From Paludibaculum fermentans (GTDB taxonomy: Bacteria; Acidobacteriota; Terriglobia; Bryobacterales; Bryobacteraceae): a stretch of DNA of 64,000 nucleotides. The stretch is from NCBI RefSeq assembly GCF_015277775.1, contig NZ_CP063849.1, forward strand, positions 5,967,501 through 6,031,500. The letters are read 5' to 3'. The notes below the pieces were generated by a model. The model did not search any database. It was not told the origin of the DNA and was given only the letters and a program-made list of their open reading frames with translations. Below are positions 1-64,000 of this stretch, in pieces; the first letter of the stretch is position 1, and the number at the start of each line of letters is the position of its first letter. The position numbers were made by a program, and so were the translations under genes.

Positions 1-1
1 G

Positions 2-91
2 ACTCTGCACTTTGAAGACCGTGACGAGCAGCCCCGGTTAGTGCAACTCCATTACGTGAAGGACGAGCTTATTCCCGTCGTTGCGGCATGA
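2..91 (+). pseudogene. 3' end of a HicB-like antitoxin gene (continues left of window)
   Basis: The window opens inside this frame. Twenty-nine codons are visible, ending in the stop TGA at 89-91 with the last residues ELIPVVAA. The same peptide end occurs in the hicB remnant on the minus strand near 26.6 kb, where the upstream part reads like a HicB antitoxin. HicB proteins neutralise the HicA RNase and repress their own operon. Because only the end is visible, I cannot tell whether this copy is intact to the left. It overlaps the start of the hicA fragment by 11 bases, the same arrangement as in the second copy. Confidence 0.5.
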
Positions 92-373
92 AGTTTCCTC
101 GAGAAGTTTCCGGTGATCGCGTGACTGCCGTACTTGCCGCCGGGCGCTTATGACGCGGACGCGCCCCTCCCGCAACTCCGTGAAACAAACTACCACCAGC
201 CGCTGCAACTGGGATCGGCCGATGATAATCTCCCGCCGCTCGTTCGTGGAGTGGTCATCATCCGAAAAGATCCTGGCCAGAGCATCACCGAATACGGAAG
301 CCGCCTCGGAAAAACTCACCCCGTGCTTCACCAGATTCGCTCGAGCTTTGCGCGGATCCCATTCGAACACCAA
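38..373 (-). CDS. brnT: BrnT-like toxin with altered C-terminus
   Basis: The protein starts MVFEWDPRKARANLVKHGVS and reaches VISARR at about residue 78, which matches BrnT ribonuclease toxins (DUF497) of type II BrnT/BrnA systems. BrnT proteins normally end about 10-15 residues later with an Arg-rich helix. Here, from about residue 79, the frame runs through the antisense of the hicBA fragment, so the last 30 or so residues are not BrnT sequence. No brnA antitoxin follows in the visible sequence, where it would normally sit directly downstream. The gene may be an inactivated remnant or a toxin with a chance tail. The start ATG at 373 fits the family. It lies 56 bases downstream of the proC-like gene on the same strand. 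Confidence 0.7.
   Translation of the reverse strand: MVFEWDPRKARANLVKHGVSFSEAASVFGDALARIFSDDDHSTNERREIIIGRSQLQRLVVVCFTELREGRVRVISARRQVRQSRDHRKLLEETSCRNDGNKLVLHVMELH
81..140 (+). pseudogene. Broken 5' fragment of a HicA toxin gene
   Basis: A TTG at 81 corresponds to the start of the intact hicA copy at 26374-26604 (minus strand). A 13-base insertion at 99-111, which repeats the adjacent GAAGTTTCC, shifts the frame to a TGA at 114-116. Homology to the intact copy then stops at 140, where brnT sequence begins on the other strand. No HicA product can be made from this copy. HicA is normally a small mRNA-cleaving toxin of 60-80 residues. Confidence 0.55.
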
Positions 374-429
374 GTCTATGGCGTTCTAATCATAGAATAG
401 CGAACGAGCCAGTCGGCGCTATCCTCTCC

Positions 430-1236
430 CTACAGCGTGAACGCCGCCTTCAACACCTTCTCCCGCTCCATCGTCCGCCGCATCACCTCGCGCCACATCT
501 CCGGCAGCACCGCATCCATTGCCAGCAGCCCTTCATAGGTCATCCCGCCCGGCGTGCTGACCTCTTCCAGCATCTCCCGGCCGTCGATGCCCGCCTTTGG
601 CAGATCCGCCGCCGCCCGGACCGTGTCCCACACCAGCGACTCCCATTCCACCAGCGAGATGTCCGGCTGCATCTCGTGCGCCGCCGCCGCCCACTCCGTG
701 CAAAATCGCGCCAGAAACGCAGGTCCGCAGCTCACCACATTCGTCGCTGCCCGGCTTTGCGTCTCCTCAATCTGCTCCGTGCGGCTCAACCGCTCCAGTA
801 GATCCCGCAGATACGCCAGATCCTTCTCCGTGCTCCGCGGACCCGGAATCAGCAGGCTCACCCCGCCGTGCACAAACTGCGTGAACGAGGGAATCACCTT
901 TGCCGTACGGCAGGGCGTCGTCGCCGCCAGCCTTTCCAGCTCCACGATGTTCGAGATGCTCACCAGCAAATGCCGCCCTGTCAGGACCGGCTTCACCTCT
1001 TCCAGCACGTGCGCCGTATCGCCCGGCCGCACGCACAGGAACAGCGTCTCGCACTCCTGCCCCAACTCCGCGTTGGTGCCCGTCCGCAGACGCGGATAGT
1101 GCAGCTGCAGATCCTCCAACTTCTCTTGAGACCGGTTGCTCGCCCAGATCTCTTCTTCCACCGGACGCTCGGCGCGCAACAGCGCGCGAACCAGCATTGC
1201 GCCCATCTTGCCTGTGCCAATGAACCCGATTGCCAT
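430..1236 (-). CDS. Pyrroline-5-carboxylate reductase-like NAD(P)-dependent oxidoreductase
   Basis: A 268-residue Rossmann-fold enzyme. The N-terminal GFIGTGKMG binds NAD(P)H, and a TPGGMT segment near residue 225 matches the TPGGTT signature of the ProC dimerisation domain. ProC reduces pyrroline-5-carboxylate to proline in the cytosol; the sequence is divergent enough that a ProC-like side branch is possible. I chose ATG 1236, directly before the nucleotide-binding strand, over ATG 1254 six codons upstream. It is transcribed divergently from hslV with about 50 bases between the starts. Confidence 0.75.
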   Translation of the reverse strand: MAIGFIGTGKMGAMLVRALLRAERPVEEEIWASNRSQEKLEDLQLHYPRLRTGTNAELGQECETLFLCVRPGDTAHVLEEVKPVLTGRHLLVSISNIVELERLAATTPCRTAKVIPSFTQFVHGGVSLLIPGPRSTEKDLAYLRDLLERLSRTEQIEETQSRAATNVVSCGPAFLARFCTEWAAAAHEMQPDISLVEWESLVWDTVRAAADLPKAGIDGREMLEEVSTPGGMTYEGLLAMDAVLPEMWREVMRRTMEREKVLKAAFTL

Positions 1237-1288
1237 GCGAACAGAAGTATACAACCCTCCGCGCTACACTGGAGATGGTTGAGACCTG

Positions 1289-1828
1289 ATGACGAATAGC
1301 ATCCACGGGACCACTATTTTGGTGGTCCGCCGCAACGGCAAAGTCGTGATGGCCGGAGACGGACAGGTGACCCTGGGCAGCGAGGTGTTGAAGGCGAAAG
1401 CCAATAAACTCCGCCGTCTGCACAAGGATAAGATCGTGGCTGGATTCGCCGGCTCCACGGCCGACGCCTTCTCTCTCTTCGCCCGCTTCGAAGCCAAACT
1501 CGAACAACACAACGGCAATCTGCCGCGCAGCGCCGTCGAACTTGCCAAGGACTGGCGAACCGACAAAGCGCTGCGGCACCTGGAAGCTCTTCTTCTGGTA
1601 GCCGACGCCACCAACATCTATATCCTCAGCGGCAACGGCGACGTCATCGAACCCGATAGCGACTGCATGGCCATCGGCAGCGGCGGACCCTTCGCCCAGG
1701 CTGCCGCCCGCGCCCTGCTCGAGAATACGAAACTCACCGCGCGCGAGATCGTCGAGAAAGCCATGATCATCGCCGCCGACACCTGTATCTATACCAACGG
1801 CAACATCAGCTATCAGGAGCTCGGCTAA
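1289..1828 (+). CDS. hslV: ATP-dependent protease subunit HslV (ClpQ)
   Basis: A 179-residue proteasome-like peptidase. Removal of MTNSIHG would expose Thr8 in TTILVV as the N-terminal nucleophile, as in HslV. The GDGQVTLG and [15 protein letters not shown] segments are characteristic. HslV forms a double hexameric chamber in the cytosol and is opened by the HslU ATPase, whose gene starts two bases after the stop. Length is typical. No strong Shine-Dalgarno is seen before ATG 1289. No CIRCE-type heat-shock operator was found upstream. Confidence 0.97.
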
Positions 1829-1830
1829 GC

Positions 1831-3189
1831 ATGGTCATCTACCTCCCCGGCGACGCCAATCGCGACGAGCCCCTGCTTGACGAACTCACGCCGCGCCAGA
1901 TCGTCGCCGCCCTCGATAAGTACGTCATCGGCCAGGCCGACGCCAAACGCGCCATCGCCGTCGCCCTCCGCAATCGCATCCGCCGCCAGAAACTCGATCC
2001 CGAAATGGCCGAGGAGGTGATGCCGAAGAACATCCTCATGATCGGCACTACCGGCGTCGGCAAAACCGAACTCGCCCGCCGCCTGGCCAAACTCTCCAAC
2101 TCGCCCTTCCTCAAAGTGGAAGCCAGCAAGTTCACGGAAGTCGGCTATGTCGGCCGCGACGTCGAATCCATGATCCGCGACCTCGTCGAGGTCGCCATCG
2201 ACATGGTCCGCGAAGAGAAACTCGAGGAAGTGGCCGACCGCGCCGAAGAGGCCGCCGAAGAACGCCTCCTCGACATCCTGCTGCCGCCTACGCCCGAGCC
2301 CAGCGACACCGCGGACAAGACCCGCGACAAAATGCGCGAGAAGCTCCGCGCCGGCCGCCTCGACGAGAAGATCGTTGAGATCGACGTCAAGGACCGCGGC
2401 CCGTCCTTTGAAGTCTTCTCCAATACCGGCAACGAAGACATGGACATGAACCTCCGCGAGTTCCTGCCCCAGTTGTTCGGAGGCCGTACCACCAAGCGCA
2501 AACTGCGTGTCGCCGAGGCTTTTGAATACCTCACCCAGGAAGAGGAAGGCCGCCTGGTGGACATGGACCAGGTCACCCGCCTCGCCATCGAGCGAGTGGA
2601 ACGCAACGGCATCCTGTTCCTCGACGAAATTGACAAGATCGCCGGCCGCGAAGGCGGTCACGGCCCCGACGTCTCCCGCGAGGGCGTTCAGCGCGACATC
2701 CTCCCCATCGTCGAAGGCACCACGGTCAACACCCGCTACGGCTTCGTCCGCACCGATCACATCCTTTTCATCGCCGCCGGCGCGTTCCATGTCTCCAAAC
2801 CGTCGGACATGATCCCGGAGCTTCAGGGCCGCTTCCCCATTCGCGTCGAGCTCAAGTCCCTGAACGAGGACGACTTCGTGCGCATCCTCACGGAGCCCAA
2901 GAACGCCCTCATCAAGCAGTACACCGCCCTGCTCGAAACCGAAGGCATCCAGCTCGAATTCGGTGAGGATGCCATCCGCGCCATCGCCGGCTTTGCCACC
3001 CAGGTGAACGAGTCCAGCGAGAACATCGGCGCGCGCCGCCTTCACACCATCCTCGAGAAACTGCTCGAAGAGATCAGCTTTGAAGGCCCCGATTTGAAGA
3101 AGAAGAAGGTCAAGGTGGACGCGGCGTTCGTACGCCGCCAACTGGCCGACATCGTCGCCGACCAGGACCTCAGCCGGTATATCCTGTAA
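1831..3189 (+). CDS. hslU: ATP-dependent protease ATPase subunit HslU (ClpY)
   Basis: A 452-residue AAA+ unfoldase that feeds substrates to HslV. Walker A is GTTGVGKT (residues 72-79) and Walker B ILFLDEID (261-268). The charged, insertion-like I-domain lies between about residues 120 and 235. The C-terminus ends SRYIL, the tail that docks into HslV pockets and triggers the protease. The gene follows hslV by two bases, and its stop TAA overlaps the next start (TAATG), so the three genes 1289-4184 look like one operon. Length and motifs are normal for the family. Confidence 0.97.
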
Positions 3190-4184
3190 TGCGACCGTTC
3201 GCCGCCCTTGCAGTCCTGACCCTTGCCCTCGCCGGATGTGGCTATGTCGGCGACCCGAAGCCGCCTGCCCTCAATATCCCCCTGCCTGTGCAGGACTTGC
3301 GCGGCGTCCAGCGCGGGGCGAATATCGTCCTCGCCTTCACGCCGAATCCCAGGACGACCGAGGACATCCTGCTCAAGTCCTTTGCCGCCATCGACCTGCG
3401 CGCCGGCGAGAACATTCAGGGCGGCTTCGAAGTGAACCGCTGGGCGGATTCGGCTCGCAAAATCCCCGTGGCTGACGCCTCCATCACGCCCCACGAACTC
3501 ACCATCCCCGTCGACGGGTTCGCCGGCAAGGAGATCATCTTTGCCGTCCGCACCACCGGCCCCAAGGGCCGCTCGTCCGGTTGGTCGAACCTCGTCACCC
3601 TGCGCATCGTGCCTACCCTCGCAGTGCCCACCGGACTCTCCATTGTCCCCACGGCCAAAGGCGTCTACCTCGAATGGAAAGAGGAGCATTCCGCCCCCGG
3701 CACCGAATGGCGGGTCTGGCGGATGGTGGAAGGCGAAAAGGAACCCACCGTCCTCGGCAATGCCGGCGGCCCTTCCTGGCTCGACTCGAATACCGAATAC
3801 GGCAAGACTTACGGCTATACCCTGCAGCAGGTCCTGAAGATCAACGAGAAGGAAGAGGCCGAAAGTGAAGTCACGCCCACCCTCTCCCTGAAGTTTGAGG
3901 ACAAGTTCCCGCCCAGCGTACCCACCGGCCTCACCGCCATCGCCGGCATCAAATCGGTCGACCTCAACTGGGACCGCAACCAGGAAACCGACCTCAAATC
4001 CTACATCGTCTTCCGCGCCGAAGGCGCCGGCGCTCTCACCAAAATCGCCGACCTCGGCACCAGCCCCAATTTCAACGACAGCAAGGTCGAGAGCGGCAGG
4101 AAGTACCGCTACGCTGTCGCCGCCATCGACGAGCTTGGCAACACCAGCGATCCCAGCGCCGCCGTCGAAATCACCGTACCCTAA
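3189..4184 (+). CDS. Fibronectin type III domain lipoprotein
   Basis: A 331-residue exported protein. The N-terminus has a hydrophobic signal ending in lipobox LAGC, so Cys18 should be lipidated. Two fibronectin type III-like modules follow at roughly residues 140-235 and 240-331, recognisable from the PTGLSI and PTGLTA strand starts and the repeated YGKTYGY / SGRKYRYAVAAID strand pairs. A less regular beta-rich stretch precedes them. The specific role is unknown; such proteins act as surface or periplasmic binding modules. It is translationally coupled to hslU (TAATG), although no functional link is evident. Confidence 0.8.
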   Translation: MRPFAALAVLTLALAGCGYVGDPKPPALNIPLPVQDLRGVQRGANIVLAFTPNPRTTEDILLKSFAAIDLRAGENIQGGFEVNRWADSARKIPVADASITPHELTIPVDGFAGKEIIFAVRTTGPKGRSSGWSNLVTLRIVPTLAVPTGLSIVPTAKGVYLEWKEEHSAPGTEWRVWRMVEGEKEPTVLGNAGGPSWLDSNTEYGKTYGYTLQQVLKINEKEEAESEVTPTLSLKFEDKFPPSVPTGLTAIAGIKSVDLNWDRNQETDLKSYIVFRAEGAGALTKIADLGTSPNFNDSKVESGRKYRYAVAAIDELGNTSDPSAAVEITVP

Positions 4185-4233
4185 CCCGAACTGGGGTGAC
4201 GAACCTGCCCCGGATGTCGCAACATAGTCTTTA

Positions 4234-5004
4234 ATGACGCGCTACGTTCGTATTGCCCGCGAGCCCGCCGTGCCCATGAGCGCACCGGACTCGCATCCCG
4301 GCGTCCTCCGCGGAATCCTTCAGGACGATCAGATCCTCCTCGCCGAAGGCCGCACCCTCCCTCTCGCCCAGGCCCGCCTGCTGCCCGCGGTCTCGCCCAC
4401 CAAAATCGTTTGCGTCGGGCGGAACTATGCGGAACATGCCAAGGAGCTCGGCAACGCCGTGCCAACGGAGCCGCTCATCTTCATGAAGCCTCCGTCTTCG
4501 CTGAATGGCCACCTCGGCGCGGTCGTCTACCCCAAAATCTCCCAACTGGTGTCGTTCGAGGGCGAAGTCGGAATCATCATCGGACGGCGCGCCCGCCGCA
4601 TCAAACAGGAGGAGGCCGACGCCTATATCGCCGGCTATACCATCGTCAATGACATGACGGCGCGTGATCTTCAGAAGAAGGATGGCCAGTGGACCCGCGG
4701 CAAAGGATTTGATACCTTTTGTCCCGTCGGGCCGTGCTGGGTTCCTCGCGAAGAGATTGATTTTCAATCACTTCGCGTCACCACCCGGGTGAACGGAGAG
4801 GTCAAACAGGATGCTCCCGTCACGGATATGATCTTCAGCGTGGGTGCTATTCTACAGTTCGTAACGGAGTTCATGACGCTCGAGCCGGGTGATCTCATCG
4901 CCACTGGCACCCCGCCCGGCGTCGGCCCGGTTCAACCGGGTGATGTGATCCAAGTGGAAGTTCCCGGACTTGGGATCCTCGAAAATTCCATCGTGGCAGA
5001 GTAA
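4234..5004 (+). CDS. Fumarylacetoacetate hydrolase family protein
   Basis: A 256-residue FAH-fold enzyme. The family core is clear: VGRNYAEHAKEL with His68, metal ligands Glu109 and Glu111 in FEGEVGIII and Asp140 in VNDMTARDLQ, and the GDLIATGTPPGVG loop near residue 230. Such proteins hydrolyse or decarboxylate 2,4-diketo acids (fumarylpyruvate, oxaloacetate, 2-hydroxyhepta-2,4-dienedioate) with Mg2+. The substrate cannot be fixed from sequence, and no catabolic cluster surrounds it. Fifty bases separate it from the lipoprotein and 30 from the transaldolase, so co-transcription is possible. Confidence 0.88.
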   Translation: MTRYVRIAREPAVPMSAPDSHPGVLRGILQDDQILLAEGRTLPLAQARLLPAVSPTKIVCVGRNYAEHAKELGNAVPTEPLIFMKPPSSLNGHLGAVVYPKISQLVSFEGEVGIIIGRRARRIKQEEADAYIAGYTIVNDMTARDLQKKDGQWTRGKGFDTFCPVGPCWVPREEIDFQSLRVTTRVNGEVKQDAPVTDMIFSVGAILQFVTEFMTLEPGDLIATGTPPGVGPVQPGDVIQVEVPGLGILENSIVAE

Positions 5005-5034
5005 GTAGTAAGACTTCAGACAGGAGGGGCCGGT

Positions 5035-5697
5035 ATGAAGTTTTTTCTGGACACCGCTAATCTCGATGAATTGAAAAAGGGTGCGGCCTGGGGCGTCGTC
5101 GACGGCGTCACCACCAATCCCTCGCTCATCGCGAAAGAAGGCATTCCCTTACAGGAACAGATTCGCAAGATCTGTGAAATTGTCGATGGTCCAATCAGCG
5201 CGGAGGTCATCTCCACCGACGTCGATGGCATGTTGCGGGAAGGCCGCGAAGTGGCCAAACTGCACCAGAACATCGTCGTGAAGTGTCCTTTGACCCGGGC
5301 CGGCATCCAAGCCTGCTCCACTCTTTCGAAAGAAGGCATCCGCGTCAATGTCACTCTCTGTTTTTCGCCCAGCCAGGCGATTCTGGCCGCGAAAGCCGGA
5401 GCATGGTGCGTCAGCCCCTTCGTCGGGCGTCTTGACGACATCGGACTCGAAGGCATGACCCTCATCCGCGACATCTGCAAGATCTACGCCAACTACGGCT
5501 ACAAAACGCAGGTGCTCGCCGCTTCGCTTCGCTCGCCTCTGCACGTCGTGCAGGCGGCCGAGGCCGGCTCGCACATCGGAACCATGCCCTTCAAGGTACT
5601 GGATCAGATGTTCAACCACCCGCTCACCGACAAGGGTCTGGATCAGTTCCTCAAGGACTACGCCAAAGCGTTCCAGGAGGCGCCGGCCGGAAGATAA
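5035..5697 (+). CDS. Transaldolase / fructose-6-phosphate aldolase family protein
   Basis: A 220-residue short transaldolase (TalC/FSA group). It opens [15 protein letters not shown] with Asp6, has the TTNPS loop at 27-31, and Lys83 in VVKCPLT is the Schiff-base lysine (Lys85 in E. coli FSA). Most relatives read VKIP or VKVP; here the residue after the lysine is Cys. Members transfer dihydroxyacetone units between sugar phosphates in the pentose phosphate pathway. A strong Shine-Dalgarno, AGGAGG, lies 8-9 bases before the ATG. Whether it is a transaldolase or an aldolase cannot be settled by eye. Confidence 0.9.
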
Positions 5698-5700
5698 AGA

Positions 5701-6099
5701 GTGCTTATTCGAGATCCTCGTTATTTGATCGGACTCATTGCGACGGCGGTCCTGGTTGCCCTGGCCGTCTATGTCATCTTCCAGCGGCGCCTCACGCCGG
5801 TGGAGAAGGAGCGCCGTCGCCGCGTCTTCGTCAACCGCAGCCGGCGCACCATTGAGGGCGTCATTACCGAGGCTGGCGAGGATCTCATCTACTATCAATA
5901 TGAACTGCGAGGCGTGATGTACTCCGCCTCGCAGGACGTCTCCGCCATCCACCCGCTGCTTCCTCTCTTTCCCGATCGGTTGATTGGTCCTGTTAGTGTG
6001 AAGTATGATCCGAGAAACCCTGCCAACTCGATAGTTATCTGCGAAGATTGGTCAGGACTCACTGTCAAAAGGGAAAGCCAGGATGCAATTGTCGAGTGA
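5701..6099 (+). CDS. Membrane-anchored protein, DUF3592-like
   Basis: A 132-residue protein with a GTG start. One hydrophobic helix at about residues 9-27 is followed by a basic stretch (EKERRRRVF) and a small beta-rich domain with the YELRGVMYSASQDVS and VKYDPRNPANSIV pattern seen in DUF3592 proteins. No catalytic motif is visible and the function is unknown. Only three bases separate it from the transaldolase stop. Its last 17 bases overlap the next gene, so the two are probably translated together. Confidence 0.65.
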   Translation: MLIRDPRYLIGLIATAVLVALAVYVIFQRRLTPVEKERRRRVFVNRSRRTIEGVITEAGEDLIYYQYELRGVMYSASQDVSAIHPLLPLFPDRLIGPVSVKYDPRNPANSIVICEDWSGLTVKRESQDAIVE

Positions 6100-6517
6100 C
6101 TGGAAAAAAATGATCGGCGCCACGCTCTTCGTGGTGCTCCTCGGCGCCGCAATCGGAGTGGCCGCCAACAAGTACAACAAACCCAAATCGGTGCTGCACA
6201 TCGTCACGCTGCTCTATAAGGACGGCACCACGGATGAGCAGAAGAAGGAAGTACTCGAAGGCATCGAGCGTATGGCCGCGGATATCCCCGGCATCCGCAA
6301 TGTCTGGCTGAAGGGCACCAGCGTCCAGGGCAACTACCCCTATAAGCAGGCCGACGGCAGCATCAAGCTCCGGCCCGTCACCGACGCCTTCGTCATCGAA
6401 TTCGAAAGCGAAACTGCCTTTCAAACGTACGCCGACCACCCTGCCCACCGCGCCTGGGAGAAAGTCTACACGAACGTGCGCGAACGTTCGATCACAACCG
6501 ACGTCACCAACCCGTAA
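6083..6517 (+). CDS. Dabb (stress-responsive A/B barrel) domain protein with signal anchor
   Basis: A 144-residue protein with a basic N-terminus and one membrane helix at about residues 11-29. A Dabb-type ferredoxin-like barrel follows: it starts LHIVTLLYKDGTTDEQKKEV and ends FQTYADHPAHRAWEKVY, which matches the usual Y..HP.H..... pattern. Dabb domains form dimers, and few have known reactions. The ATG lies inside the previous gene. The strong hairpin at 6567-6634 follows and ends the run of plus-strand genes that started at hslV. Confidence 0.75.
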   Translation: MQLSSDWKKMIGATLFVVLLGAAIGVAANKYNKPKSVLHIVTLLYKDGTTDEQKKEVLEGIERMAADIPGIRNVWLKGTSVQGNYPYKQADGSIKLRPVTDAFVIEFESETAFQTYADHPAHRAWEKVYTNVRERSITTDVTNP

Positions 6518-6566
6518 GTTCCACCGGACCACAGGCTTCCGTCCGGCCTCCGGTCCCATTTCGACC

Positions 6567-6634
6567 ACAAAAACAACAGCTGTCGTTTAGGCGCTTTTCC
6601 GTTCGCGGCCTAAAACGACAGCTGTTGTTTTTTG
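6567..6634. terminator. Bidirectional intrinsic terminator between dabb gene and recA
   Basis: A long inverted repeat: ACAACAGCTGTCGTTT and AGGC on the left pair with GCCT and AAAACGACAGCTGTTGT on the right, with a roughly 15-base loop and one bulge. A-rich sequence flanks the left arm and T-rich sequence the right arm, so it can work in both directions. It serves the convergent dabb and recA genes. Confidence 0.92.
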
Positions 6635-6650
6635 GTTCTAACTTGTTGAA

Positions 6651-7736
6651 TTAGCTCTTGGAGCCCCGAGTAGCCTTACCGCCCGACGCGGCCGCCGGCT
6701 CCGGCGTCACCGTCGGCTCAACGGCATCCGGCAGCTTCGCCAGCCCCAGCACCTCGCGCACCATCTGATCCAGCTTCACCAGCGTTTCGGGATGGTCGCG
6801 CAGGAACTGCTTGGCGTTCTCGCGGCCCTGGCCGATGCGCTCGCCCGAGAAGCTGTACCACGATCCGCTCTTCTCGACGATGTTGTGCTCCACGCCGATG
6901 TCGACCAGGTCGCCCATCAGGCTGATGCCCTCACCGTACATGATGTCGAACTCGGCTTCGCGGAACGGCGGAGCCAGCTTGTTCTTCACCACCTTCACCT
7001 TGGTCCGGTTCCCCACCACGTTCTCGCCATCCTTGATCGCGGCAATGCGCCGGATGTCGATACGTACGCTGGAGTAAAACTTCAACGCGCGGCCGCCGGT
7101 GGTCGTTTCCGGGTTGCCGAACATCACGCCGATCTTTTCACGGATCTGGTTGATGAAGATCAGGCAGGTGTTCGACTTCGAGACATTACCAGTCAGCTTG
7201 CGCATGGCCTGCGACATCAGCCGCGCCTGCACGCCCATGAACGAGTCGCCCATCTCGCCGTCGAGTTCGGCCTTCGGCACCAGCGCCGCCACCGAGTCCA
7301 CCACGATGATGTCGATCGCATTCGAGCTGATCAGCGCCGACGTGATCTCCAGCGCCTGTTCCGCATAATCCGGCTGCGACACCAGCAGGTTGTCCACGTC
7401 CACGCCGAGCTTGCGCGCATAGATAGGATCCAGCGCATGCTCCACGTCGACGAACGCCGCCATGCCGCCCACCTTCTGCGCCTGGGCTACCGCCTGCAGC
7501 GCGAGCGTGGTCTTACCAGAGGATTCCGGCCCGTACACCTCGATGATGCGCCCGCGCGGGAATCCACCCACGCCCAGCGCATAATCCACGGAGACCGACC
7601 CGGAAGAGATGACGCCGACGGGAACGATGGCATCGTGTGAGCCCAGCCGCTGGATGGTGCCCTTGCCGAATTGCTTTTCAATATTGCCAAGCGTGACACT
7701 CAGCAGCCGCTGTTTTTCTTTCTCTTCGAGAGCCAT
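6651..7736 (-). CDS. recA: Recombinase RecA
   Basis: A 361-residue RecA. Walker [10 protein letters not shown] is at 69-77, Walker B is VVDSVAAL, and the L2-like segment [18 protein letters not shown] is present. RecA forms filaments on single-stranded DNA, catalyses strand exchange and triggers LexA cleavage. An AAAGGAGG Shine-Dalgarno sits about 13 bases before ATG 7736, slightly far. The 201-base region before the PadR gene holds paired ACTAGTGAA repeats but no E. coli-type LexA box that I can recognise. The C-terminal tail is Pro/Ala-rich rather than strongly acidic. Confidence 0.98.
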
Positions 7737-7761
7737 GGCCTTCCGGGGGCCTCCTTTGGTG

Positions 7762-7828
7762 ACTAGTGAAAACTCTTACAGTATAGCAGCGCTTGTCAAG
7801 ATGCGCGCTTCCTAGTGTAACTAGTGAA
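7762..7828. promoter_or_regulatory. Paired ACTAGTGAA direct repeats upstream of recA
   Basis: ACTAGTGAA occurs at 7762-7770 and again at 7820-7828, with a degenerate CTAGTGTA at 7812-7819. They lie between the divergent recA and padR genes. They may be operator half-sites for a repressor such as LexA, but this is only positional inference and no known consensus is matched. Confidence 0.25.
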
Positions 7829-7887
7829 CCGCCCACGGGGAGTATCTCCTAAAATTAACCTCTATCTCCAGCCTCTCCTATTGCTTT

Positions 7888-7918
7888 CCCACAAGAACCT
7901 GCGTATCCTTCTTGTGGG
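7888..7918. promoter_or_regulatory. Perfect inverted repeat before padR (possible PadR operator)
   Basis: CCCACAAGAA and TTCTTGTGGG form ten-base arms around an 11-base centre, ending 19 bases before the padR ATG at 7938. The symmetry, size and position suit an autoregulatory operator. It could also form an RNA hairpin close to the ribosome binding site. Confidence 0.4.
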
Positions 7919-7937
7919 ATTCCCAGCGGAGATACAG

Positions 7938-8282
7938 ATGAAAGACAAGAACGACGTCTGGCAGGGCACCCTCGCCCTCATGGTCATGAAAACACTGGAC
8001 ATGATGGGGCCACAGCACGGCTATGGCATCGCCCGCCGCATCGAGCAGATCAGCGAAGACCTCCTCTCGGTCAACCACGGCACCCTCTACCCCGTCCTCC
8101 TCAAGCTGGAACAGGAAGGCTCCATCGCCTCCGACTGGGGCCTCTCCGAGAACAACCGCAAGGCCCGCTTCTATCGCCTCACCGAGGACGGCCGCCGGGA
8201 ACTCCGCTCCGAACAACTCCACTGGGAGACCACCACTTCGATCATGGCCCGCTTCCTTTCCGCCCCAGGAGGAAACCAATGA
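7938..8282 (+). CDS. PadR family transcriptional regulator
   Basis: A 114-residue winged-helix protein with the PadR pattern: LALMVMKTLDMMGPQHGYGI, then SVNHGTLYPVLLKLEQEGSI and the beta wing RKARFYRLTEDGRREL. I start at ATG 7938 (AGCGGAGAT upstream); the open frame begins at 7824, but its first 38 codons do not resemble PadR. PadR proteins repress neighbouring transporter genes and are released by small ligands. Its stop overlaps the start of the permease (ATGA at 8279-8282), so regulator and transporter are translationally coupled. Confidence 0.93.
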   Translation: MKDKNDVWQGTLALMVMKTLDMMGPQHGYGIARRIEQISEDLLSVNHGTLYPVLLKLEQEGSIASDWGLSENNRKARFYRLTEDGRRELRSEQLHWETTTSIMARFLSAPGGNQ

Positions 8283-11029
8283 ATCGAAAGACCTTACGCC
8301 GCTCCTGGAGCCGTCTGAAAGGGCTGCTCCCCAGCCGCCGCCGCGACCAGGAACTGGCCGACGAACTCGAAACCCACATCGAACTTCTCACCGCGGACAA
8401 CATCCGCCTCGGCATGAACCCCGCCGATGCCCGCCGCGCGGCCATGCTGAAACTGGGCGGCATCGAGTCCGTCAAAGAGTCCTATCGCGACCAGCGCGGC
8501 CTGCCCGCCCTCGAAGCGCTCTTCCAGGATCTGCGCTACGCCTTCCGCGGCATGCGCCGCCGTCCGGGCTTCACCCTCACCGCCGTCGCCTGCCTCGCCC
8601 TGGGCATCGGAGCCACCACCGCGCTCTTCAGCGTCCTCAACGCTGTCCTCATCCGCCACCTGCCGGTCGCCCAACCGGAGCAACTGGTACAGCTTCGCTT
8701 CCAGGGCGACGCCAAATTGCCCCGCACCATCCGCCACAGCAACTCGGGTTTCAGCCGGGCCTCCTTCCCGCACTACATGCTGCAGGACCTCCAGGACAGC
8801 GGCAGCGGGCTCTCTGAACTCTTTGCCTTTGTCCCGATGAACTTCGACCGCCACGGCGTCACAGTCAACATCGACGGCGTACCGTCCACCGCGGGCGGCG
8901 AAATGGTCTCGGCCAACTACTTTCGGGGACTCGGCGTTGCGCCCGTCATCGGCCGCGCCATCTCGGAAGAGGACCTCAAGCCCGGCGCGCCCAACGTGGC
9001 CGTGCTCAGCCACGGCTACTGGACCCGTCAGTTTGGCCGCGACCGCGGTGTCGTGGGCCATCGCATCTCATTGAACGGCCAGCCCTTTACCGTCATCGGC
9101 GTGGCGCCCCAGGAGTTCTTTGGCGTGAATGCGGCCCAGCCGCCCGAGTTCTGGATTCCCCTCCGCGACCTGCCCGGCCTCGCCCCCTGGGGCAACAGTT
9201 CCCCCAAAGCCAGCCAGATGTTCAGCGACCGCACCTGGTGGTGGTGCATGCTGATGGGCCGCCTCAAGCCCGGGGTCACGGCGCAGCAGGCTCAGCTTCA
9301 ACTGGACGCCCGCTTCCGGCAGAGCCTCGCCGCCGCCGGCCCGGCAGACCTCAAGCCGGAGATCCTGCCGCATCTGGAACTCACCGACGCCGGCAAAGGC
9401 CTCGACAACCTGCGCAGCCGCCTCTCCCGGCCTCTCCAGCTTCTGCTCGCCGCCACGGGACTGGTCCTGCTGATCGCCTGCGCCAATGTCGCCACTTTGT
9501 TGCTGGCCCGCGCCTCGGCACGGCAGAGGGAAACCAGCGTCCGGCTCGCCCTGGGCGCCCTGCGCGGCCGCCTCATCCGCCAGTACCTCACGGAATCGGT
9601 GATGCTCGCCCTGGTCGGCGGCGGCCTGGGGGTCCTCGTCGCCTACTGGGGCAGCCACGGCCTTGTCCTGCTCGACCGGGACACGCGGGCGCTTTCGCTG
9701 GACGTGCAACCGGACGGCACGGTCCTCGGTTTCTGCCTCGGCCTGTCCCTTCTCACCGGCATCCTTTTCGGGCTCGCCCCGGCCTTTCGGGCCACACGCA
9801 CGAACGTCTCCACCCGCATCCAGGAGGGCGTGACGATGCATGTCCGCCGCCTGAGCCTGGGCTCCGCGCTGGTCGCCGGGCAGGTCGCCCTTTCCGTGCT
9901 GCTGCTGTTCGGGGCAGGGCTGTTCCTCCGGACGCTGGGCAACCTCGAATCGCAGGACCTCGGGTTCCGCAGCGAAAACCTGGTCGTCTTCTCCCTGAAT
10001 CCGCCCCGCACCGCCTACACCGGCGACCGTCGTGTCGAGCTCTACCACCGCGTGCTGGAGGCGATCCAACCGCTGCCCGGCGTGGAGTCCGCCACCTCCT
10101 CCGGCCTCGCCTTACTCTCGGGCTGGATCAACAACTCGGACGCGTCCGCCGACACCGCCAATCGGGCCAAGTCCTCCAACTCGCTGAGCTGGAACACCGT
10201 CGGCCCCAACTACTTCCACACCATGGGCATGAACCTGATCCAGGGCCGCGACCTCGACTGGGCGGACATCCGCCTCGCCCGCAAGGTGGCGGTGGTCAAT
10301 ACTGCCATGGCGCGTCACTTCTTTCCCAGCCAGAATCCGGTGGGCCACCGCTTCTCGATGAGCGAAGAGTACAACCCCTCCGAGGCCATCGAAATCATCG
10401 GCGTCGTGGGGGATGCCAAGTACGGTACCCTGCGCGGCGAGGTGGATCCGACGGCGTACATCAGCTATCCAGCCATCCCGGAATCGGTGAGCAAGATGCA
10501 CTACGAAGTGCGGACGGCGGGCGACCCGGCTGCTGTTCTCAGCACCATCCGTACCGCCATGCGGGGCATCGACCCGGACGTGCCGCTGATCGACCCCAAA
10601 ACCCAAACCGAGTTGCTCCGCGACAGCCTGGGTGAAGAGCGACTCTTCGCCGTCCTCTGTACCGTCTTCAGCGGCCTGGCCCTGATTCTCGTCGCCGTCG
10701 GACTGTATGGGACCCTCGCTTACGCCGTAACCCGCCGCACCAACGAGATCGGCATCCGCATGGCCCTAGGCGCCCCGCGTGCCCACGTCCTGTGGATGGT
10801 GTTGAAGGAATCGCTGGTTCTCACCGGCGCCGGCGCCCTCATCGGCCTGCCCGCAGCCCTCGCCGCTGCCCGCCTGGTCGAGAACCAGATCTTCGGCGTC
10901 AAACCCGGCGATCCCCTCACGCTGGCGGCCACGCTGTTTATGCTCATTCTGGTCGGCGCCGCGGCCAGCTTCCTGCCCGCGCGCCGCGCCGCCCACATCG
11001 ATCCGCAGGTCGCGCTCAGAAACGAGTAG
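8279..11029 (+). CDS. ADOP-type ABC transporter permease (MacB/FtsX family)
   Basis: A 916-residue protein of the acidobacterial duplicated orphan permease type. An N-terminal soluble prefix (about 1-80, ELADELETHIELL) is followed by a membrane helix, a MacB-like periplasmic core, an FtsX three-helix block (about 390-500), another helix and periplasmic core, and a final FtsX block (about 790-916). There is no ATPase domain here or next door, hence 'orphan'. Related permeases export peptides or lipophilic compounds or signal across the membrane. It is coupled to the PadR gene by a four-base overlap. Confidence 0.92.
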   Translation: MNRKTLRRSWSRLKGLLPSRRRDQELADELETHIELLTADNIRLGMNPADARRAAMLKLGGIESVKESYRDQRGLPALEALFQDLRYAFRGMRRRPGFTLTAVACLALGIGATTALFSVLNAVLIRHLPVAQPEQLVQLRFQGDAKLPRTIRHSNSGFSRASFPHYMLQDLQDSGSGLSELFAFVPMNFDRHGVTVNIDGVPSTAGGEMVSANYFRGLGVAPVIGRAISEEDLKPGAPNVAVLSHGYWTRQFGRDRGVVGHRISLNGQPFTVIGVAPQEFFGVNAAQPPEFWIPLRDLPGLAPWGNSSPKASQMFSDRTWWWCMLMGRLKPGVTAQQAQLQLDARFRQSLAAAGPADLKPEILPHLELTDAGKGLDNLRSRLSRPLQLLLAATGLVLLIACANVATLLLARASARQRETSVRLALGALRGRLIRQYLTESVMLALVGGGLGVLVAYWGSHGLVLLDRDTRALSLDVQPDGTVLGFCLGLSLLTGILFGLAPAFRATRTNVSTRIQEGVTMHVRRLSLGSALVAGQVALSVLLLFGAGLFLRTLGNLESQDLGFRSENLVVFSLNPPRTAYTGDRRVELYHRVLEAIQPLPGVESATSSGLALLSGWINNSDASADTANRAKSSNSLSWNTVGPNYFHTMGMNLIQGRDLDWADIRLARKVAVVNTAMARHFFPSQNPVGHRFSMSEEYNPSEAIEIIGVVGDAKYGTLRGEVDPTAYISYPAIPESVSKMHYEVRTAGDPAAVLSTIRTAMRGIDPDVPLIDPKTQTELLRDSLGEERLFAVLCTVFSGLALILVAVGLYGTLAYAVTRRTNEIGIRMALGAPRAHVLWMVLKESLVLTGAGALIGLPAALAAARLVENQIFGVKPGDPLTLAATLFMLILVGAAASFLPARRAAHIDPQVALRNE

Positions 11030-11032
11030 CGG

Positions 11033-11494
11033 CTAGAATACCCGGGCGCCCCAGAACTGCAGGAAACAGGCCGGCACCAACCGGTGCACGGCCAAACCCG
11101 GCACGGGAAACACGCGCCGCAGCGACCGCTGGTACTCCGAGGGCGACTGCCCCACCAGGCTCCGGAATCGCGTACTGAACGACCCCAGGCTCTCGTACCC
11201 CACGGCCATGCAGACCTCGGTCACCGCCAGCTCATCCCGCGCCAGCAGGCGCTTCGCTTCGTCCATCCGCAGTTTGGTCAAAAACTCGTGCGGCGACTCG
11301 CCAAAGGTCCGCCGGAACACCCGCTGGTAGTGAAAGGGGGAAAGACACGCCTCGCGCGCGGCATCGTGCAACCGCAGCGGCTCGCCGAACCCCGCGGCCA
11401 GGTAGTCGCGCGACCGCACCAACCGCCGGAACAGTTCATCGTGCACCGCCGGCCCCAGCCGCAGCGGAGCCGTATAAATGAGCGGATGCGTCAC
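11033..11494 (-). CDS. AraC family transcriptional regulator
   Basis: A 153-residue protein made up almost wholly of the AraC/XylS double helix-turn-helix: LHDAAREACLSPFHYQRVFR for the first HTH and VTEVCMAVGYESLGSFSTRFR for the second, followed by the usual G.SPSEYQ. There is no sensor domain, so it is either MarA/SoxS-like, controlled by its amount, or takes its signal from elsewhere. The start is GTG 11494. It lies 24 bases downstream of the ADOP gene on the same strand, suggesting a padR-ADOP-araC operon. It ends three bases from the end of the convergent first ADOP gene. Confidence 0.9.
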   Translation of the reverse strand: MTHPLIYTAPLRLGPAVHDELFRRLVRSRDYLAAGFGEPLRLHDAAREACLSPFHYQRVFRRTFGESPHEFLTKLRMDEAKRLLARDELAVTEVCMAVGYESLGSFSTRFRSLVGQSPSEYQRSLRRVFPVPGLAVHRLVPACFLQFWGARVF

Positions 11495-11518
11495 GTCAGA
11501 TGAGTGTAACCGGAAAAC

Positions 11519-14062
11519 CTACTCCGGCCGCAACACCTGTGCCGGATTCAGCCCCGAGACCCGCCGCGCCGCCATCAGGATCGCCAGGCCGGCAATCACC
11601 ACCAGCCCGAGCCCGGCCGCCGCGCAATCCTGCCAGGTCACTTCCTTCGCCTGGTACACCAGCGCCGCCAGCACCCGGCCCAGCGCCAGTGCCGCCGCGG
11701 TGCCGGCCACCAAGGCCGCCAGCACCACCGGCATCGACTGCCGCAGAATCAGCCCGCGCAGCCGCCCCGGCGTTCCGCCCAGGGCCAGCCGCACCCCCAT
11801 CTCCTGTGTCCGCTGCGACACCGAGTACGACACTGTGGCGTACAGGCCGAGAATCGCCAGGAACCCTGCAAAACAACCGAAGAACACCAGCGTGCCCGTG
11901 TACAGCCTGGGCTTCGCCATCCGCTCCGCCAGGTACGAGTCCATGCTCTGCACCGCGAACACGGGCACTTGCGGGTCGACGCTCGCCAGCGCCGCGCGCG
12001 CCGCGGCCATCACCGGCTCCAGCTTGCCCCGCGTCTTCAACACGAAGGTGAGGTTCGCGGTATCGGCCTGTCCCAGCGGCGTGAAGACCTGCGGCAGCGG
12101 CTCGGAGCCTGGTCCGAAGTGCAGCGCCGGCTTCACGACGCCAATGATCCGCCGTGGCTTGCCCTTGCTGGACGCGTGGATCCATCGCCCCAACGCAGCC
12201 TGCGGACCGCGCAGCTTGCGCGCCAGCGTCTCGTTCACCACCGCCACCAGTTCCGCCGCCGCGGTGTCGGTCTCGCGGAACTCGCGGCCCGCCACAACCG
12301 GCGTACTCAGCGCCTCGAAATAATGCTCCGTCGCCACCACGCCCATGGCGGCATCCAGCTTCCGCCCGTCATCCAGGAACCACTGCCCCAATCCGATGGG
12401 CTGCAGCGACAGCGGCAGCAGGTTCACGGCTCCGGCCGCTTCGACGCCCGGCAGCGACCGCAGCCGCTCCAGCGCCTCGCGGTAGTAAGCCGTTCGACGA
12501 GCCCCGTCTTCCCTTGATGTGCCCGCAAGCGACACCCGCAACGTGGCCACGCCCGCTGTCCGGTACCCCGCGTCCACGCGCATCATCGCCAGAAACGTCC
12601 GCCCCAGGCTCACGCCGCCGGCCAGCAGCACGATGGTCAGTGTCACCTGCAACGCGGTCAGCGCGACGCGGATCCGCGCCGCCGGCACCCGCGCCGTGCC
12701 CGCCCGCAACGCCTCGTTCGAGGTCTGCAGCCGGCTCACATGCCAGGCCGGCAGGACTCCGAACACCAGCCCGGTCAGTAGCGACAACCCCACCGCGAAG
12801 GCCAGCATCCGCCAGTCGATCCCCGCCTCGGCCTGACCGGGCTGCAGCGAGGCCGCGATGCGCGCCACGCCGCGCGCCACCAGAATCCCCGCCGCTCCGG
12901 CCACCAGCGCCAGCGCCACGCTCTCAAACAGCAACTGCTGGAACAGCCGCGCCCGCGAGGCCCCCAGCGCGGCCCGGATCTGCAGCTCCCGCCGCCGGTC
13001 CAGCACGCGCGTCAACAGCAGGTTCGCGACATTCCCGCACGCGATCAGCAGCACACACAGCACCGCGCCAAACAACACCAGCGACGGCCTCCTGGCCGGA
13101 CCCGCCAACTGCACCTGCAGAGTCCGCAGCGCTGGACGGTTCGCCTCATCCTCCAGCATGCGCTTGGGCGCAAGTCGGCCCGCTTCGGCCACATATAACG
13201 CCTGCGCCTCCGCCAGCGGCAGGCCGTCCTTCAGCCGCCCCAGCACCTCCCAGAAGATCACGCCCTCTTTCGGAATGCGTTCGAACTCAAACACCGTCGG
13301 TGTCCAGACCTGCGCGCCCATCGGGTAGTCGAACCCCGCCGGAGCCACACCCACCACCCGGAACGGAGTCCCGCTGATCCGGATCGTCCGCCCCAGAACC
13401 CGGGGATCTCCGCCGAACTCCTGATCCCACATCGCGTGGCTGATCACCGCCGCGTCGTTCCGCCCGCGTGTCTCCTCCTCGGCCAGAAACCCGCGGCCCC
13501 ACGCCATCGGTGTGCCCATCAGCGCGAACAGATTCGCCGAGGTCTCGCACACCCGCACCCGCACCGTCCGCGGACCGCCCGCCACGTTCAACTCATCGCT
13601 CGCAAAGACGGCCGCGTCTTTCAGGTACGCATTCTGCCCCGTCCACCCGCGCAGCGCCGCCGGCGACTCCGTCAGCCGCATCGAGCCCGGCAGCATGTGC
13701 AGAAACACCAGCCGCTCCGGCTCGGCGTAAGGCAGCTTGCGCCACAACATTGCATCCAGTACGCCGAACAGGCCCGTCGCGACGCCAATGCCCAAAGCCA
13801 GCGCCGCCATCGCAAACAGCGCCACAAAGGGACGCCGCGCATGCACCCGCGCGCTGTGCCGCAGGTCCTGCGCCGCCTCTTCCATCAGGCGCGCCGGCAC
13901 CGTCGCCGCCAGATCCCACAACGTCCTCAGCCAAAGCCGCGCCGCCGGAGCGCCTTCCGCCCGCTCTTCGCGGAACGACCGCAGCAACTCCCGCTCAAAC
14001 TCCTCGCGAAAGCGCGCCGGATACAGCTTCAGCAGCGCCCGGTACAGCCGTTCGCTGTTCAT
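11519..14062 (-). CDS. ADOP-type ABC transporter permease (second copy, different prefix)
   Basis: An 847-residue permease with the same double MacB-core/FtsX layout as the first copy. Its N-terminal prefix differs: RALLKLYPARFREEFEREL is the second kind of ADOP prefix, while the first copy has the ELADELETHIE kind. FtsX blocks lie at about 365-480 and 740-847. No ATPase is present nearby. The start overlaps the stop of its own PadR gene (ATGA at 14059-14062). The two ADOPs converge on the AraC gene and are too divergent to be a recent duplication. Confidence 0.92.
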   Translation of the reverse strand: MNSERLYRALLKLYPARFREEFERELLRSFREERAEGAPAARLWLRTLWDLAATVPARLMEEAAQDLRHSARVHARRPFVALFAMAALALGIGVATGLFGVLDAMLWRKLPYAEPERLVFLHMLPGSMRLTESPAALRGWTGQNAYLKDAAVFASDELNVAGGPRTVRVRVCETSANLFALMGTPMAWGRGFLAEEETRGRNDAAVISHAMWDQEFGGDPRVLGRTIRISGTPFRVVGVAPAGFDYPMGAQVWTPTVFEFERIPKEGVIFWEVLGRLKDGLPLAEAQALYVAEAGRLAPKRMLEDEANRPALRTLQVQLAGPARRPSLVLFGAVLCVLLIACGNVANLLLTRVLDRRRELQIRAALGASRARLFQQLLFESVALALVAGAAGILVARGVARIAASLQPGQAEAGIDWRMLAFAVGLSLLTGLVFGVLPAWHVSRLQTSNEALRAGTARVPAARIRVALTALQVTLTIVLLAGGVSLGRTFLAMMRVDAGYRTAGVATLRVSLAGTSREDGARRTAYYREALERLRSLPGVEAAGAVNLLPLSLQPIGLGQWFLDDGRKLDAAMGVVATEHYFEALSTPVVAGREFRETDTAAAELVAVVNETLARKLRGPQAALGRWIHASSKGKPRRIIGVVKPALHFGPGSEPLPQVFTPLGQADTANLTFVLKTRGKLEPVMAAARAALASVDPQVPVFAVQSMDSYLAERMAKPRLYTGTLVFFGCFAGFLAILGLYATVSYSVSQRTQEMGVRLALGGTPGRLRGLILRQSMPVVLAALVAGTAAALALGRVLAALVYQAKEVTWQDCAAAGLGLVVIAGLAILMAARRVSGLNPAQVLRPE

Positions 14063-14424
14063 GCCGGCTCTCCCAGGCCAAAGCGTGTCTCCGACAACTC
14101 CACCAGCGCCCGCATCCGCGCCGCCTCCGCCTGGGCCACCTCCAACCCCAGCTCCGACATCCGGAAATACCGCCGCCGCTCGTCGTCCAGATGCGGATCC
14201 GGCCGTTCGCCCGACTCTTCAATCAACCCCTGCTCCAGCAGCTTCTGGATCGTGCCGTACAGCGACCCCGCGCCGGGGTTCAGCCGCCCCTCCGTCCGCT
14301 TCACGATTTCCCGCTTCAACGCATACCCGTGACGCTCCCCCTCGCCCAGACACAGCAGGATGTGGAACGCCAGCGGTGGCAGCGGCAGATACTCCGACGG
14401 ATCAGTTGGTTTTGGCTTCGGCAT
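14059..14424 (-). CDS. PadR family transcriptional regulator (second)
   Basis: A 121-residue winged-helix regulator: LPPLAFHILLCLGEGERHGY, then NPGAGSLYGTIQKLLEQGLI and the wing DDERRRYFRMSELG. I start at ATG 14424; the longer frame from 14586 would extend upstream of the promoter and lacks PadR similarity. An almost consensus promoter ends 21 bases before this ATG, giving a very short leader. The overlap with the permease start makes regulator and transporter one translational unit. Confidence 0.92.
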   Translation of the reverse strand: MPKPKPTDPSEYLPLPPLAFHILLCLGEGERHGYALKREIVKRTEGRLNPGAGSLYGTIQKLLEQGLIEESGERPDPHLDDERRRYFRMSELGLEVAQAEAARMRALVELSETRFGLGEPA

Positions 14425-14445
14425 AGTAGTACAACTTTCGTAATA

Positions 14446-14474
14446 GTTATACGGCGAGTGAGGGATCTTGTCAA
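14446..14474 (-). promoter_or_regulatory. Consensus-like sigma-70 promoter of padR-ADOP operon
   Basis: Read on the minus strand, TTGACA (14474-14469) and TATAAC (14451-14446) are separated by exactly 17 bases. The -10 ends 21 bases before ATG 14424, so the mRNA leader would be only about 14-15 bases. The AT-rich stretch between -10 and ATG (TATTACGAAAGTTGTACTAC) could hold the PadR operator. This is the clearest promoter in the window. Confidence 0.75.
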
Positions 14475-14574
14475 GCCAAATCAAACAGACCCGAAATTCG
14501 ATATCTATTCCACTGCGAAGGGCACGAAATCCCTTCGTCTCCTTGTCGCCTCGAGCCTGGTATATAGTCAACGC

Positions 14575-15468
14575 ATGCAACGGCATGACGTTTTTACACT
14601 CATTATTGTTGCGGTACTCACCCCTCTTGGCGCGGCTGGCCAGGCCCGGGACTTGAAGGCTCTGCCTCCCACGGAGAACACGATCACCGCATCACCCAGA
14701 ACACCCACCGGCCTTCGTGCCGCCTCGGGAACACAGAATCCGGGCAAGTTCACCTTTGTCGGCCCTAGCGACATGGTCTTCCCTCATCTCGCCACCGGCG
14801 GCGGCTGGGAGACCACCCTTGTCCTGGTGAACCTAACCAACACGGCCGTCACGTTCGGGCAGGCCTTTTTCGATACCTCTGGCCAACCCCTGACCGTGAC
14901 GTTCCAGTCGATTCCCGATGGACAGCAATTGACCACCAGTTCAGCCCAGGGCACGCTGAATCCCGGCGCCAGTTTCAACATAAAGCTGGTTGACCAGGGG
15001 ACTGGATTAAAGACTGGTTGGTCCGTTATTTCCTACGATGCCACCGGCGCCCGACTCGGCGGCTACGCCATCTTCAAACAGAGCATCGCCGGTTCGCCCG
15101 ATTTCGAGGCCCTGGTTCCGCTCAGCGCCTACGATGACTACGTGTTCATCATGCCCTACGACAACACCAACGGGTATGTCACTTCGATGGCGCTTTTGAA
15201 CCCCGGAGCCAACCTGGACAGCCAGGTCTACGTCACCCTGCTCGACACCGAGGGCAACACCGTCAGCACCGACACCATTCCCCTGGCCAAAGGGCAGCAG
15301 TTGGCCTTCTCCATTCCGGAGCGCTTCCCCGACACGCAAGGCAAGGTCGGCTCCATCCTCTTTGAGAGCAGCACCACGCGGCTCTCCGCACTCGGCTTCC
15401 GCTTCAACCCGCAGCACGCGTTCGCCACCATTCCGGTCCTGAACTGGTCCGGCATGTTCCCGCAGTAG
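14575..15468 (+). CDS. Secreted protein of unknown function, beta-rich
   Basis: A 297-residue protein. The signal peptide is MQRHDVFTLIIVAVLTPLGAAGQA, cut near residue 23. The mature part begins with a low-complexity linker and then beta-rich modules containing VFPHLATGGGWETTLVLVNL, a pattern that recurs in extracellular proteins of Solibacter-like bacteria. No enzyme motif is visible. I chose ATG 14575 because it gives a clean signal peptide; the open frame extends back to 13468 only as antisense of the ADOP gene. A 10-11 bp-arm hairpin follows the stop. Confidence 0.7.
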   Translation: MQRHDVFTLIIVAVLTPLGAAGQARDLKALPPTENTITASPRTPTGLRAASGTQNPGKFTFVGPSDMVFPHLATGGGWETTLVLVNLTNTAVTFGQAFFDTSGQPLTVTFQSIPDGQQLTTSSAQGTLNPGASFNIKLVDQGTGLKTGWSVISYDATGARLGGYAIFKQSIAGSPDFEALVPLSAYDDYVFIMPYDNTNGYVTSMALLNPGANLDSQVYVTLLDTEGNTVSTDTIPLAKGQQLAFSIPERFPDTQGKVGSILFESSTTRLSALGFRFNPQHAFATIPVLNWSGMFPQ

Positions 15469-15483
15469 TTCGTCGTCCCAGAC

Positions 15484-15532
15484 CCCTGCGATCCCCTTTC
15501 ATGCTCCTCAGGCAGGGGAGAGGATCGCAGGG
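15484..15532. terminator. Hairpin after the secreted-protein gene (possible terminator)
   Basis: CCCTGCGATCC (15484-15494) and GGATCGCAGGG (15522-15532) are perfectly complementary around a 27-base centre. The following bases are CCTTCC rather than a T tract, so termination would be weak or factor-dependent. It lies between two plus-strand genes. Confidence 0.4.
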
Positions 15533-15589
15533 CCTTCCACCCGCCAGAGACCGCACCGCCCGCTGAACGCTATCCTGTGAAGAACAGTT

Positions 15590-18319
15590 ATGCGGAAGCT
15601 ATTGGTCTCGCTCCCCCTCCTCGTCCTCTCTCTCCACGCACAAAAGGCTGAGTTCTGGCCAGGTGCGCAATACGATCCCGCCATCCCCACCATCCAGCAG
15701 GTGCTCGGCCACGAGCCCGGTACGCGCATCACGCCGCCCGGAGACATCGTCCGCTATTTCGAGGCCCTGGCCGCGGCCGCCCCGTCGCGCATCCAGCTCC
15801 ACGACTACGCGAAGTCCTGGGAAGGCCGCCGCCTCATCTATGCCGTCATCTCCGGCGAGGAGAACATCCGCAACCTGGAACAGATCAAGGCCGCCCAGCT
15901 CAAACTGGCCGATCCGCGCAAAACGTCCGCCGCCGAGGCGAAGAAGCTGATGGCCACCATGCCCTCCATCCTCAGCCTCTCCTACGGTGTGCACGGCAAC
16001 GAGATCTCCTCGCCCGACGCCGCCATGATGACCGCCTATCACCTGCTGGCCGCGCGCGGCGACCAGATGATCGACAACGTCCGCAAGAACGTCGTCGTCC
16101 TGATCGACCCCATCCAGAACCCCGATGGCCGCGAGCGCTTTGTCCACAACTTCCGCGTCAACGAAGGCCTGCTGCCCGACGAGAGCCCCGTCGCCGCCGA
16201 GCGCGCCGAGCCCTGGCCCGGCGGCCGCACCAACCACTACTTCTTCGACATGAACCGCGACTGGCACGCCATCACGCAGCCCGAAACCCGCGGCCGCATC
16301 CAGTACCTCCGCCAGTTCCTGCCGCTGGTCCAGGTCGACCTCCACGAGATGGGCGGCAACTCCAGCTACTTCTTTACCCCCGGCTCGCTGCCCTACAATC
16401 CGAACCTCACCCAGGACCAGAAGGACCAGATGAACTGGTTCGGCCGGAACGACGCCAAGTGGTTCGACAAGTTCGGCTGGTCCTATTTCACCCGCGAAGT
16501 CTACGACGAGTTCTACCCCGGCTACGGAGCCTCCTGGCCCTGGTTCTACGGCGGCATGGGCATGACCTATGAGAACGCCTCGGTGCGCGGCCTCGTCCTG
16601 CGCCGCTCCGACGAAACGCTCTACACGTTCGAGGAGAGCGTGAAGAAGCACTTCGTCGGCTCCATCGCCACCTGCGAAACCGCCGTCGACTACCGCGAAA
16701 AACTGCTCGACAGCTTCTACCGCTACCAGGTCACCGCCATCGAAGAGGGGCAGAAGGAGCCGGTGAAGGAGTACATCCTGCCCCGCAACGGCGACGTCGG
16801 CGCGGTCGACAAGCTCGCCCACATCCTTGCCGAACACGGCATCGAAATCCGCCAGGCGAAGGCAGCGTTCAGGAACGGCGGCAAAGACTATCCGGTGGGC
16901 TCTTACTCCATCGTCCTCGCCCAGCCCCGCAAGCGCTTCATCCGCGCCCTGCTCGACCCCAATACACCCATGGAACCCGACTTCCTCAAGGAGCAGGAGC
17001 GCCGCCGCAAGAAGAAGCTCGCCGACCAGATCTACGACGTCACCGGCTGGAACCTGCCCATGTCCTTCAATGTGGATTGCATCGGCGCGGCCGAGGTCTC
17101 GCAGGGTTCGTTCGAAACCGTCACCGGCGCCTACCAGCCGCACGGCGCAGTCTCGGGCCGTGCCGATGTCGCCTATCTCGTCCCCTGGGGTACGCAGGCC
17201 GCCGGCCGCTTCCTCACCGCCGCGCTGCGCGCCGATCTCCGCCTGCTCTCCGCGAACAAGCCGTTCACCCAATCGGGCCGCAAGTTCCCCTCCGGCACGC
17301 TGATCGTCATGGTCAAGCAGAACCCCGCCGGCGTCCACGACAAGGTCGCCGCCATCGCTACCGCCAGCGGAGCTGAGGTCGTCGCCACCAACACCGGCTG
17401 GGTCGAGGACGGCGTCAACTTTGGCAGCGCCAACGTCGGAGCCTTGAAGAAGCCCGCCATTGCGATGCTCTGGGATGCACCCACTTCGTCCGCCTCCGCC
17501 GGCCAGACGCGCTTCGTGCTGGAACGCCAGTACGGCTACCCCGTGACCGTTGTGCGTACGTCGAGCTTTGGTGCGCTCGACCTCGACAAGTTCCAGGTGC
17601 TCATCCTGCCCAGCGGCGGTTACGCGGGCGCCTTCTCGCCTGTCGTGACGGACCGTATTAAGAACTGGGTCCGCGAGGGCGGCGTGCTCGTCGGCATCGG
17701 CGCCGCGGTCTCCTATCTCTCCAGCCCGCAGGTGGGCCTGCTCGGAGTCGCCCAGGAAGGTCTCGCCCAGGACAGCGGCCGCCCGGCCGACGCGGCTAAA
17801 CCCGCAACGGGCGGAACTGGCTCTGCGCCCTCTACGCCTGCCCCCGGTGCGCCCGCCGCCGGCCCCGCCCCCGGCAAGATCTTTACCAGCATGCAGGACT
17901 ACGAGAAAGCCATCCGCGCCGATCGTGAACTGCCCGACTCCGTCGCCGGCGTCCTCGTGCGCGCCAAGGTCGATCCGGAAACCTGGATCACCGCCGGCCT
18001 GCCCGAAACCCTCTACGTCCTGGTCGATGGCCGCGCCATCTATTCCCCAGCCAAGATCGACCACGGAGCCAATCCCATCCTCTACGCCGGGCCCAACGAG
18101 TTGGTCGCCTCCGGCTACCTCTGGGAGGAGAACCGCAAGCAGCTCGCCTATAAGCCCTTCCTCACCACCCAGAACGAAGGCCGCGGCGTCGTGGTCGGCT
18201 TCACCTCCGATCCCAACTTCCGCGCTTATATGGACGGCTTGAACGTGGCCTTCCTCAACGCCGTCTTCCGCTACACCGGCGGCGGCGGCCGAGGGGGAGC
18301 CCAGCAGGAGCAACAGTAA
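15590..18319 (+). CDS. Secreted M14 family zinc carboxypeptidase
   Basis: A 909-residue exported peptidase with an N-terminal signal (MRKLLVSLPLLVLSLHAQ). Zinc ligands fit His135 and Glu138 in YGVHGNEIS and His253 in VDLHEMGGN; NPDGRERF and DMNRDW are also typical of M14. After the catalytic domain (about 40-370) comes a long C-terminal region with a ThuA/amidotransferase-like fold suggested by FQVLILPSGGYAGAF, interrupted by a Pro/Ala-rich linker near residue 750. It probably trims peptides outside the cytoplasm. Its stop overlaps the acpS start (TAATG). Confidence 0.88.
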   Translation: MRKLLVSLPLLVLSLHAQKAEFWPGAQYDPAIPTIQQVLGHEPGTRITPPGDIVRYFEALAAAAPSRIQLHDYAKSWEGRRLIYAVISGEENIRNLEQIKAAQLKLADPRKTSAAEAKKLMATMPSILSLSYGVHGNEISSPDAAMMTAYHLLAARGDQMIDNVRKNVVVLIDPIQNPDGRERFVHNFRVNEGLLPDESPVAAERAEPWPGGRTNHYFFDMNRDWHAITQPETRGRIQYLRQFLPLVQVDLHEMGGNSSYFFTPGSLPYNPNLTQDQKDQMNWFGRNDAKWFDKFGWSYFTREVYDEFYPGYGASWPWFYGGMGMTYENASVRGLVLRRSDETLYTFEESVKKHFVGSIATCETAVDYREKLLDSFYRYQVTAIEEGQKEPVKEYILPRNGDVGAVDKLAHILAEHGIEIRQAKAAFRNGGKDYPVGSYSIVLAQPRKRFIRALLDPNTPMEPDFLKEQERRRKKKLADQIYDVTGWNLPMSFNVDCIGAAEVSQGSFETVTGAYQPHGAVSGRADVAYLVPWGTQAAGRFLTAALRADLRLLSANKPFTQSGRKFPSGTLIVMVKQNPAGVHDKVAAIATASGAEVVATNTGWVEDGVNFGSANVGALKKPAIAMLWDAPTSSASAGQTRFVLERQYGYPVTVVRTSSFGALDLDKFQVLILPSGGYAGAFSPVVTDRIKNWVREGGVLVGIGAAVSYLSSPQVGLLGVAQEGLAQDSGRPADAAKPATGGTGSAPSTPAPGAPAAGPAPGKIFTSMQDYEKAIRADRELPDSVAGVLVRAKVDPETWITAGLPETLYVLVDGRAIYSPAKIDHGANPILYAGPNELVASGYLWEENRKQLAYKPFLTTQNEGRGVVVGFTSDPNFRAYMDGLNVAFLNAVFRYTGGGGRGGAQQEQQ

Positions 18320-18696
18320 TGATTCTGGGCACCGGCATCGACCTGGCGGAAGTCGACCGCATCCAGGCCTCCATCGAGCGCTACGGCGATCGCTTCATCC
18401 ACCGGATCTATACCGAAAAGGAGCGGGCCTACGTGGCCCGCAAGGCCAATAAGTACGAGCGCTATGCCGCCCGCTTTGCGGCCAAGGAGGCCGGCATGAA
18501 GGCCATCGGCACCGGCTGGCGCCATGGCATCACCTGGCAGGACTTCGAGGTCACCAACCTGCCTTCAGGCCGGCCCACGATCACTTTTCACGGGGTAGCG
18601 AAGCAGATTGCTGAGCGGATGGGCGTCAAACACGCCCATCTGTCCCTAACCCATACCAAGCAGTATGGTCAGGCGTTTCTGATTCTGGAGGATTGA
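18319..18696 (+). CDS. acpS: Holo-[acyl-carrier-protein] synthase
   Basis: A 125-residue AcpS. It transfers 4'-phosphopantetheine from CoA to a serine of apo-ACP, activating fatty acid synthesis. GTGIDLAEVDRI carries Mg2+ ligand Asp8, and ARFAAKEAGMKAIGTG carries Glu57 and the catalytic lysine region. Length is standard. The start overlaps the peptidase stop, so it may be co-translated, although the jobs are unrelated. Thirteen bases separate its stop from the end of the convergent phosphotransferase gene. Confidence 0.95.
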   Translation: MILGTGIDLAEVDRIQASIERYGDRFIHRIYTEKERAYVARKANKYERYAARFAAKEAGMKAIGTGWRHGITWQDFEVTNLPSGRPTITFHGVAKQIAERMGVKHAHLSLTHTKQYGQAFLILED

Positions 18697-18709
18697 AGCG
18701 CGCGGGCGC

Positions 18710-19357
18710 TCAGTGTCCGGCCGTGGTGGCCGACATCTCTTTGGGCTGTCCGGCTGCCTGTTCGCCAGCCAGGTCCATCGCCTTCGTCACGTCCCAGGTG
18801 TGCATCATGCGGTGGATCACCGTGATGTTGCCCAGCACCGCGATCACCCATAACACCGGAGCCATGCGGTCGAACAGCGCGCCGATAATCAGCAGGACGA
18901 TCCGCTCCGGCCGCTCCAGGAAGCCCGCCTTGCACGAAGGAATCACGTTCTCGGCCCGCGACCGCGTGTAGCTGATCATCACCGAGGCCGTCATCACCAC
19001 CGCCGTCAACACAACATAGAAATTGCGGTTGATGTTCGCGTAGTACACCAGCAGGCCCATCAGCAGCGCCAGGTCGGAATATCGGTCCATTACCGAGTCG
19101 AAGAACGCCCCGAACCGCGTCACCTGCTTCGTCTCGCGCGCCACCCGCCCGTCCACCATGTCGAACAGGCCCGCGCCGATGATCACCAGTCCGGCATAGA
19201 AGAACTTGCCCGATGCCAGCAATACTGCAGCGTAGATATTGATCAGCAGCCCGATGAACGTCAGGACATTCGGGTGGATGCGCGACAGCGCGAGCATGCG
19301 CACAATCCAGTACAGAATTTTCCCCGCTCCTATGCCAATCGCGCGGGTGTACGTCAT
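18710..19357 (-). CDS. CDP-alcohol phosphatidyltransferase family protein
   Basis: A 215-residue integral membrane enzyme with about six helices. The family signature D-x2-DG-x2-AR-x8-G-x3-D-x3-D is complete in FDMVDGRVAR and GAFFDSVMD (Asp66, Asp69, Asp87, Asp91). It transfers a phosphoalcohol from a CDP-activated lipid to an acceptor alcohol at the membrane, making phospholipid such as phosphatidylglycerol- or inositol-phosphate types. The acceptor cannot be told from sequence. It lies 23 bases downstream of greA on the same strand. Confidence 0.9.
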   Translation of the reverse strand: MTYTRAIGIGAGKILYWIVRMLALSRIHPNVLTFIGLLINIYAAVLLASGKFFYAGLVIIGAGLFDMVDGRVARETKQVTRFGAFFDSVMDRYSDLALLMGLLVYYANINRNFYVVLTAVVMTASVMISYTRSRAENVIPSCKAGFLERPERIVLLIIGALFDRMAPVLWVIAVLGNITVIHRMMHTWDVTKAMDLAGEQAAGQPKEMSATTAGH

Positions 19358-19380
19358 GAGCTTTGCCTTCTCAATCCATC

Positions 19381-19851
19381 CTATTCAACTACGTCGTGAA
19401 TCGTCGTCAGTTGAAGGATCTCCATCTTCCTCACCCCGCCAGGGCTTGGAATCGCCACTTCATCGCCCACCTGCTTGCCCAGCAGCCCGCGCCCTATCGG
19501 AGAGCTCGTCGAAATCATCCGCTTCGCCGCGTCCGATTCCTCGCTGGCCACAATCTTGTAGGTGACCTCTTCTTCCTTGTCCAGGTCCAGCACCACCACC
19601 GTGGACCCCAGGCCCACCCGGTCGTGCGGAATCTTCGTCATGTCGATGAGGGAGAAGTCCATCAGCCGCTTCTTCAGCTGGGCGAGACGGGCATCGACAT
19701 ACCGCTGGCGCTCTTTCGCCGCATGGAACTCTGCGTTCTCTTTCAAATCGCCATGCGCACGCGCCTTCAGAATCTCTTTGGGCAGCTCATTCCGAAGCTC
19801 GTATTCGAGCGTCGTAATCTCCGCCTGCAACTTCTTGATTAATTCCTCCAT
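19381..19851 (-). CDS. greA: Transcription elongation factor GreA/GreB family
   Basis: A 156-residue factor. The N-terminal coiled coil (about 1-75) carries the acidic tip in HGDLKENAEFHAAKERQ, which enters the RNA polymerase secondary channel and stimulates transcript cleavage in backtracked complexes. The C-terminal FKBP-like domain (80-156) has IGRGLLGKQVGDEV, the family signature. Length is normal. It is first in a two-gene run with the phosphotransferase. Confidence 0.95.
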   Translation of the reverse strand: MEELIKKLQAEITTLEYELRNELPKEILKARAHGDLKENAEFHAAKERQRYVDARLAQLKKRLMDFSLIDMTKIPHDRVGLGSTVVVLDLDKEEEVTYKIVASEESDAAKRMISTSSPIGRGLLGKQVGDEVAIPSPGGVRKMEILQLTTIHDVVE

Positions 19852-19948
19852 CGCGTGTGCAACATGCTCCCAGATTCCGATTATAGACCACGCACACCGG
19901 CAGGGTGCTCATTCCGCGGCCCAGCCCCAAACTCGCCCGCCTCGAACC

Positions 19949-19991
19949 AAAAAAATGCGGCCGCCCCCGAGTCTGGTGGAGGGGCGACCGC
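19949..19991 (-). terminator. Intrinsic terminator of the subtilase gene
   Basis: Read on the minus strand, GCGGTCGCCCC pairs with GGGGGCGGCCGC around a 12-base loop and is followed by a run of seven T. It lies about 95 bases downstream of the subtilase stop and about 100 bases upstream of greA. Confidence 0.9.
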
Positions 19992-20085
19992 CAGTACGTC
20001 TCGAGATAGCTATCTCTTGATAGTTTATCTCAGATTTCAATTCCGTCAACTTTATTCCGTAAGTTGTATGACAGGATGCCGGTCA

Positions 20086-22434
20086 CTACGGCGTCGTGAT
20101 CGAGTATGTCCGCTTGAGATCACCCACCTCGATCCGGAACACGTTCGCGCCCGCCTCCGGTCCCATCCGCAACTGCACCAGCCAGCCATTCGGAAACAGG
20201 CTCATCGTCGATTCCACCTTCAGCACCGTCACTCCGCCCGACACCGGCACCACCACGGGCTCGGTCTTGCCCATCGCCAGTCCAGCCTGGTCGTGCACCC
20301 TGACATAGATCCCGACAACGCTGTTCTTCTTGGGGGCCGACGAGCTGATGTCCAGAATCGTGATACTGGCCGCCCCGCTGCCCTCCACCGCATACCAGTA
20401 AGGCACGCGCGCCACGGCGCCAGACTGCGTGTCGGTGATCTTCACGAACCCCTGATACGCACCCGGATCCGCTCCGCCGCTCGCCAGGCTCACCTGGAAC
20501 GTGGCCGTCGAACCCGGCTCCACCGTCACTTCGCTGGCCGATAGAAGCGGCTGCACGGTATCGCGGGTCTCCACGCTCAGCCCGAACGTGGCTGTGGCTG
20601 CCCCCACGTTTTTCACTGTCACGTCTTTCGTCAGGTCGATGGTTCCGCCGCCCGACCCGAAGGACAGCGATACCGGCGCCGCCGCGATCGTCGAGGTCAC
20701 CGCGCTGTTCAGATTCAAATAGCCGGCGCCCGCTGAGTTCACCGGGGCCGTCGTGCCGTCCAGGAACACCAGCGGCGACGCGCTATCGATCAGCAGCGAC
20801 CGGTACTCATCCATCGACAAGCCCGGACGCCCGCTCTTCAGCACGGCCGCCGCCCCCGCCACCAGCGGCGAGGAAAAACTCGTGCCCTGGGTCGAAATGT
20901 AGCCGCTGGGGTCGCACACCGGGCAATAGTCCGCATCGTAGGGCTCCTTCAGCGCCGCCGTGTACACCGGCGCGCCCGTCGCCACCAGGTCGGGCTTGAT
21001 CAGCAGTTCCACACTGGGCCCGCGGCTGGAGAACGACGCCAGCGACCGAGGTGCGCCCTTCCCGAAGGGGAACCGCAACTGCACCTGCAGATCCTCCACC
21101 GTGGCCGCCAAGTCCTTCAACTGCAACCCCTTGCTGCGAGGCACGAAGATTCCGGGAATCTGATCAGGATTGTCGACAATCATGATCACGAGCTCCTCGC
21201 CGGATTTGTCATAGGACGGGTCCGCCGTGTTGAACACCACCGCGCCCACCGCCCCGGCCGCCGCAACATTCGCCAGTTTGGTCTCGAAGTCGCACTCCCC
21301 GCGTTCCATCAGCGCGATGGCGCCTTTCAGGCTCTCCAGCGGAAACAGGCTCCCGTCGCAGGCGAGACCCGTTGGATCGAACACCGCGATATCCACCAGC
21401 GGCCCGCTCACCGGAGCGTGCTCCGTCACGTTTGTCGACGCCACGCCGTCCATCGACGGACCCGCCGACGGCACAACCTGCGTCGTGGTCGACGCCGTCG
21501 CGCTATTCGCACCCACCGCAATTACCCTGTCGATCGCGGCCGTGTCGTCCACGGTCATCGGTCCAGACGTGTTGCCCGCCGCGCGGACCACGATAATCCC
21601 ACGGTCCGCCAGGCCGCGCACCGCATCGCCGTAAATCGTGTGGGACGCTCCAAACCGGCCCAGGGAACCGAAGCTCATGTTGACGACATCCATGCCGTCC
21701 TGAACCACCCAATCCAAAGCCCGCAACACCGTGTCGCTGTAAATGCCGCCGTCCGCGATGTCGGCCACCCGGTAAGCTCCGATCCACGCCGCCGGCGCTA
21801 CCCCCGAAATCGTGCCCCGCGGACTCTCATGCTGCACGCCCGCCGCGGTCATGGCCACGGCCGTCCCGTGCCCCTCGAAATCGGTCACCGGTGCCCCGTC
21901 GAAGCTGCGCGCCACAATCACCTTGCCATTGGTCAGGGCCAAATTCTGGCTGCTGCTCGCCTGGGGAAATCCATCCGGTGCCGTCATGTCGCCCGCGGCA
22001 AAGCCCGGATGCGTCATGTCGATGCCCGTGTCGAGAATCGCAATCTTGATGCCCTTGCCCGCGTTCGCCATGCCGCCGGTCGCGGCCCAGGCCTGCGGCA
22101 CCTGGTGGATGGGCAGGGCGTTCATCAGGAACAGATCAAACCGCTCAACCGGCTCGACGCGCTTCACGCCCGGCAGCCCCGCCAGTTGCTGGGCGCTCGC
22201 CGCCTGCACCACCAGCACGTTGGCCACGGTCGTGACACGCGCCACCACCATCGCCCGGCGCGCCTGCAGCGCACCTTCCACCGTGGCCTGCTCCGTCTCG
22301 ATCGCACTGCGCCGCGACCCCATGTCCTGCGCCTTCATCGCCGGCGCCCCGGTCAACTCCACCAGAAACCGCCCCGGCACAACGTCCTGGGCAAAAACTG
22401 AACCGGCAAATAATAGTACAAATAGAAATCGCAT
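20086..22434 (-). CDS. Secreted S8 family subtilisin-like serine peptidase with PA domain
   Basis: A 782-residue exported protease. The signal peptide MRFLFVLLFAGSVFAQ sets the start at ATG 22434 rather than 22452. An inhibitor-I9-like propeptide region spans about 20-105. The triad is Asp135 (IAILDTGID), His189 (FEGHGTAVA) and Ser519 (QGTSFSSPLVAG), with oxyanion Asn288 (AAGN). A protease-associated (PA) domain is inserted between His and Ser at about 345-450, as in large subtilases. A beta-sandwich region fills 555-782. It likely degrades protein outside the cell. A strong terminator follows at 19949-19991. Confidence 0.93.
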   Translation of the reverse strand: MRFLFVLLFAGSVFAQDVVPGRFLVELTGAPAMKAQDMGSRRSAIETEQATVEGALQARRAMVVARVTTVANVLVVQAASAQQLAGLPGVKRVEPVERFDLFLMNALPIHQVPQAWAATGGMANAGKGIKIAILDTGIDMTHPGFAAGDMTAPDGFPQASSSQNLALTNGKVIVARSFDGAPVTDFEGHGTAVAMTAAGVQHESPRGTISGVAPAAWIGAYRVADIADGGIYSDTVLRALDWVVQDGMDVVNMSFGSLGRFGASHTIYGDAVRGLADRGIIVVRAAGNTSGPMTVDDTAAIDRVIAVGANSATASTTTQVVPSAGPSMDGVASTNVTEHAPVSGPLVDIAVFDPTGLACDGSLFPLESLKGAIALMERGECDFETKLANVAAAGAVGAVVFNTADPSYDKSGEELVIMIVDNPDQIPGIFVPRSKGLQLKDLAATVEDLQVQLRFPFGKGAPRSLASFSSRGPSVELLIKPDLVATGAPVYTAALKEPYDADYCPVCDPSGYISTQGTSFSSPLVAGAAAVLKSGRPGLSMDEYRSLLIDSASPLVFLDGTTAPVNSAGAGYLNLNSAVTSTIAAAPVSLSFGSGGGTIDLTKDVTVKNVGAATATFGLSVETRDTVQPLLSASEVTVEPGSTATFQVSLASGGADPGAYQGFVKITDTQSGAVARVPYWYAVEGSGAASITILDISSSAPKKNSVVGIYVRVHDQAGLAMGKTEPVVVPVSGGVTVLKVESTMSLFPNGWLVQLRMGPEAGANVFRIEVGDLKRTYSITTP

Positions 22435-22550
22435 TCGAAATGGCCCACCCAAGCGGGATCCGCCGCTACCGCACCGGGACGGAGTCCTCTGGTTACTAAT
22501 CTAGCGGAAATCCGGGGCAACGAGGCCCGTTCCCATTCATGTAAGACACG

Positions 22551-22577
22551 AAAAAGCCCCAGGCTACCCTGGGGCCT
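22551..22577 (-). terminator. Intrinsic terminator of the 308-residue exported-protein gene
   Basis: On the minus strand GCCCCAGG and CCTGGGGC form an eight-base stem with a four-base loop, followed by TTTTTCG. It lies just past the stop of the gene at 22604-23527. Confidence 0.9.
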
Positions 22578-22603
22578 CTTCATGAATTTTTGTTTTTCCG
22601 CGA

Positions 22604-23527
22604 TTACTGCATCGGCGTATGACGGAACGGTAATGTATCCGTAAAACCGCCCTGGCCCACGGTCAACAGGTACCCTCTCACCCGCGTCGGATCAAACGTC
22701 TGCTGCACCAGGTCGCCCACTCCGCTGTCGTAGTAATACCCATACGCCTGGCTCAGGTTCACCACAATCGTGGTCGCATCCAATACCTGCACCGCATTGC
22801 TGGGCACCACCAGGTCCTCGAAAATCACATGCGCTGTCAGGTCGGTCCGGAACCGTCCCTTGATCTCGACCATCGTCGCGCCGTTGTCCAGATACTCACG
22901 CGCGCCGGTCAGGCCGGGAATCACAAACGGCAGATCCGCAAATTTCCGGTAATATAGCCCCTGCCAGTCCGCCGTCCCGAAATCAGTACCTGCCCAGGTC
23001 TCGGTACCATCCGGCAAAGTGATTTTCACCGCATAAGCCGTCAGGCCGTATTCCCAGAAGAATCCGAAATCCTTGACGTTCGTCAGTGCCAGCGATTCAC
23101 CCGGGGCGATGTCATAGCTGAACTTCACGGAACTCAGCGCCAGTTGCTGGTTGTCCGGCAAGTAAATGTACTGCTGGAGCGTGCTGCCGCTGGGAATCGT
23201 CCGGGTCGCCACGAAATACGTCTCGCGGCCCGACTTGTAGCCCTCGAACAGATTCATTTGCAGCACGCCCGGAGCCTGCGCCAGCGTCGTCGCATTCGCC
23301 TGGCCCGAGGAACCCAGCGCCACCCCGTCCGTCGCACCACCGCCTGACCGCCCGCGCGACATCGCCGCCCGGAACTGCGCCGCACCCGCCGTGCCGCCCG
23401 TCCCTTCCGAACTCAACTTGCTCGCCACCCGCGACAAGTCGACCGTCTTCCGCTCACCGCGCTGCGCCCAACTTGCCGGCGCGGCCAACGTGGCCGCTAT
23501 CGCCAGAATCGTGAATTGCCGGATCAC
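22604..23527 (-). CDS. Exported protein of unknown function
   Basis: A 307-residue protein. The start is GTG 23527, fixed by AAGGAGG six bases upstream and by the signal peptide that follows (VIRQFTILAIAATLAAPASWAQ). The mature part begins with a Gly/Ser-rich linker (about 45-85) and continues as a beta-rich domain with no catalytic motif that I recognise. It lies about 100 bases downstream of the LytS-type kinase on the same strand, with its own ribosome site and terminator. The longer frame to 23626 has no signal and no ribosome site. Confidence 0.7.
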   Translation of the reverse strand: MIRQFTILAIAATLAAPASWAQRGERKTVDLSRVASKLSSEGTGGTAGAAQFRAAMSRGRSGGGATDGVALGSSGQANATTLAQAPGVLQMNLFEGYKSGRETYFVATRTIPSGSTLQQYIYLPDNQQLALSSVKFSYDIAPGESLALTNVKDFGFFWEYGLTAYAVKITLPDGTETWAGTDFGTADWQGLYYRKFADLPFVIPGLTGAREYLDNGATMVEIKGRFRTDLTAHVIFEDLVVPSNAVQVLDATTIVVNLSQAYGYYYDSGVGDLVQQTFDPTRVRGYLLTVGQGGFTDTLPFRHTPMQ

Positions 23528-23629
23528 AACTGCCTCCTTAAACTTCTTTACAGATCCAATGACGCTATCTTTGCCGATCGGGTTGCACCGCATCTTCGCC
23601 GATTTTCGCCCGCGCCGAAGCTGCACCCG

Positions 23630-24919
23630 TCAGGCCGGAATCTCGATCACCGTCTTCGTCCCCTCGCCGCTTTGCGACGTCACGCTCAGCCGGTAATTCG
23701 CCCCAAACAGCACCAGCAGCCGCTCGTTCACGTTCGACACGCCGATGCCCGGCTGCTCCAGAATCGACTCCAGCCGCTCTTCCTCGATCCCCACCCCGTC
23801 GTCCGCCACCGTCAGCAGCAGCCGCAGCCCTTCCGGCCGCCGCTCAAACCGGCTCTCCAGCCGGATCGTCCCGCCGTCCACCTTGCGCGCCAGCCCGTGC
23901 TTGATGCTGTTCTCCACCAGCGGCTGCAGCAGCATTGCCGGAATCTGGCAGTCCAGCGTGCCCGGCTCCACATCCTTCACGAAGCGTAGCTTGTCGCCAA
24001 ATCGCGTCATCTCGATGGACAGGTAGTCGTCGATGAATGCCAGCTCCTCCCGCAGCGGAGCGAAATTGTCCGTCTTCCGCAGCAGCCGCCGCAGGATGTT
24101 CGACAGCTTGTAGACCACCTGCCGCGCCTTGTCCGGATTCGTCCGGATCAGCGAGCTCACCGTATTCAGCGTGTTGAACAGAAAGTGTGGATTGATCTGC
24201 GCGCTCAAGGCGCTCAACCGCGCCTCCACCAGCAGCCGCTCCTTGTTTTCCAGCAGCCGCTCATTGCGCGCGCTCACCCAGATCTTCAGCGGCAGCGCCA
24301 CCGTGAAGATCGTCGACACGAACACCGGCGTATTGGCCCACCCGCCCTGCGGCAGGTAGAACGCGAAGATCATCCTCTCTCCAAACAGCCGCACCACCGT
24401 GTACCGCATCAGCTCCGCCAGCACGATCGTGAACAGGCCCACGATCTGGAATAGACTCCGCCGCCGCGCCTCGGGATAGCGGATCAGCCGGTACACGCTC
24501 AGGTCGAAGAACGGCGAGATCCGCCACACCTCCTCCTGGTCGTACGCCAGGTCCCGCAGCAACCCGCCCATCACGCCCACCGCCGCATACAGCGGCATCG
24601 CCAGGTATTCGCCATGCAGCAGCGCCGGAATCGAGCAGATCACCCCGGTCAGCAGCCCCGAGATATAGCCGCCGATCAAACCCGCTAACAGACTGCCCTC
24701 CAGGCACATATCGGCCGCGGCGTAGCTCTGCGTATAGATCCTGACAATGGAGCCGGTGCCGCAGAAACCCGAGATCCCCAGGCTCAGTTGGAGCTGCTCC
24801 AGCATCGTCCGCCGCTCCCGCAAAAGCAGGTTCAGGAACTTGGACGAACGCGCCAGAATGCTGGCGATCGACGCCGCCGCCGCCAGCTTGATCAACAGGA
24901 TGATGAACTGCTTTTCCAT
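23630..24919 (-). CDS. LytS-type sensor histidine kinase
   Basis: A 429-residue membrane kinase. The N-terminal half has about six helices matching the 5TM-LYT sensor (TGSIVRIYTQSYAAAD and AGLIGGYISGLLTGVI are characteristic). The kinase half starts with LSALSAQINPHFLFNTLNTV, whose His in NPHFLFN is the phosphoacceptor, followed by a HATPase with VENSIKHGL and DDGVGIEE. Such kinases partner LytTR response regulators. No regulator gene is adjacent, so this one is an orphan; the LytTR gene at 31.8 kb has its own kinase. Confidence 0.93.
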   Translation of the reverse strand: MEKQFIILLIKLAAAASIASILARSSKFLNLLLRERRTMLEQLQLSLGISGFCGTGSIVRIYTQSYAAADMCLEGSLLAGLIGGYISGLLTGVICSIPALLHGEYLAMPLYAAVGVMGGLLRDLAYDQEEVWRISPFFDLSVYRLIRYPEARRRSLFQIVGLFTIVLAELMRYTVVRLFGERMIFAFYLPQGGWANTPVFVSTIFTVALPLKIWVSARNERLLENKERLLVEARLSALSAQINPHFLFNTLNTVSSLIRTNPDKARQVVYKLSNILRRLLRKTDNFAPLREELAFIDDYLSIEMTRFGDKLRFVKDVEPGTLDCQIPAMLLQPLVENSIKHGLARKVDGGTIRLESRFERRPEGLRLLLTVADDGVGIEEERLESILEQPGIGVSNVNERLLVLFGANYRLSVTSQSGEGTKTVIEIPA

Positions 24920-24978
24920 TCCAACCCAAACCCGCTGTACCCGACCATACTAAAATAAAGACAGAAACCACCGTTTCC

Positions 24979-25593
24979 ATGTCAGATCCCAACCCTATCG
25001 AAGTCCGCAAGGTCGCCGAGGCGGACTTCCCCACGGAGTACGGCCATTTCCGCATCTACGGCTTTGCCGGCAGGCGCGGAGACTACACCGAGGACTCCGT
25101 AGCCGTGGCCATGGGCGACCTCCAAGCGCCCGAGCCCCTGCTCGTCCGGATCCACTCCCAGTGCCTTACAGGCGACGTCTTCCACTCTCTGCGCTGCGAC
25201 TGCCGCGCGCAACTTGAACTGGCCCTGGAAACCATCGGCGCGGAAGGCCGCGGCATGGTGATCTACGAGGCCAAGGAAGGCCGCGGCATCGGCCTCCTCA
25301 ACAAACTGCGCGCCTACGAGCTCCAGGACGCCGGCGCCGACACGGTCGAAGCCAATGAACAGCTTGGCTTTGAGGCGGATCTGCGCGGCTACGAAATGCC
25401 GGGCGCCATCCTCCACTCCTTCGGCATCAAAGCGGTCCGCCTGATGACGAACAACCCCGAAAAAATCGCCGCCATGGAAAACGTGGGCATCCAGGTGACC
25501 GAACGCGTCCCCTGCAACGCCGTCCGCAGCCGCCACAGTGCCCGCTACCTGAAAACAAAGAAGAAACGCTTCGGCCACCTGCTGGAGCTGTAG
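24979..25593 (+). CDS. ribA: GTP cyclohydrolase II
   Basis: A 204-residue enzyme of riboflavin synthesis that opens GTP to diaminohydroxyphosphoribosylaminopyrimidine, formate and diphosphate. The zinc-binding motif HSQCLTGDVFHSLRCDC is intact, as are YEAKEGRGIGL and MTNNPEKI. Here it stands alone and is not fused to RibB. It is divergent from the LytS-type kinase, with about 60 bases between starts. No FMN riboswitch is visible in this short space. Confidence 0.95.
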   Translation: MSDPNPIEVRKVAEADFPTEYGHFRIYGFAGRRGDYTEDSVAVAMGDLQAPEPLLVRIHSQCLTGDVFHSLRCDCRAQLELALETIGAEGRGMVIYEAKEGRGIGLLNKLRAYELQDAGADTVEANEQLGFEADLRGYEMPGAILHSFGIKAVRLMTNNPEKIAAMENVGIQVTERVPCNAVRSRHSARYLKTKKKRFGHLLEL

Positions 25594-25656
25594 TCCCACC
25601 TGCGCCTGGCTCGAGCGCCCCCGCCTCGAGCCCGTGTTCAGGCTACCCTGTCCTTG

Positions 25657-26322
25657 ATGGCCCTGAAACGCCGTAAGGACACTACGCCCCGCCGCTCGCC
25701 CGCTGACCTGCCTGCCAGCCTCGACGACCTGACCCCGCTCTCCCTCGACGCCCTTCTCGAAGGCGAAGATCTGGAGGACGCCCTCTTCCAGGGCCTCGAT
25801 CTCTCCGGCCGCTCCATCCCCCGCCTCGTCGCCGCCTCCGTCGTCTTCCAGGGCGTCAACTTCGCCGGAACCACCATCCGAGCCCCCCGCCTGCGCGACG
25901 TCCGCTTCCTCAACTGCGACCTCTCCAACGCCGATTGGCGCGGCTTCGAGGCCATCCGCGTCGAATTCATCGACTGCCGCCTGACGGGGCTCGGCGCCGT
26001 CGAATGCCACTGGAAGGACGTCCTTCTCGATCGCTGCGAAGCCCGCTACCTCCGCCTGAACGGCGGCCACACCGCCACCTGCGAATTCCGCGCCAGCAAC
26101 CTGGCCGAATCCGATCTCCGCTCAGTCAATCTGGGAGGCGCGGCTTTCGACAAGGTGTCCCTCCAGAAGGCCGACCTCAGTCACGCCACCCTGAAAGGCG
26201 TCGACCTCAGCGGAGCCGAAATCGAAGGCATCACCGTCTACGCAGAGGACGTCCGGGGCGCCTCCGTCAGCGCGCCGCAAGCCATGGACCTCGCCCGCCT
26301 GCTGGGCCTGACCATCAAGTAG
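25657..26322 (+). CDS. Pentapeptide repeat protein
   Basis: A 221-residue protein. From about residue 40 to 205 it shows irregular A(D/N)LXX pentapeptide repeats (DLSNADWRG, NLAESDLRSVNLGGAAF, KADLSHATLKGVDLSGAEI), predicting a right-handed quadrilateral beta helix. Some relatives mimic DNA and protect gyrase; most have no known role. I prefer ATG 25657 over the TTG one codon upstream. It is transcribed alone, 63 bases after ribA. Confidence 0.85.
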   Translation: MALKRRKDTTPRRSPADLPASLDDLTPLSLDALLEGEDLEDALFQGLDLSGRSIPRLVAASVVFQGVNFAGTTIRAPRLRDVRFLNCDLSNADWRGFEAIRVEFIDCRLTGLGAVECHWKDVLLDRCEARYLRLNGGHTATCEFRASNLAESDLRSVNLGGAAFDKVSLQKADLSHATLKGVDLSGAEIEGITVYAEDVRGASVSAPQAMDLARLLGLTIK

Positions 26323-26373
26323 GGGCAGATCCTCGCACGCACGTCCAGCAGAAATGCCTCTGCGGCTGTGTAT

Positions 26374-26604
26374 CTAGGACATCGAGAGGATCGACTTCAC
26401 CTCGATGGCTCTCGCTGTCGCAACGTCGTTGACGATGGCGTGCAAAGTACCTGCTTTGAGGTGGGTGTGTCGAGGTACGGTGATCGAGTGAGACGGCGGC
26501 CCCTCATGTCTCAACCGGACGTGGCTTCCCTTTTGCCGAATGATCTCGTAGCCGAGAGCGGCAAGTACGGCAATCACGCGATCACCGGAAACTTCATGCC
26601 GCAA
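26374..26604 (-). CDS. hicA: HicA-like type II toxin (mRNA interferase)
   Basis: A 76-residue protein with the double-stranded-RNA-binding-like HicA fold: VIAVLAALGYEIIRQKGSHV, where the His in GSHVRLRH is the catalytic residue, and the usual TVPRHTHLKAGTLHAI. HicA cleaves mRNA when free. The only in-frame start is TTG 26604, overlapping the last 11 bases of the hicB remnant upstream. That hicB copy is interrupted, so the toxin may lack a working antitoxin or be poorly translated. Confidence 0.82.
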   Translation of the reverse strand: MRHEVSGDRVIAVLAALGYEIIRQKGSHVRLRHEGPPSHSITVPRHTHLKAGTLHAIVNDVATARAIEVKSILSMS

Positions 26605-26684
26605 CGACGGGGATAAGCTCGTCCTTCACGTAATGGAGTTGCACTAACCGGGGCTGCTCGTCACGGTCTTCAAAGTGCAGAGTC
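26558..26684. repeat. Inverted repeat copy 2 (mate at 1-140)
   Basis: Reverse-complement match to the left end of the window, two mismatches over 127 aligned bases, covering the hicB 3' end and hicA 5' end. This copy lacks the 13-base insertion found in copy 1. Confidence 0.85.
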
Positions 26685-26793
26685 GTGGCTTCCAGAACGT
26701 TGACTCGCAGTTCGTCCTACGACTCGGCCTGAGTGAAGATCGAATGCCCAAGCGCGCGTGCACAATATCCGCCCTCTTCTGCGTCGCGAACCT
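26594..26793 (-). pseudogene. hicB: HicB-like antitoxin pseudogene
   Basis: Read on the minus strand, one frame gives IFEVRDAEEGGYCARALGHS, then IFTQAES, an in-frame TAG at 26719-26717, and then DELRVNVLEATTLHFEDRDE to the end ELIPVVAA. Both sides of the stop match the HicB fold and its helix, so a nonsense mutation is the simplest reading. No ATG, GTG or TTG exists upstream in this frame; the nearest ATG (26829) is in another frame, implying a second lesion. It overlaps hicA by 11 bases, as in working hicBA operons. Confidence 0.7.
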
Positions 26794-26821
26794 CGAAGAT
26801 GGAGAAGGGAGCAGCGCGACT

Positions 26822-27067
26822 ATGAAATCCACATCACGCAGTAAGGAGAAGACTGGTGGGGCGGACGATTTGGCGCCGGAGTACCATCTCGACTACGCCG
26901 AGGCGCAGCCAAACCGTTTTGCGAGCCGGGTTCAAGCTGGCTCAGTGGCGGTGCTGCTGGATCCCGATGTGGCCCAAGTATTCCAGGATGGCGCTTCAGT
27001 GAATGCCGTGCTTCGCGCCTTGTTGACGACCATGCCACCTAATCGAAAGCGCGGAAAGAGCAAGTAG
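26822..27067 (+). CDS. Small antitoxin-like protein of unknown partner
   Basis: An 81-residue protein with a basic start, then PEYHLDYAEAQPNRFASRVQ and AVLLDPDVAQVFQDGASVNA. This pattern (Y-D/H-L-D-Y..A.PNRFA, then V.LDPDVA..F....SVN.AL) is seen in many short bacterial proteins encoded in toxin-antitoxin-like pairs. No partner toxin is intact beside it, so it may be a solitary remnant. Its ATG at 26822 overlaps the antisense of the hicB remnant. The larger frame from 26675 is less likely because its first part is antisense to hicB. Confidence 0.55.
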   Translation: MKSTSRSKEKTGGADDLAPEYHLDYAEAQPNRFASRVQAGSVAVLLDPDVAQVFQDGASVNAVLRALLTTMPPNRKRGKSK

Positions 27068-27121
27068 CCACCGGCGACGACGCCCGGCTTCGCCCTTAAC
27101 CATTCTCCATCTGCCTGTCTG

Positions 27122-28369
27122 TTAGCGCGCCGCCGGCCGGATGCGCGTGCGCCAGAGTTCGGCGAAGAGGGTGAAGGCGGCCGGCATCCGTTTGCCGGTG
27201 ATGCAGCGGATCACTTCGACGGCGAACCAGAGGAAGTAGATCGCGGTCACAATCCAGTGGATGTGGCCGGCGATCATGCCCCAGGCGGTCGGGCCCGGTT
27301 GCACCGGCGACAGGATGAACTGGATGAACCACAGGCCCAGCAGCGTACCTGCTTCCCACCAGGTGAGCATCATGTTGACCAGGAAGATCATGCCGACCAG
27401 CGACTGCCCGATGGTCATGAGCAGTTCGAGTTCCTGTTGGGAGTCGAAGGTGATGGCCGACGGGGTGCCGCGGCTGATGGAGTAGATGACCGGCAGCATG
27501 GCGGCGAGCAGCGTCCACTGGTTGATGTTGGAGCTCACCATGTTCATGAGCGCCATGGGGGCGCGGTCGATGGTGCGGGCCCAGTAGAAGGCCGAGACCT
27601 TTTCCGGGAATTCACTGACGAAGGGCGCAACCCACTGCACGAAGACGAAACTGGGGATGCCCAGGACGGCGGAGAGCGCCAGCAGGCTACCGAGGAAGGG
27701 TTCCGCGCAGAAGTAGATGAGCGCGCCGCCGGCAGAGAACAGGGCGAAGATCAGGAAAGTCCGGACGCGCGGGCTGGATTCGACTACGGCGCGGGGGATG
27801 CGGTCGAGGTCCTCGATGCCTTCCACTTCCTGCGGCGGCATCTTGGAGAGAACCATCAGGTAGGCGACATAGATGGCAATGAGGATGGCGGCGTCGAAGA
27901 GGTTCAGGGAGGACTTGGCCCAGATGATGGTGACGTAGACCAGCGGGACGAGGAGGCCGACCACTTCCACACAGTGCTCATCCGCCAGGTGGATGGCATT
28001 CAGCGCCTTCTTGTACTTGATGCGGTGGAAAGCGGCGGCTGTGAAGTAGATGAGGGGCCAGCCGAGGCCGGTGAGCAAGCGGAGGGCTCCGGTCAAGTTG
28101 GCGAGCAGGAGCGGAACCTGCTGTTTCCAGGCCAGGACGGCTTCGACGGCGAACTCGGGCAGGGTCTGGAGCCAGGCGAGGATGGCGAGGGCGAAACCCT
28201 GGGCGATGTAGAACTGGGCGGACTCTGCGGCCCAGGCGATCAGCATCGCGGCTAGCAGGATGGCGGGCGCAGCCCAAAGCGCGGTGGAGGGGCCCACCTG
28301 CATGAGCTCGAGCGAAGTGAGGAGGAGAAAGGCGCAAGCTGGAGCTGTAACCGTATTGCGTCTATTCAA
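27122..28369 (-). CDS. Sodium/calcium exchanger-like membrane protein
   Basis: A 415-residue protein with about 10-11 hydrophobic helices. Two half-repeats resemble the alpha motifs of the Ca2+/cation antiporter family: LPEFAVEAVLAWK near residue 70 and APFVSEFPEKVSAFYW near 248, followed by MVSSNINQWTLLAAMLP. The motifs are atypical (GSNIFN is replaced by SSNINQ), so the transported ion is uncertain. Its start overlaps the end of nadB by eight bases, so the two are probably one transcript. Confidence 0.7.
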   Translation of the reverse strand: MNRRNTVTAPACAFLLLTSLELMQVGPSTALWAAPAILLAAMLIAWAAESAQFYIAQGFALAILAWLQTLPEFAVEAVLAWKQQVPLLLANLTGALRLLTGLGWPLIYFTAAAFHRIKYKKALNAIHLADEHCVEVVGLLVPLVYVTIIWAKSSLNLFDAAILIAIYVAYLMVLSKMPPQEVEGIEDLDRIPRAVVESSPRVRTFLIFALFSAGGALIYFCAEPFLGSLLALSAVLGIPSFVFVQWVAPFVSEFPEKVSAFYWARTIDRAPMALMNMVSSNINQWTLLAAMLPVIYSISRGTPSAITFDSQQELELLMTIGQSLVGMIFLVNMMLTWWEAGTLLGLWFIQFILSPVQPGPTAWGMIAGHIHWIVTAIYFLWFAVEVIRCITGKRMPAAFTLFAELWRTRIRPAAR

Positions 28370-29924
28370 AAGTCACCTCGCGCTGGCTGATCCGGATCCG
28401 GGAGTGCTTTTCAAACGCCTCCACTCTCTTAGGATAGTCGGATCGGCGGTGCGCCCCGCGACTTTCTTCGCGGGCACGAGCACAGCGCGCGATTAACTGC
28501 GTGAGGGTGTGGATGTTCGCCACTTCGATGTCGGCGCGGGAAACCTGGCGTTTGCGCGAGGCCGGCATGCCGCCAAGGATGGTCAGAGCCGTGGTGAGGC
28601 CGTCGCCGTTGCGGATGATCCCGCAGAAGTCCGTGGCGATGCGGCGCACGATTGCCTCTTTCGTTTGGGGGATTTCGAGAGGTTCGAAGCGGACGCCGCG
28701 CAGGCGGGCCGTGGAATCAGAGTCGACAATGGACTGGCCGGCGCGAGCACCGAAAACGACACCTTCCAGTAAAGAATTCGACGCCAGGCGATTGGCGCCG
28801 TGGACGCCGGTGCACGCCACTTCGCCGGCGGCCCAGAGTCCGGGGCTGGAGGTGCGGCCATCGAGGTCAGTCCAAACGCCGCCCATGGAATAGTGCGCGG
28901 CGGGATGGACGGGTGCAGGCTCCTTGTCCAGATCGATGCCGTACTCGAGGCAGGTGGTGTAAATGCGGGGGAAGCGGTTTTTGACGAAGCCGGGTCCGCG
29001 GCCGGAGAGATCGAGGAACACGTGGGGGGACTTCTCGCGGCGCATTTCCTCGACAATGCAGCGGGAGACGACATCGCGGGGCGCCAGTTCCGCCATCTCG
29101 TGATAGCGGCGCATGAAGCGTTCGCCCTTTGCATTCAATAGATGGGCGCCCTCGCCGCGGAGGGCTTCGGAGAGCAGGAAGCGCGGCGCGCCCTCGATGT
29201 GGAGGGCCGTGGGGTGGAACTGGATGAACTCGATGTCGGAGATGGTGGCGCCGGCGCGCCAACCCATGGCGACTCCGTCGCCGGTGGCGACATCGGGGTT
29301 GGTAGTGTCTGTGAAGACCCGGCCGAGACCCCCGGTGGCCAGCAGGACGGCTTTGGCGGAGATGGGGATGAGCGAGCCGGTATTCTCGTCGAGGGCGACG
29401 GCGCCGACTACGCGGCCATCCTGGACGAGAAGGTCCACCACGGCGGAGAAGCTGCGGAAGGAGACGTTTTCGAGCGAAGCGGCCTTGTGATAGAGGGTAC
29501 GGGCGATCTCCTTGCCGGTGGAGTCGCCGTGCGAATGGAGGACGCGGCTGCGGGAGTGGGCGCCTTCGCGGGCGAAGACGAGGCGGCCGCCTTCCTTGTC
29601 GAACTCGGCGCCCCAGTCCATCAGTTGCTGGATAGCGGCGGGGCCCTCCTCAACGAGGACATGGACGGCTTCGCGGTTGCAGAGGCCGTCGCCGGCGGCG
29701 AGGGTGTCGGACTCATGCAGGTCGACCTCGTCGTCATCGCTGAGGGCAACGGCGATGCCGCCCTGGGCATACTCCGAGGAGGATTCGCGGAGGCTGTCTT
29801 TGGCGACTACCAATACACGACCGGCCGGAGCGAGTGCGATGGCGGCGCGCAACCCGGCGACACCGGCGCCTACAACCAGGTAGTCAGTCTGAATCAAGTC
29901 TGAGATGGCGCTGATAACTCCCAT
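28362..29924 (-). CDS. nadB: L-aspartate oxidase
   Basis: A 520-residue flavoenzyme that oxidises L-aspartate to iminoaspartate, the first step of NAD synthesis. The FAD-binding VVGAGVAGLRAAI is near residue 17; SSEYAQGGIAVA and the active-site HPTALHIEGAPRFLLSEALR and HYSMGGVWTD segments are typical. I chose ATG 29924; 20 extra codons to 29984 would run through aroB. nadA and nadC are not in the window. Only 14 bases separate this start from that of divergent aroB. Confidence 0.95.
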   Translation of the reverse strand: MGVISAISDLIQTDYLVVGAGVAGLRAAIALAPAGRVLVVAKDSLRESSSEYAQGGIAVALSDDDEVDLHESDTLAAGDGLCNREAVHVLVEEGPAAIQQLMDWGAEFDKEGGRLVFAREGAHSRSRVLHSHGDSTGKEIARTLYHKAASLENVSFRSFSAVVDLLVQDGRVVGAVALDENTGSLIPISAKAVLLATGGLGRVFTDTTNPDVATGDGVAMGWRAGATISDIEFIQFHPTALHIEGAPRFLLSEALRGEGAHLLNAKGERFMRRYHEMAELAPRDVVSRCIVEEMRREKSPHVFLDLSGRGPGFVKNRFPRIYTTCLEYGIDLDKEPAPVHPAAHYSMGGVWTDLDGRTSSPGLWAAGEVACTGVHGANRLASNSLLEGVVFGARAGQSIVDSDSTARLRGVRFEPLEIPQTKEAIVRRIATDFCGIIRNGDGLTTALTILGGMPASRKRQVSRADIEVANIHTLTQLIARCARAREESRGAHRRSDYPKRVEAFEKHSRIRISQREVTFE

Positions 29925-29938
29925 GGTACAACGAAGAT

Positions 29939-31012
29939 ATGCCTGCCTTTGCCGTGACAACAACGGCGCACCGATATGAAGCAACAGTAGAGCGCGGAGT
30001 GCTGCGGCGGCTGCGCGATTTTCTGCCGGCCAAGCACGGGAAAGTGTTCGTGGTGGCGACGGACGACGTGTGGGCGCTGCATGGTTCGGCGGTAGCGACA
30101 GGCCTGGATGGCACCGACTGGCACCGGCTGGTTTTCCCTGGCGGCGAAGAGCGCAAGCGGTTGGCTTCCGTGGAAGCGATGGCGGACCGGATGGTGGAGT
30201 TGGGCGGTGACCGGTCGAGCCTGGTGGTGGCCTTTGGCGGCGGGATCGTGAACGACCTGGGTGGCTTCCTGGCCGCGATCTACATGCGCGGGATTCCGGT
30301 GATCCAAATTCCGACCACCTTGCTTTCCCAGGTGGATGCGGCGGTGGGCGGCAAGACCGGGGCGAACCTGGTGGGCGGCAAGAACCTGATTGGTTCGTTC
30401 CACCAGCCGCTGGCGGTATTGACGGATCCGGACGTCCTGATGACCCTGCCGGAGCGCGAGTACCGGGCGGGGCTGTTCGAAGTGATCAAGCACGGCGTGA
30501 TCGCGTGCGAGCCGCTGTTCCGGCTGATGCAGAACGAGCAACCGCGTGTGATGGCGCGCGAGGCAGGGGCCGTTGAGCAGATGGTGGCCGAGAGCGTACG
30601 GATCAAGTGTGAAGTGGTCACGGCGGACGAGAAAGAGATGGGGCTCCGCAAGATCCTCAATTTCGGACATACCGTAGGGCACGCGATGGAAGCGGAGACG
30701 AAGTATGCGCACTTCCTGCACGGCGAAGCGGTGGGGTTGGGCATGATCGCGGCGACGCACCTGTCGCGGCTGGCGGGCCGGCTGAGCGAGGCGCACTCCC
30801 AGGAAATCATTGACGTTGTGAACGCATATGGTCCGTTCCCCTCGACGGAGCCGCTGCGCACCGAGAACCTGATGCCGAGGTTGGTGAAGGACAAGAAGGC
30901 GATTCAGGGGACGGTGCACTTTGTGCTGGCGACGGGGATCGGGTCGACGGAAGTAGTGGCGGGGCTGCCCGCGGAGATGGTCCGCGAGGCGATCGAGTTG
31001 ACGCTCGCATGA
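29939..31012 (+). CDS. aroB: 3-dehydroquinate synthase
   Basis: A 357-residue AroB that cyclises DAHP to 3-dehydroquinate in the shikimate pathway, using NAD+ and a divalent metal. GGGIVNDLGGFLAAIYMRGI, PTTLLSQVDAAVGGKTG and LNFGHTVGHAMEAE (metal-binding His) are all present. It is divergent from nadB with a 14-base gap, so its promoter must lie within the 5' part of nadB. Its stop overlaps the start of the next gene (ATGA at 31009-31012). Confidence 0.96.
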   Translation: MPAFAVTTTAHRYEATVERGVLRRLRDFLPAKHGKVFVVATDDVWALHGSAVATGLDGTDWHRLVFPGGEERKRLASVEAMADRMVELGGDRSSLVVAFGGGIVNDLGGFLAAIYMRGIPVIQIPTTLLSQVDAAVGGKTGANLVGGKNLIGSFHQPLAVLTDPDVLMTLPEREYRAGLFEVIKHGVIACEPLFRLMQNEQPRVMAREAGAVEQMVAESVRIKCEVVTADEKEMGLRKILNFGHTVGHAMEAETKYAHFLHGEAVGLGMIAATHLSRLAGRLSEAHSQEIIDVVNAYGPFPSTEPLRTENLMPRLVKDKKAIQGTVHFVLATGIGSTEVVAGLPAEMVREAIELTLA

Positions 31013-31758
31013 CAGCACAGAGAGGAACGACTCCGCAGGGCACCGCGACGGAAGAGCAGGCGGCGCGGTATGTGCGCGGCATGTTCGGCCAGGTGGCCGG
31101 TCAATACGACCTGCTGAATCACCTGCTGTCGTTCCAGGTGGACCGCTATTGGCGGAACACGACGGTGCGGCGGGTGGAGCACATCCTGCGCCGGCCGGGG
31201 ATGAAGGTGATGGACCTGTGCTGCGGGACAGGCGATCTGCTGCTGGCGCTGGAGCAGAAGGCGTCGGAGCAGACGCTGGTTCTTGGCAGCGATTTTTGCC
31301 ACCCGATGCTGGTGGCGGCAGCGGCGAAGTCGGGTCAGCGGAATGCGTTCACGCCGCTGTTCGAGGGGGATGGGCTGCAGTTGCCGCTGGCTGACAAGTC
31401 ACTCGACCTGGTGACCGTGGCGTTCGGATTCCGCAATTTCGCGAACTACCGGAGGGGGCTCAAGGAGCTGCGGCGGGTGCTCAAGCCGGGCGGGATGCTG
31501 GCGATCCTGGAGTTTTCGACGCCGCCGAATCCGCTGATTCGCGGGGTGTACGGGTTTTACTCGCGTCGGATCCTGCCTACGATTGGCGGGCTGGTGTCGG
31601 GGTCGAAGGAAGCGTATACGTACCTGCCGGAGTCCGTCAGGAAGTTTCCAGGGGCGGAGTCACTGGCGGCCGAGATGGAAGGGGCCGGGTATACGCGGGT
31701 GAAGTTCGAACGGATGACGTTCGGGGTGGTCGCGCTGCATACGGGGCTTTCGGGCTGA
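31009..31758 (+). CDS. menG: Demethylmenaquinone/ubiquinone methyltransferase UbiE/MenG
   Basis: A 249-residue SAM-dependent methyltransferase. The first motif VMDLCCGTGDLLLAL binds SAM; MFGQVAGQYDLLNHLLSFQVD and FGFRNFANYRRGLKE are signatures of UbiE/MenG, which performs the C-methylation that finishes menaquinone (or ubiquinone). Menaquinone is more likely for this phylum. The overlap with aroB links it to chorismate supply, the precursor of menaquinone. The gene ends two bases from the end of the convergent LytTR regulator. Confidence 0.93.
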   Translation: MTAQRGTTPQGTATEEQAARYVRGMFGQVAGQYDLLNHLLSFQVDRYWRNTTVRRVEHILRRPGMKVMDLCCGTGDLLLALEQKASEQTLVLGSDFCHPMLVAAAAKSGQRNAFTPLFEGDGLQLPLADKSLDLVTVAFGFRNFANYRRGLKELRRVLKPGGMLAILEFSTPPNPLIRGVYGFYSRRILPTIGGLVSGSKEAYTYLPESVRKFPGAESLAAEMEGAGYTRVKFERMTFGVVALHTGLSG

Positions 31759-31760
31759 GT

Positions 31761-32489
31761 CTACCAGCGCGTGGCGTCGCGGATGACGCCGGCCATGCGT
31801 TTGGAGACGATCGCCTCCAGGCCGTTCGACATCTTCAACAACCAGCGTTTCGAGGTCAGCGGCGAAATCTTGCGGATGTGGTCCGTATTGATGATCGTGC
31901 CGCGGTGGATGCGGCGGAACTGGGGGGGCGGGAGCTTGGCCTCCAGAGTGCGCAGCGAATGGTCGGCGTAGTAGCGGCCCTGGGCCGTGATGATCTGGAC
32001 CGTGTCGCCGTCGGCCTGGAACGCGATGACGTCGCCCGGGTTGAGCATGTGGAGGTCGCTGCCCAGGCGGCCGAGAATGCGGCGTAGGGGCTCGGTCACC
32101 GGAGGCGGCGGCGGGGGTTCCGATTTCAGTCCGGCAATCTGGGTGCGGGCCTTTTCCAGTGCGGCGGTGAGGCGCTCTTTGCGGACCGGCTTGAGCAGGT
32201 AGTCGACGGCTCCGGTGTCGAAGGCCTGCAGGGCGTGGGTTTCGAAGGCGGTGACGAAGATGACGATGGGGAGCGAGTCGCCGCGCAGGGTGCGGGCCAC
32301 GGAGAAGCCGTCGAGGCCGGGCATCTGGAGGTCGAGCAGGACGACATCGGGATGGAGACGGGCGATCTGCTCCACGGCTTCGAGTCCGGTGGAGGCTTCG
32401 CCGGCCAGGTTGACGCCGGGGTGCTCCTCGAGCAGCTCGCGCAGGATCTGGCGGGCGATGGGTTCGTCGTCGACGATCAGGACATTCAT
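31761..32489 (-). CDS. LytTR family response regulator
   Basis: A 242-residue regulator. The receiver domain (1-120) has the acidic pair Asp7/Asp8, phosphoacceptor Asp53 (LLDLQMPG) and Lys in LLKPVRKERL. The LytTR DNA-binding domain covers about 140-240 (FRRIHRGTIINTDHI). I start at ATG 32489 with AGGTGAG just upstream; an in-frame GTG at 32498 overlaps the kinase stop (GTGA) and is an alternative. It is the last gene of the prfB-tsaC-kinase-regulator run. Confidence 0.93.
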   Translation of the reverse strand: MNVLIVDDEPIARQILRELLEEHPGVNLAGEASTGLEAVEQIARLHPDVVLLDLQMPGLDGFSVARTLRGDSLPIVIFVTAFETHALQAFDTGAVDYLLKPVRKERLTAALEKARTQIAGLKSEPPPPPPVTEPLRRILGRLGSDLHMLNPGDVIAFQADGDTVQIITAQGRYYADHSLRTLEAKLPPPQFRRIHRGTIINTDHIRKISPLTSKRWLLKMSNGLEAIVSKRMAGVIRDATRW

Positions 32490-32494
32490 CCGGC

Positions 32495-34162
32495 TCACCT
32501 ATTGAGGGGCGCATGGAAGCCGACCACGGTTTCCCCCTGCTCCCTGCTGATTTCCAGTTTGGCGACCGCTCCGTAGCGCAGGTGCAGGCGCTGGCGCACG
32601 TTGTCGAGGCCGACGCCCGCTCCGGCGCCGGTCGATTGGGAGAAGCCCGGACCTGTATCCTGCACGCAGACGCAGAGCATGCCGTCGTCGACGCGGGTGC
32701 GAATGCGAACCGTGCCGCCCTGCGGCAAGGGGGCAATGCCGTGCTTGACGGCGTTTTCCACCAGGGGTTGAACGCTGAGGACCGGGATGGGCGCGGTTTT
32801 GGTTTCGGGTGCGATGTCGAATTCGATCTTCAACTTGGGACCGAGGCGGAGACTCTCGATTTCGAGGTAGGCGCGAATGATTTCGAGTTCCTGCTCCAGG
32901 GCGATGGTCTGGCGGTCGCCGCGCAGGAAGTAGCGGAAGATGTCGGAGAGGTTGAGGACGGTGCGGCGGGCTCCGGCGGCCTCCTTGGGAATGATGCCGT
33001 AGAGGGTGTTGAGGGCGTTGAAGAGGAAGTGGGGGTGGATCTGGGCCTGCAGGGCGCGGAGTTCGGCCTGGGAGAGGAGGCGTTTCCGCTCGCTCTCCCG
33101 GTATTGCTCGAGGCGTTCGGCGGTCTGGGCTTCGAGGCGCGCGAGGATGGCGAGGTCTTCACTCAAATAGGGACGGCCTCCGGCGCGGCGGCCCGGACCT
33201 TCGGGAAGACGCTCCGCTTCCATGAACCGGGCAATTTCGCTCTGGGCCCATTCCTGATAGGACTGTTCTGATTCGATGGGTTCCTTGCGCAGGCGATCGA
33301 GGAGCTGATCGGGGTCGCCGCGGCGGAAGACGAGGCGGGTGAGCATGGCCTGGGCGGCTCCCCGGGCGGCGGAGAAGGCAATGAGGGCACCGCAGGTTCC
33401 GAGGACCATGAGGGCGATCTGGCGGACCGGCATCTGGTCGTAACGAACCCAGCCGGCGCGGTGCGCCACTTCGGCGGCGCCCCAGGTGAAGAGTCCGGCC
33501 AGCAGCATATTGGCCAGGAAGCGCAGAAAGGCGTCGAGCAGGAGGAAGCGGTAGTCCTGCATGAGGACGAACACGGCCAGGGGGATGCCGGCGTGGTGGA
33601 CGGCGAGTTCAGCGGGCCAGGCGTGCTCGGTTCCTTCGTTGTGAAAGTGGGCGAAGGAGAGCGCGAAGAGGAACAGCGCCATGGCGGGGATGGCGCGGCG
33701 GGCGGCGGGGGCGTTCCTGACGAGGAAGGCCGCACTGATAGCGGTGAGGACGGCGAAGCCGATGGCGGTGCCGGCCAGGGTGCGGCGGTGCATCTCGGTG
33801 ACGGGGATGGGGAACAATTGCTCACTGGCATGCAGAAGCATCGACACGCCGCTGAACACGTAGCCGGTCCAGGCAATGGGGCGCAGACGGCCATCGAGCA
33901 GGATGTCGAGCAGGAGCGCGGGTAGAAGGCTGAGGGAGCAGGTGGTGACGATCAACAGGAAAAAGGAATCGGTGAAAAGGAGAGCGAGGGAGCCGGCGTT
34001 CCAGATGAGCGCCATGGCGGCGGCGGCGAGGGAGAGGCGGCTGGTGCGCAGGCGCTGGCCAGCACGGTCGAGGGTAAGGAGGACGAAGAAGATGGCGAAG
34101 ATGAGGGTGCCGGCGGAGTAGCCGAGGAGGTTGGCGAGAAGGGGCTCGTGCGGCGTGTTCAT
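32495..34162 (-). CDS. Sensor histidine kinase, LytS/YehU type
   Basis: A 555-residue kinase. The N-terminal half (about 15-250) has seven or eight membrane helices and no known sensor fold. A short coiled coil leads to the His_kinase domain ALQAQIHPHFLFNALNTLYG and a HATPase with PLVENAVKHGI and DTGPGF. Start ATG 34162 overlaps the tsaC stop (ATGA); the frame open to 34693 is antisense of tsaC. The partner regulator follows with an overlapping or nearly overlapping start, making a tight two-component pair. Confidence 0.93.
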   Translation of the reverse strand: MNTPHEPLLANLLGYSAGTLIFAIFFVLLTLDRAGQRLRTSRLSLAAAAMALIWNAGSLALLFTDSFFLLIVTTCSLSLLPALLLDILLDGRLRPIAWTGYVFSGVSMLLHASEQLFPIPVTEMHRRTLAGTAIGFAVLTAISAAFLVRNAPAARRAIPAMALFLFALSFAHFHNEGTEHAWPAELAVHHAGIPLAVFVLMQDYRFLLLDAFLRFLANMLLAGLFTWGAAEVAHRAGWVRYDQMPVRQIALMVLGTCGALIAFSAARGAAQAMLTRLVFRRGDPDQLLDRLRKEPIESEQSYQEWAQSEIARFMEAERLPEGPGRRAGGRPYLSEDLAILARLEAQTAERLEQYRESERKRLLSQAELRALQAQIHPHFLFNALNTLYGIIPKEAAGARRTVLNLSDIFRYFLRGDRQTIALEQELEIIRAYLEIESLRLGPKLKIEFDIAPETKTAPIPVLSVQPLVENAVKHGIAPLPQGGTVRIRTRVDDGMLCVCVQDTGPGFSQSTGAGAGVGLDNVRQRLHLRYGAVAKLEISREQGETVVGFHAPLNR

Positions 34163-35070
34163 CGCTCTGGCGACGCGGCGCGGCGGAGGCGGTCGCGGAT
34201 GCCGGACCACGCGGAATCCAAAGGTACCTCTTCGACGGCCAGCCAGTCCAGCCCCTGTTCGTCGAGCTGGTGGAGTGTGGCGTAGAGAGCGGCTGCGTAT
34301 GCTTTGGGGTCGGCGGGCATGTTGACGCCGGGCTGGAGGTAGACTCCGCGGCCGGTTTTTGGAAGATCCCCCTGGCGCACGAGAAGTAGAGGGGTGCGGG
34401 GGCTGTAGTGGCGAGCGTGCAGGCCGGGGGCGGCGTGGGCTCCGGCTCCGGGGTCGGTGGCGAGATCGACGGGTCCGATGAGTTCTTCGATTTCGTCGCG
34501 GCCGATCATGCCGGGGCGAAGGAGGATGGGGCGGTCCGCGGCGAGGGAGAGAACGGTGGATTCGATGCCGACCGGGGTGGAGCCGCCGTCGAGCACCAGA
34601 TCGACTGAATCGCCGAGGCTTTTGCGAACGTGGGCGGCGGAGGTGGGCGAGAGGCTCATGAAGCGGTTGGCGCTGGGCGCGGCGATGGGGCAACCGCTGC
34701 GGCGGATGAGTTCGAGCGCGATGGGATGAGCCGGCATGCGGAGACCGACACTGGGGAGGCCGGCCGTGACCTCGTCAGGGATATCCGGAGTTTTTGGAAG
34801 GACGAGAGTGAGGGGGCCCGGCCAGTGGCGGGCGGTGAGGAGCGCGGCGGCCTCGGGCCAGGTGGTGCAGTAGCGGCGGGCCATCCCGGGTGAATCGACA
34901 TGGACGATGAGAGGGCTGGTGGAGGGGCGGCCTTTGGCGGCGAAGATGCGGCGGACGGCGGCGGGGTCGAGGGCATTGGCGCCGAGGCCGTAGACGGTTT
35001 CGGTGGGAAAGGCGACGAGGCGGCCGGCCCGGATGAGCGCGGCCGCCTGTTCCAACAGAGCTTCGTCCAT
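34159..35070 (-). CDS. L-threonylcarbamoyladenylate synthase (Sua5/YrdC type)
   Basis: A 303-residue enzyme that makes threonylcarbamoyl-AMP from threonine, bicarbonate and ATP for t6A37 of tRNA. The YrdC domain (about 1-205) shows FPTETVYGLGANA, KGRPSTSPLIVHV, RHWPGPLTLVL and APSANRFMSLSPT. A C-terminal Sua5 domain (about 220-303) distinguishes it from the short TsaC. It starts seven bases after the prfB stop on the same strand. Both act in translation, so co-transcription makes sense. Confidence 0.94.
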   Translation of the reverse strand: MDEALLEQAAALIRAGRLVAFPTETVYGLGANALDPAAVRRIFAAKGRPSTSPLIVHVDSPGMARRYCTTWPEAAALLTARHWPGPLTLVLPKTPDIPDEVTAGLPSVGLRMPAHPIALELIRRSGCPIAAPSANRFMSLSPTSAAHVRKSLGDSVDLVLDGGSTPVGIESTVLSLAADRPILLRPGMIGRDEIEELIGPVDLATDPGAGAHAAPGLHARHYSPRTPLLLVRQGDLPKTGRGVYLQPGVNMPADPKAYAAALYATLHQLDEQGLDWLAVEEVPLDSAWSGIRDRLRRAASPER

Positions 35071-35077
35071 GTGGCGG

Positions 35078-36215
35078 TTAGTCGGCGAGGTCGTCCTTGC
35101 TGGAGTCGCCGAAGGTCTTGCCGGTCTTCTTCCACACGAGGTAGGCGTGGATCATGTCTTCCATGTCGCCGTCGAGCAGGCGGTCGACATCGCCGACGGA
35201 GTAGCGCGAGCGGAGATCCTTCACCATGCGGTAGGGCGCGAGGACGTAGGAGCGGATCTGGCTGCCGAAATTGGCGTCGGCCTTGGAGTCTTCCAGCTTC
35301 TTTTCGGCGGCGCGGCGTTTATCCATCTCGTACTCGTAGAGACGGGCGCGGAGTTGCTTGAGAGCGGCAGCGCGGTTCTTATGCTGGCTGCGCTCGTTCT
35401 GACACTGGACAACGATCCCGGTAGGGATGTGGGTGAAGCGGACGGCGGATTCTGTCCTGTTGACGTGCTGGCCGCCGGCGCCGCTGGCGCGGAAGACGTC
35501 GATGCGAATGTCTTCGGTCTTGATGTCGATCTTGACGTCATCGTCAATCAGGGGAATGACGAAGACGCTGGCGAACGAGGTGTGGCGGCGGGCGTTGGCG
35601 TCGAAGGGGGAGATGCGGACGAGACGGTGGACGCCGATCTCACTTTGCAGGAGACCGAAGCAGTTGTCGCCGTCGATTTCGACGGTGGCGGATTTGATGC
35701 CGGCGCCTTCCCCTTCCAGGCGGTCGGTCACCGCGGCGGAGAAGCCGTTGCGTTCTGCCCAGCGGAGGTACATGCGGAGGAGCATCTCCGCCCAGTCCTG
35801 GCTTTCGGTACCGCCCGCGCCGGGATGGATGGTGACGATGGCGCCGCAATGGTCGTTCTCGCCCGAGAGCAACATATTGGTCTCGAGGTGGTCAACGAGT
35901 TTGCGGAGCTTGTCGAATTCGCGGGCCAGTTCGGCTCCGACGTCTTCGCCTTCGCGGCCAAGTTCAAAAAGGGTATCGATGTCGCTGACGAGGGTGGTGA
36001 CGGAGCGGTCCTGATGGACAAAGGCCTCGAGGCGTTTGCGCTCCTGCATCACCTTCTGGCTGGCTTCCTGGTTGTTCCAGAAGCCGGGATCGGCGATGGT
36101 TTCTTCTATGACGGCCAGTTGTTTGTTTTTTGAGGGAATGTCAAAGATAGCTCCGCACAGCTTCCGATTGCTGGCGGAGCGCAAGGTATTCCCGCTCGAG
36201 TTCGACGAGGGTCAT
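35078..36215 (-). CDS. prfB: Peptide chain release factor 2 with programmed +1 frameshift
   Basis: RF2 recognises UGA and UAA stops. The first frame starts at ATG 36215 (MTLVELEREYLALRQQ) and hits an in-frame TGA at 36143-36141 after 24 codons, in the classical slippery context TATCTTTGAC. A +1 shift at CTT joins it to the frame running from Asp (36142) to the stop at 35078, giving about 378 residues. GGAG a few bases upstream of the slip site can act as the stimulatory internal Shine-Dalgarno. The SPF anticodon motif (ISPFDANARRHTSF) and GAGGQHVN are present. Scarce RF2 favours the shift, so the gene regulates itself. Confidence 0.95.
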
Positions 36216-36300
36216 ATTCTCTATCCTACCAACGCCGGACGGATTTCCCATTCGCCGGGCAAGTTGTGTAGACTTGTGGGGTTTGGAGAAGGATTAGGAC

Positions 36301-37041
36301 TTGCGTACTGTTCTTTACGGTCTGATCCTTGTGCTGCTGCCAGTGTTGCTGACACTGGGCGGCTCCGCGCTGGGTGCGACAGGCAAAAAAGCGGCTTCGA
36401 AAGGCAAGCGGGCTACGGCCAAGCCGGCCATATCCAAGCGCGGGCATACGACCCACAGGCGTGCGGTGAGCCGCAAAGGAACTGCAAAGAGCGCGGTGCG
36501 GAACATGGGTCCGCTGCTCGAGCCTGTCAGTGTGATGCCGAACGGGCTGACCGGGTTGCCGATTCTTTCGCTGAATGTTCCGACGTATCCCCCACCCCCA
36601 CCGATTCCAGGGACCTGTGCAAACTGCACGAAGCCGCTGCTGGCCACTGCGTATTCGCTGATTGGTACACCTTACCGTTGGGGCGGGAGCAGCCCTTCTT
36701 ACGGATTCGATTGCAGCGGGTTCGTGCGGTATGTTTACCAGTCCAACTTCTCCCTGGCGCTGCCGACTTCGGCCCCGGCTCAGTTCCACGTGGGCGTTCC
36801 GGTCCAGAAGGAAGAGCTGCTGCCGGGTGACCTGGTGTTTTTCCATCACCGGCGGAGGGGCTGGCACGTAGGGATGTACGTCGGCGGCGGGTCGTTTATC
36901 CACGCACCGAACCGGCGCAAGACGGTGATGGTGACTCCGCTGTCAGACCCTTATTTCAGTGTGACTTACGTTGGGGCGAGACGGATTCCGCTGGCGGACC
37001 TGGAAGCGGTGGGCAGCATGGATGTGGAGACGAGCAACTAG
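36301..37041 (+). CDS. NlpC/P60 (C40) family cell wall endopeptidase
   Basis: A 246-residue exported hydrolase. It has an N-terminal signal (TTG start at 36301), a Lys/Arg- and Thr-rich linker (about 28-75), a Pro-rich stretch, and an NlpC/P60 domain from about 115. The catalytic Cys is in GFDCSGFVRYVY, and the His in GWHVGMYVGGG. Such enzymes cut the peptide stems of peptidoglycan, usually after D-Glu or mDAP. It is divergent from prfB by about 85 bases. Confidence 0.9.
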   Translation: MRTVLYGLILVLLPVLLTLGGSALGATGKKAASKGKRATAKPAISKRGHTTHRRAVSRKGTAKSAVRNMGPLLEPVSVMPNGLTGLPILSLNVPTYPPPPPIPGTCANCTKPLLATAYSLIGTPYRWGGSSPSYGFDCSGFVRYVYQSNFSLALPTSAPAQFHVGVPVQKEELLPGDLVFFHHRRRGWHVGMYVGGGSFIHAPNRRKTVMVTPLSDPYFSVTYVGARRIPLADLEAVGSMDVETSN

Positions 37042-37043
37042 GC

Positions 37044-37433
37044 TCAGACCACTCGCAGGCCGAGGTGCTTCGAGAAGGGCTCGAAGTCACGATCGTTGTG
37101 CAGAAGCTCGTAGCCGCTTTCGATACAGCGAGTCGCAATTACCGTGTCGATCGTCTTGCGCACCGTGATTCCCAGATTCCGCAAGGCCCGGAAGTTCCTG
37201 GCCGCCTGAAGAGCGACCGCCTGACCACCTAGTTCCACGACCTCCAACGAGGTGAGCAGCTTGCTGGCCTGCTGAAAATCCCGCTCGTCTGAGAACCCCT
37301 GCAGCACTTCCGTGAGAATCAAATCGCCGACTGCGAGCGGTTCCTGGCCGAGGAGGTCGTCCAGTTTTTCAGTTTGCGGCGTATCAACACCATTGAAGTA
37401 GTCGATCCAGACGCTGGAATCCACGAGGATCAA
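37044..37433 (-). CDS. vapC: VapC family PIN-domain toxin
   Basis: A 129-residue PIN ribonuclease. The acidic quartet is visible: Asp5 (VDSSVWID), Glu42 (LTEVLQGF), Asp96 (TIDTVIA) and Asp114/116 (HNDRDFEPF). These bind Mg2+/Mn2+ and cleave tRNA or rRNA in VapC toxins. The start overlaps the vapB stop by four bases (ATGA). Unlike its neighbours, which sit on a G-rich plus strand, this pair lies in a C-rich patch, suggesting later insertion. Confidence 0.94.
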   Translation of the reverse strand: MILVDSSVWIDYFNGVDTPQTEKLDDLLGQEPLAVGDLILTEVLQGFSDERDFQQASKLLTSLEVVELGGQAVALQAARNFRALRNLGITVRKTIDTVIATRCIESGYELLHNDRDFEPFSKHLGLRVV

Positions 37434-37624
37434 CGAGTGGTCCTCATTGCTTCCAAATCACCCTGCCAGTTCAGCTTTCCTCGAAACTTGCGAATCTCGG
37501 CCTGCCGGCTGAGGCGCAGCAGCGTCCGAAGCCCTTGCTCGACCGCCTCGCGTTTGGTCTTCAGACCAGTAGCACGCAGCGTCTCGCGCATGAGCTGGTC
37601 ATCAATGACGATGTTCGTCCGCAT
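37430..37624 (-). CDS. vapB: VapB family antitoxin
   Basis: A 64-residue ribbon-helix-helix antitoxin (DUF2191 type): MRTNIVIDDQLMRETLRATG for the DNA-binding strand and helix, then TKREAVEQGLRTLLRL, and an acidic/hydrophobic C-terminal tail that would wrap VapC. ATG 37624 is chosen; a TTG one codon before is less likely. It binds and represses its own promoter together with VapC. Confidence 0.93.
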   Translation of the reverse strand: MRTNIVIDDQLMRETLRATGLKTKREAVEQGLRTLLRLSRQAEIRKFRGKLNWQGDLEAMRTTR

Positions 37625-37672
37625 CAATGTGTATCCTTACAAAATATCATACACACAATTGCGGAGAGGATT

Positions 37673-38272
37673 TCAGTCCGGCAATTCCAGCAGGTAGCCC
37701 TGTTTGCCTACATTCCGGGCCCGGGTGGCACCGAGGGTGACTTCCCGGCCGGCGGCTTCGTGGATGTGGCCGCAGAAGAACCAGGCGGGCTGGACCTGGT
37801 CGATGAAATCGCGAACGGATTGGCTGCCGAAGTGGCGGCCGGGAGCGGCCTCGTCCAATTCCGTTCCCAGGGGCGGGCAGTGGCAGATGAGGATCTCGGG
37901 GTGGGGGTCGGCTAGCGGCGCGAGGCGCTGAGCCATTTCGGCTTCCGAATATTCTCCGGGGGTGTTGAATGGAGTAGGGCTGGAGTGACCGAGGCCTGCT
38001 ACCGTATGACAGCCTGCCTGGAGGTGCTTGCCGTGCAGTGGGTTGAGGCCAAATTCCTGACAGAAGGCGTCGATCTGAGCGGCGTTTTCGTGGTTGCCCG
38101 GAAGGACGTGGACTTTGGGGGCTTTCGTTTGAAGGATGGGGCCTACGGAGTCCAATCCTCGCGCCCAGTTGACCATGTCGCCGGCGGCGACGTAGTAGTC
38201 GGCCTCCCTCTCCATGAGACGGCGGAGGGCGGCGAGGTCGTGGTGAATGTCGGAGAAAACAAGAAGTTTCAT
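37673..38272 (-). CDS. Calcineurin-like metallophosphoesterase
   Basis: A 199-residue two-metal phosphoesterase. Motifs in order: FSDIHHD (metals 1), AAGDMVNWARG (bridging Asp), LPGNHEN (Asn/His), ICHCPPLGT and CGHIHE. Start ATG 38272 places FSDIH at residue 6, as usual; the frame to 38410 is not needed. Substrate is unknown: relatives act on phosphodiesters, nucleotides or phosphoproteins. It is divergent from the large dehydrogenase gene by about 140 bases. Confidence 0.9.
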   Translation of the reverse strand: MKLLVFSDIHHDLAALRRLMEREADYYVAAGDMVNWARGLDSVGPILQTKAPKVHVLPGNHENAAQIDAFCQEFGLNPLHGKHLQAGCHTVAGLGHSSPTPFNTPGEYSEAEMAQRLAPLADPHPEILICHCPPLGTELDEAAPGRHFGSQSVRDFIDQVQPAWFFCGHIHEAAGREVTLGATRARNVGKQGYLLELPD

Positions 38273-38413
38273 GCCCTTTGGTAGACATTGTACGCGGAAG
38301 GAAGCCGGGTGCTTCCAGGAACCCGGGAGGGGGGTCCGCGCATCTGTGAAAAAGGGAGCTATCCTGAAAGCAAGACTGGGCCCAGTCTGGGCGTACCCCG
38401 CCGTAACCACACC

Positions 38414-41400
38414 ATGTCCTCAGAACCGCGACAGCGCATCACGATCAACTCTTGGCTGGAAGAAGAGCTGTATCAAGACTTTGTTAACAACAGCAGCAAC
38501 GTAGACGAGAGCTGGAAAGAGAAGTTTGAGGCGGAGCCGGCCGAGGAGGCTGACGAGCCCGCGGCCACGACGGCAGTTGTTGCCGCGCCGCCTCCCACTG
38601 AGACTCCAGCCCCGACGCCTGCTCCGCCGCAGACAGTGCAAGTGCGGCCGGTGGCTCCGGCTGTTCCCCCGGTAGCGCTGAGCCCCGCCGACCAGTTGGT
38701 GCCCCTGAAGGGCGCGCCGATGCGGATCGCGGAGAACATGACGCTGAGCCTGACGGTGCCGACGGCGACGTCGCAGCGGACGATCCCGGTGAAGGTGATC
38801 GACGAGAACCGGCGGCTGCTGAACCACTGGCGGGACCTGCACGGCAAGAGCAAGATCAGCTACACGCACCTGATCGCGTGGGCGATGGTGAAGGCGATCC
38901 AGAAGGTCCCGGCCATCAATGATGCCTATGCGGAGATCGACGGGCAGGCTCATCGCGTGGTGCGGCCGGAGATCAACATCGGGATCGCGGTAGACGTGGC
39001 GGGCAAGGACGGCCACCGGTCGCTGGTGGTGCCGAGCATCAAGAACGCCGGGGCGAAGGGGTTCTACGAATTCCTGACCGCATTCGACGAGATTGTGGCG
39101 AAGTCGCGGACCGGCAAGCTGACGGTGGACGACTTCAAGGGCACGACGGTATCGCTGACGAATCCCGGGACGGTCGGGACGCTGGGCAGTGTGCCGCGGC
39201 TGATGCCGGGCCAGGGCGCGATTGTCGCCACCGGCAGCATCGATTTTCCGGCCGAGTTCCAGGGTGTCAGCGAAGAGCTGCGGGCGACTTTGGGCGTGTG
39301 CAAGGTGATGACGATGTCGTGCACGTACGACCATCGCATCATTCAGGGCGCCGAGTCCGGCCAGTTCCTGGGCAAGCTGCAGTCGCTGCTTGAGGGCAGC
39401 GAAGGCTTCTACGACGAGATTTTTGAACAGACCCGGATGCCCTACCAGCCGTTCCGCTGGCAGGTGGACCGGAAGGCGGCGAGTTCGGCATTCCGTGACG
39501 AAAAGCGGATGGAGGAGATCGCCAAGCAGGCGGCGGTGTTGCAATTGATCAATGCCTACCGCGTGCGCGGGCACCTGATCGCCGACCTGAATCCGCTGGG
39601 CGTGCAGCCGAACTATCACCCGGAGCTGGATCCCACCACCTACGGGCTGAGCATCTGGGATTTCGACCGCGAGTTCATCATCGGCAACCTTGCGACCAGC
39701 GGGAAGCAGACCATAGCCACGCTGCGTACGATTCTGGAGACGCTGCGGCAGACCTACTGCGGGCGGCTGGGCTGCGAGTACATGCACATCCAGCATCCGG
39801 AAGAGAAGCGCTGGCTGCAGGAGCGGATGGAACCGCAGGCCAACAACTGGCCGCTGGAAGAGACTGCGAAGCGCCGGGTGCTGCTGAAGCTGCTGCAGGC
39901 GGAGAGCTTCGAGAACTTCCTGCATACGCGGTTTGTGGGCCAGAAGCGGTTTTCGCTGGAAGGCGGCGAGAGCGCGATGGTGGTGCTGGACGAGTGCCTG
40001 GACCGCGGCGCGGACAGCGGCGTCCAGGAGGTCGTCGTCGGCATGGCACACCGCGGGCGGTTGACGGTGCTGTCGAACCTGATTGGCAAGTCGATGTCGC
40101 AGGTGTTCGGCGAGTTTGAAGGCAACGTGGATCCGGAAGCGACCCAGGGCTCGGGCGACGTGAAGTACCACCTGGGCGCGAGCGGGATCCAGAGGACGGC
40201 TTCCGGCAAGGAGATCAAGGTCTCGCTGGCGCCGAATCCGAGCCACCTGGAAGCAGTGGATCCGGTGGTGGAAGGCATCGTCCGCGCAAAGCAGACGTGG
40301 ATGGGCGACGTGAAGCGCGAGAAGGTTCTGCCGATCCTGGTGCACGGTGACGCGGCTTTTGCGGGCCAGGGCGTGGTGGTGGAGACGCTCAACATGTCGC
40401 AGTTGAACGGCTACCGGACGGGCGGCACGATCCACCTGGTGATCAACAACCAGATCGGGTTCACGTCAACGCCGGACGAGAGCCGGTCGTCGACCTACTG
40501 TACGGACGTGGCACGGACGGTGCAGGCCCCCATCCTGCATGTGAACGGCGACGATCCGGAAGCGTGTGTGCGGGCGACTCAGGTTGCGATCGACTACCGG
40601 ATGCGGTTCAAGAAGGATGTCGTCATCGACATGATCTGCTACCGCCGGTATGGACATAACGAGGCGGACGATCCGAGCTACACGCAGCCGTTGATGTACA
40701 AGATCATCAAGGCGAAGAAGCCGATTGGGACGCAGTACTCCGAGCGGCTGACGAAGGAAGGGTCGGTCACGAAGGATGCGGTGGAGCGGATCCGCCGGCA
40801 GATCCAGGATGCCTTGAATGCGGCGCACGAAGAGGCGCAGTCGAAGGGCGAGAAGTGGGAACTGCAGGAAGTGACCACCTTCGAAGAGACCACGGTTCCT
40901 TTGGTTTGCCCACGGACGGCGGTGGATGAGGGTTTGATTGCGCGCGTCGTGGAAGGCATGACCACCTTCCCGGACACCTTCACGCTGCATCCGAAGCTGA
41001 AGGGGTTCATCGAGAAGCGCAAAGAGATCCTGAAGGGCGGTACGGCGGACTGGGCGACGGGCGAGGCCCTGGCGTTCGGTACCCTGGCGCTGGAAGGGAC
41101 TCCGGTGCGGTTGAGCGGACAGGACAGCGGCCGCGGCACGTTCTCGCAACGCCATCTGGAGTATTTCGACTACAACACCGGCCAGGTGCACACGCCGCTG
41201 ATGCACATCGATCCGCAGCAGGCGCGGTTTGAGGTGTTCGACAGCTCTCTGTCGGAATACGGCGTGATGGGCTTCGAGTTCGGCTATTCGCTGGGCGACC
41301 CGCTGACGCTGACCCTGTGGGAAGCGCAGTTCGGCGATTTCGCGAATGGCGCGCAGATCATGATCGACCAGTTCGTGTCGTCGTGCGAAGCGAAGTGGGG

Positions 41401-42160
41401 CCAGCCGAGCGGGCTGGTATTGCTGCTGCCGCATGGCTACGAGGGGCAAGGTCCGGAACACTCCAGCGCCCGGCTGGAGCGTTTCCTGCAGCTTTGCGCC
41501 GAGAACAACATGCAAGTCTGCAACGTGACGACGCCGGCGCAGTATTTCCACCTGCTGCGGCGCCAGATGTACGGCGGGCAGGACCGGCGCGGGTTGCGCA
41601 AGCCGCTGGTGCTGATGACGCCGAAGAGCCTGCTGCGGCATGCGAAGGCGGTGAGCACGCTGGCCGACTTCACGCACGGGCATTTTGAACCGGTGATTGG
41701 AGATACGGGGACGGCTGCTCCGGACCGCGTGTCCAGGGTCATCTTCTGCACGGGCAAGATCTACTACGAGTTGGTGACGGAACGCGAAAAGCGCGGGTTG
41801 AACAACGTAGCGATCCTGCGGCTGGAGCAGATGTATCCGTGGCCGGCGGAAGAGATCGAGACCATGCTGTGGCGGTACCCGTCGACAGCGGAGATCGTCT
41901 GGGCTCAGGAAGAGCCGCGGAACCAGGGTGCGTTCCTGTTTGTCCGCGATAAGCTGGAGCCGATGCTGGCGGCGACACGGCGTACCTTGCGCTATGCGGG
42001 CCGGCAGGAAGCGGCGGCGCCCTCCACCGGGTCGAGTAAGCGGCATGCGCAGGAGCATGCGGCCGTGATGGAAGATGCCTTCAGCGCCGGGCCGGTGCGG
42101 CAGCGGCGGTACCGGGTGGTCGCCAAGGCCCAGAAGGAACTGGTGCCGGGCAAAGCCTGA
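38414..42160 (+). CDS. kgd: Multifunctional 2-oxoglutarate dehydrogenase/decarboxylase (fused E2-E1, Kgd type)
   Basis: A 1248-residue TCA-cycle enzyme. After an N-terminal tail (NSWLEEELYQDF) and Pro/Ala linker comes an E2 acyltransferase catalytic domain (about 105-340) without a lipoyl domain, ending in the active-site YDHRIIQGAESG. The thiamine-diphosphate E1 dehydrogenase follows (about 380-1230), with GMAHRGRLTVLSN, HGDAAFAGQG and RRYGHNEADDP. This is the layout of mycobacterial Kgd and corynebacterial OdhA, which work with the E2 of pyruvate dehydrogenase. Start ATG 38414 is chosen by its match to the Kgd N-terminus; 42 further codons upstream are open but unlikely. A strong terminator follows. 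Confidence 0.92.
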   Translation: MSSEPRQRITINSWLEEELYQDFVNNSSNVDESWKEKFEAEPAEEADEPAATTAVVAAPPPTETPAPTPAPPQTVQVRPVAPAVPPVALSPADQLVPLKGAPMRIAENMTLSLTVPTATSQRTIPVKVIDENRRLLNHWRDLHGKSKISYTHLIAWAMVKAIQKVPAINDAYAEIDGQAHRVVRPEINIGIAVDVAGKDGHRSLVVPSIKNAGAKGFYEFLTAFDEIVAKSRTGKLTVDDFKGTTVSLTNPGTVGTLGSVPRLMPGQGAIVATGSIDFPAEFQGVSEELRATLGVCKVMTMSCTYDHRIIQGAESGQFLGKLQSLLEGSEGFYDEIFEQTRMPYQPFRWQVDRKAASSAFRDEKRMEEIAKQAAVLQLINAYRVRGHLIADLNPLGVQPNYHPELDPTTYGLSIWDFDREFIIGNLATSGKQTIATLRTILETLRQTYCGRLGCEYMHIQHPEEKRWLQERMEPQANNWPLEETAKRRVLLKLLQAESFENFLHTRFVGQKRFSLEGGESAMVVLDECLDRGADSGVQEVVVGMAHRGRLTVLSNLIGKSMSQVFGEFEGNVDPEATQGSGDVKYHLGASGIQRTASGKEIKVSLAPNPSHLEAVDPVVEGIVRAKQTWMGDVKREKVLPILVHGDAAFAGQGVVVETLNMSQLNGYRTGGTIHLVINNQIGFTSTPDESRSSTYCTDVARTVQAPILHVNGDDPEACVRATQVAIDYRMRFKKDVVIDMICYRRYGHNEADDPSYTQPLMYKIIKAKKPIGTQYSERLTKEGSVTKDAVERIRRQIQDALNAAHEEAQSKGEKWELQEVTTFEETTVPLVCPRTAVDEGLIARVVEGMTTFPDTFTLHPKLKGFIEKRKEILKGGTADWATGEALAFGTLALEGTPVRLSGQDSGRGTFSQRHLEYFDYNTGQVHTPLMHIDPQQARFEVFDSSLSEYGVMGFEFGYSLGDPLTLTLWEAQFGDFANGAQIMIDQFVSSCEAKWGQPSGLVLLLPHGYEGQGPEHSSARLERFLQLCAENNMQVCNVTTPAQYFHLLRRQMYGGQDRRGLRKPLVLMTPKSLLRHAKAVSTLADFTHGHFEPVIGDTGTAAPDRVSRVIFCTGKIYYELVTEREKRGLNNVAILRLEQMYPWPAEEIETMLWRYPSTAEIVWAQEEPRNQGAFLFVRDKLEPMLAATRRTLRYAGRQEAAAPSTGSSKRHAQEHAAVMEDAFSAGPVRQRRYRVVAKAQKELVPGKA

Positions 42161-42183
42161 TTGGACCGAATGTAGAACAGATG

Positions 42184-42214
42184 AGGCCGGGCCTTCGGGT
42201 CCGGCCTTTTTTTG
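42184..42214 (+). terminator. Intrinsic terminator after the 2-oxoglutarate dehydrogenase gene
   Basis: AGGCCGGGCC-TTCG-GGTCCGGCCT forms a ten-base stem with a stable UUCG loop, followed by seven T. It lies 24 bases past the stop codon. Confidence 0.95.
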
Positions 42215-42236
42215 TGAAGACGGGGATCGCCGCGTG

Positions 42237-42857
42237 TCAGCTTTGGCGAGCAGAGGCCGCGCGATTGGGGGACCAGAGAGTCTCGGGCAGGTTCTGCACA
42301 TGATTTGCCCAGCGGCTCCAAACGAAGAGCGCATCGCTGAGGCGGTTCAGGTAGCGAAGATTCACAGTGTCGATGGGCAGCTGCCGGGTGGCGGTGACCA
42401 GCAGGCGCTCAGCCCGCCGGCAGACCGTGCGGGCGATATGAAGGTCCGTGTTGATGCGGGAGCCGCCAGGCAGGACGAAGCTGCGCAGGGGTGGGAGTTC
42501 GGCGTTCATTGCGTCGATCTCCGATTCGAGTTGAGCCACGTCGGCCTCGGTGATGCGGGCCTGTTTGGGGTGAACGTGCTCCGGTGTAGTGGCAAGGATG
42601 GAGCCGAGGTTGAACAGCTCGTGCTGGACGCGAATCAGGATGTCGACGAGTGGCGCGAGTGCTGATTCCGGAGATGCGCTGACAACAGCAGCACCGACGA
42701 AGGAGTTGAGTTCATCCACGCAGCCATAGCACTCGAGGCGTGGGGAGTCTTTCGCGACGCGTTCGCCGCTGGCCAGGTGCGTGTCGCCCTGGTCACCGGT
42801 TTTGGTGTAGATGCGGTTGAGCGCGAGGCGGGGTTCGTTGAACGATTGATCTTCCAT
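42237..42857 (-). CDS. Cob(I)alamin adenosyltransferase, PduO type
   Basis: A 206-residue enzyme that adds adenosine from ATP to cob(I)alamin, yielding adenosylcobalamin. The family pattern is clear: RIYTKTGDQGDTHLASGERV at the N-terminus, GCVDELNSFVGAA, FVLPGGSRINTDLHIARTVCRRAER and YLNRLSDALFVWSRWAN. The B12-dependent mutase that needs this cofactor is encoded 1.7 kb away on the other strand. No cobalamin riboswitch is seen upstream of 42857. Confidence 0.95.
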   Translation of the reverse strand: MEDQSFNEPRLALNRIYTKTGDQGDTHLASGERVAKDSPRLECYGCVDELNSFVGAAVVSASPESALAPLVDILIRVQHELFNLGSILATTPEHVHPKQARITEADVAQLESEIDAMNAELPPLRSFVLPGGSRINTDLHIARTVCRRAERLLVTATRQLPIDTVNLRYLNRLSDALFVWSRWANHVQNLPETLWSPNRAASARQS

Positions 42858-42995
42858 GGAGGCGGACTAAATTTCATTGTAGGTGGAATATACTGTGGAT
42901 GAGGGCCCAACCCTCGCATGCATGCGCAGCTAAACCAAATTCCCAGGTCTTTTTGACATCCTGACGCCCGATGGGGCGCAGAGGGGGATTGGTCT

Positions 42996-44552
42996 ATGCT
43001 GCGAATCCACGAGATTTGCTACGAGATCCAGTGCGGGTTGCCGCTGTTTGCGCACGCCTGCTTTGATATCAACCATGGCGACCGGATTGGCCTGGTAGGG
43101 CCGAATGGCGCCGGGAAATCGACGCTGATGCGCGTGGTGGCCGGAGAGCTGGCGCCGAGCGCGGGCAGCGTGATTCGCCGCGGCGGGTTGCGTGTCGCTT
43201 ACCTGGCGCAGGAAGCGCCGCGGGGGACGGGCCAGACGCTCTTCGACCGCGTGATGGAGGCCGATGCCGAACTGGCGCGGCTCCGCCAGGATCCGGATTG
43301 GTTTGGCGAATATGTCGCGTTGGGTGGCCCCGGGTTTGAAGCTCGCGTGGAGCGGGCTTTGAGCCGGCTTGGATTCCCTGAAGAGAGCTGGGGCCTGGCG
43401 ACGGAACGGTTGTCGTCGGGTCAGCGCATGCGGGCGGAACTGGCGCGGTGCCTGCTTTCGGGCTCGGACCTGCTGCTGCTGGACGAACCTACGAACCATC
43501 TGGATTCGGCGGCCCGGGCCTGGCTGGAAGGCGAGTTGCGTCGGCTGGATGAGGCCGTGCTTCTGGTGTCTCACGACCGGGCCTTTCTGAACCGGGTGAC
43601 GAAGCGGACGGTGCTGATGGAGCGCGGCACCGTGCAGTGCTTCGAAGGCAACTACGAGAAGTTCATCGAGCAGCGGTCGTTGAAGGAACGGCAGGCGTGG
43701 CAGCAGTACGAGGCCCGGGAGCGGCAGGCGGCGGCGGAGCGGGCGGCGGCGGAGAAGCGCATGGCTCTGGCGCGTAAGGTGGCAAAGGCTCCGGAGGGGC
43801 AGAGGGACGCGCGGGCTTGCGGGCCGCACTATGCGAAGAAGGCCGCGAAGGTGGCTCGGACGGCACGGATCCTCCGGGAACGGCAGTCGATGCTGGAGGC
43901 GATGGAGAAGCCTTGGGAAGAGCAGGGGATTCCGGAGCTCGACTTCAGCGCTGTTGAACGGGGCGATGAGATTGCCGTGCGCGTGGAGAGGATGAGCAAG
44001 CGTTTTGGCGAGCGGGTGCTGTTCGAAGAGATGGACCTGCACGTGGCGCGCGGAGAGTGCTGGGTTCTGTCGGGGCCCAACGGCTCCGGCAAGAGCACGC
44101 TGTTGCGGATGATGGCGGGTACGGAGCAGCCAGACTCCGGAGTGGTGCAGGTGGGTGGTCGAGTGCGGGCGGGCTACCTGGCCCAGGAGGGCGAGAATCT
44201 GGCGCTGGGGCAGACTCCGCTGGAGTTGTGTCTGAGTGTGTGCGCGGATGAGACGCGGGTGCGAACCATGCTGGCGTGCTTGAAATTGCGAGCGGAGCAG
44301 ATCCTGCGGCCGCTGGCTACGCTGAGCGCCGGCGAGCGGACAAAGGCAGGGATGGCGATGCTGCTGTTGTCCGGAGCCAACCTGTTGCTGCTGGATGAGC
44401 CCACGAATCATCTGGAAATGGAGGCCCGGGCGGCGCTGGAGGAAGCGCTTATCCGGTATCCCGGCACGGTGGTGCTGTCGACGCACGATGAGTGGCTGGC
44501 GGAACGGGTCGCCGACTATTCGTTGGAATTGGGGGCTACAATCGAGGCATGA
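42996..44552 (+). CDS. ABC-F family ATP-binding cassette protein
   Basis: A 518-residue soluble protein with two ATPase domains and no membrane part. Walker A motifs are GPNGAGKST (about 35) and GPNGSGKST (about 363); both Walker B sites read [11 protein letters not shown]. The signature of domain 1 is LSSGQR and of domain 2 LSAGERTK. A charged coiled-coil linker (about 225-305) joins them, as in translation factors that bind the ribosomal E site. It could act in translation rescue or in antibiotic protection. Its stop overlaps the mutase start (ATGA at 44549-44552). Confidence 0.92.
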
Positions 44553-46117
44553 AGAGGGGCGCATCCGAGACTGTGCAGCCGTGTACGCTCAGCGGGATTC
44601 CGCTGGAGAGCCACTATGGCTCACCGGCTCCTGGGGAGTATCCGTACACTCGCGGTATTCATGCGGCGATGTACCGGGCGAAGCTCTGGACGATGCGCCA
44701 GTTCTCGGGTTTCGCCACTCCGGAAGAGACGAACGCCCGCTACCGGTATTTGCTGGCGCAGGGGCAGTCTGGTTTGTCGGTGGCGTTTGATCTGCCTACG
44801 CTGATGGGCTGCGATCCGGACGATGCGGCGGCGTTGGGCGAGGTGGGCAAGTGTGGCGTGTCGATCGCATCGCTGGCCGATATGGAGACTTTGTTCAACG
44901 GCATTCCGCTGGACAAAGTGAGCGTCTCGATGACGATCAATTCGCCGGCGCCGGTGCTGTTTGCCATGTATCTGGCGGTGGCGGAAAAGCAGGGCGTGGC
45001 GTTCGACAAACTGAATGGCACGCTGCAGAACGACATTCTGAAGGAGTACATCGCGCAGAAGGAGTTCCTGTATCCGCCGCGTCCTTCGATGCGGCTGGTG
45101 ACGGACGTGGTGGAGTACGCCACGCGGCATGTGCCGAAGTACAACCCGATTTCGATCAGCGGGTATCACATTCGTGAAGCGGGCTCGACGGCGGTGCAGG
45201 AGCTGGCATTCACTTTGAGGGATGGGATCGAGTATGTCGAATGGGCGCTGGAGCGCGGTTTGGCGGTGGACGAGTTCGCGCCGCGGCTGAGTTTCTTTTT
45301 CAACGCGCATAGCGATTTCTTCGAGGAGATTGCGAAGTACAGGGCGGCTCGGCGGATCTGGGCGCACGTCATGCGGGAGCGGTTCGGTGCGAAGGATGAG
45401 AAGAGTTGGAAGCTGCGGTTCCATACGCAGACGGCCGGGTGCTCGTTGACCTGGCAGCAGCCATACAACAACGTGGTGCGGACCACTCTGCAGGCGCTGG
45501 CGGGCGTGATGGGCGGGACGCAGTCCCTGCACACGAATTCCCTGGACGAGGCCTATGCGCTGCCGAGTGAACAGGCGGTGACGCTGGCCCTGCGAACGCA
45601 ACAGATCATCGCGCATGAGAGCGGAGTGGCCGCGGTGGCGGATCCGCTGGGTGGGTCGCATTACGTCGAAGCCCTGACGGATGAAGTGGAGCGGCAGGCG
45701 CTGGAGTACATCCGGCGGATCGATGAGATGGGCGGGATGATCCCGGCCGTTGAGCGCAACTTCCCGCAAGCCGAGATCGCCGAGGCGAGTTATCAGTATC
45801 AGAAGCGCGTGGAGAGCGGCGAGCAGGTGATTGTGGGCGTAAACCGCAATACGCAGGAGAACGAGCCGAAACTGGAGATTCTCAAGATCGACGAGGAGGC
45901 GGAGAAGGCGCAGGTGGAGAAGGTGGTTGCACTGCGTGCGTGGCGCGACGCAGCACGCGTCGAGGCTGCGCTATCGGCGCTGCAGGCTGCGGCGGAGAGC
46001 CACTTGAATACGATGCCGCTGATCCTGGATGCCGTGCGCGTGTATGCCACGACGGGGGAGATTTGCCGGACCCTGGGCGGGGTGTTCGGGGGGTGGCAAG
46101 AGAGAAGTGTTTTGTAG
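44549..46117 (+). CDS. B12-dependent acyl-CoA mutase large subunit (methylmalonyl-CoA mutase family, isobutyryl-CoA mutase-like)
   Basis: A 522-residue catalytic subunit of the methylmalonyl-CoA mutase family ([56 protein letters not shown]). It lacks the B12-binding domain, which is encoded by the next gene. Two residues separate methylmalonyl- from isobutyryl-CoA mutases: Tyr89/Arg207 versus Phe80/Gln198. Here they are Phe52 and Gln170, with the same spacing of 118. This points to carbon-skeleton rearrangement of isobutyryl/butyryl-CoA rather than succinyl/methylmalonyl-CoA. Family annotation alone would miss this. ATG 44549 overlaps the ABC-F stop. Confidence 0.9.
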
Positions 46118-46138
46118 GGATATACTTAAGGGGACCAA

Positions 46139-46546
46139 GTGCAGATGGATCCAAAGATCCGAGTACTGGTTGCCAAGCCAGGTCTCGACGGACACGACCG
46201 CGGAGCGAAGGTTATCGCGCGGGCGTTACGCGATGCCGGGATGGAAGTTATCTACACAGGACTGCGGCAAACGCCGGAAATGATCGTAAATGCGGCTTTG
46301 CAGGAAGATGTTCAGGTAATTGGTCTGAGCATCCTGTCTGGCGCGCATAACGCGATTGTTCCGCGGGTGATGGCAATGTTGCGTGAGAAGGAAATGGGCG
46401 ACGTAGTAGTCGTCGTTGGCGGCACCGTCCCGGATGACGACGCCGCGAGACTGAAGGAACTGGGGGTTGCGGCTGTGTTTCAGCCCGGCGCCGCGCTGGA
46501 CGAGATTGTGGCGTTTGTGAAAAGCGCCGTCCGTGCGGCTGTTTGA
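46139..46546 (+). CDS. B12-binding small subunit of acyl-CoA mutase
   Basis: A 135-residue cobalamin-binding domain. The DxHxxG motif is in [20 protein letters not shown], where His supplies the lower axial ligand to cobalt; SILSGAHN and [12 protein letters not shown] are the other cofactor loops. Length matches the stand-alone small subunit IcmB (about 136 residues). GTG 46139 has AAGGGGA five bases upstream; ATG 46145 is an alternative start. It is 21 bases after the large subunit and forms the active enzyme with it. Confidence 0.93.
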
Positions 46547-46605
46547 CGGGCCATGGAGGACGAGGCCGGCTTCCACAACATTTTGCTAGGATTTTGTTAC
46601 AACAC

Positions 46606-48057
46606 ATGCAAGACCGACTCAACATCGCCGTGTTTGTCGACTACGACAACATTGAAATCGGCGTGAAAAGCACACTTCGACGTGAGTTCGAAGTGTCGCT
46701 CGTGCTGGACGCTCTGAAAGAGCGCGGGGACATTGTCGCAAAGTTCGCGTATGCGAACTGGAGCCGCCAAGAGGGCGCCACGCGACAGATGGCGGAAAAC
46801 GCGGTGCAGATGGTGCAGCGCATTCCTTCGCCACGCGGGGACAAGAACGGCGCGGACATCAACCTGGCGCTGGACGCGCTGGAGATGGCGTTCACGCACG
46901 ACCACGTGAATGCATTTGCGGTGGTGAGCGGCGATTCTGATTTCATTCCTCTGGTGAACAAGCTGAAGGAATATGGCAAGACGGTCTTCGTGGTGGGCGG
47001 CAAAGCCTTCACCTCGACCATCCTGCAACAGAACTGCCACGAGTTCATCAGCTTTGAATCGCTGTTGAACACGGACTCGATTCCGTTGCCGCTTCCGCAG
47101 TCGCAGTCGCAGCAGGCCCAGGCGCAGGCAGGGCCGCCGACGGGCGACCGCGATCGTGAGCCATATCGCGAATCCTACAGGGATCGCAAGGAGAAGCGGT
47201 TCCGGGAGCGTGAAGAGCGCCGCCGGGAACGCGAGCAGCGGGAAGGCCCAATGCCGGCCGCGGGTCCGGCGGGCGCACCGGGCGTGGGCCCGGCTCCGAA
47301 GGATCAGCCGCAGCAGGGGCGTCCTGCTCCGCTGGACCTGGCGCTGGCCATGCCGCTGGTGGAACGTGCGCTCCAGGTGCTGGAACGCCGCAACGTTCAG
47401 CCCCAGTTGGGCCTGCTGAAATCCACCATGCTGCAGCTGGATTCCGCCTTCAACGAGAGCGCCTATGGTGCGCGCAGCTTCTCCGATTTCGTCGAGAAGT
47501 TGAAGCGGGCCGAGCTGGTCTATGTGAAGGGTACGGGCGGGCGCTACTTCATTGAGCGCAAGCACAACTACCAGGAGAAGGCGCTGCCTCGTCCGGAAGA
47601 GGCGCTGCCGCAGCTGCGCGAGGTGCTGGAGATCCACCGTCTGGAGTTCGAAGAGAGCGGACAGACGGCGGAAGACCTGGCGGCCTGGATGAAGGAAGAG
47701 TATCCGAGCTTCGACCATGCCAACTATGGCTTCCAGGGCTTTGCGGAGTTTCTAAACTTCGCCCAGGACAAGACCGTGGTCCGGCTGCAGCATCGCCAGG
47801 AGGGCGGTCTGCTGGTGAGCCTGGGTTCGGAGTTCTATCCGCAGGCGCCGCCCAAGCAGGAAGTAAAAGAAGAGGACCTGCTCACCGAGCACGACTTCAA
47901 GCAACCGATTGTGAAGGGCCAGCCGACGGCCACCGGCGAGATTCCGCCGGACGACGAGCCGCCCAAGGCAACAAAGAAGCGCGTGACGCGCAAGAAGGCC
48001 GACACGGGCGGCCAGGACAAGCCGGTGCGCCGCACCCGGCGGAAGGCCTCGGAGTAA
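46606..48057 (+). CDS. NYN-domain ribonuclease-like protein with LOTUS/OST-HTH domains
   Basis: A 483-residue protein. The N-terminal NYN (PIN-like, LabA/DUF88) domain has the acidic sites of the fold: FVDYDNIEI, KNGADINLALDAL and VSGDSDFIPL. A Gln/Arg/Pro-rich linker (about 160-250) follows. Two OST-HTH/LOTUS-like modules come next, at about 255-325 (LGLLKSTMLQLDSAFNESAY) and 340-410. The C-terminal tail is Lys/Arg-rich. The layout resembles eukaryotic MARF1/limkain-b1, where LOTUS domains bind RNA. I start at ATG 46606. It may process or degrade RNA; targets are unknown. Confidence 0.88.
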   Translation: MQDRLNIAVFVDYDNIEIGVKSTLRREFEVSLVLDALKERGDIVAKFAYANWSRQEGATRQMAENAVQMVQRIPSPRGDKNGADINLALDALEMAFTHDHVNAFAVVSGDSDFIPLVNKLKEYGKTVFVVGGKAFTSTILQQNCHEFISFESLLNTDSIPLPLPQSQSQQAQAQAGPPTGDRDREPYRESYRDRKEKRFREREERRREREQREGPMPAAGPAGAPGVGPAPKDQPQQGRPAPLDLALAMPLVERALQVLERRNVQPQLGLLKSTMLQLDSAFNESAYGARSFSDFVEKLKRAELVYVKGTGGRYFIERKHNYQEKALPRPEEALPQLREVLEIHRLEFEESGQTAEDLAAWMKEEYPSFDHANYGFQGFAEFLNFAQDKTVVRLQHRQEGGLLVSLGSEFYPQAPPKQEVKEEDLLTEHDFKQPIVKGQPTATGEIPPDDEPPKATKKRVTRKKADTGGQDKPVRRTRRKASE

Positions 48058-48063
48058 TCAGTC

Positions 48064-48453
48064 ATGGGCGACATTCAACGTATCTTCCCGAAGGATACGC
48101 CGACGCCGCGAGGTCCGTATTCGCCGGCGATCCGCGCAGGCGACTTCATCTTCGTGTCAGGGCAGGGTCCGGTGGATCCTGCCACCGACACGATGTCCTA
48201 TGGCGACATCCAGCACGAGACCAGAATCACGCTGAACAATGTGAAGCGGATTCTGGAAGCCGCCGGGGTGGCCATGACGGATGTGGTGAAGTGCAGCGTC
48301 TTTCTGCGGGATGGTAAGGACTTCGCGGCAATGAACGAAATCTACCGTGAGTTCTTCGGAGAGCAGCGGCCCACGCGCACCACGGTGGCCGTAGCGTTCG
48401 CGGATCCGACGATGAAGGTCGAGATCGACTGCATCGCCTATAAGCCTGTGTAG
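48064..48453 (+). CDS. RidA family reactive intermediate deaminase
   Basis: A 129-residue trimeric enzyme of the RidA/YjgF family, which hydrolyses reactive enamines and imines formed by PLP enzymes. GPYSPAIRAGDFIFVSGQGP is the N-terminal signature, and RPTRTTVAVAF holds the Arg that binds the substrate carboxylate. KVEIDCIAYKP ends the fold. It follows the NYN gene by six bases, so it is probably its operon partner. The strong hairpin at 48482-48513 follows. Confidence 0.93.
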   Translation: MGDIQRIFPKDTPTPRGPYSPAIRAGDFIFVSGQGPVDPATDTMSYGDIQHETRITLNNVKRILEAAGVAMTDVVKCSVFLRDGKDFAAMNEIYREFFGEQRPTRTTVAVAFADPTMKVEIDCIAYKPV

Positions 48454-48481
48454 AGTTCGAGTTCTCTGGTTGGTTTTCATG

Positions 48482-48513
48482 ACGCCGCGGGATCGACAAC
48501 GATTCCGCGGCGT
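48482..48513. terminator. Hairpin between convergent ridA and exported-protein genes
   Basis: ACGCCGCGGGATCG and CGATTCCGCGGCGT form a 14-base stem (one G-T pair) with an ACAA loop. A modest TATT follows on the plus strand. It probably terminates both convergent genes. Confidence 0.7.
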
Positions 48514-48627
48514 TATTCATTGTGGGGGAGTAAAGCGATTCGTAGCCCCGCGGCATTGGGGACGCCGGAGCCCGGTTGGGTGCAGAGCGATCCGCCGGAG
48601 CACTCCGAGCACCAGCAGTGAACGGCC

Positions 48628-49089
48628 CTACTTTTCCGGCTGCTTCTCGAACAGGAGTTTCTGATCCTGCGGGCCGCCAGGTCCTTCGAAGTGACGGTAG
48701 ATCATGACGGCCTTGCCGCCGGGCTGGGTCTCCCACTTATCGATGAGCTTGATCTCGTTTGGCCCGAATTTACCCCAGGTTTCGACGACGAGAACGGCCG
48801 CATCCCAGTGTGCCTTGTACTTCAGGGGATTGCCCTGGGCGGACACGTCGCCCTCCTGACCATTGATTACATACTTGAGCTTGCCTGCGCTGGTGCCGGG
48901 GGCCGCGTCGTGGAAGACTTCGTATTCGAGCTCCGGCTCCTTGTGGACGATGGCGTAACGCACAGCCCTGGCCGGCTGCTTGGCGAAATCGCTCTTGGCG
49001 ATGTTGAGTTCCCAGTGACCAGTGAAGTTGGGCTTGTCCTGGGCGAAGCCCAGCATGGCCGTAAGCAGCAGGAGCGCAAGAGTTCTCAT
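48628..49089 (-). CDS. Small exported protein of unknown function
   Basis: A 153-residue protein with signal peptide MRTLALLLLTAMLGFAQ, cleaved near residue 17. The mature part starts with FTGHWELNIAKSDFAK, a pattern repeated in many small secreted proteins of Solibacter-like genomes with a lipocalin-like beta fold. No active site is recognised. ATG 49089 was chosen by the signal; an in-frame ATG lies three codons upstream, and the open frame to 49626 is antisense of the alkyltransferase gene. Confidence 0.65.
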   Translation of the reverse strand: MRTLALLLLTAMLGFAQDKPNFTGHWELNIAKSDFAKQPARAVRYAIVHKEPELEYEVFHDAAPGTSAGKLKYVINGQEGDVSAQGNPLKYKAHWDAAVLVVETWGKFGPNEIKLIDKWETQPGGKAVMIYRHFEGPGGPQDQKLLFEKQPEK

Positions 49090-49215
49090 AGACAGCATCC
49101 AGGATAACCCCGTGATTGCGAGAGAGAGCAAGGATCGGAGTTTTTTCCGGGCCGGGCGCGCGTATTGTCGAAGCATGGACGGGCCGCGGAAAGCGGCCTG
49201 AAAGGAGCGGAGACA

Positions 49216-49722
49216 ATGACTGGGATGCGCTATTCGACAATGCAATGTTCGCTGGGCTGGGTGCTGCTGGCGGCCCGCGAGGACGGGGTTTGCGCGATTC
49301 TGCTGGGGGATGGACCGGAGGAGTTGACGGCGGATCTGCGCCGGAGATTTCCGCGGGAGGTTCCACACCTGGACACGGACGGGCTCCAATGCTGGCTGGA
49401 CCAGGCGATCGAGTCCATTGAGCACCCGGGCACAGCATTGACGCTGCCGTGGGCGGAACAGGGAACTCGCTTCCAGCAGCGGGTGTGGCGCGAGTTGAAG
49501 ACGGTACCGGCCGGCTCGACCACAAGCTATCGGGAACTGGCCGCGCGGGTAGGCAATCCGAAGGCGGTGCGGGCCGTAGCCCGGGCGTGCGCGGCGAATC
49601 CGCTCGCCGTGGCTGTGCCGTGCCATCGTGTATTGCGAGTCGACGGCGAGTTGGCCGGGTATCGCTGGGGCTTGGATCGCAAGCGGGCGCTGCTGGAACG
49701 GGAGGCGCTGGCATGGGCCTGA
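49216..49722 (+). CDS. Methylated-DNA--[protein]-cysteine S-methyltransferase
   Basis: A 168-residue suicide repair protein that takes the alkyl group from O6-alkylguanine. The acceptor Cys136 is in VAVPCHRVLR; TSYRELAARVGNPKAVRAV is the recognition helix. Ada-like proteins have the same C-terminal half, but the N-terminal Ada and AraC domains are absent. ATG 49216 has AAAGGAG eight bases upstream. Its last ten bases overlap the start of the 2OG oxygenase gene, so the two are translationally coupled. Confidence 0.93.
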   Translation: MTGMRYSTMQCSLGWVLLAAREDGVCAILLGDGPEELTADLRRRFPREVPHLDTDGLQCWLDQAIESIEHPGTALTLPWAEQGTRFQQRVWRELKTVPAGSTTSYRELAARVGNPKAVRAVARACAANPLAVAVPCHRVLRVDGELAGYRWGLDRKRALLEREALAWA

Positions 49723-50429
49723 GCTTAGGAGAACGGATAGCCGCGCTGAACTGGACGGATCTGACGAGCCAGCTCAATGAGCACGGCTGCGCGGTGGTTG
49801 AGGGTCTCCTGAGTGCCGGCGAGTGCGCTGAGGCGGCGGCCTGGTATGGGGACGGAGCGTTGTTCCGCAGCCGCGTGGTGATGAGCCGGCATGGGTTCGG
49901 GCGCGGCGAGTATCAGTACTTCGCGGCGCCGCTGCCTGAAATGGTGGCGGAGCTGCGCTCCGGCCTCTATGGGCCCTTGGCGCGGATCGCCAATCAATGG
50001 AACACGTCGCTGAACCTGACGGAGGCCGGGTTTCCGGAAACGCATGCGGAATTCCTGCAACGCTGCCACGAGGCTGGACAGACGCGCCCGACACCACTAT
50101 TGCTGCAGTACGGGCCCGGCGACTACAACTGCCTGCACCAGGATCTTTACGGAGCGCATGTCTTCCCGCTGCAGGTGGCGTTCCTGTTGAGTGAGCCGGG
50201 GCGTGATTTCACGGGAGGAGAATTCGTGTTGACCGAACAGCGGCCGCGCATGCAGTCGCGGGTCGAGGTGGTACCGCTGCGCCAGGGCGACGGAGTGATC
50301 TTCCCGGTTCATCATCGGCCGGTCGCCGGAACACGCGGAGTCTACCGGGTCCAGATGCGGCATGGAGTGAGCCGGCTGCGAACGGGCCGGCGTCACACGC
50401 TCGGTGTGATCTTTCACGACGCGCAGTGA
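49713..50429 (+). CDS. 2-oxoglutarate/Fe(II)-dependent oxygenase
   Basis: A 238-residue oxygenase of the prolyl-4-hydroxylase-like group. The iron triad reads His142 and Asp144 (NCLHQDLYG) and His200 or 201 (FPVHHRPV); Arg in RRHTLGVIF should bind 2-oxoglutarate. Members of this group often sit beside ada/ogt alkyltransferase genes, as here, where the start lies inside the alkyltransferase gene. A role in alkylation repair or stress response is likely but unproven; it is not a close AlkB relative by eye. Confidence 0.82.
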   Translation: MGLSLGERIAALNWTDLTSQLNEHGCAVVEGLLSAGECAEAAAWYGDGALFRSRVVMSRHGFGRGEYQYFAAPLPEMVAELRSGLYGPLARIANQWNTSLNLTEAGFPETHAEFLQRCHEAGQTRPTPLLLQYGPGDYNCLHQDLYGAHVFPLQVAFLLSEPGRDFTGGEFVLTEQRPRMQSRVEVVPLRQGDGVIFPVHHRPVAGTRGVYRVQMRHGVSRLRTGRRHTLGVIFHDAQ

Positions 50430-50453
50430 ATCCGGCCACAGCGGCAGCCCCAA

Positions 50454-51086
50454 TTAACATTGCTTCGTGCTGTTGACAGGCCGCGGAGCGGCTGGGGTAA
50501 TGAACCACAGCGGCGTCAACATGTAGACGACGAAGGCGGCCTCAATACTGAACCAGGCAGTCGCTACACCGGCCAGGTAGGAGAGCGGACCGACAAGCGA
50601 CTTTGCGAGGATATGCGGATCCTCGGTGCCCTTCAACTCGGGCTTCATGAGGTTCCGCAGGATGTAGCGATGCAGCAGCATGAACAGCAGCGTGTTCACA
50701 GCCATCACACAGCCGAATACGCTCACGGCAAGCGGATTGCGCGGGTACTCTCCGATGAGCGCGGTGGGAAAAGGAATGAATGACTGCGTCATCAGGAACA
50801 GGGAGTTCATCCAGACCAGCGCATAGTTGGCGTGCCGCGCGAGGGAGAAGATGTGGTGGTGGTTGAGCCAGAACTTGCAAACAATGATGAAGCTGATCAG
50901 CCAACTGAGGAACTTCGGCGCGAGGTCGAACAGGCTGTTTCGAAGTTCCGTAACACCGGCGTGATGGGGCAGCACTGGCACCCTGAGTTCAAGTACCAGT
51001 AGCGTGACGATGATCGCGAAGACGCCGTCGCTAAAAGCCTCGATGCGGTTGAGATGCAGCTCGCCCCGCGTGAATCGATCGAACAC
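50454..51086 (-). CDS. TMEM175/DUF1211 family potassium channel-like protein
   Basis: A 210-residue membrane protein with about six helices. The first helix carries the family hallmark RIEAFSDGVFAIIVTLLVLEL (R-x3-FSDGVFAI-x-ITLLVL), in which the conserved Phe-Ser-Asp helps form the pore of bacterial TMEM175 channels. WLNHHHIF is the second conserved spot. Start GTG 51086 has GAGGGAGA nine bases upstream. It probably conducts K+ across the cytoplasmic membrane. It is transcribed after, and in the same direction as, the Gfo/Idh gene, 44 bases downstream. Confidence 0.88.
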   Translation of the reverse strand: MFDRFTRGELHLNRIEAFSDGVFAIIVTLLVLELRVPVLPHHAGVTELRNSLFDLAPKFLSWLISFIIVCKFWLNHHHIFSLARHANYALVWMNSLFLMTQSFIPFPTALIGEYPRNPLAVSVFGCVMAVNTLLFMLLHRYILRNLMKPELKGTEDPHILAKSLVGPLSYLAGVATAWFSIEAAFVVYMLTPLWFITPAAPRPVNSTKQC

Positions 51087-51130
51087 GGATGGAATCTCCC
51101 TCTGTCGTTCAGAGGTGATTGTCGCACGCG

Positions 51131-52501
51131 CTATATGGCCGATGGGGCAGGCAGCGACCACGGCGCGCGGTACTGTTTCGTGAGCTGACGCGAGGCCTCG
51201 CGGTCACCCAGGATCTCCTCTTTCTGCGCATCCCAGCGGATGGTCCGGCCGGTGCGGTATGCAATGTTCGCGAGATGACACGGCACGATGGACGTGTGGC
51301 CGACTTCGACGTCGGCAAACGGGCGCTGCCGGCTCTTCACGGCGTCGAGGAATTTCTGCACATGGACGATCTGGATCTCGGGATCGAGGGACAGACCGGT
51401 GACTTCGATGGGCTCACAGAGTGGCGGCGCCGGCGAGGCTAGGCCGCGCGGCCGCTTCTCGCCGGTGACTTCCCGCCTGCGCGAGGCCAGCATCTCTTCC
51501 ACCTGATCGACATCTGAACGCACAATCGCCGAGAACTTTGACGGAATCACCTGATAGCCGTTGCGGTCGACGAACAGAGTGCCCTTGGTGCCATAGAAGA
51601 TCGTGCCCGCGTAGCGGTCCATGCGCATCCCCACCTGGCTATTCGCGAAGCGGACCGTGAAGCCGGGATACTCAAACGTGGCCAGGAACGAGTCGGGCGT
51701 GTCGCGATTGTCTTTCAGCATGCGAGCGCCGGTGGCCGAGACGCCCTTCGGCGCCGTCACATTCATGATCTGGTGGATGCTGTCGATGTGGTGCGCGCCC
51801 CAATCCGTCATGTTGCCGCCAGAGTAATCCCAGAACCAGCGCCAGTTCCAGATGTAGCGGTTGCGGTTGTAAGGGGTCTTGGGCGCGGGGCCCAGATAGA
51901 GATCCCAATCGAGTCCGGTGGGCGCGGCGGAATCCGGAATGTGTCCGAAGCCCTGTGGATACTCGTTGGACACGATCCAGCAGTCGATGTCTGAGACCTC
52001 TCCGATGTAGCCGCTCTGCACCAGCTCCGCGCATTTTGCGAAATGCGGCGCCGAGCGTTGCTGGCTGCCCACCTGGAAAATGCGATTGTGCTTGCGCGCC
52101 GCCTGCACCATGCGGCGGCCTTCTTCCACGGTGTGCGACAGCGGCTTCTCGCAGTAGACGTCCTTGCCCGCCTGGCACGCCATGATCGAGATGGGCGCAT
52201 GCCAGTGATCGGGCGTCGACACGAAGACTGCGTCGATGTCCTTGCGCTCGAGGATGCGCCGGAAGTCCGTGTAGGCTTCAGTCTTGCCGCCCACTTTCTG
52301 CTTCGTCATGTCGGCGAGAGGCTGGAAGACATCGCAGACGGCCGCCAGGTCGACCCCGGAGTTGCGAGCCGTGATGGTGGTCTCGTAGTAGCCCCGGCTG
52401 CCCAAGCCGATCTGGCCGATGGTGATGCGGTCATTGGCGCCCAGTACGCTGCCGAGGAACGGCCCGGCTGAAGCGGCCTTCACAAAATCTCTACGTTCCA
52501 T
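51131..52501 (-). CDS. Tat-exported Gfo/Idh/MocA family oxidoreductase
   Basis: A 456-residue protein. MERRDFVKAASAGPFLG is a twin-arginine export signal. The NAD(P)-binding domain follows (IGQIGLGSRG, VCDVFQP), then STPDHWHAPI and CEKPLSHTVEEG, the signature of the family, and a C-terminal alpha/beta domain with NMTDWGAHHIDSIHQIM. Such proteins oxidise or isomerise sugars or act on glycosides. ATG 52501 was chosen by the Tat signal. It may work with the divergent PhyH and TIM-barrel genes. Confidence 0.9.
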   Translation of the reverse strand: MERRDFVKAASAGPFLGSVLGANDRITIGQIGLGSRGYYETTITARNSGVDLAAVCDVFQPLADMTKQKVGGKTEAYTDFRRILERKDIDAVFVSTPDHWHAPISIMACQAGKDVYCEKPLSHTVEEGRRMVQAARKHNRIFQVGSQQRSAPHFAKCAELVQSGYIGEVSDIDCWIVSNEYPQGFGHIPDSAAPTGLDWDLYLGPAPKTPYNRNRYIWNWRWFWDYSGGNMTDWGAHHIDSIHQIMNVTAPKGVSATGARMLKDNRDTPDSFLATFEYPGFTVRFANSQVGMRMDRYAGTIFYGTKGTLFVDRNGYQVIPSKFSAIVRSDVDQVEEMLASRRREVTGEKRPRGLASPAPPLCEPIEVTGLSLDPEIQIVHVQKFLDAVKSRQRPFADVEVGHTSIVPCHLANIAYRTGRTIRWDAQKEEILGDREASRQLTKQYRAPWSLPAPSAI

Positions 52502-53041
52502 GCCTATGCTCCGCGCCAATGGAATCGAAGCCAATCTTCCCGAGTCAGACGGACACGAACCATTCGGAATTGGTGATGCCAAGCTGCACGCCTGGTTGCG
52601 CTCCTTGAGTGCAGAAGCCTTCCGATGCCTCGTGAAGTTCCTTCATGAATGTCCACCAACAGGAAGGACCCATGCTATCATCCCTTGCCGGAGATAGAAG
52701 CTCTGAAGACATGGTACGTTCCTCGCGCCAAGCGCATGCGCCGGGCTGATGCCCGCGGGTTCGAAGAGGCAACGAACAAACTCGCGCAGCTGGGCGCCGC
52801 AATATCTGGTATATCGGAGATACGGCACGGACGCGATGGGGCAAGTGTGATTGGGTTTCAGCGTGGGATCGAGCAGGTTCGTGCGCCGGAACTGATCGCT
52901 GTCTGTATGGATACCGTCGGGGTGGGGAGCCAGGTGACCCGGATGGCGATCGCGCGAGTCGAGTCCGGTGGGCTGGAGCGATAGGTGGGCAGTAGACATC
53001 ACGAAAGGATGAAGAGCCTGAACAAGGCCCAGGTACCGATT
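52502..53041. other. Intergenic region with no supported gene
   Basis: About 540 bases between divergent genes. A 111-codon frame exists at 52649-52984, but it has no family resemblance, no clear ribosome site and the frame usage looks random. The region should carry the promoters of the Gfo/Idh and PhyH genes; TATATCGGAGATAC near 52811 is AT-rich and could be part of one. No hairpin or repeat stands out. Confidence 0.5.
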
Positions 53042-53887
53042 ATGGCAAGTGGTCCCCTGACAGCATCACAAGTATCGGAGTATCACGAGAAGGGCTACGT
53101 TCTCGCCCGCGGCATGTTCAGCGAGGCGGAGATCGAGCTTCTGGGGCGGGCGGCGAAGCAAGACCGCGAGTTGGACGCGCGCTCGTTCGGGCGCAACGAT
53201 GGCGAAGGCCATGTGGTTCGCCTGTCGCTGTGGAATCACCCCGGCGACGCGCTCTACGGCATGTTCGCGAGATGCAGCTCCATCGTCGATTCGGCGGAGA
53301 AGTTGCTCAACGACGAGGTCTACCACTATCACTCGAAGATGATCATGAAGGACGCGCGCGTGGGCGGCGCGTGGGCCTGGCACCAGGATTACGGCTACTG
53401 GTATCAGAATGGCGTGCTGTCGCCGGATCTGTGCAGCGCCTCCATCGCCGTCGACCGCGCCACTCGCGAGAACGGCTGCCTCCAGGTGGTGCCCGGCTCG
53501 CACAAACTGGGCCGCATCGACCACGTATTGACGGGCGAGCAGGCCGGCGCCGACCGCGAGCGCGTCGATGCCATTCTCCAACGCTTTCCTCTTGTCTACG
53601 TCGAGATGGAACGCGGCGACGTGCTCTTCTTTCACAGCAACCTGCTGCACCGCTCCGACGAGAATCGCTCGGAGCATCCACGCTGGTCGATGATCTGCTG
53701 CTACAACGCGGCGAAGAACGATCCCTACAAAGAGGCGCACCACCCGCGCTACACGCCCTTGAACAAGGTTCCGGACTCGGCCATTCTCGATGCCGGGTTA
53801 CGGCGCTTCGCCGACTCAAGCTCGGATGTCGCCTGGCTCGAGGCCGCTCGTGATCAGAGCGCAACCAGCCTGGATCAGCCCGAGTAG
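53042..53887 (+). CDS. Phytanoyl-CoA dioxygenase (PhyH) family protein
   Basis: A 281-residue 2-oxoglutarate/Fe(II) oxygenase. It opens LTASQVSEYHEKGYVLARGM, the usual PhyH start. Iron ligands are His and Asp in AWHQDYGYW and a distal His in LLHRSDENRSEHPRW, whose Arg binds 2-oxoglutarate; NGCLQVVPGSHK is another PhyH hallmark. The substrate is likely a small metabolite. I prefer ATG 53042; an in-frame ATG at 53009 and a GTG at 52985 are possible. It is followed by the TIM-barrel gene after 15 bases. Confidence 0.88.
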   Translation: MASGPLTASQVSEYHEKGYVLARGMFSEAEIELLGRAAKQDRELDARSFGRNDGEGHVVRLSLWNHPGDALYGMFARCSSIVDSAEKLLNDEVYHYHSKMIMKDARVGGAWAWHQDYGYWYQNGVLSPDLCSASIAVDRATRENGCLQVVPGSHKLGRIDHVLTGEQAGADRERVDAILQRFPLVYVEMERGDVLFFHSNLLHRSDENRSEHPRWSMICCYNAAKNDPYKEAHHPRYTPLNKVPDSAILDAGLRRFADSSSDVAWLEAARDQSATSLDQPE

Positions 53888-53902
53888 AGGCGTTTGACGG
53901 CC

Positions 53903-54817
53903 ATGGCAGATCTCCACTCCACGCAGCCTATTTTGCGCACACTCATGAGCTGGCTCGCGCTGGAAGACATGGCGCGGTTCGAGGACGCTCGTGGCAATGC
54001 GGGCGCCCTCCTGCAGCGGCGGCTCGACGATGTGCTTGAGGCTGGTTACGACGGTGTTCAGTTCGATGTTGTGTTCACCAGTGACCAACTCGCTCATTGC
54101 CGGCAGCGGGGGCTCGGCATCGCGGCGACAGGACGCGTGAATCATCCGGAAGAGGCCGGCCCCTTGGCGGAGAGGCTCGCGGACGCCGGATTCCCTTGCG
54201 CGACTTTGCATGTGGGCTGGGGCATGGAGAGCCCGGACGAGGCGGCACGTTTGATCGAAGCGGTGCTCACAGCCTCAGACCGCCATCCCATCCCGCTCTT
54301 CATTGAGACGCACCGCGCCACGATTTTCCAGGACGCCTGGCGCACCGTGGACTTCCTCGCGCGATACCCGCAAGTCCGCATCAACGGCGATTTCTCGCAC
54401 TGGTACACCGGTCTCGAGTTCGTCTATGGCGGCTTCGAGAACAAGCTCCGCTTCATTGAACCGGTGCTGGAACGCGTGCGCTTTCTGCATGGCCGCATCG
54501 GCAATCCGGGCTGCATGCAGGTCGACATTGGAGACGGGGACGAAACCGCACATCCCTACGTCACTCACTTCCGCATGCTGTGGACGCGAGCGATGGAGCA
54601 GTTCCTCAGACAGTCCGAGCCAGGAGGCTCCCTCTTCTTCGTTCCGGAGCTCCTCTCGCCGAAGATCTACTACGGGCGCACCTTCCCCGATGAGAACGGA
54701 GTGCTTCGCGAGGAATGCGATCGATGGGCTCAGTCGCTGGTGCTGCGGGGCTTGGCGCAACAATGCTTCGCAGAAGCGAAACGTCGTGTGGACGCCGGCT
54801 CAGGCCGGGTCCGCTAG
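53903..54817 (+). CDS. Sugar phosphate isomerase/epimerase-like TIM barrel protein
   Basis: A 304-residue protein of the AP-endonuclease-2/xylose-isomerase-like barrel superfamily. Metal-binding residues fit FIETHRATIF (Glu, His), RINGDFSHW (Asp, His) and HGRIGNPGC (His). Members isomerise or epimerise keto-sugars or inositols. ATG 53903 was chosen over TTG 53894. Together with the PhyH gene and divergent Gfo/Idh gene, it suggests a small sugar or polyol catabolic unit. Its last 18 bases overlap the end of the convergent SprT-like gene. Confidence 0.82.
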   Translation: MADLHSTQPILRTLMSWLALEDMARFEDARGNAGALLQRRLDDVLEAGYDGVQFDVVFTSDQLAHCRQRGLGIAATGRVNHPEEAGPLAERLADAGFPCATLHVGWGMESPDEAARLIEAVLTASDRHPIPLFIETHRATIFQDAWRTVDFLARYPQVRINGDFSHWYTGLEFVYGGFENKLRFIEPVLERVRFLHGRIGNPGCMQVDIGDGDETAHPYVTHFRMLWTRAMEQFLRQSEPGGSLFFVPELLSPKIYYGRTFPDENGVLREECDRWAQSLVLRGLAQQCFAEAKRRVDAGSGRVR

Positions 54818-55582
54818 GCGTAGAGACCCGATGGGCACGTAGAAGACGCGATAGCGCTTGCCGTCGGAAAACAGCTGTCCCGCCGCATCCTCCACCAGGA
54901 CGGTGACGCGCTTGGTCACGCGATTCACGCGGCCTTTGTAGGTGCGGCCTTCGAAGGCGAAGCTGACCATGGAGCCCACACGGATGCCCGCTTCCGCAGC
55001 CTGCTCACGACGCGTGATGAGATTGTGCGTATGGGCCGTGTGGCGGAAGTGGCGGGCGGTGATGCCCTGGAATCGCGCGGCCGAGCAATCGCTCTCGCCC
55101 CAACAGAGCATCTCAATGAGGTGCACGAGTTCGTGTTCGAAGATGCGCTGCAAGCCCGCGAAGCGATTGGTGCATTCGATCCCGCAGACGGTGACGGAAC
55201 GCGAGTCCTCTTCAAACGAGTCGAACAACATGTTCACCGCGACGGAGATCTCGTAGCTGACCGCGCCTGTGCGGCTGGTGAAACGAGTCGTCTTGCCGCC
55301 AGTCTTTGTCATGCGCGATGACAGCCGGAAGCTGAGACTTTGCCCTTCCAGGGCATTGCCGCACAGGCCCTCGAAGAAGAATCTGTCGTAGGCCTCAAAG
55401 AGCAGGTGCAGATCGCGCGGGTGTACAACAATGAAGTCCTCGCGATGCAGATGCCGGGACTGGGCCAGGACGTACTCCCGCACCTGCCGCAAGCGGTGCG
55501 CGACCAGATCGTCGGACCAGTGGAATAGCAGAACGTTCTCGGCGAGCAGACCGCGCGCCGGCGCTGGAGACGGAGACGCCAT
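54800..55582 (-). CDS. SprT-like zinc metalloprotease domain protein
   Basis: A 260-residue protein. HELVH at 150-154 in FEHELVHLIEML is a zincin motif, and ITARHFRHTAH supplies a candidate third ligand, as in SprT/Spartan-like domains. The beta strands before it (VSYEISVAVNMLF) fit the same fold. Residues 195-260 form a separate small beta domain (RVGSMVSFAFEGRTYKGRVN) of SH3/KOW appearance, unusual for SprT. The substrate could be DNA-bound protein, by analogy with Spartan, but this is inference. One base separates its start from the end of the next gene upstream. Confidence 0.72.
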   Translation of the reverse strand: MASPSPAPARGLLAENVLLFHWSDDLVAHRLRQVREYVLAQSRHLHREDFIVVHPRDLHLLFEAYDRFFFEGLCGNALEGQSLSFRLSSRMTKTGGKTTRFTSRTGAVSYEISVAVNMLFDSFEEDSRSVTVCGIECTNRFAGLQRIFEHELVHLIEMLCWGESDCSAARFQGITARHFRHTAHTHNLITRREQAAEAGIRVGSMVSFAFEGRTYKGRVNRVTKRVTVLVEDAAGQLFSDGKRYRVFYVPIGSLRLADPA

Positions 55583-55855
55583 CTAGTCGAGCCAGCGCAC
55601 GCTCACCGGCTCACCGTGCGTGCATTGTTGTGTTTCCGTCACGCCCGCGGCAATCAACGCGCAAGCTGTGTCCGTCGCGGTACGCAACGCCGCTTCCTTC
55701 GATTCTCCGGAGGCGACCTTGCACGAGTTGCGGCCCTGGTAGGTCATGCACACCTCGACACGGTTCTTGCGATTGCCCAGCATCAGGTAAGTCGTCACCC
55801 CAAGGAAGAGGAAGAAGGCGACCACGCCCATCAGGATAAATTTGCCCTTGTTCAA
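55583..55855 (-). CDS. Small membrane-anchored protein of unknown function
   Basis: A 90-residue protein. A single helix at about 8-26 (FILMGVVAFFLFLGVTTYLM) anchors an external domain with three Cys (VCMTY, NSCKVA, TACALI and QCTHG), perhaps forming a disulfide outside the membrane. No family is recognised. It lies six bases downstream of accA and one base upstream of the SprT-like gene, so it belongs to that operon. Confidence 0.65.
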   Translation of the reverse strand: MNKGKFILMGVVAFFLFLGVTTYLMLGNRKNRVEVCMTYQGRNSCKVASGESKEAALRTATDTACALIAAGVTETQQCTHGEPVSVRWLD

Positions 55856-55861
55856 GCGTCG

Positions 55862-56800
55862 CTACTCCGTGAAGAAGCTGCCCATCTGCCGGAACTTCTG
55901 ATACCGCTGTTCGATCAATTGGTCCGGACTCATCGGAGCCAGTTCGTCAATGGCCGCGACCAGCGTCTGGTGCAGATACTGCGCGGCTCGATCGTAGTCG
56001 TCCTGCGCGCCGCCAAGCGGCTCGGGGATAATGCCGTCGATCAGGCCCTGCCGCACCAGGTCGCTCGCCGTGATCTTCAAAGCAGCGGACGCCAGCGCAC
56101 CCTTCGTGGAATCGCGATAGATGATGGCCGCGCAGCTTTCCGGAGAGATCACGCTGTAGACCGCGTTCTCCAGCATGAACACCTTGTTGCCCACACCCAG
56201 CGCCAGCGCGCCGCCGCTGCCGCCTTCGCCAATCACCACCACAATCAGCGGCGACTGCAGTCGGGTCATCTCCCGCAGATTATAGGCAATGGCCTCGGCC
56301 TGGCCGCGCTCTTCCGCGTCAATGCCCGGATAGGCCCCCGGAGTATCGAGGAAAGTAATGATCGGACGCCGGAACTTAGACGCCATCTCCATCGCGCGCA
56401 TCGCCTTGCGGTAGCCTTCCGGCTTCGGCATGCCGAAATTGCGGATCAGCTTCTGCTTTGTGTCACGGCCCTTCTGCAGGCCGACCATCATTACCGGGTG
56501 GCCGCCGAGCATCGTGCCGAAGCCCGCGACAATGGCCGCATCTTCACCGTAGAATCGATCGCCGTGAATTTCCGTGAAGTCCGGCACGAGCCGGTTGATG
56601 TAGTCCAGCGAGTGCGGCCGTTTGGGATGGCGAGCAAGTTGGACACGCTGCCACGCCAGATTGACGCCTTGCTCACCGCGCAGCGCTTTCAGTTCGCCCT
56701 CGAGATCGGCGAGCTGTGCCTGCGCACCTGTGGAGGTGAGCTGGAGCTGCGAGATCTCGCGCTCGATATCGGCGATGCGTGCTTGCGAAGTATCGCTCAT
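55862..56800 (-). CDS. accA: Acetyl-CoA carboxylase carboxyltransferase subunit alpha
   Basis: A 312-residue subunit that, with AccD, transfers CO2 from biotin to acetyl-CoA, giving malonyl-CoA. The family is clear from LARHPKRPHSLDYINRL, HGDRFYGEDAAIVAG, NFGMPKPEGYRKAMRAM and TFLDTPGAYPGIDAEERGQ, and the coiled-coil N-terminus. Length is normal. It lies 13 bases downstream of dnaE on the same strand, the order (dnaE-accA) known from many bacteria. Confidence 0.97.
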   Translation of the reverse strand: MSDTSQARIADIEREISQLQLTSTGAQAQLADLEGELKALRGEQGVNLAWQRVQLARHPKRPHSLDYINRLVPDFTEIHGDRFYGEDAAIVAGFGTMLGGHPVMMVGLQKGRDTKQKLIRNFGMPKPEGYRKAMRAMEMASKFRRPIITFLDTPGAYPGIDAEERGQAEAIAYNLREMTRLQSPLIVVVIGEGGSGGALALGVGNKVFMLENAVYSVISPESCAAIIYRDSTKGALASAALKITASDLVRQGLIDGIIPEPLGGAQDDYDRAAQYLHQTLVAAIDELAPMSPDQLIEQRYQKFRQMGSFFTE

Positions 56801-56813
56801 ATAAAGATGCTTC

Positions 56814-59800
56814 CTACGAGGCTATCACTTCAAGCGCTTCCGGTCCGCAGATGCGCTCGATTTCGGCCTTGAACTCCTTATCCGGACGGATGCGCGCCGT
56901 GACATCAAGTGTCACTGCAAAGTCTCTCGGCTTCTCCAGCTTCAGCCGCACTGAGGTCTCGCCCGGCTTGGTCGTGAACAGCTTTTGCAACGCTTCGGCT
57001 TTCTCGTTGCCGGTTGCCGAAAGCCGCACACGGATGGAGACCAGCGAAGGGAAATTCACACGGGCCAACTCGAGCGGAATAATCTCCTGGATGTTCAGCT
57101 TGATCGTGCCGTCTTCCTCGGGCATCGCCTTGCCACGCACCAGCACCGCTTTGTCCTCTTCAATCTCTTTTTGAAGATGCTCGTAGCGGGTGGCGAAACA
57201 CAACGCTTCCACCGAACCAGTCCAGTCCTCGAGCTGTGTGATGGCCCAAGGCTTCTGTTCCTTGTTGCGCCGCCTCTGCACGCTGCGCAGGATGCCGCAG
57301 ACCGCGATTTCCATGCCTTTTTCGAGGCCCGCCAGATTCTCGGTGGTGTACGACGTGAGCTCCGTCACTTTCCACCGATACTCGTCCAGGGGGTGGCCGC
57401 TGACGTAGAAGCCGATGGTCTCTTTTTCGCCGCGCAGCTTCTCCGCCTGACTCCAGTCATTCAGCCTGGGCAGTGCGCGCGAAGAAGAGGGAGAGTCGTC
57501 TCCAATGAGCTCGCCGAACAAACCAGTCTGCCCGCTGAGCTTGTCCTTCTGGGCGCGCTGGCCGGATTCGATGCAGTCCTCGATGATCGCGAACAACTGC
57601 GAGCGGTAGCCTTTCAGACTGTCCATCGCTCCCGCTTTGATCAGGCTTTCCATCACGCGGCGATTCACCGCCGAGAGATCAACTCGTTCACAGAAGTCGT
57701 CCAGCGACTTGAAGACGCCGCCTTCGTTGCGAGCCTTCACAATGGCTTCCACCGCGCCCACGCCGACATTCTTCACTGCGCCCAAACCGAAGCGGATCTT
57801 GTCGCGGCCCACTGGCGTGAAGTTCAGGTCCGACTGGTTCACGTCGGGCTGCAGCACCTCAATGCCCAGAGAGCGGCATTCGTTGATGTACTTAACGACC
57901 TTATCGGTGTTGCCCGTTTCCGACGTTAGCAGCGCCGCCAGGAACTCCACCGTATAGTGCGCCTTCAGGTAGCCGGTGAGATAGGCGAGATAGCCATAGG
58001 CCGCCGAGTGTGACTTGTTGAACCCGTACTCGGCGAACTTCGCCAGCAGGTCGAACAGGGCCTCGGCCTTCTTGGGCGGATGGCCGTTCTTCCTCGCGCC
58101 GTCGAGGAAACGGGCGCGCTGCTTGTCCATCTCCTCTTTTTTCTTCTTGCCCATCGCGCGGCGCAGAAGATCGGCTTCACCCAGCGAGTAACCGGCGATA
58201 CGCTGCGCCACCTGCATAACCTGCTCCTGATAGATCACCAGGCCGTAGGTTTCTTCCAGCAGCGACTTCAACTCGGGCAGATCGTACGTGACCGGCTTGC
58301 GGCCCAGCTTGCGATCGACATAGTCGTCGACGAAGCCGTTCTGAATCGGGCCTGGACGATAGAGGGCGTTGAGGGCGATGAGGTCCTCAATGCGCTCAGG
58401 ATGCGAGCGCCGCAACACATCCTTCATGCCCGACGATTCAAATTGGAAGACGCCGTCAGTCAGGCCCTGGCCGAAGATGCGCTCATACGCGTCCTTGTCG
58501 TCCAGAGGCAGATCTTCCAGCACCAGCGTCTCGCCGCGCGTCTTCTTGATCAGCGACAGCGCCTCGTGCACGATGGTCAGCGTGGTGAGACCCAGGAAGT
58601 CCATCTTGAGCAGCCCGAGTTTCTCGAGCATGGACATTTCGAACTGGGTAACAATTTCCTCTTTGTTGGTGCGGTAGAGAGGAACGATCTCGGCGAGCGG
58701 CACCGGTGAGATGACAACGCCCGCGGCGTGCACGCCCGAGTTGCGGGCCATGCCCTCCAGGCGCTGCGCGATGTCGAGAATCTCTTTGACCTTCGGATCC
58801 TTGGCGGCGGCCTCCAGGATCGCGGGCTCCTCGTCGAGAGCCTTCTTCAACGTCATCTTCGGGTCGGCCGGAATCAGCTTCGAAAGCTTATCCACTTCGC
58901 CAAAGCTCATGTCCAGCACGCGGCCCACGTCCTTGATCGCGGCCTTCGGAGCCAGCGTGCCGAATGTGATGATCTGCGCCACCTGCTCGCGCCCGTACTT
59001 CTCGGTGACGTACTGGATGACCTCGCCGCGGCGGTTCGTACAGAAGTCCACGTCGATATCAGGCATGCTGACGCGTTCAGGATTCAGGAAGCGCTCAAAC
59101 AGCAGGCCGTAGTGCAGCGGATCCACATCGGTGATCCCCATGCAGAAGCTCACCAGCGAGCCGGCGGCCGAACCGCGGCCCGGACCCACCGGCACGCCCG
59201 TCGATTTCGCGTAGCGGATGAAGTCCCAGACGATGAGGAAGTAGCCCGAGAACTGCATCTGCTGGATCAGTTTGATTTCGCGATCCAGCCGCTCAATGTA
59301 CTCGGCCATGTCGAAGCGCAGTTGGCCCTGCGCCGCCATCTTGTCCAGCTTGCCGCGGCGCTTCTCAAAGCCCTGCCGCGCCACGTACTCGAAGTAGCTG
59401 TCGATGGTCTGCTCCGGCGGGACGTCGAACTTCGGGAAGGGCTCCTTCACCGGGTCCATCTTCACCTGGCAGCGTTGTGCGATGTCCCACGTGCGGTCCA
59501 GCGCGTCTTCCACCTCGCCGAAGATAGTCATCATCTCTTCGCGCGTCTTCAGGAAGAATTCGTTGGTGGAGAACTTCAGGCGCTTCTCATCGCTCACCAG
59601 CTTGCCGGACTGGATGCAGGTGAGAATGTCCTGCGCGCGATGGTCGCTGTGCTCCAGGTAGTGCGCGTCGTTGCTCGCCACCAGCGGAATGCCGGTCTCG
59701 CGCGACATGCGGTAGACCTGCGGCATCACGACCTTGTCTTCTTCCAGCCCGTGATCTTGGATCTCGAGGAAGAAGTTGTCCTTGCCGAACAGATCGCGAT

Positions 59801-60287
59801 ACTCGTACGCCAGCTTCTGCGCGTCGTCGTACTTATCGTTCATCAACGTTTCGTTGATGTCGCCCTTCAGGCAGGCCGACAGCGCGATCAGCCCCTTGCT
59901 GTGCTGCGACAGCAGGTCCTTGTCGATGCGCGGCTTGTAATAGAAGCCGTCGAGACTTGCCGTCGACACCAGCTTGATCAGGTTCCGGTAGCCTTCCTGG
60001 TTCTCGCACAGCAGCACCAGATGGTTGTAGCGCCGGTTCGTTTCGTCCTTGATCCGCCGGTCGTTCGGCGTGATGTAGACTTCGCACCCGATCACCGGGT
60101 GGACGCCATTGTCCTTCGCCTTGAAGTAGAACTCCGCGGCGCCAAACAGGTTGCCATGGTCCGTCAACGCCACCGCCGGTTGGTTTTGCTTCACGGCGAG
60201 CTTCATCAGCTTGCCGATTTCGCAGGCCCCGTCCAGCAGCGAGTAGTCGGTGTGGCAGTGTAGATGGACGAACGGCTTGTCGGACAT
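56814..60287 (-). CDS. dnaE: DNA polymerase III subunit alpha
   Basis: A 1157-residue replicative polymerase. The N-terminal PHP domain (HLHCHTDYSLLDGAC) precedes the palm, whose catalytic Asps lie in MPDIDVDFCTNRRGEV near residue 410. Then come the fingers, a helix-hairpin-helix region, and an OB domain near 990 (ICGILRSVQRRRNK). Length and order match the DnaE1 type. No epsilon exonuclease domain is fused. It starts 18 bases past the tRNA-Arg gene, with no obvious promoter elements seen between. Confidence 0.97.
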   Translation of the reverse strand: MSDKPFVHLHCHTDYSLLDGACEIGKLMKLAVKQNQPAVALTDHGNLFGAAEFYFKAKDNGVHPVIGCEVYITPNDRRIKDETNRRYNHLVLLCENQEGYRNLIKLVSTASLDGFYYKPRIDKDLLSQHSKGLIALSACLKGDINETLMNDKYDDAQKLAYEYRDLFGKDNFFLEIQDHGLEEDKVVMPQVYRMSRETGIPLVASNDAHYLEHSDHRAQDILTCIQSGKLVSDEKRLKFSTNEFFLKTREEMMTIFGEVEDALDRTWDIAQRCQVKMDPVKEPFPKFDVPPEQTIDSYFEYVARQGFEKRRGKLDKMAAQGQLRFDMAEYIERLDREIKLIQQMQFSGYFLIVWDFIRYAKSTGVPVGPGRGSAAGSLVSFCMGITDVDPLHYGLLFERFLNPERVSMPDIDVDFCTNRRGEVIQYVTEKYGREQVAQIITFGTLAPKAAIKDVGRVLDMSFGEVDKLSKLIPADPKMTLKKALDEEPAILEAAAKDPKVKEILDIAQRLEGMARNSGVHAAGVVISPVPLAEIVPLYRTNKEEIVTQFEMSMLEKLGLLKMDFLGLTTLTIVHEALSLIKKTRGETLVLEDLPLDDKDAYERIFGQGLTDGVFQFESSGMKDVLRRSHPERIEDLIALNALYRPGPIQNGFVDDYVDRKLGRKPVTYDLPELKSLLEETYGLVIYQEQVMQVAQRIAGYSLGEADLLRRAMGKKKKEEMDKQRARFLDGARKNGHPPKKAEALFDLLAKFAEYGFNKSHSAAYGYLAYLTGYLKAHYTVEFLAALLTSETGNTDKVVKYINECRSLGIEVLQPDVNQSDLNFTPVGRDKIRFGLGAVKNVGVGAVEAIVKARNEGGVFKSLDDFCERVDLSAVNRRVMESLIKAGAMDSLKGYRSQLFAIIEDCIESGQRAQKDKLSGQTGLFGELIGDDSPSSSRALPRLNDWSQAEKLRGEKETIGFYVSGHPLDEYRWKVTELTSYTTENLAGLEKGMEIAVCGILRSVQRRRNKEQKPWAITQLEDWTGSVEALCFATRYEHLQKEIEEDKAVLVRGKAMPEEDGTIKLNIQEIIPLELARVNFPSLVSIRVRLSATGNEKAEALQKLFTTKPGETSVRLKLEKPRDFAVTLDVTARIRPDKEFKAEIERICGPEALEVIAS

Positions 60288-60305
60288 CGGTGAATTCGGC
60301 AGAAA

Positions 60306-60382
60306 TGGTAGGGACGGGCAGATTCGAACTGCCGACCTTCCGCTTAGGAGGCGGACGCTCTATCCAGCTGAGCTACGTCCCC
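60306..60382 (-). tRNA. tRNA-Arg (anticodon CCU)
   Basis: On the minus strand the 77-base cloverleaf begins GGGGACGTAGCTCAGCTGGA and ends CGTCCCTACCA. Acceptor stem GGGGACG pairs with CGTCCCT (one G-U), the anticodon stem is TCCGC/GCGGA, and the loop CTCCTAA gives anticodon CCU, reading AGG. GTTCGAAT is the T loop. CCA is encoded. Confidence 0.95.
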
Positions 60383-60428
60383 GGATCTTCTATCTATTCT
60401 ACAGCCCGGCTGGGGTCATCGTCTGCGC

Positions 60429-61700
60429 TTACCAGCGCTTCAGACCCTTGGCTCCGATGTCGCGCCGGATCTGCATCCCGTCAAACCGGATGGGCGCGCA
60501 GGCGGCGTAAACGTTATCGATCGCAGCCTGCAGCGTCGCGCCGCTATGCGTCACGCCCAGCACGCGCCCGCCGGAGGTGACCAGCTTACCGTCCGCCATC
60601 CTGGTGCCCGCGTGGAACACTGTCGCGCCGGTCGCTTCCGCTTGCTCAATCCCGGTAATCTCGTCTCCCGTCCGCACCTTGCCCGGATAACCATGCGCCG
60701 CCAGCACCACACAGACAGAAGGATCCTGTTTAAACTTGAGCAGTTCGGGCCGCACCTGCCCGCTAGCCGCCGCATGCAGCACCGCCCCGAAGTCGCAATC
60801 CATCCGATGCAGCAGCGCCTGCGTCTCGGGATCGCCCAGCCGGACGTTGAACTCCAGCACCATCGCTCCGCGTTCGGTCATCATGAGCCCGGCGTACAGG
60901 AATCCGCGGAACGGCGCACCCTCCGCCTTCATCTGCTGGACCGTGCGCTCCATCACGTCGCGCATCACCTGGTCGCGCTGCGCCTGCGGCAGGATCCGCG
61001 AATCCGAGTAGGCGCCCATGCCGCCGGTGTTCGGACCCTGGTCGCCCTCGAAAATGGTCTTGTGGTCCTGCGAGGGCTCCAGGGGCAGTACACGCTCTCC
61101 GTCGCTGAGCCCTATGAAACTCACCTCTTCGCCGGTGAGAAACTCCTCTATGACCACCTTGCCGCCAGCGGAGCCCACCAGGGCACCGCTGAACATCCCA
61201 TCCAGGGTTTCTTCCGCGTGGCGGCGGTCCGGACTAATCACGACACCCTTGCCGGCAGCCAGGCCGTCGGCCTTGATCACGACGGGGTAGTCGAATTGAT
61301 CCAATGACTTACGGGCTTCAGCAGGGTCAGAAGTCGAGACAAACCGGGCCGTGGGAATGCCGGCCCGCTCCATGAAACGCTTCGAGAAGATCTTGCTGCC
61401 TTCCAGCTGAGCCGCGGCCCGGGTCGGCCCAAAGATCAGGCGCCCTTTGGATTCAAAGAGATCCACGACTCCCTCGACCAGCGGAGCCTCCGGACCCACC
61501 ACGGTGAGATCCGCGCCAATTGAGTCCGCCAACTGTAGTAAATCTACAGGTGTAGAAGATGATGGCTTCAAACAGGTGGCCACGGACGCGCAGCCAGGGT
61601 TCCCAGGCGCTACGTAAACCTCTGAAACAGAAGGGCTTCGCTTCAACCGCCAAGCGATGGCGTGTTCGCGTCCGCCGCTGCCCAGAACCAGAACTTTCAC
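60429..61700 (-). CDS. purD: Phosphoribosylamine--glycine ligase
   Basis: A 423-residue ATP-grasp enzyme joining phosphoribosylamine and glycine in purine synthesis. VLVLGSGGREHAIAWRL, VVGPEAPLVEGVVD, KADGLAAGKGVVI, GPNTGGMGAYS and LEFNVRLGDPETQ are standard. The start is GTG 61700, set by GAGAGGAG seven bases upstream. The frame open to 62831 is antisense of mnmG. It is divergent from mnmG with 57 bases between. Confidence 0.97.
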   Translation of the reverse strand: MKVLVLGSGGREHAIAWRLKRSPSVSEVYVAPGNPGCASVATCLKPSSSTPVDLLQLADSIGADLTVVGPEAPLVEGVVDLFESKGRLIFGPTRAAAQLEGSKIFSKRFMERAGIPTARFVSTSDPAEARKSLDQFDYPVVIKADGLAAGKGVVISPDRRHAEETLDGMFSGALVGSAGGKVVIEEFLTGEEVSFIGLSDGERVLPLEPSQDHKTIFEGDQGPNTGGMGAYSDSRILPQAQRDQVMRDVMERTVQQMKAEGAPFRGFLYAGLMMTERGAMVLEFNVRLGDPETQALLHRMDCDFGAVLHAAASGQVRPELLKFKQDPSVCVVLAAHGYPGKVRTGDEITGIEQAEATGATVFHAGTRMADGKLVTSGGRVLGVTHSGATLQAAIDNVYAACAPIRFDGMQIRRDIGAKGLKRW

Positions 61701-61757
61701 AGCGTAACTCCTCTCGCTACAATTAACTAGGATATCTGGGAACCCCCTCACCTGCCA

Positions 61758-63629
61758 ATGCGACAGATCAACTACGACGTTGTGATCATCGGAGCCGGAC
61801 ATGCCGGATGCGAGGCGGCCCGTGCCTGCTCGCGGATGGGCCTGCGCACCGCGATGGTCACAATGAACATCGACCTCATCGCGCAGATGTCCTGCAACCC
61901 AGCCATTGGCGGAATCGCCAAAGGGCACCTGGTCCGGGAGGTCGACGCGCTGGGTGGAGTGATGGCCGAGGTGGCCGATCAGATCGGGATCCAGTTCCGC
62001 CTCCTGAACACCAGTCGCGGCCCGGCTGTCTGGAGCCCCCGCGCCCAGATGGATAAGAAGCAGTATCGCTTCAAGATGCGTGAGACCCTGGAGCACGAAC
62101 CGAACCTCCGCATCCTGCAGGCCGAAGTGGCCGAGATCGAGTATGACGATCTGGCGGACGGCCGCCGCAAGGTCCGCTCCATCCGCTTGTCGGATGGACG
62201 CTCGCTCCAGACCCGCACCGTGGTCGTCACCACCGGGACCTTTTTGAATGGCCTGGCCCACGTAGGCGAGACCAAGTCCAACTGCGGCCGGAGCGGGGAA
62301 GCGCCGTCGAACCTCCTGGGCCACCACCTCCGCAGCCTCGGTCTGCAGTGGACCCGCCTCAAGACCGGCACCCCTCCGCGTCTCGATGGCCGCACCATTC
62401 AGTGGGACCGGTTCGAACCGCAACCGGGCGACCCCATCCCCACCCCTTTCTCTTTCCTCACCACCAGGATCGACCGCCCCCAGATCGAATGCCACATCGC
62501 CTACACCACTGATGAGACCCACCGCATCCTGCAGGAGGCGATCCCGCGTTCCCCGCTCTACAGTGGACAGATTGAAGGCATCGGTCCCCGCTACTGCCCC
62601 TCCATCGAAGACAAGATCGTCAAATTCCCGGATAAAACCCGCCATCAGATCTTCCTGGAGCCGGAAGGACTGGATACGTACGAAGTCTATGTGAACGGCA
62701 TGTCCACCAGCATGCCCATCGACGTGCAGGAAGCAATGGTCGCCTCCATCCCTGGCTTGGAGAATGCGGAGATGATCCGCCCCGGTTATGCCATCGAGTA
62801 CGACGCCATTGACCCCAGGGAACTGAACCATACCCTGGAAGTGAAGAAGATTGAGGGCCTTTTCCTCGCTGGGCAGATCAACGGGACATCAGGCTATGAG
62901 GAAGCCGCCTGCCAGGGGCTTCTGGCCGGAATCAACGCCGGCTGCCAGGTAAAGGGCATCGATCCCATCGTTTTGCGCCGCAATGAGGCCTACGCGGGCA
63001 TCCTGGTCGACGATCTGGTGACCAAAGGGGCTGATGAGCCCTACCGCATGTTCACCTCAAGAGCCGAATTCCGCCTGTTTCTCCGTATCGACAATGCCGA
63101 CGAGCGCTTAACGGCGGAAGGACGCCGCGTCGGACTGGTAACGGATGAGCGCTGGGCGGTTTACGAGAAGAAACTGGCGCAGAAGGCCCAGGTACTCCGT
63201 CTTTTGGAGACAAACCGGGTCACACCGGAGCATTTCTCCGCCTTGGGGCTACCTGCGGACGAAAGACCCATGCTCCAGGTCTGGTTGCGCCGTCCCGACG
63301 CCAAGATCGAGCAGATCCGCCCCTGGCTGGAACAACAACTGGGAGAACCTACCGTTGCCGCCGTTCTGACCACCGTGGAGACCGAAGTGAAGTACGAGGG
63401 CTACCTTCACCAGCAGGAACGCCAGATTCAGCGCCTGAAGGACTCGGAAGGCCGCCTGATCCCTGCCGGATTCGCATTTCGGGGCATTCCGGGCCTCAGT
63501 CGGGAGATCTGTGACAAGTTGGAGCGGGTTCAGCCCGAGACGCTTGGTCAAGCGGCCCGGATTCCCGGTGTTACCCCTGCCGCCGTCGCGGTTCTGGATT
63601 GCTACCTCAGTTTGAACCGTCAGGCCTAG
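61758..63629 (+). CDS. mnmG: tRNA uridine-5-carboxymethylaminomethyl(34) synthesis enzyme MnmG
   Basis: A 623-residue FAD protein that, with MnmE, modifies the wobble uridine of several tRNAs. [20 protein letters not shown] binds [23 protein letters not shown] and [12 protein letters not shown] are hallmarks, and [17 protein letters not shown] lies in the second half. mnmG (gidA) is frequently next to the replication origin, followed by rsmG-parA-parB. Here the 3' end is part of a 197-bp tandem duplication carrying parS sites. The stop TAG at 63627 becomes TGG in the second copy. Confidence 0.97.
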
Positions 63630-63632
63630 CAT

Positions 63633-63648
63633 TGTTCCACGTGGAACA
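63633..63648. promoter_or_regulatory. parS site 1
   Basis: Perfect 16-base palindrome TGTTCCACGTGGAACA, four bases after the mnmG stop. It fits the bacterial chromosomal parS consensus (TGTTTCACGTGAAACA and its C/G variant) bound by ParB. It lies in duplication unit 1. Confidence 0.92.
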
Positions 63649-63829
63649 TCCAAACAGTCCGCTTCCCTTCCTCAGTTCCCTCTGACTTGGCCTCAGCCTG
63701 GAGATCTGTGACGAGTTGGAGCGGGCTCAGCTCGAAAGAGTCGGGCGGGCGGCGTACATCCCAGGCTTAACACCCGCCGCGGCATCGGTTCTCGATTACT
63801 CCCTCAGTCTTGACCGTCAGGCCTGGCAT

Positions 63830-63845
63830 TGTTCCACGTGGAACA
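63830..63845. promoter_or_regulatory. parS site 2
   Basis: Second perfect TGTTCCACGTGGAACA, exactly 197 bases after site 1 and in the equivalent place in duplication unit 2. Confidence 0.92.
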
Positions 63846-63889
63846 TCCAAACAGCCCGCTTCCGTGCCTCAATCGCCCTCTGGCCGCTA

Positions 63890-63905
63890 TGTTCCACGTG
63901 GAACA
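63890..63905. promoter_or_regulatory. parS site 3
   Basis: Third perfect TGTTCCACGTGGAACA, 60 bases after site 2, beyond the duplication. Confidence 0.92.
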
Positions 63906-63925
63906 CTCCCAATTCCGGCCCTCAG

Positions 63926-63941
63926 TGTTCCACGTGGAACG
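63926..63941. promoter_or_regulatory. parS site 4 (one mismatch)
   Basis: TGTTCCACGTGGAACG, 15 of 16 bases, 36 bases after site 3. The four sites lie within 309 bases; no gene is recognised from here to the window end. Confidence 0.85.
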
Positions 63942-64000
63942 TACGTGGTAGGATAGCGGTTTCGGCGACGCTCCGGAGCTGACCCTCGCGTTAGCACCTC

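Follow-up and report, generated by a model that had tools for sequence, protein, structure and literature searches.

The window analyzed here, a 64,000-bp stretch of the genome of the soil bacterium Paludibaculum fermentans P105T, ends on the right with mnmG (gidA), four 16-bp palindromes that together span 309 bases, a predicted promoter element, and the start of the parA leader; parA and parB follow just past the window end (Table 1). Three of the palindromes match TGTTCCACGTGGAACA perfectly and the fourth matches it with one mismatch, at the positions given by a sequence-only reading of this DNA. When up to three mismatches to TGTTCCACGTGGAACA were allowed, the window contained four matches, only the cluster sites, compared with a mean of 0.25 in dinucleotide shuffles of the window, none of 100 of which reached four. 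Across the genome (9,532,094 bases in two contigs), matches with at most one mismatch occurred at four places, all four in the cluster, and the reversed pattern used as a control gave none; allowing two mismatches added four places scattered in the genome, against one for the control.

Table 1. Features at and beside the cluster of palindromes that are almost certainly parS sites
Feature	Position in window	Strand	Comment
mnmG (gidA)	61758..63629	+	623 aa; open frame upstream of the cluster; NCBIfam TIGR00136 mnmG_gidA, 805.5 bits (cut-off 524.85)
Repeat copy 1	63492..63674	+	183-nt direct repeat; functional mnmG 3' end and parS site 1
parS site 1	63633-63648	.	Perfect; 3 bases past the mnmG stop codon
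Repeat copy 2	63689..63871	+	79% identical to copy 1, 197 bases apart; relic mnmG tail and parS site 2
parS site 2	63830-63845	.	Perfect; inside repeat copy 2
parS site 3	63890-63905	.	Perfect
parS site 4	63926-63941	.	One mismatch, G for A at the last base; G002 and G006 share this form
Predicted extended -10 element of parAB	63946..63954	+	TGGTAGGAT
parA leader, start	63955..64000	+	Runs on beyond the window to 64064 (L009:565); includes part of the ~74-nt near-invariant insert
parA	64065-64847 (window-equivalent; L009:566-1348)		Past the window end; starts 123 bases after the last parS
parB	64819-65745 (window-equivalent; L009:1320-2246)		Past the window end; ~0.9 kb downstream of the sites

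The par operon, the origin side, and the assignment of the sites

The sequence-only reading had predicted par genes just to the right of the cluster, and parA, then parB, are indeed found directly downstream, so that the genome encodes both cognate proteins, in adjacent genes. The ParB protein scored above the cut-off of the TIGR00180 model (190.1 vs 58.45) and below that of the Noc model (224.5 vs 315), and it aligned to ParB/Spo0J chains of solved structure, most closely at residues 46-241; the alignment includes the segments gerrlras and eniqredlnpie, which we take to be the CTP-binding motifs. Taken together, these matches identify a ParB-family protein other than Noc. ScpA and SMC-hinge matches above cut-off are encoded elsewhere in the genome. 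Two more ParB_N-domain matches lie close together on the minus strand at C1:9234371-9237059, distant from the par operon.

dnaA is located ~21 kb to the right of the cluster (at 6.05 and 6.03 Mb, respectively), and gyrB and dnaN, as read from the open frames, would lie further right of parB. All four places with at most one mismatch are thus confined to the origin region. The additional claim that oriC lies to the right fits the location of dnaA, although the exact oriC was not located: no consensus DnaA-box cluster was found over the 35 kb searched on that side (L009 and L016), where TTWTNCACA had one match in L016 and none in L009. A search of L016 for TTATCCACA with one mismatch gave three matches, compared with 1.2 expected; two of these, separated by 42 bases, fall on the 3' end of dnaA and shortly after it. 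Cumulative GC skew over 40 sampled 20-kb stretches reached its minimum at the 6.41-Mb sample and was nearly flat to 7.4 Mb, placing the origin only coarsely.

Within the window, GC skew in 4-kb steps changes sign near 28 kb (window position about 28000), turning positive. In the assembly, dnaA (L016:1521-2895; C1:6051521-6052895, minus strand) is split over two frames, and the DnaA model matches as a single uninterrupted stretch in G002, G004, and G006; the genome was sequenced by 454/Nanopore (PMC8407742), and a sequencing error is one possible cause of the split.

Considering the adjoining parA and parB, the presence of ParB, and, with all motif sites in the genome mapped, the restriction of close matches to a single place, the four palindromes are almost certainly the parS sites of the chromosomal ParABS system of P. 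fermentans P105T, as had been proposed. The likely centromere of this large acidobacterial chromosome is thereby pinned to one 309-bp cluster. The locus shares with chromosomal ParABS (Soj/Spo0J-parS) systems the 16-bp parS next to adjacent parA and parB, the origin-side location, the ParB-family protein, and the SMC-hinge and ScpA genes; it differs in the lack of rsmG between mnmG and parA, in the concentration of all close matches in one 309-bp cluster, and in the apparent gain of one site with a duplicated mnmG tail. Four strong origin-near sites, with intergenic ones next to promoters, are likewise described for Pseudomonas aeruginosa parS1-4 (PMC4368675, PMC7022226). In that species, ParB binding extends to six dispersed sites with more than one divergent base (PMC4368675); P. 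fermentans has the four scattered two-mismatch matches, so this difference may not be real.

By analogy with known ParABS systems, for which ParB loading, sliding, and origin organization are covered in a review (PMC7333895), ParB most likely binds each parS as a dimer. Bound ParB would then close into a CTP-dependent clamp and slide into the neighboring DNA, building an origin-side partition complex that ParA would move, resulting in segregation of the copied chromosomes; SMC-ScpA may load at the parS cluster.

The parS cluster is ordinary and well supported, and what is modestly new about the locus is the duplication-born site, the changing rsmG slot, and the parA promoter element with the leader. 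Among the entries listed in a literature search with partial coverage, none concerned parS in this bacterial group or a gain of parS by duplication.

The parA promoter element and leader

Relatives were sampled as the best 80 of 375 confirmed named relatives; in 72 of these, the retrieved sequence shows mnmG followed by parA, and the eight without it were dropped. Together with the loci of P. fermentans (G000) and two further genomes (G002 and G006), this gave 75 loci, 67 of which contain TGNTANNAT between the last parS and parA; the eight lacking it are L085, L087, L098, L100, L105, L115, L122, and L128. Shuffles predict this motif in the 150 bases before parA in 1.2 loci, and mnmG-internal control stretches had none. 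We read it as the predicted extended -10 element of parAB. In 18 of the 67 loci (L076-L154 set, from the best 80 of 375), the element ends six bases before the parA start, as set by alignment to P. fermentans ParA, which suggests leaderless parA mRNA in these loci.

With a predicted start near 63961, parS site 4 would cover approximately -35 to -20. The cluster might then double as the parAB operator, with ParB on parS site 4 repressing its own operon at TGGTAGGAT; this role, which would add to that of a centromere rather than replace it, is conceivable but on balance doubtful. In its favor are the conservation of TGNTANNAT between the last parS and parA in the 67 loci, the distance of four bases from the last parS to the element in nine loci, including G000, G002, G006, L076 (G004), L077 (G003), and L078 (G005), and the near identity of the bases in G000, G002, G006, G003, and G004. 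In P. aeruginosa, genes adjacent to the intergenic sites parS3 and parS4 are repressed by ParB (PMC7022226). Against this role, the same source reports that genes beside parS are unchanged in Bacillus subtilis without Spo0J, a generic promoter scan yielded no sigma-70 site at TGGTAGGAT, and the distances from the last parS to the element in the 67 loci (relatives from the best 80 of 375) are close to random packing, with 21 within 5 bp (19.5 expected) and 35 within 16 bp (38.2 expected). Given that closeness does not exceed random packing, we rejected a family-wide rule of parS placed in the -35 region. The last parS ends in A in 38 of 67 cases, compared with 52 of 69 for other sites in the same sample (Fisher p 0.029), a difference to which we attach little weight because the loci are related.

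The loci of three members of the same genus, G003, G004, and G005 (mnmG-rsmG-parS-parA), resemble that of P. fermentans in having parS beside parA, at the same four-base distance to the promoter-like element, but contain rsmG in the slot and one or two parS (at most one mismatch to TGTTCCACGTGGAACA).

Relative to G004, the genomes G000, G002, and G006 carry ~74 additional bases in their parA leaders, an insert detected in neither G003 nor G004. Over an 84-base stretch spanning the insert, identity to G000 is 99% for G006 and 95% for G002; in mnmG, 146 (G006) and 169 (G002) of 498 third codon positions differ from G000. A search with the whole interval in 101 family genomes, in which some candidates per genome were scored, gave matches past base 465 only in G000 and G006, among the matches listed, G002 not being one of them. 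A mobile repeat was rejected as the source of the insert, considering that outside parA leaders only short matches were obtained (E 0.015 or worse, in six genomes). The fold of the leader (L009:442-565) was no better than that of shuffled sequences (z +0.49). At curated thresholds, Rfam models produced one match in the window, a tRNA at 60309-60382. The four matches below threshold in L009:1-800 (two microRNA families, one HIV-1 element, and one lncRNA) were taken as chance. Lacking a convincing Rfam match or an unusual fold, an RNA function of the cluster or the leader was rejected.

parS number and the duplicated mnmG tail

When sites that deviate by no more than one mismatch from any one of four parS forms are counted, the mnmG-parA intervals of the 72 relatives (from the best 80 of 375) contain no parS in 7 loci, one in 19, two in 32, three in 11, four in 2, and five in 1. 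One to five sites are therefore present in 65 of the 72 loci (one to three in 62, four or more in 3), and, with up to two mismatches, each of the 75 loci has at least one. The GAAACA form is used by many relatives, and 30 of 61 genomes (P. fermentans included among the 61, and some incomplete) lack a match within one mismatch of the GGAACA form. Four sites is a high count, but not an exceptional one. The dense cluster, which had been expected to make a strong ParB loading center, is thus nothing special, as three of the 72 relatives also have four or more sites. In P. aeruginosa, any one of the four origin-near sites suffices (PMC4368675), so that parS number alone does not speak for a strong center.

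The palindromes could instead serve a different regulator as operators, or be nucleoid-occlusion (Noc) sites. Noc is itself a ParB-family protein, and the P. fermentans protein does score 224.5 bits with the Noc model; nevertheless, this reading is very improbable, given that the score falls below the Noc cut-off of 315, that the sites resemble the chromosomal parS form (mainly TGTTNCACGTGAAACA; PMC7022226), and that such sites are found beside parA in most relatives examined (from the best 80 of 375). Least probable of all are chance palindromes or an assembly artifact that duplicated one site: two sites do lie inside a direct repeat, but none of the 100 shuffles reached four matches, the two copies of the repeat, with 21% of their positions different, are not one stretch assembled twice, and the three sites of G006 (60/36) and G002 (59/36) are spaced like sites 2-4 (60/36), give or take one base.

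With the palindromes taken as parS, the repeat probably accounts for one of the four sites. The second repeat copy is absent from G002 and G006, which have three parS sites. At positions where these two relatives agree with each other, the copies share 15 changes against them, copy 2 sides with the relatives against copy 1 at 3 positions, and 21 changes are found in copy 2 alone; most simply, the duplication followed the split from G002 and G006. Over 138 coding bases, all 18 differences between copy 1 and G006 fall at third codon positions. In the same stretch, changes at codon positions 1, 2, and 3 number 6, 10, and 5 in copy 2 and 0, 0, and 2 in copy 1, in a count that drops positions, mostly third ones, at which the two relatives disagree; taken over all 35 positions that distinguish copy 1 from copy 2, the distribution is 7, 10, and 18. 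The 16 first- and second-position changes in copy 2, compared with none in copy 1, identify the second mnmG tail as a relic. That parS site 2 is perfect is weak evidence of selection because the site is short.

We consider it likely that this lineage lost rsmG from the mnmG-parA interval, leaving the parS cluster directly against mnmG, and that the mnmG 3' end was later duplicated together with parS, adding a fourth site, with the tail decaying and the parS staying perfect. A search for tail duplications in the 72 relatives (from the best 80 of 375) identified one, in L098, with 82.6% identity over 121 bases. There, at L098:7848-8149, an mnmG tail was duplicated together with a parS in another lineage. 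L098 is placed elsewhere on the MnmG tree, and such duplication has thus probably happened at least twice. More speculatively, and with the odds rather against it, parS and the parA promoter might form one regulatory unit in this clade, through which ParB would mark the origin and set its own dose, and the array would grow by duplication of a gene end with its parS, relic tails recording the gains and L098 being a second case. A ParABS review (PMC7333895) raises as an open question why the number of parS sites differs and what causes them to cluster. A parS added by duplication, with a coding relic attached, provides a worked case for both, and the 72 relatives (from the best 80 of 375) supply the counts.

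The rsmG slot

The sequence-only reading had assumed the order mnmG-rsmG-parA-parB, which does not apply here: the 435-base interval between mnmG and parA contains no rsmG, and the sole rsmG-family match in the genome is 2.07 Mb away, at C1:3958308. In G003, G004, and G005, of the same genus, rsmG occupies the slot, and in G002 and G006 it is missing there. Among the 72 relatives (from the best 80 of 375), tblastn (1e-4) detected rsmG between mnmG and parA in 47 and not in 25; 19 of these 25 intervals are 301 bases or shorter and hence too short for rsmG, whereas the remaining six could conceal a divergent rsmG. On a quick MnmG tree (76 rows), the state of the slot requires 10 changes, at least 6 of them forced by well-supported branches, compared with 23.4 after shuffling. 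The rsmG slot beside parS thus switches state repeatedly on the tree, with a number of changes that cannot separate loss from gain.

The RsmG proteins were compared among the best 30 of the matches found. Six genomes have mnmG next to parA with no rsmG between (G000, G002, G006, G012, G016, and G021), and the strong rsmG matches in the other five are 59-88% identical to rsmG of G000, compared with 33-41% for the 19 loci in which mnmG lies beside rsmG. For loci without an mnmG match in the stretch, the identities are 62% (G022), 46% (G014), 33% (G037), 30% (G060), and 29% (G059). An RsmG tree of 28 of these 30 proteins (G021 and G029, in which the trimming motif is absent, were omitted) separates seven (G000, G002, G006, G012, G014, G016, and G022) from 21 with support of 100/100. 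The split lies on a long branch (2.21 plus 0.63 on either side of the midpoint root), and the tree program warned that the long row G051 meets the seven-member group, a kind of join that can be spurious. It looks like the native rsmG was replaced by a second type, either foreign or ancient, with loss and gain in either order. This distant RsmG type, with L051 assigned by identity only and L054 and L055 having no mnmG-parA slot in view, is encoded elsewhere in genomes lacking rsmG in the slot, at C1:3958308-3958772 in G000 (L046) and in L048-L052, L054, and L055 in the relatives.
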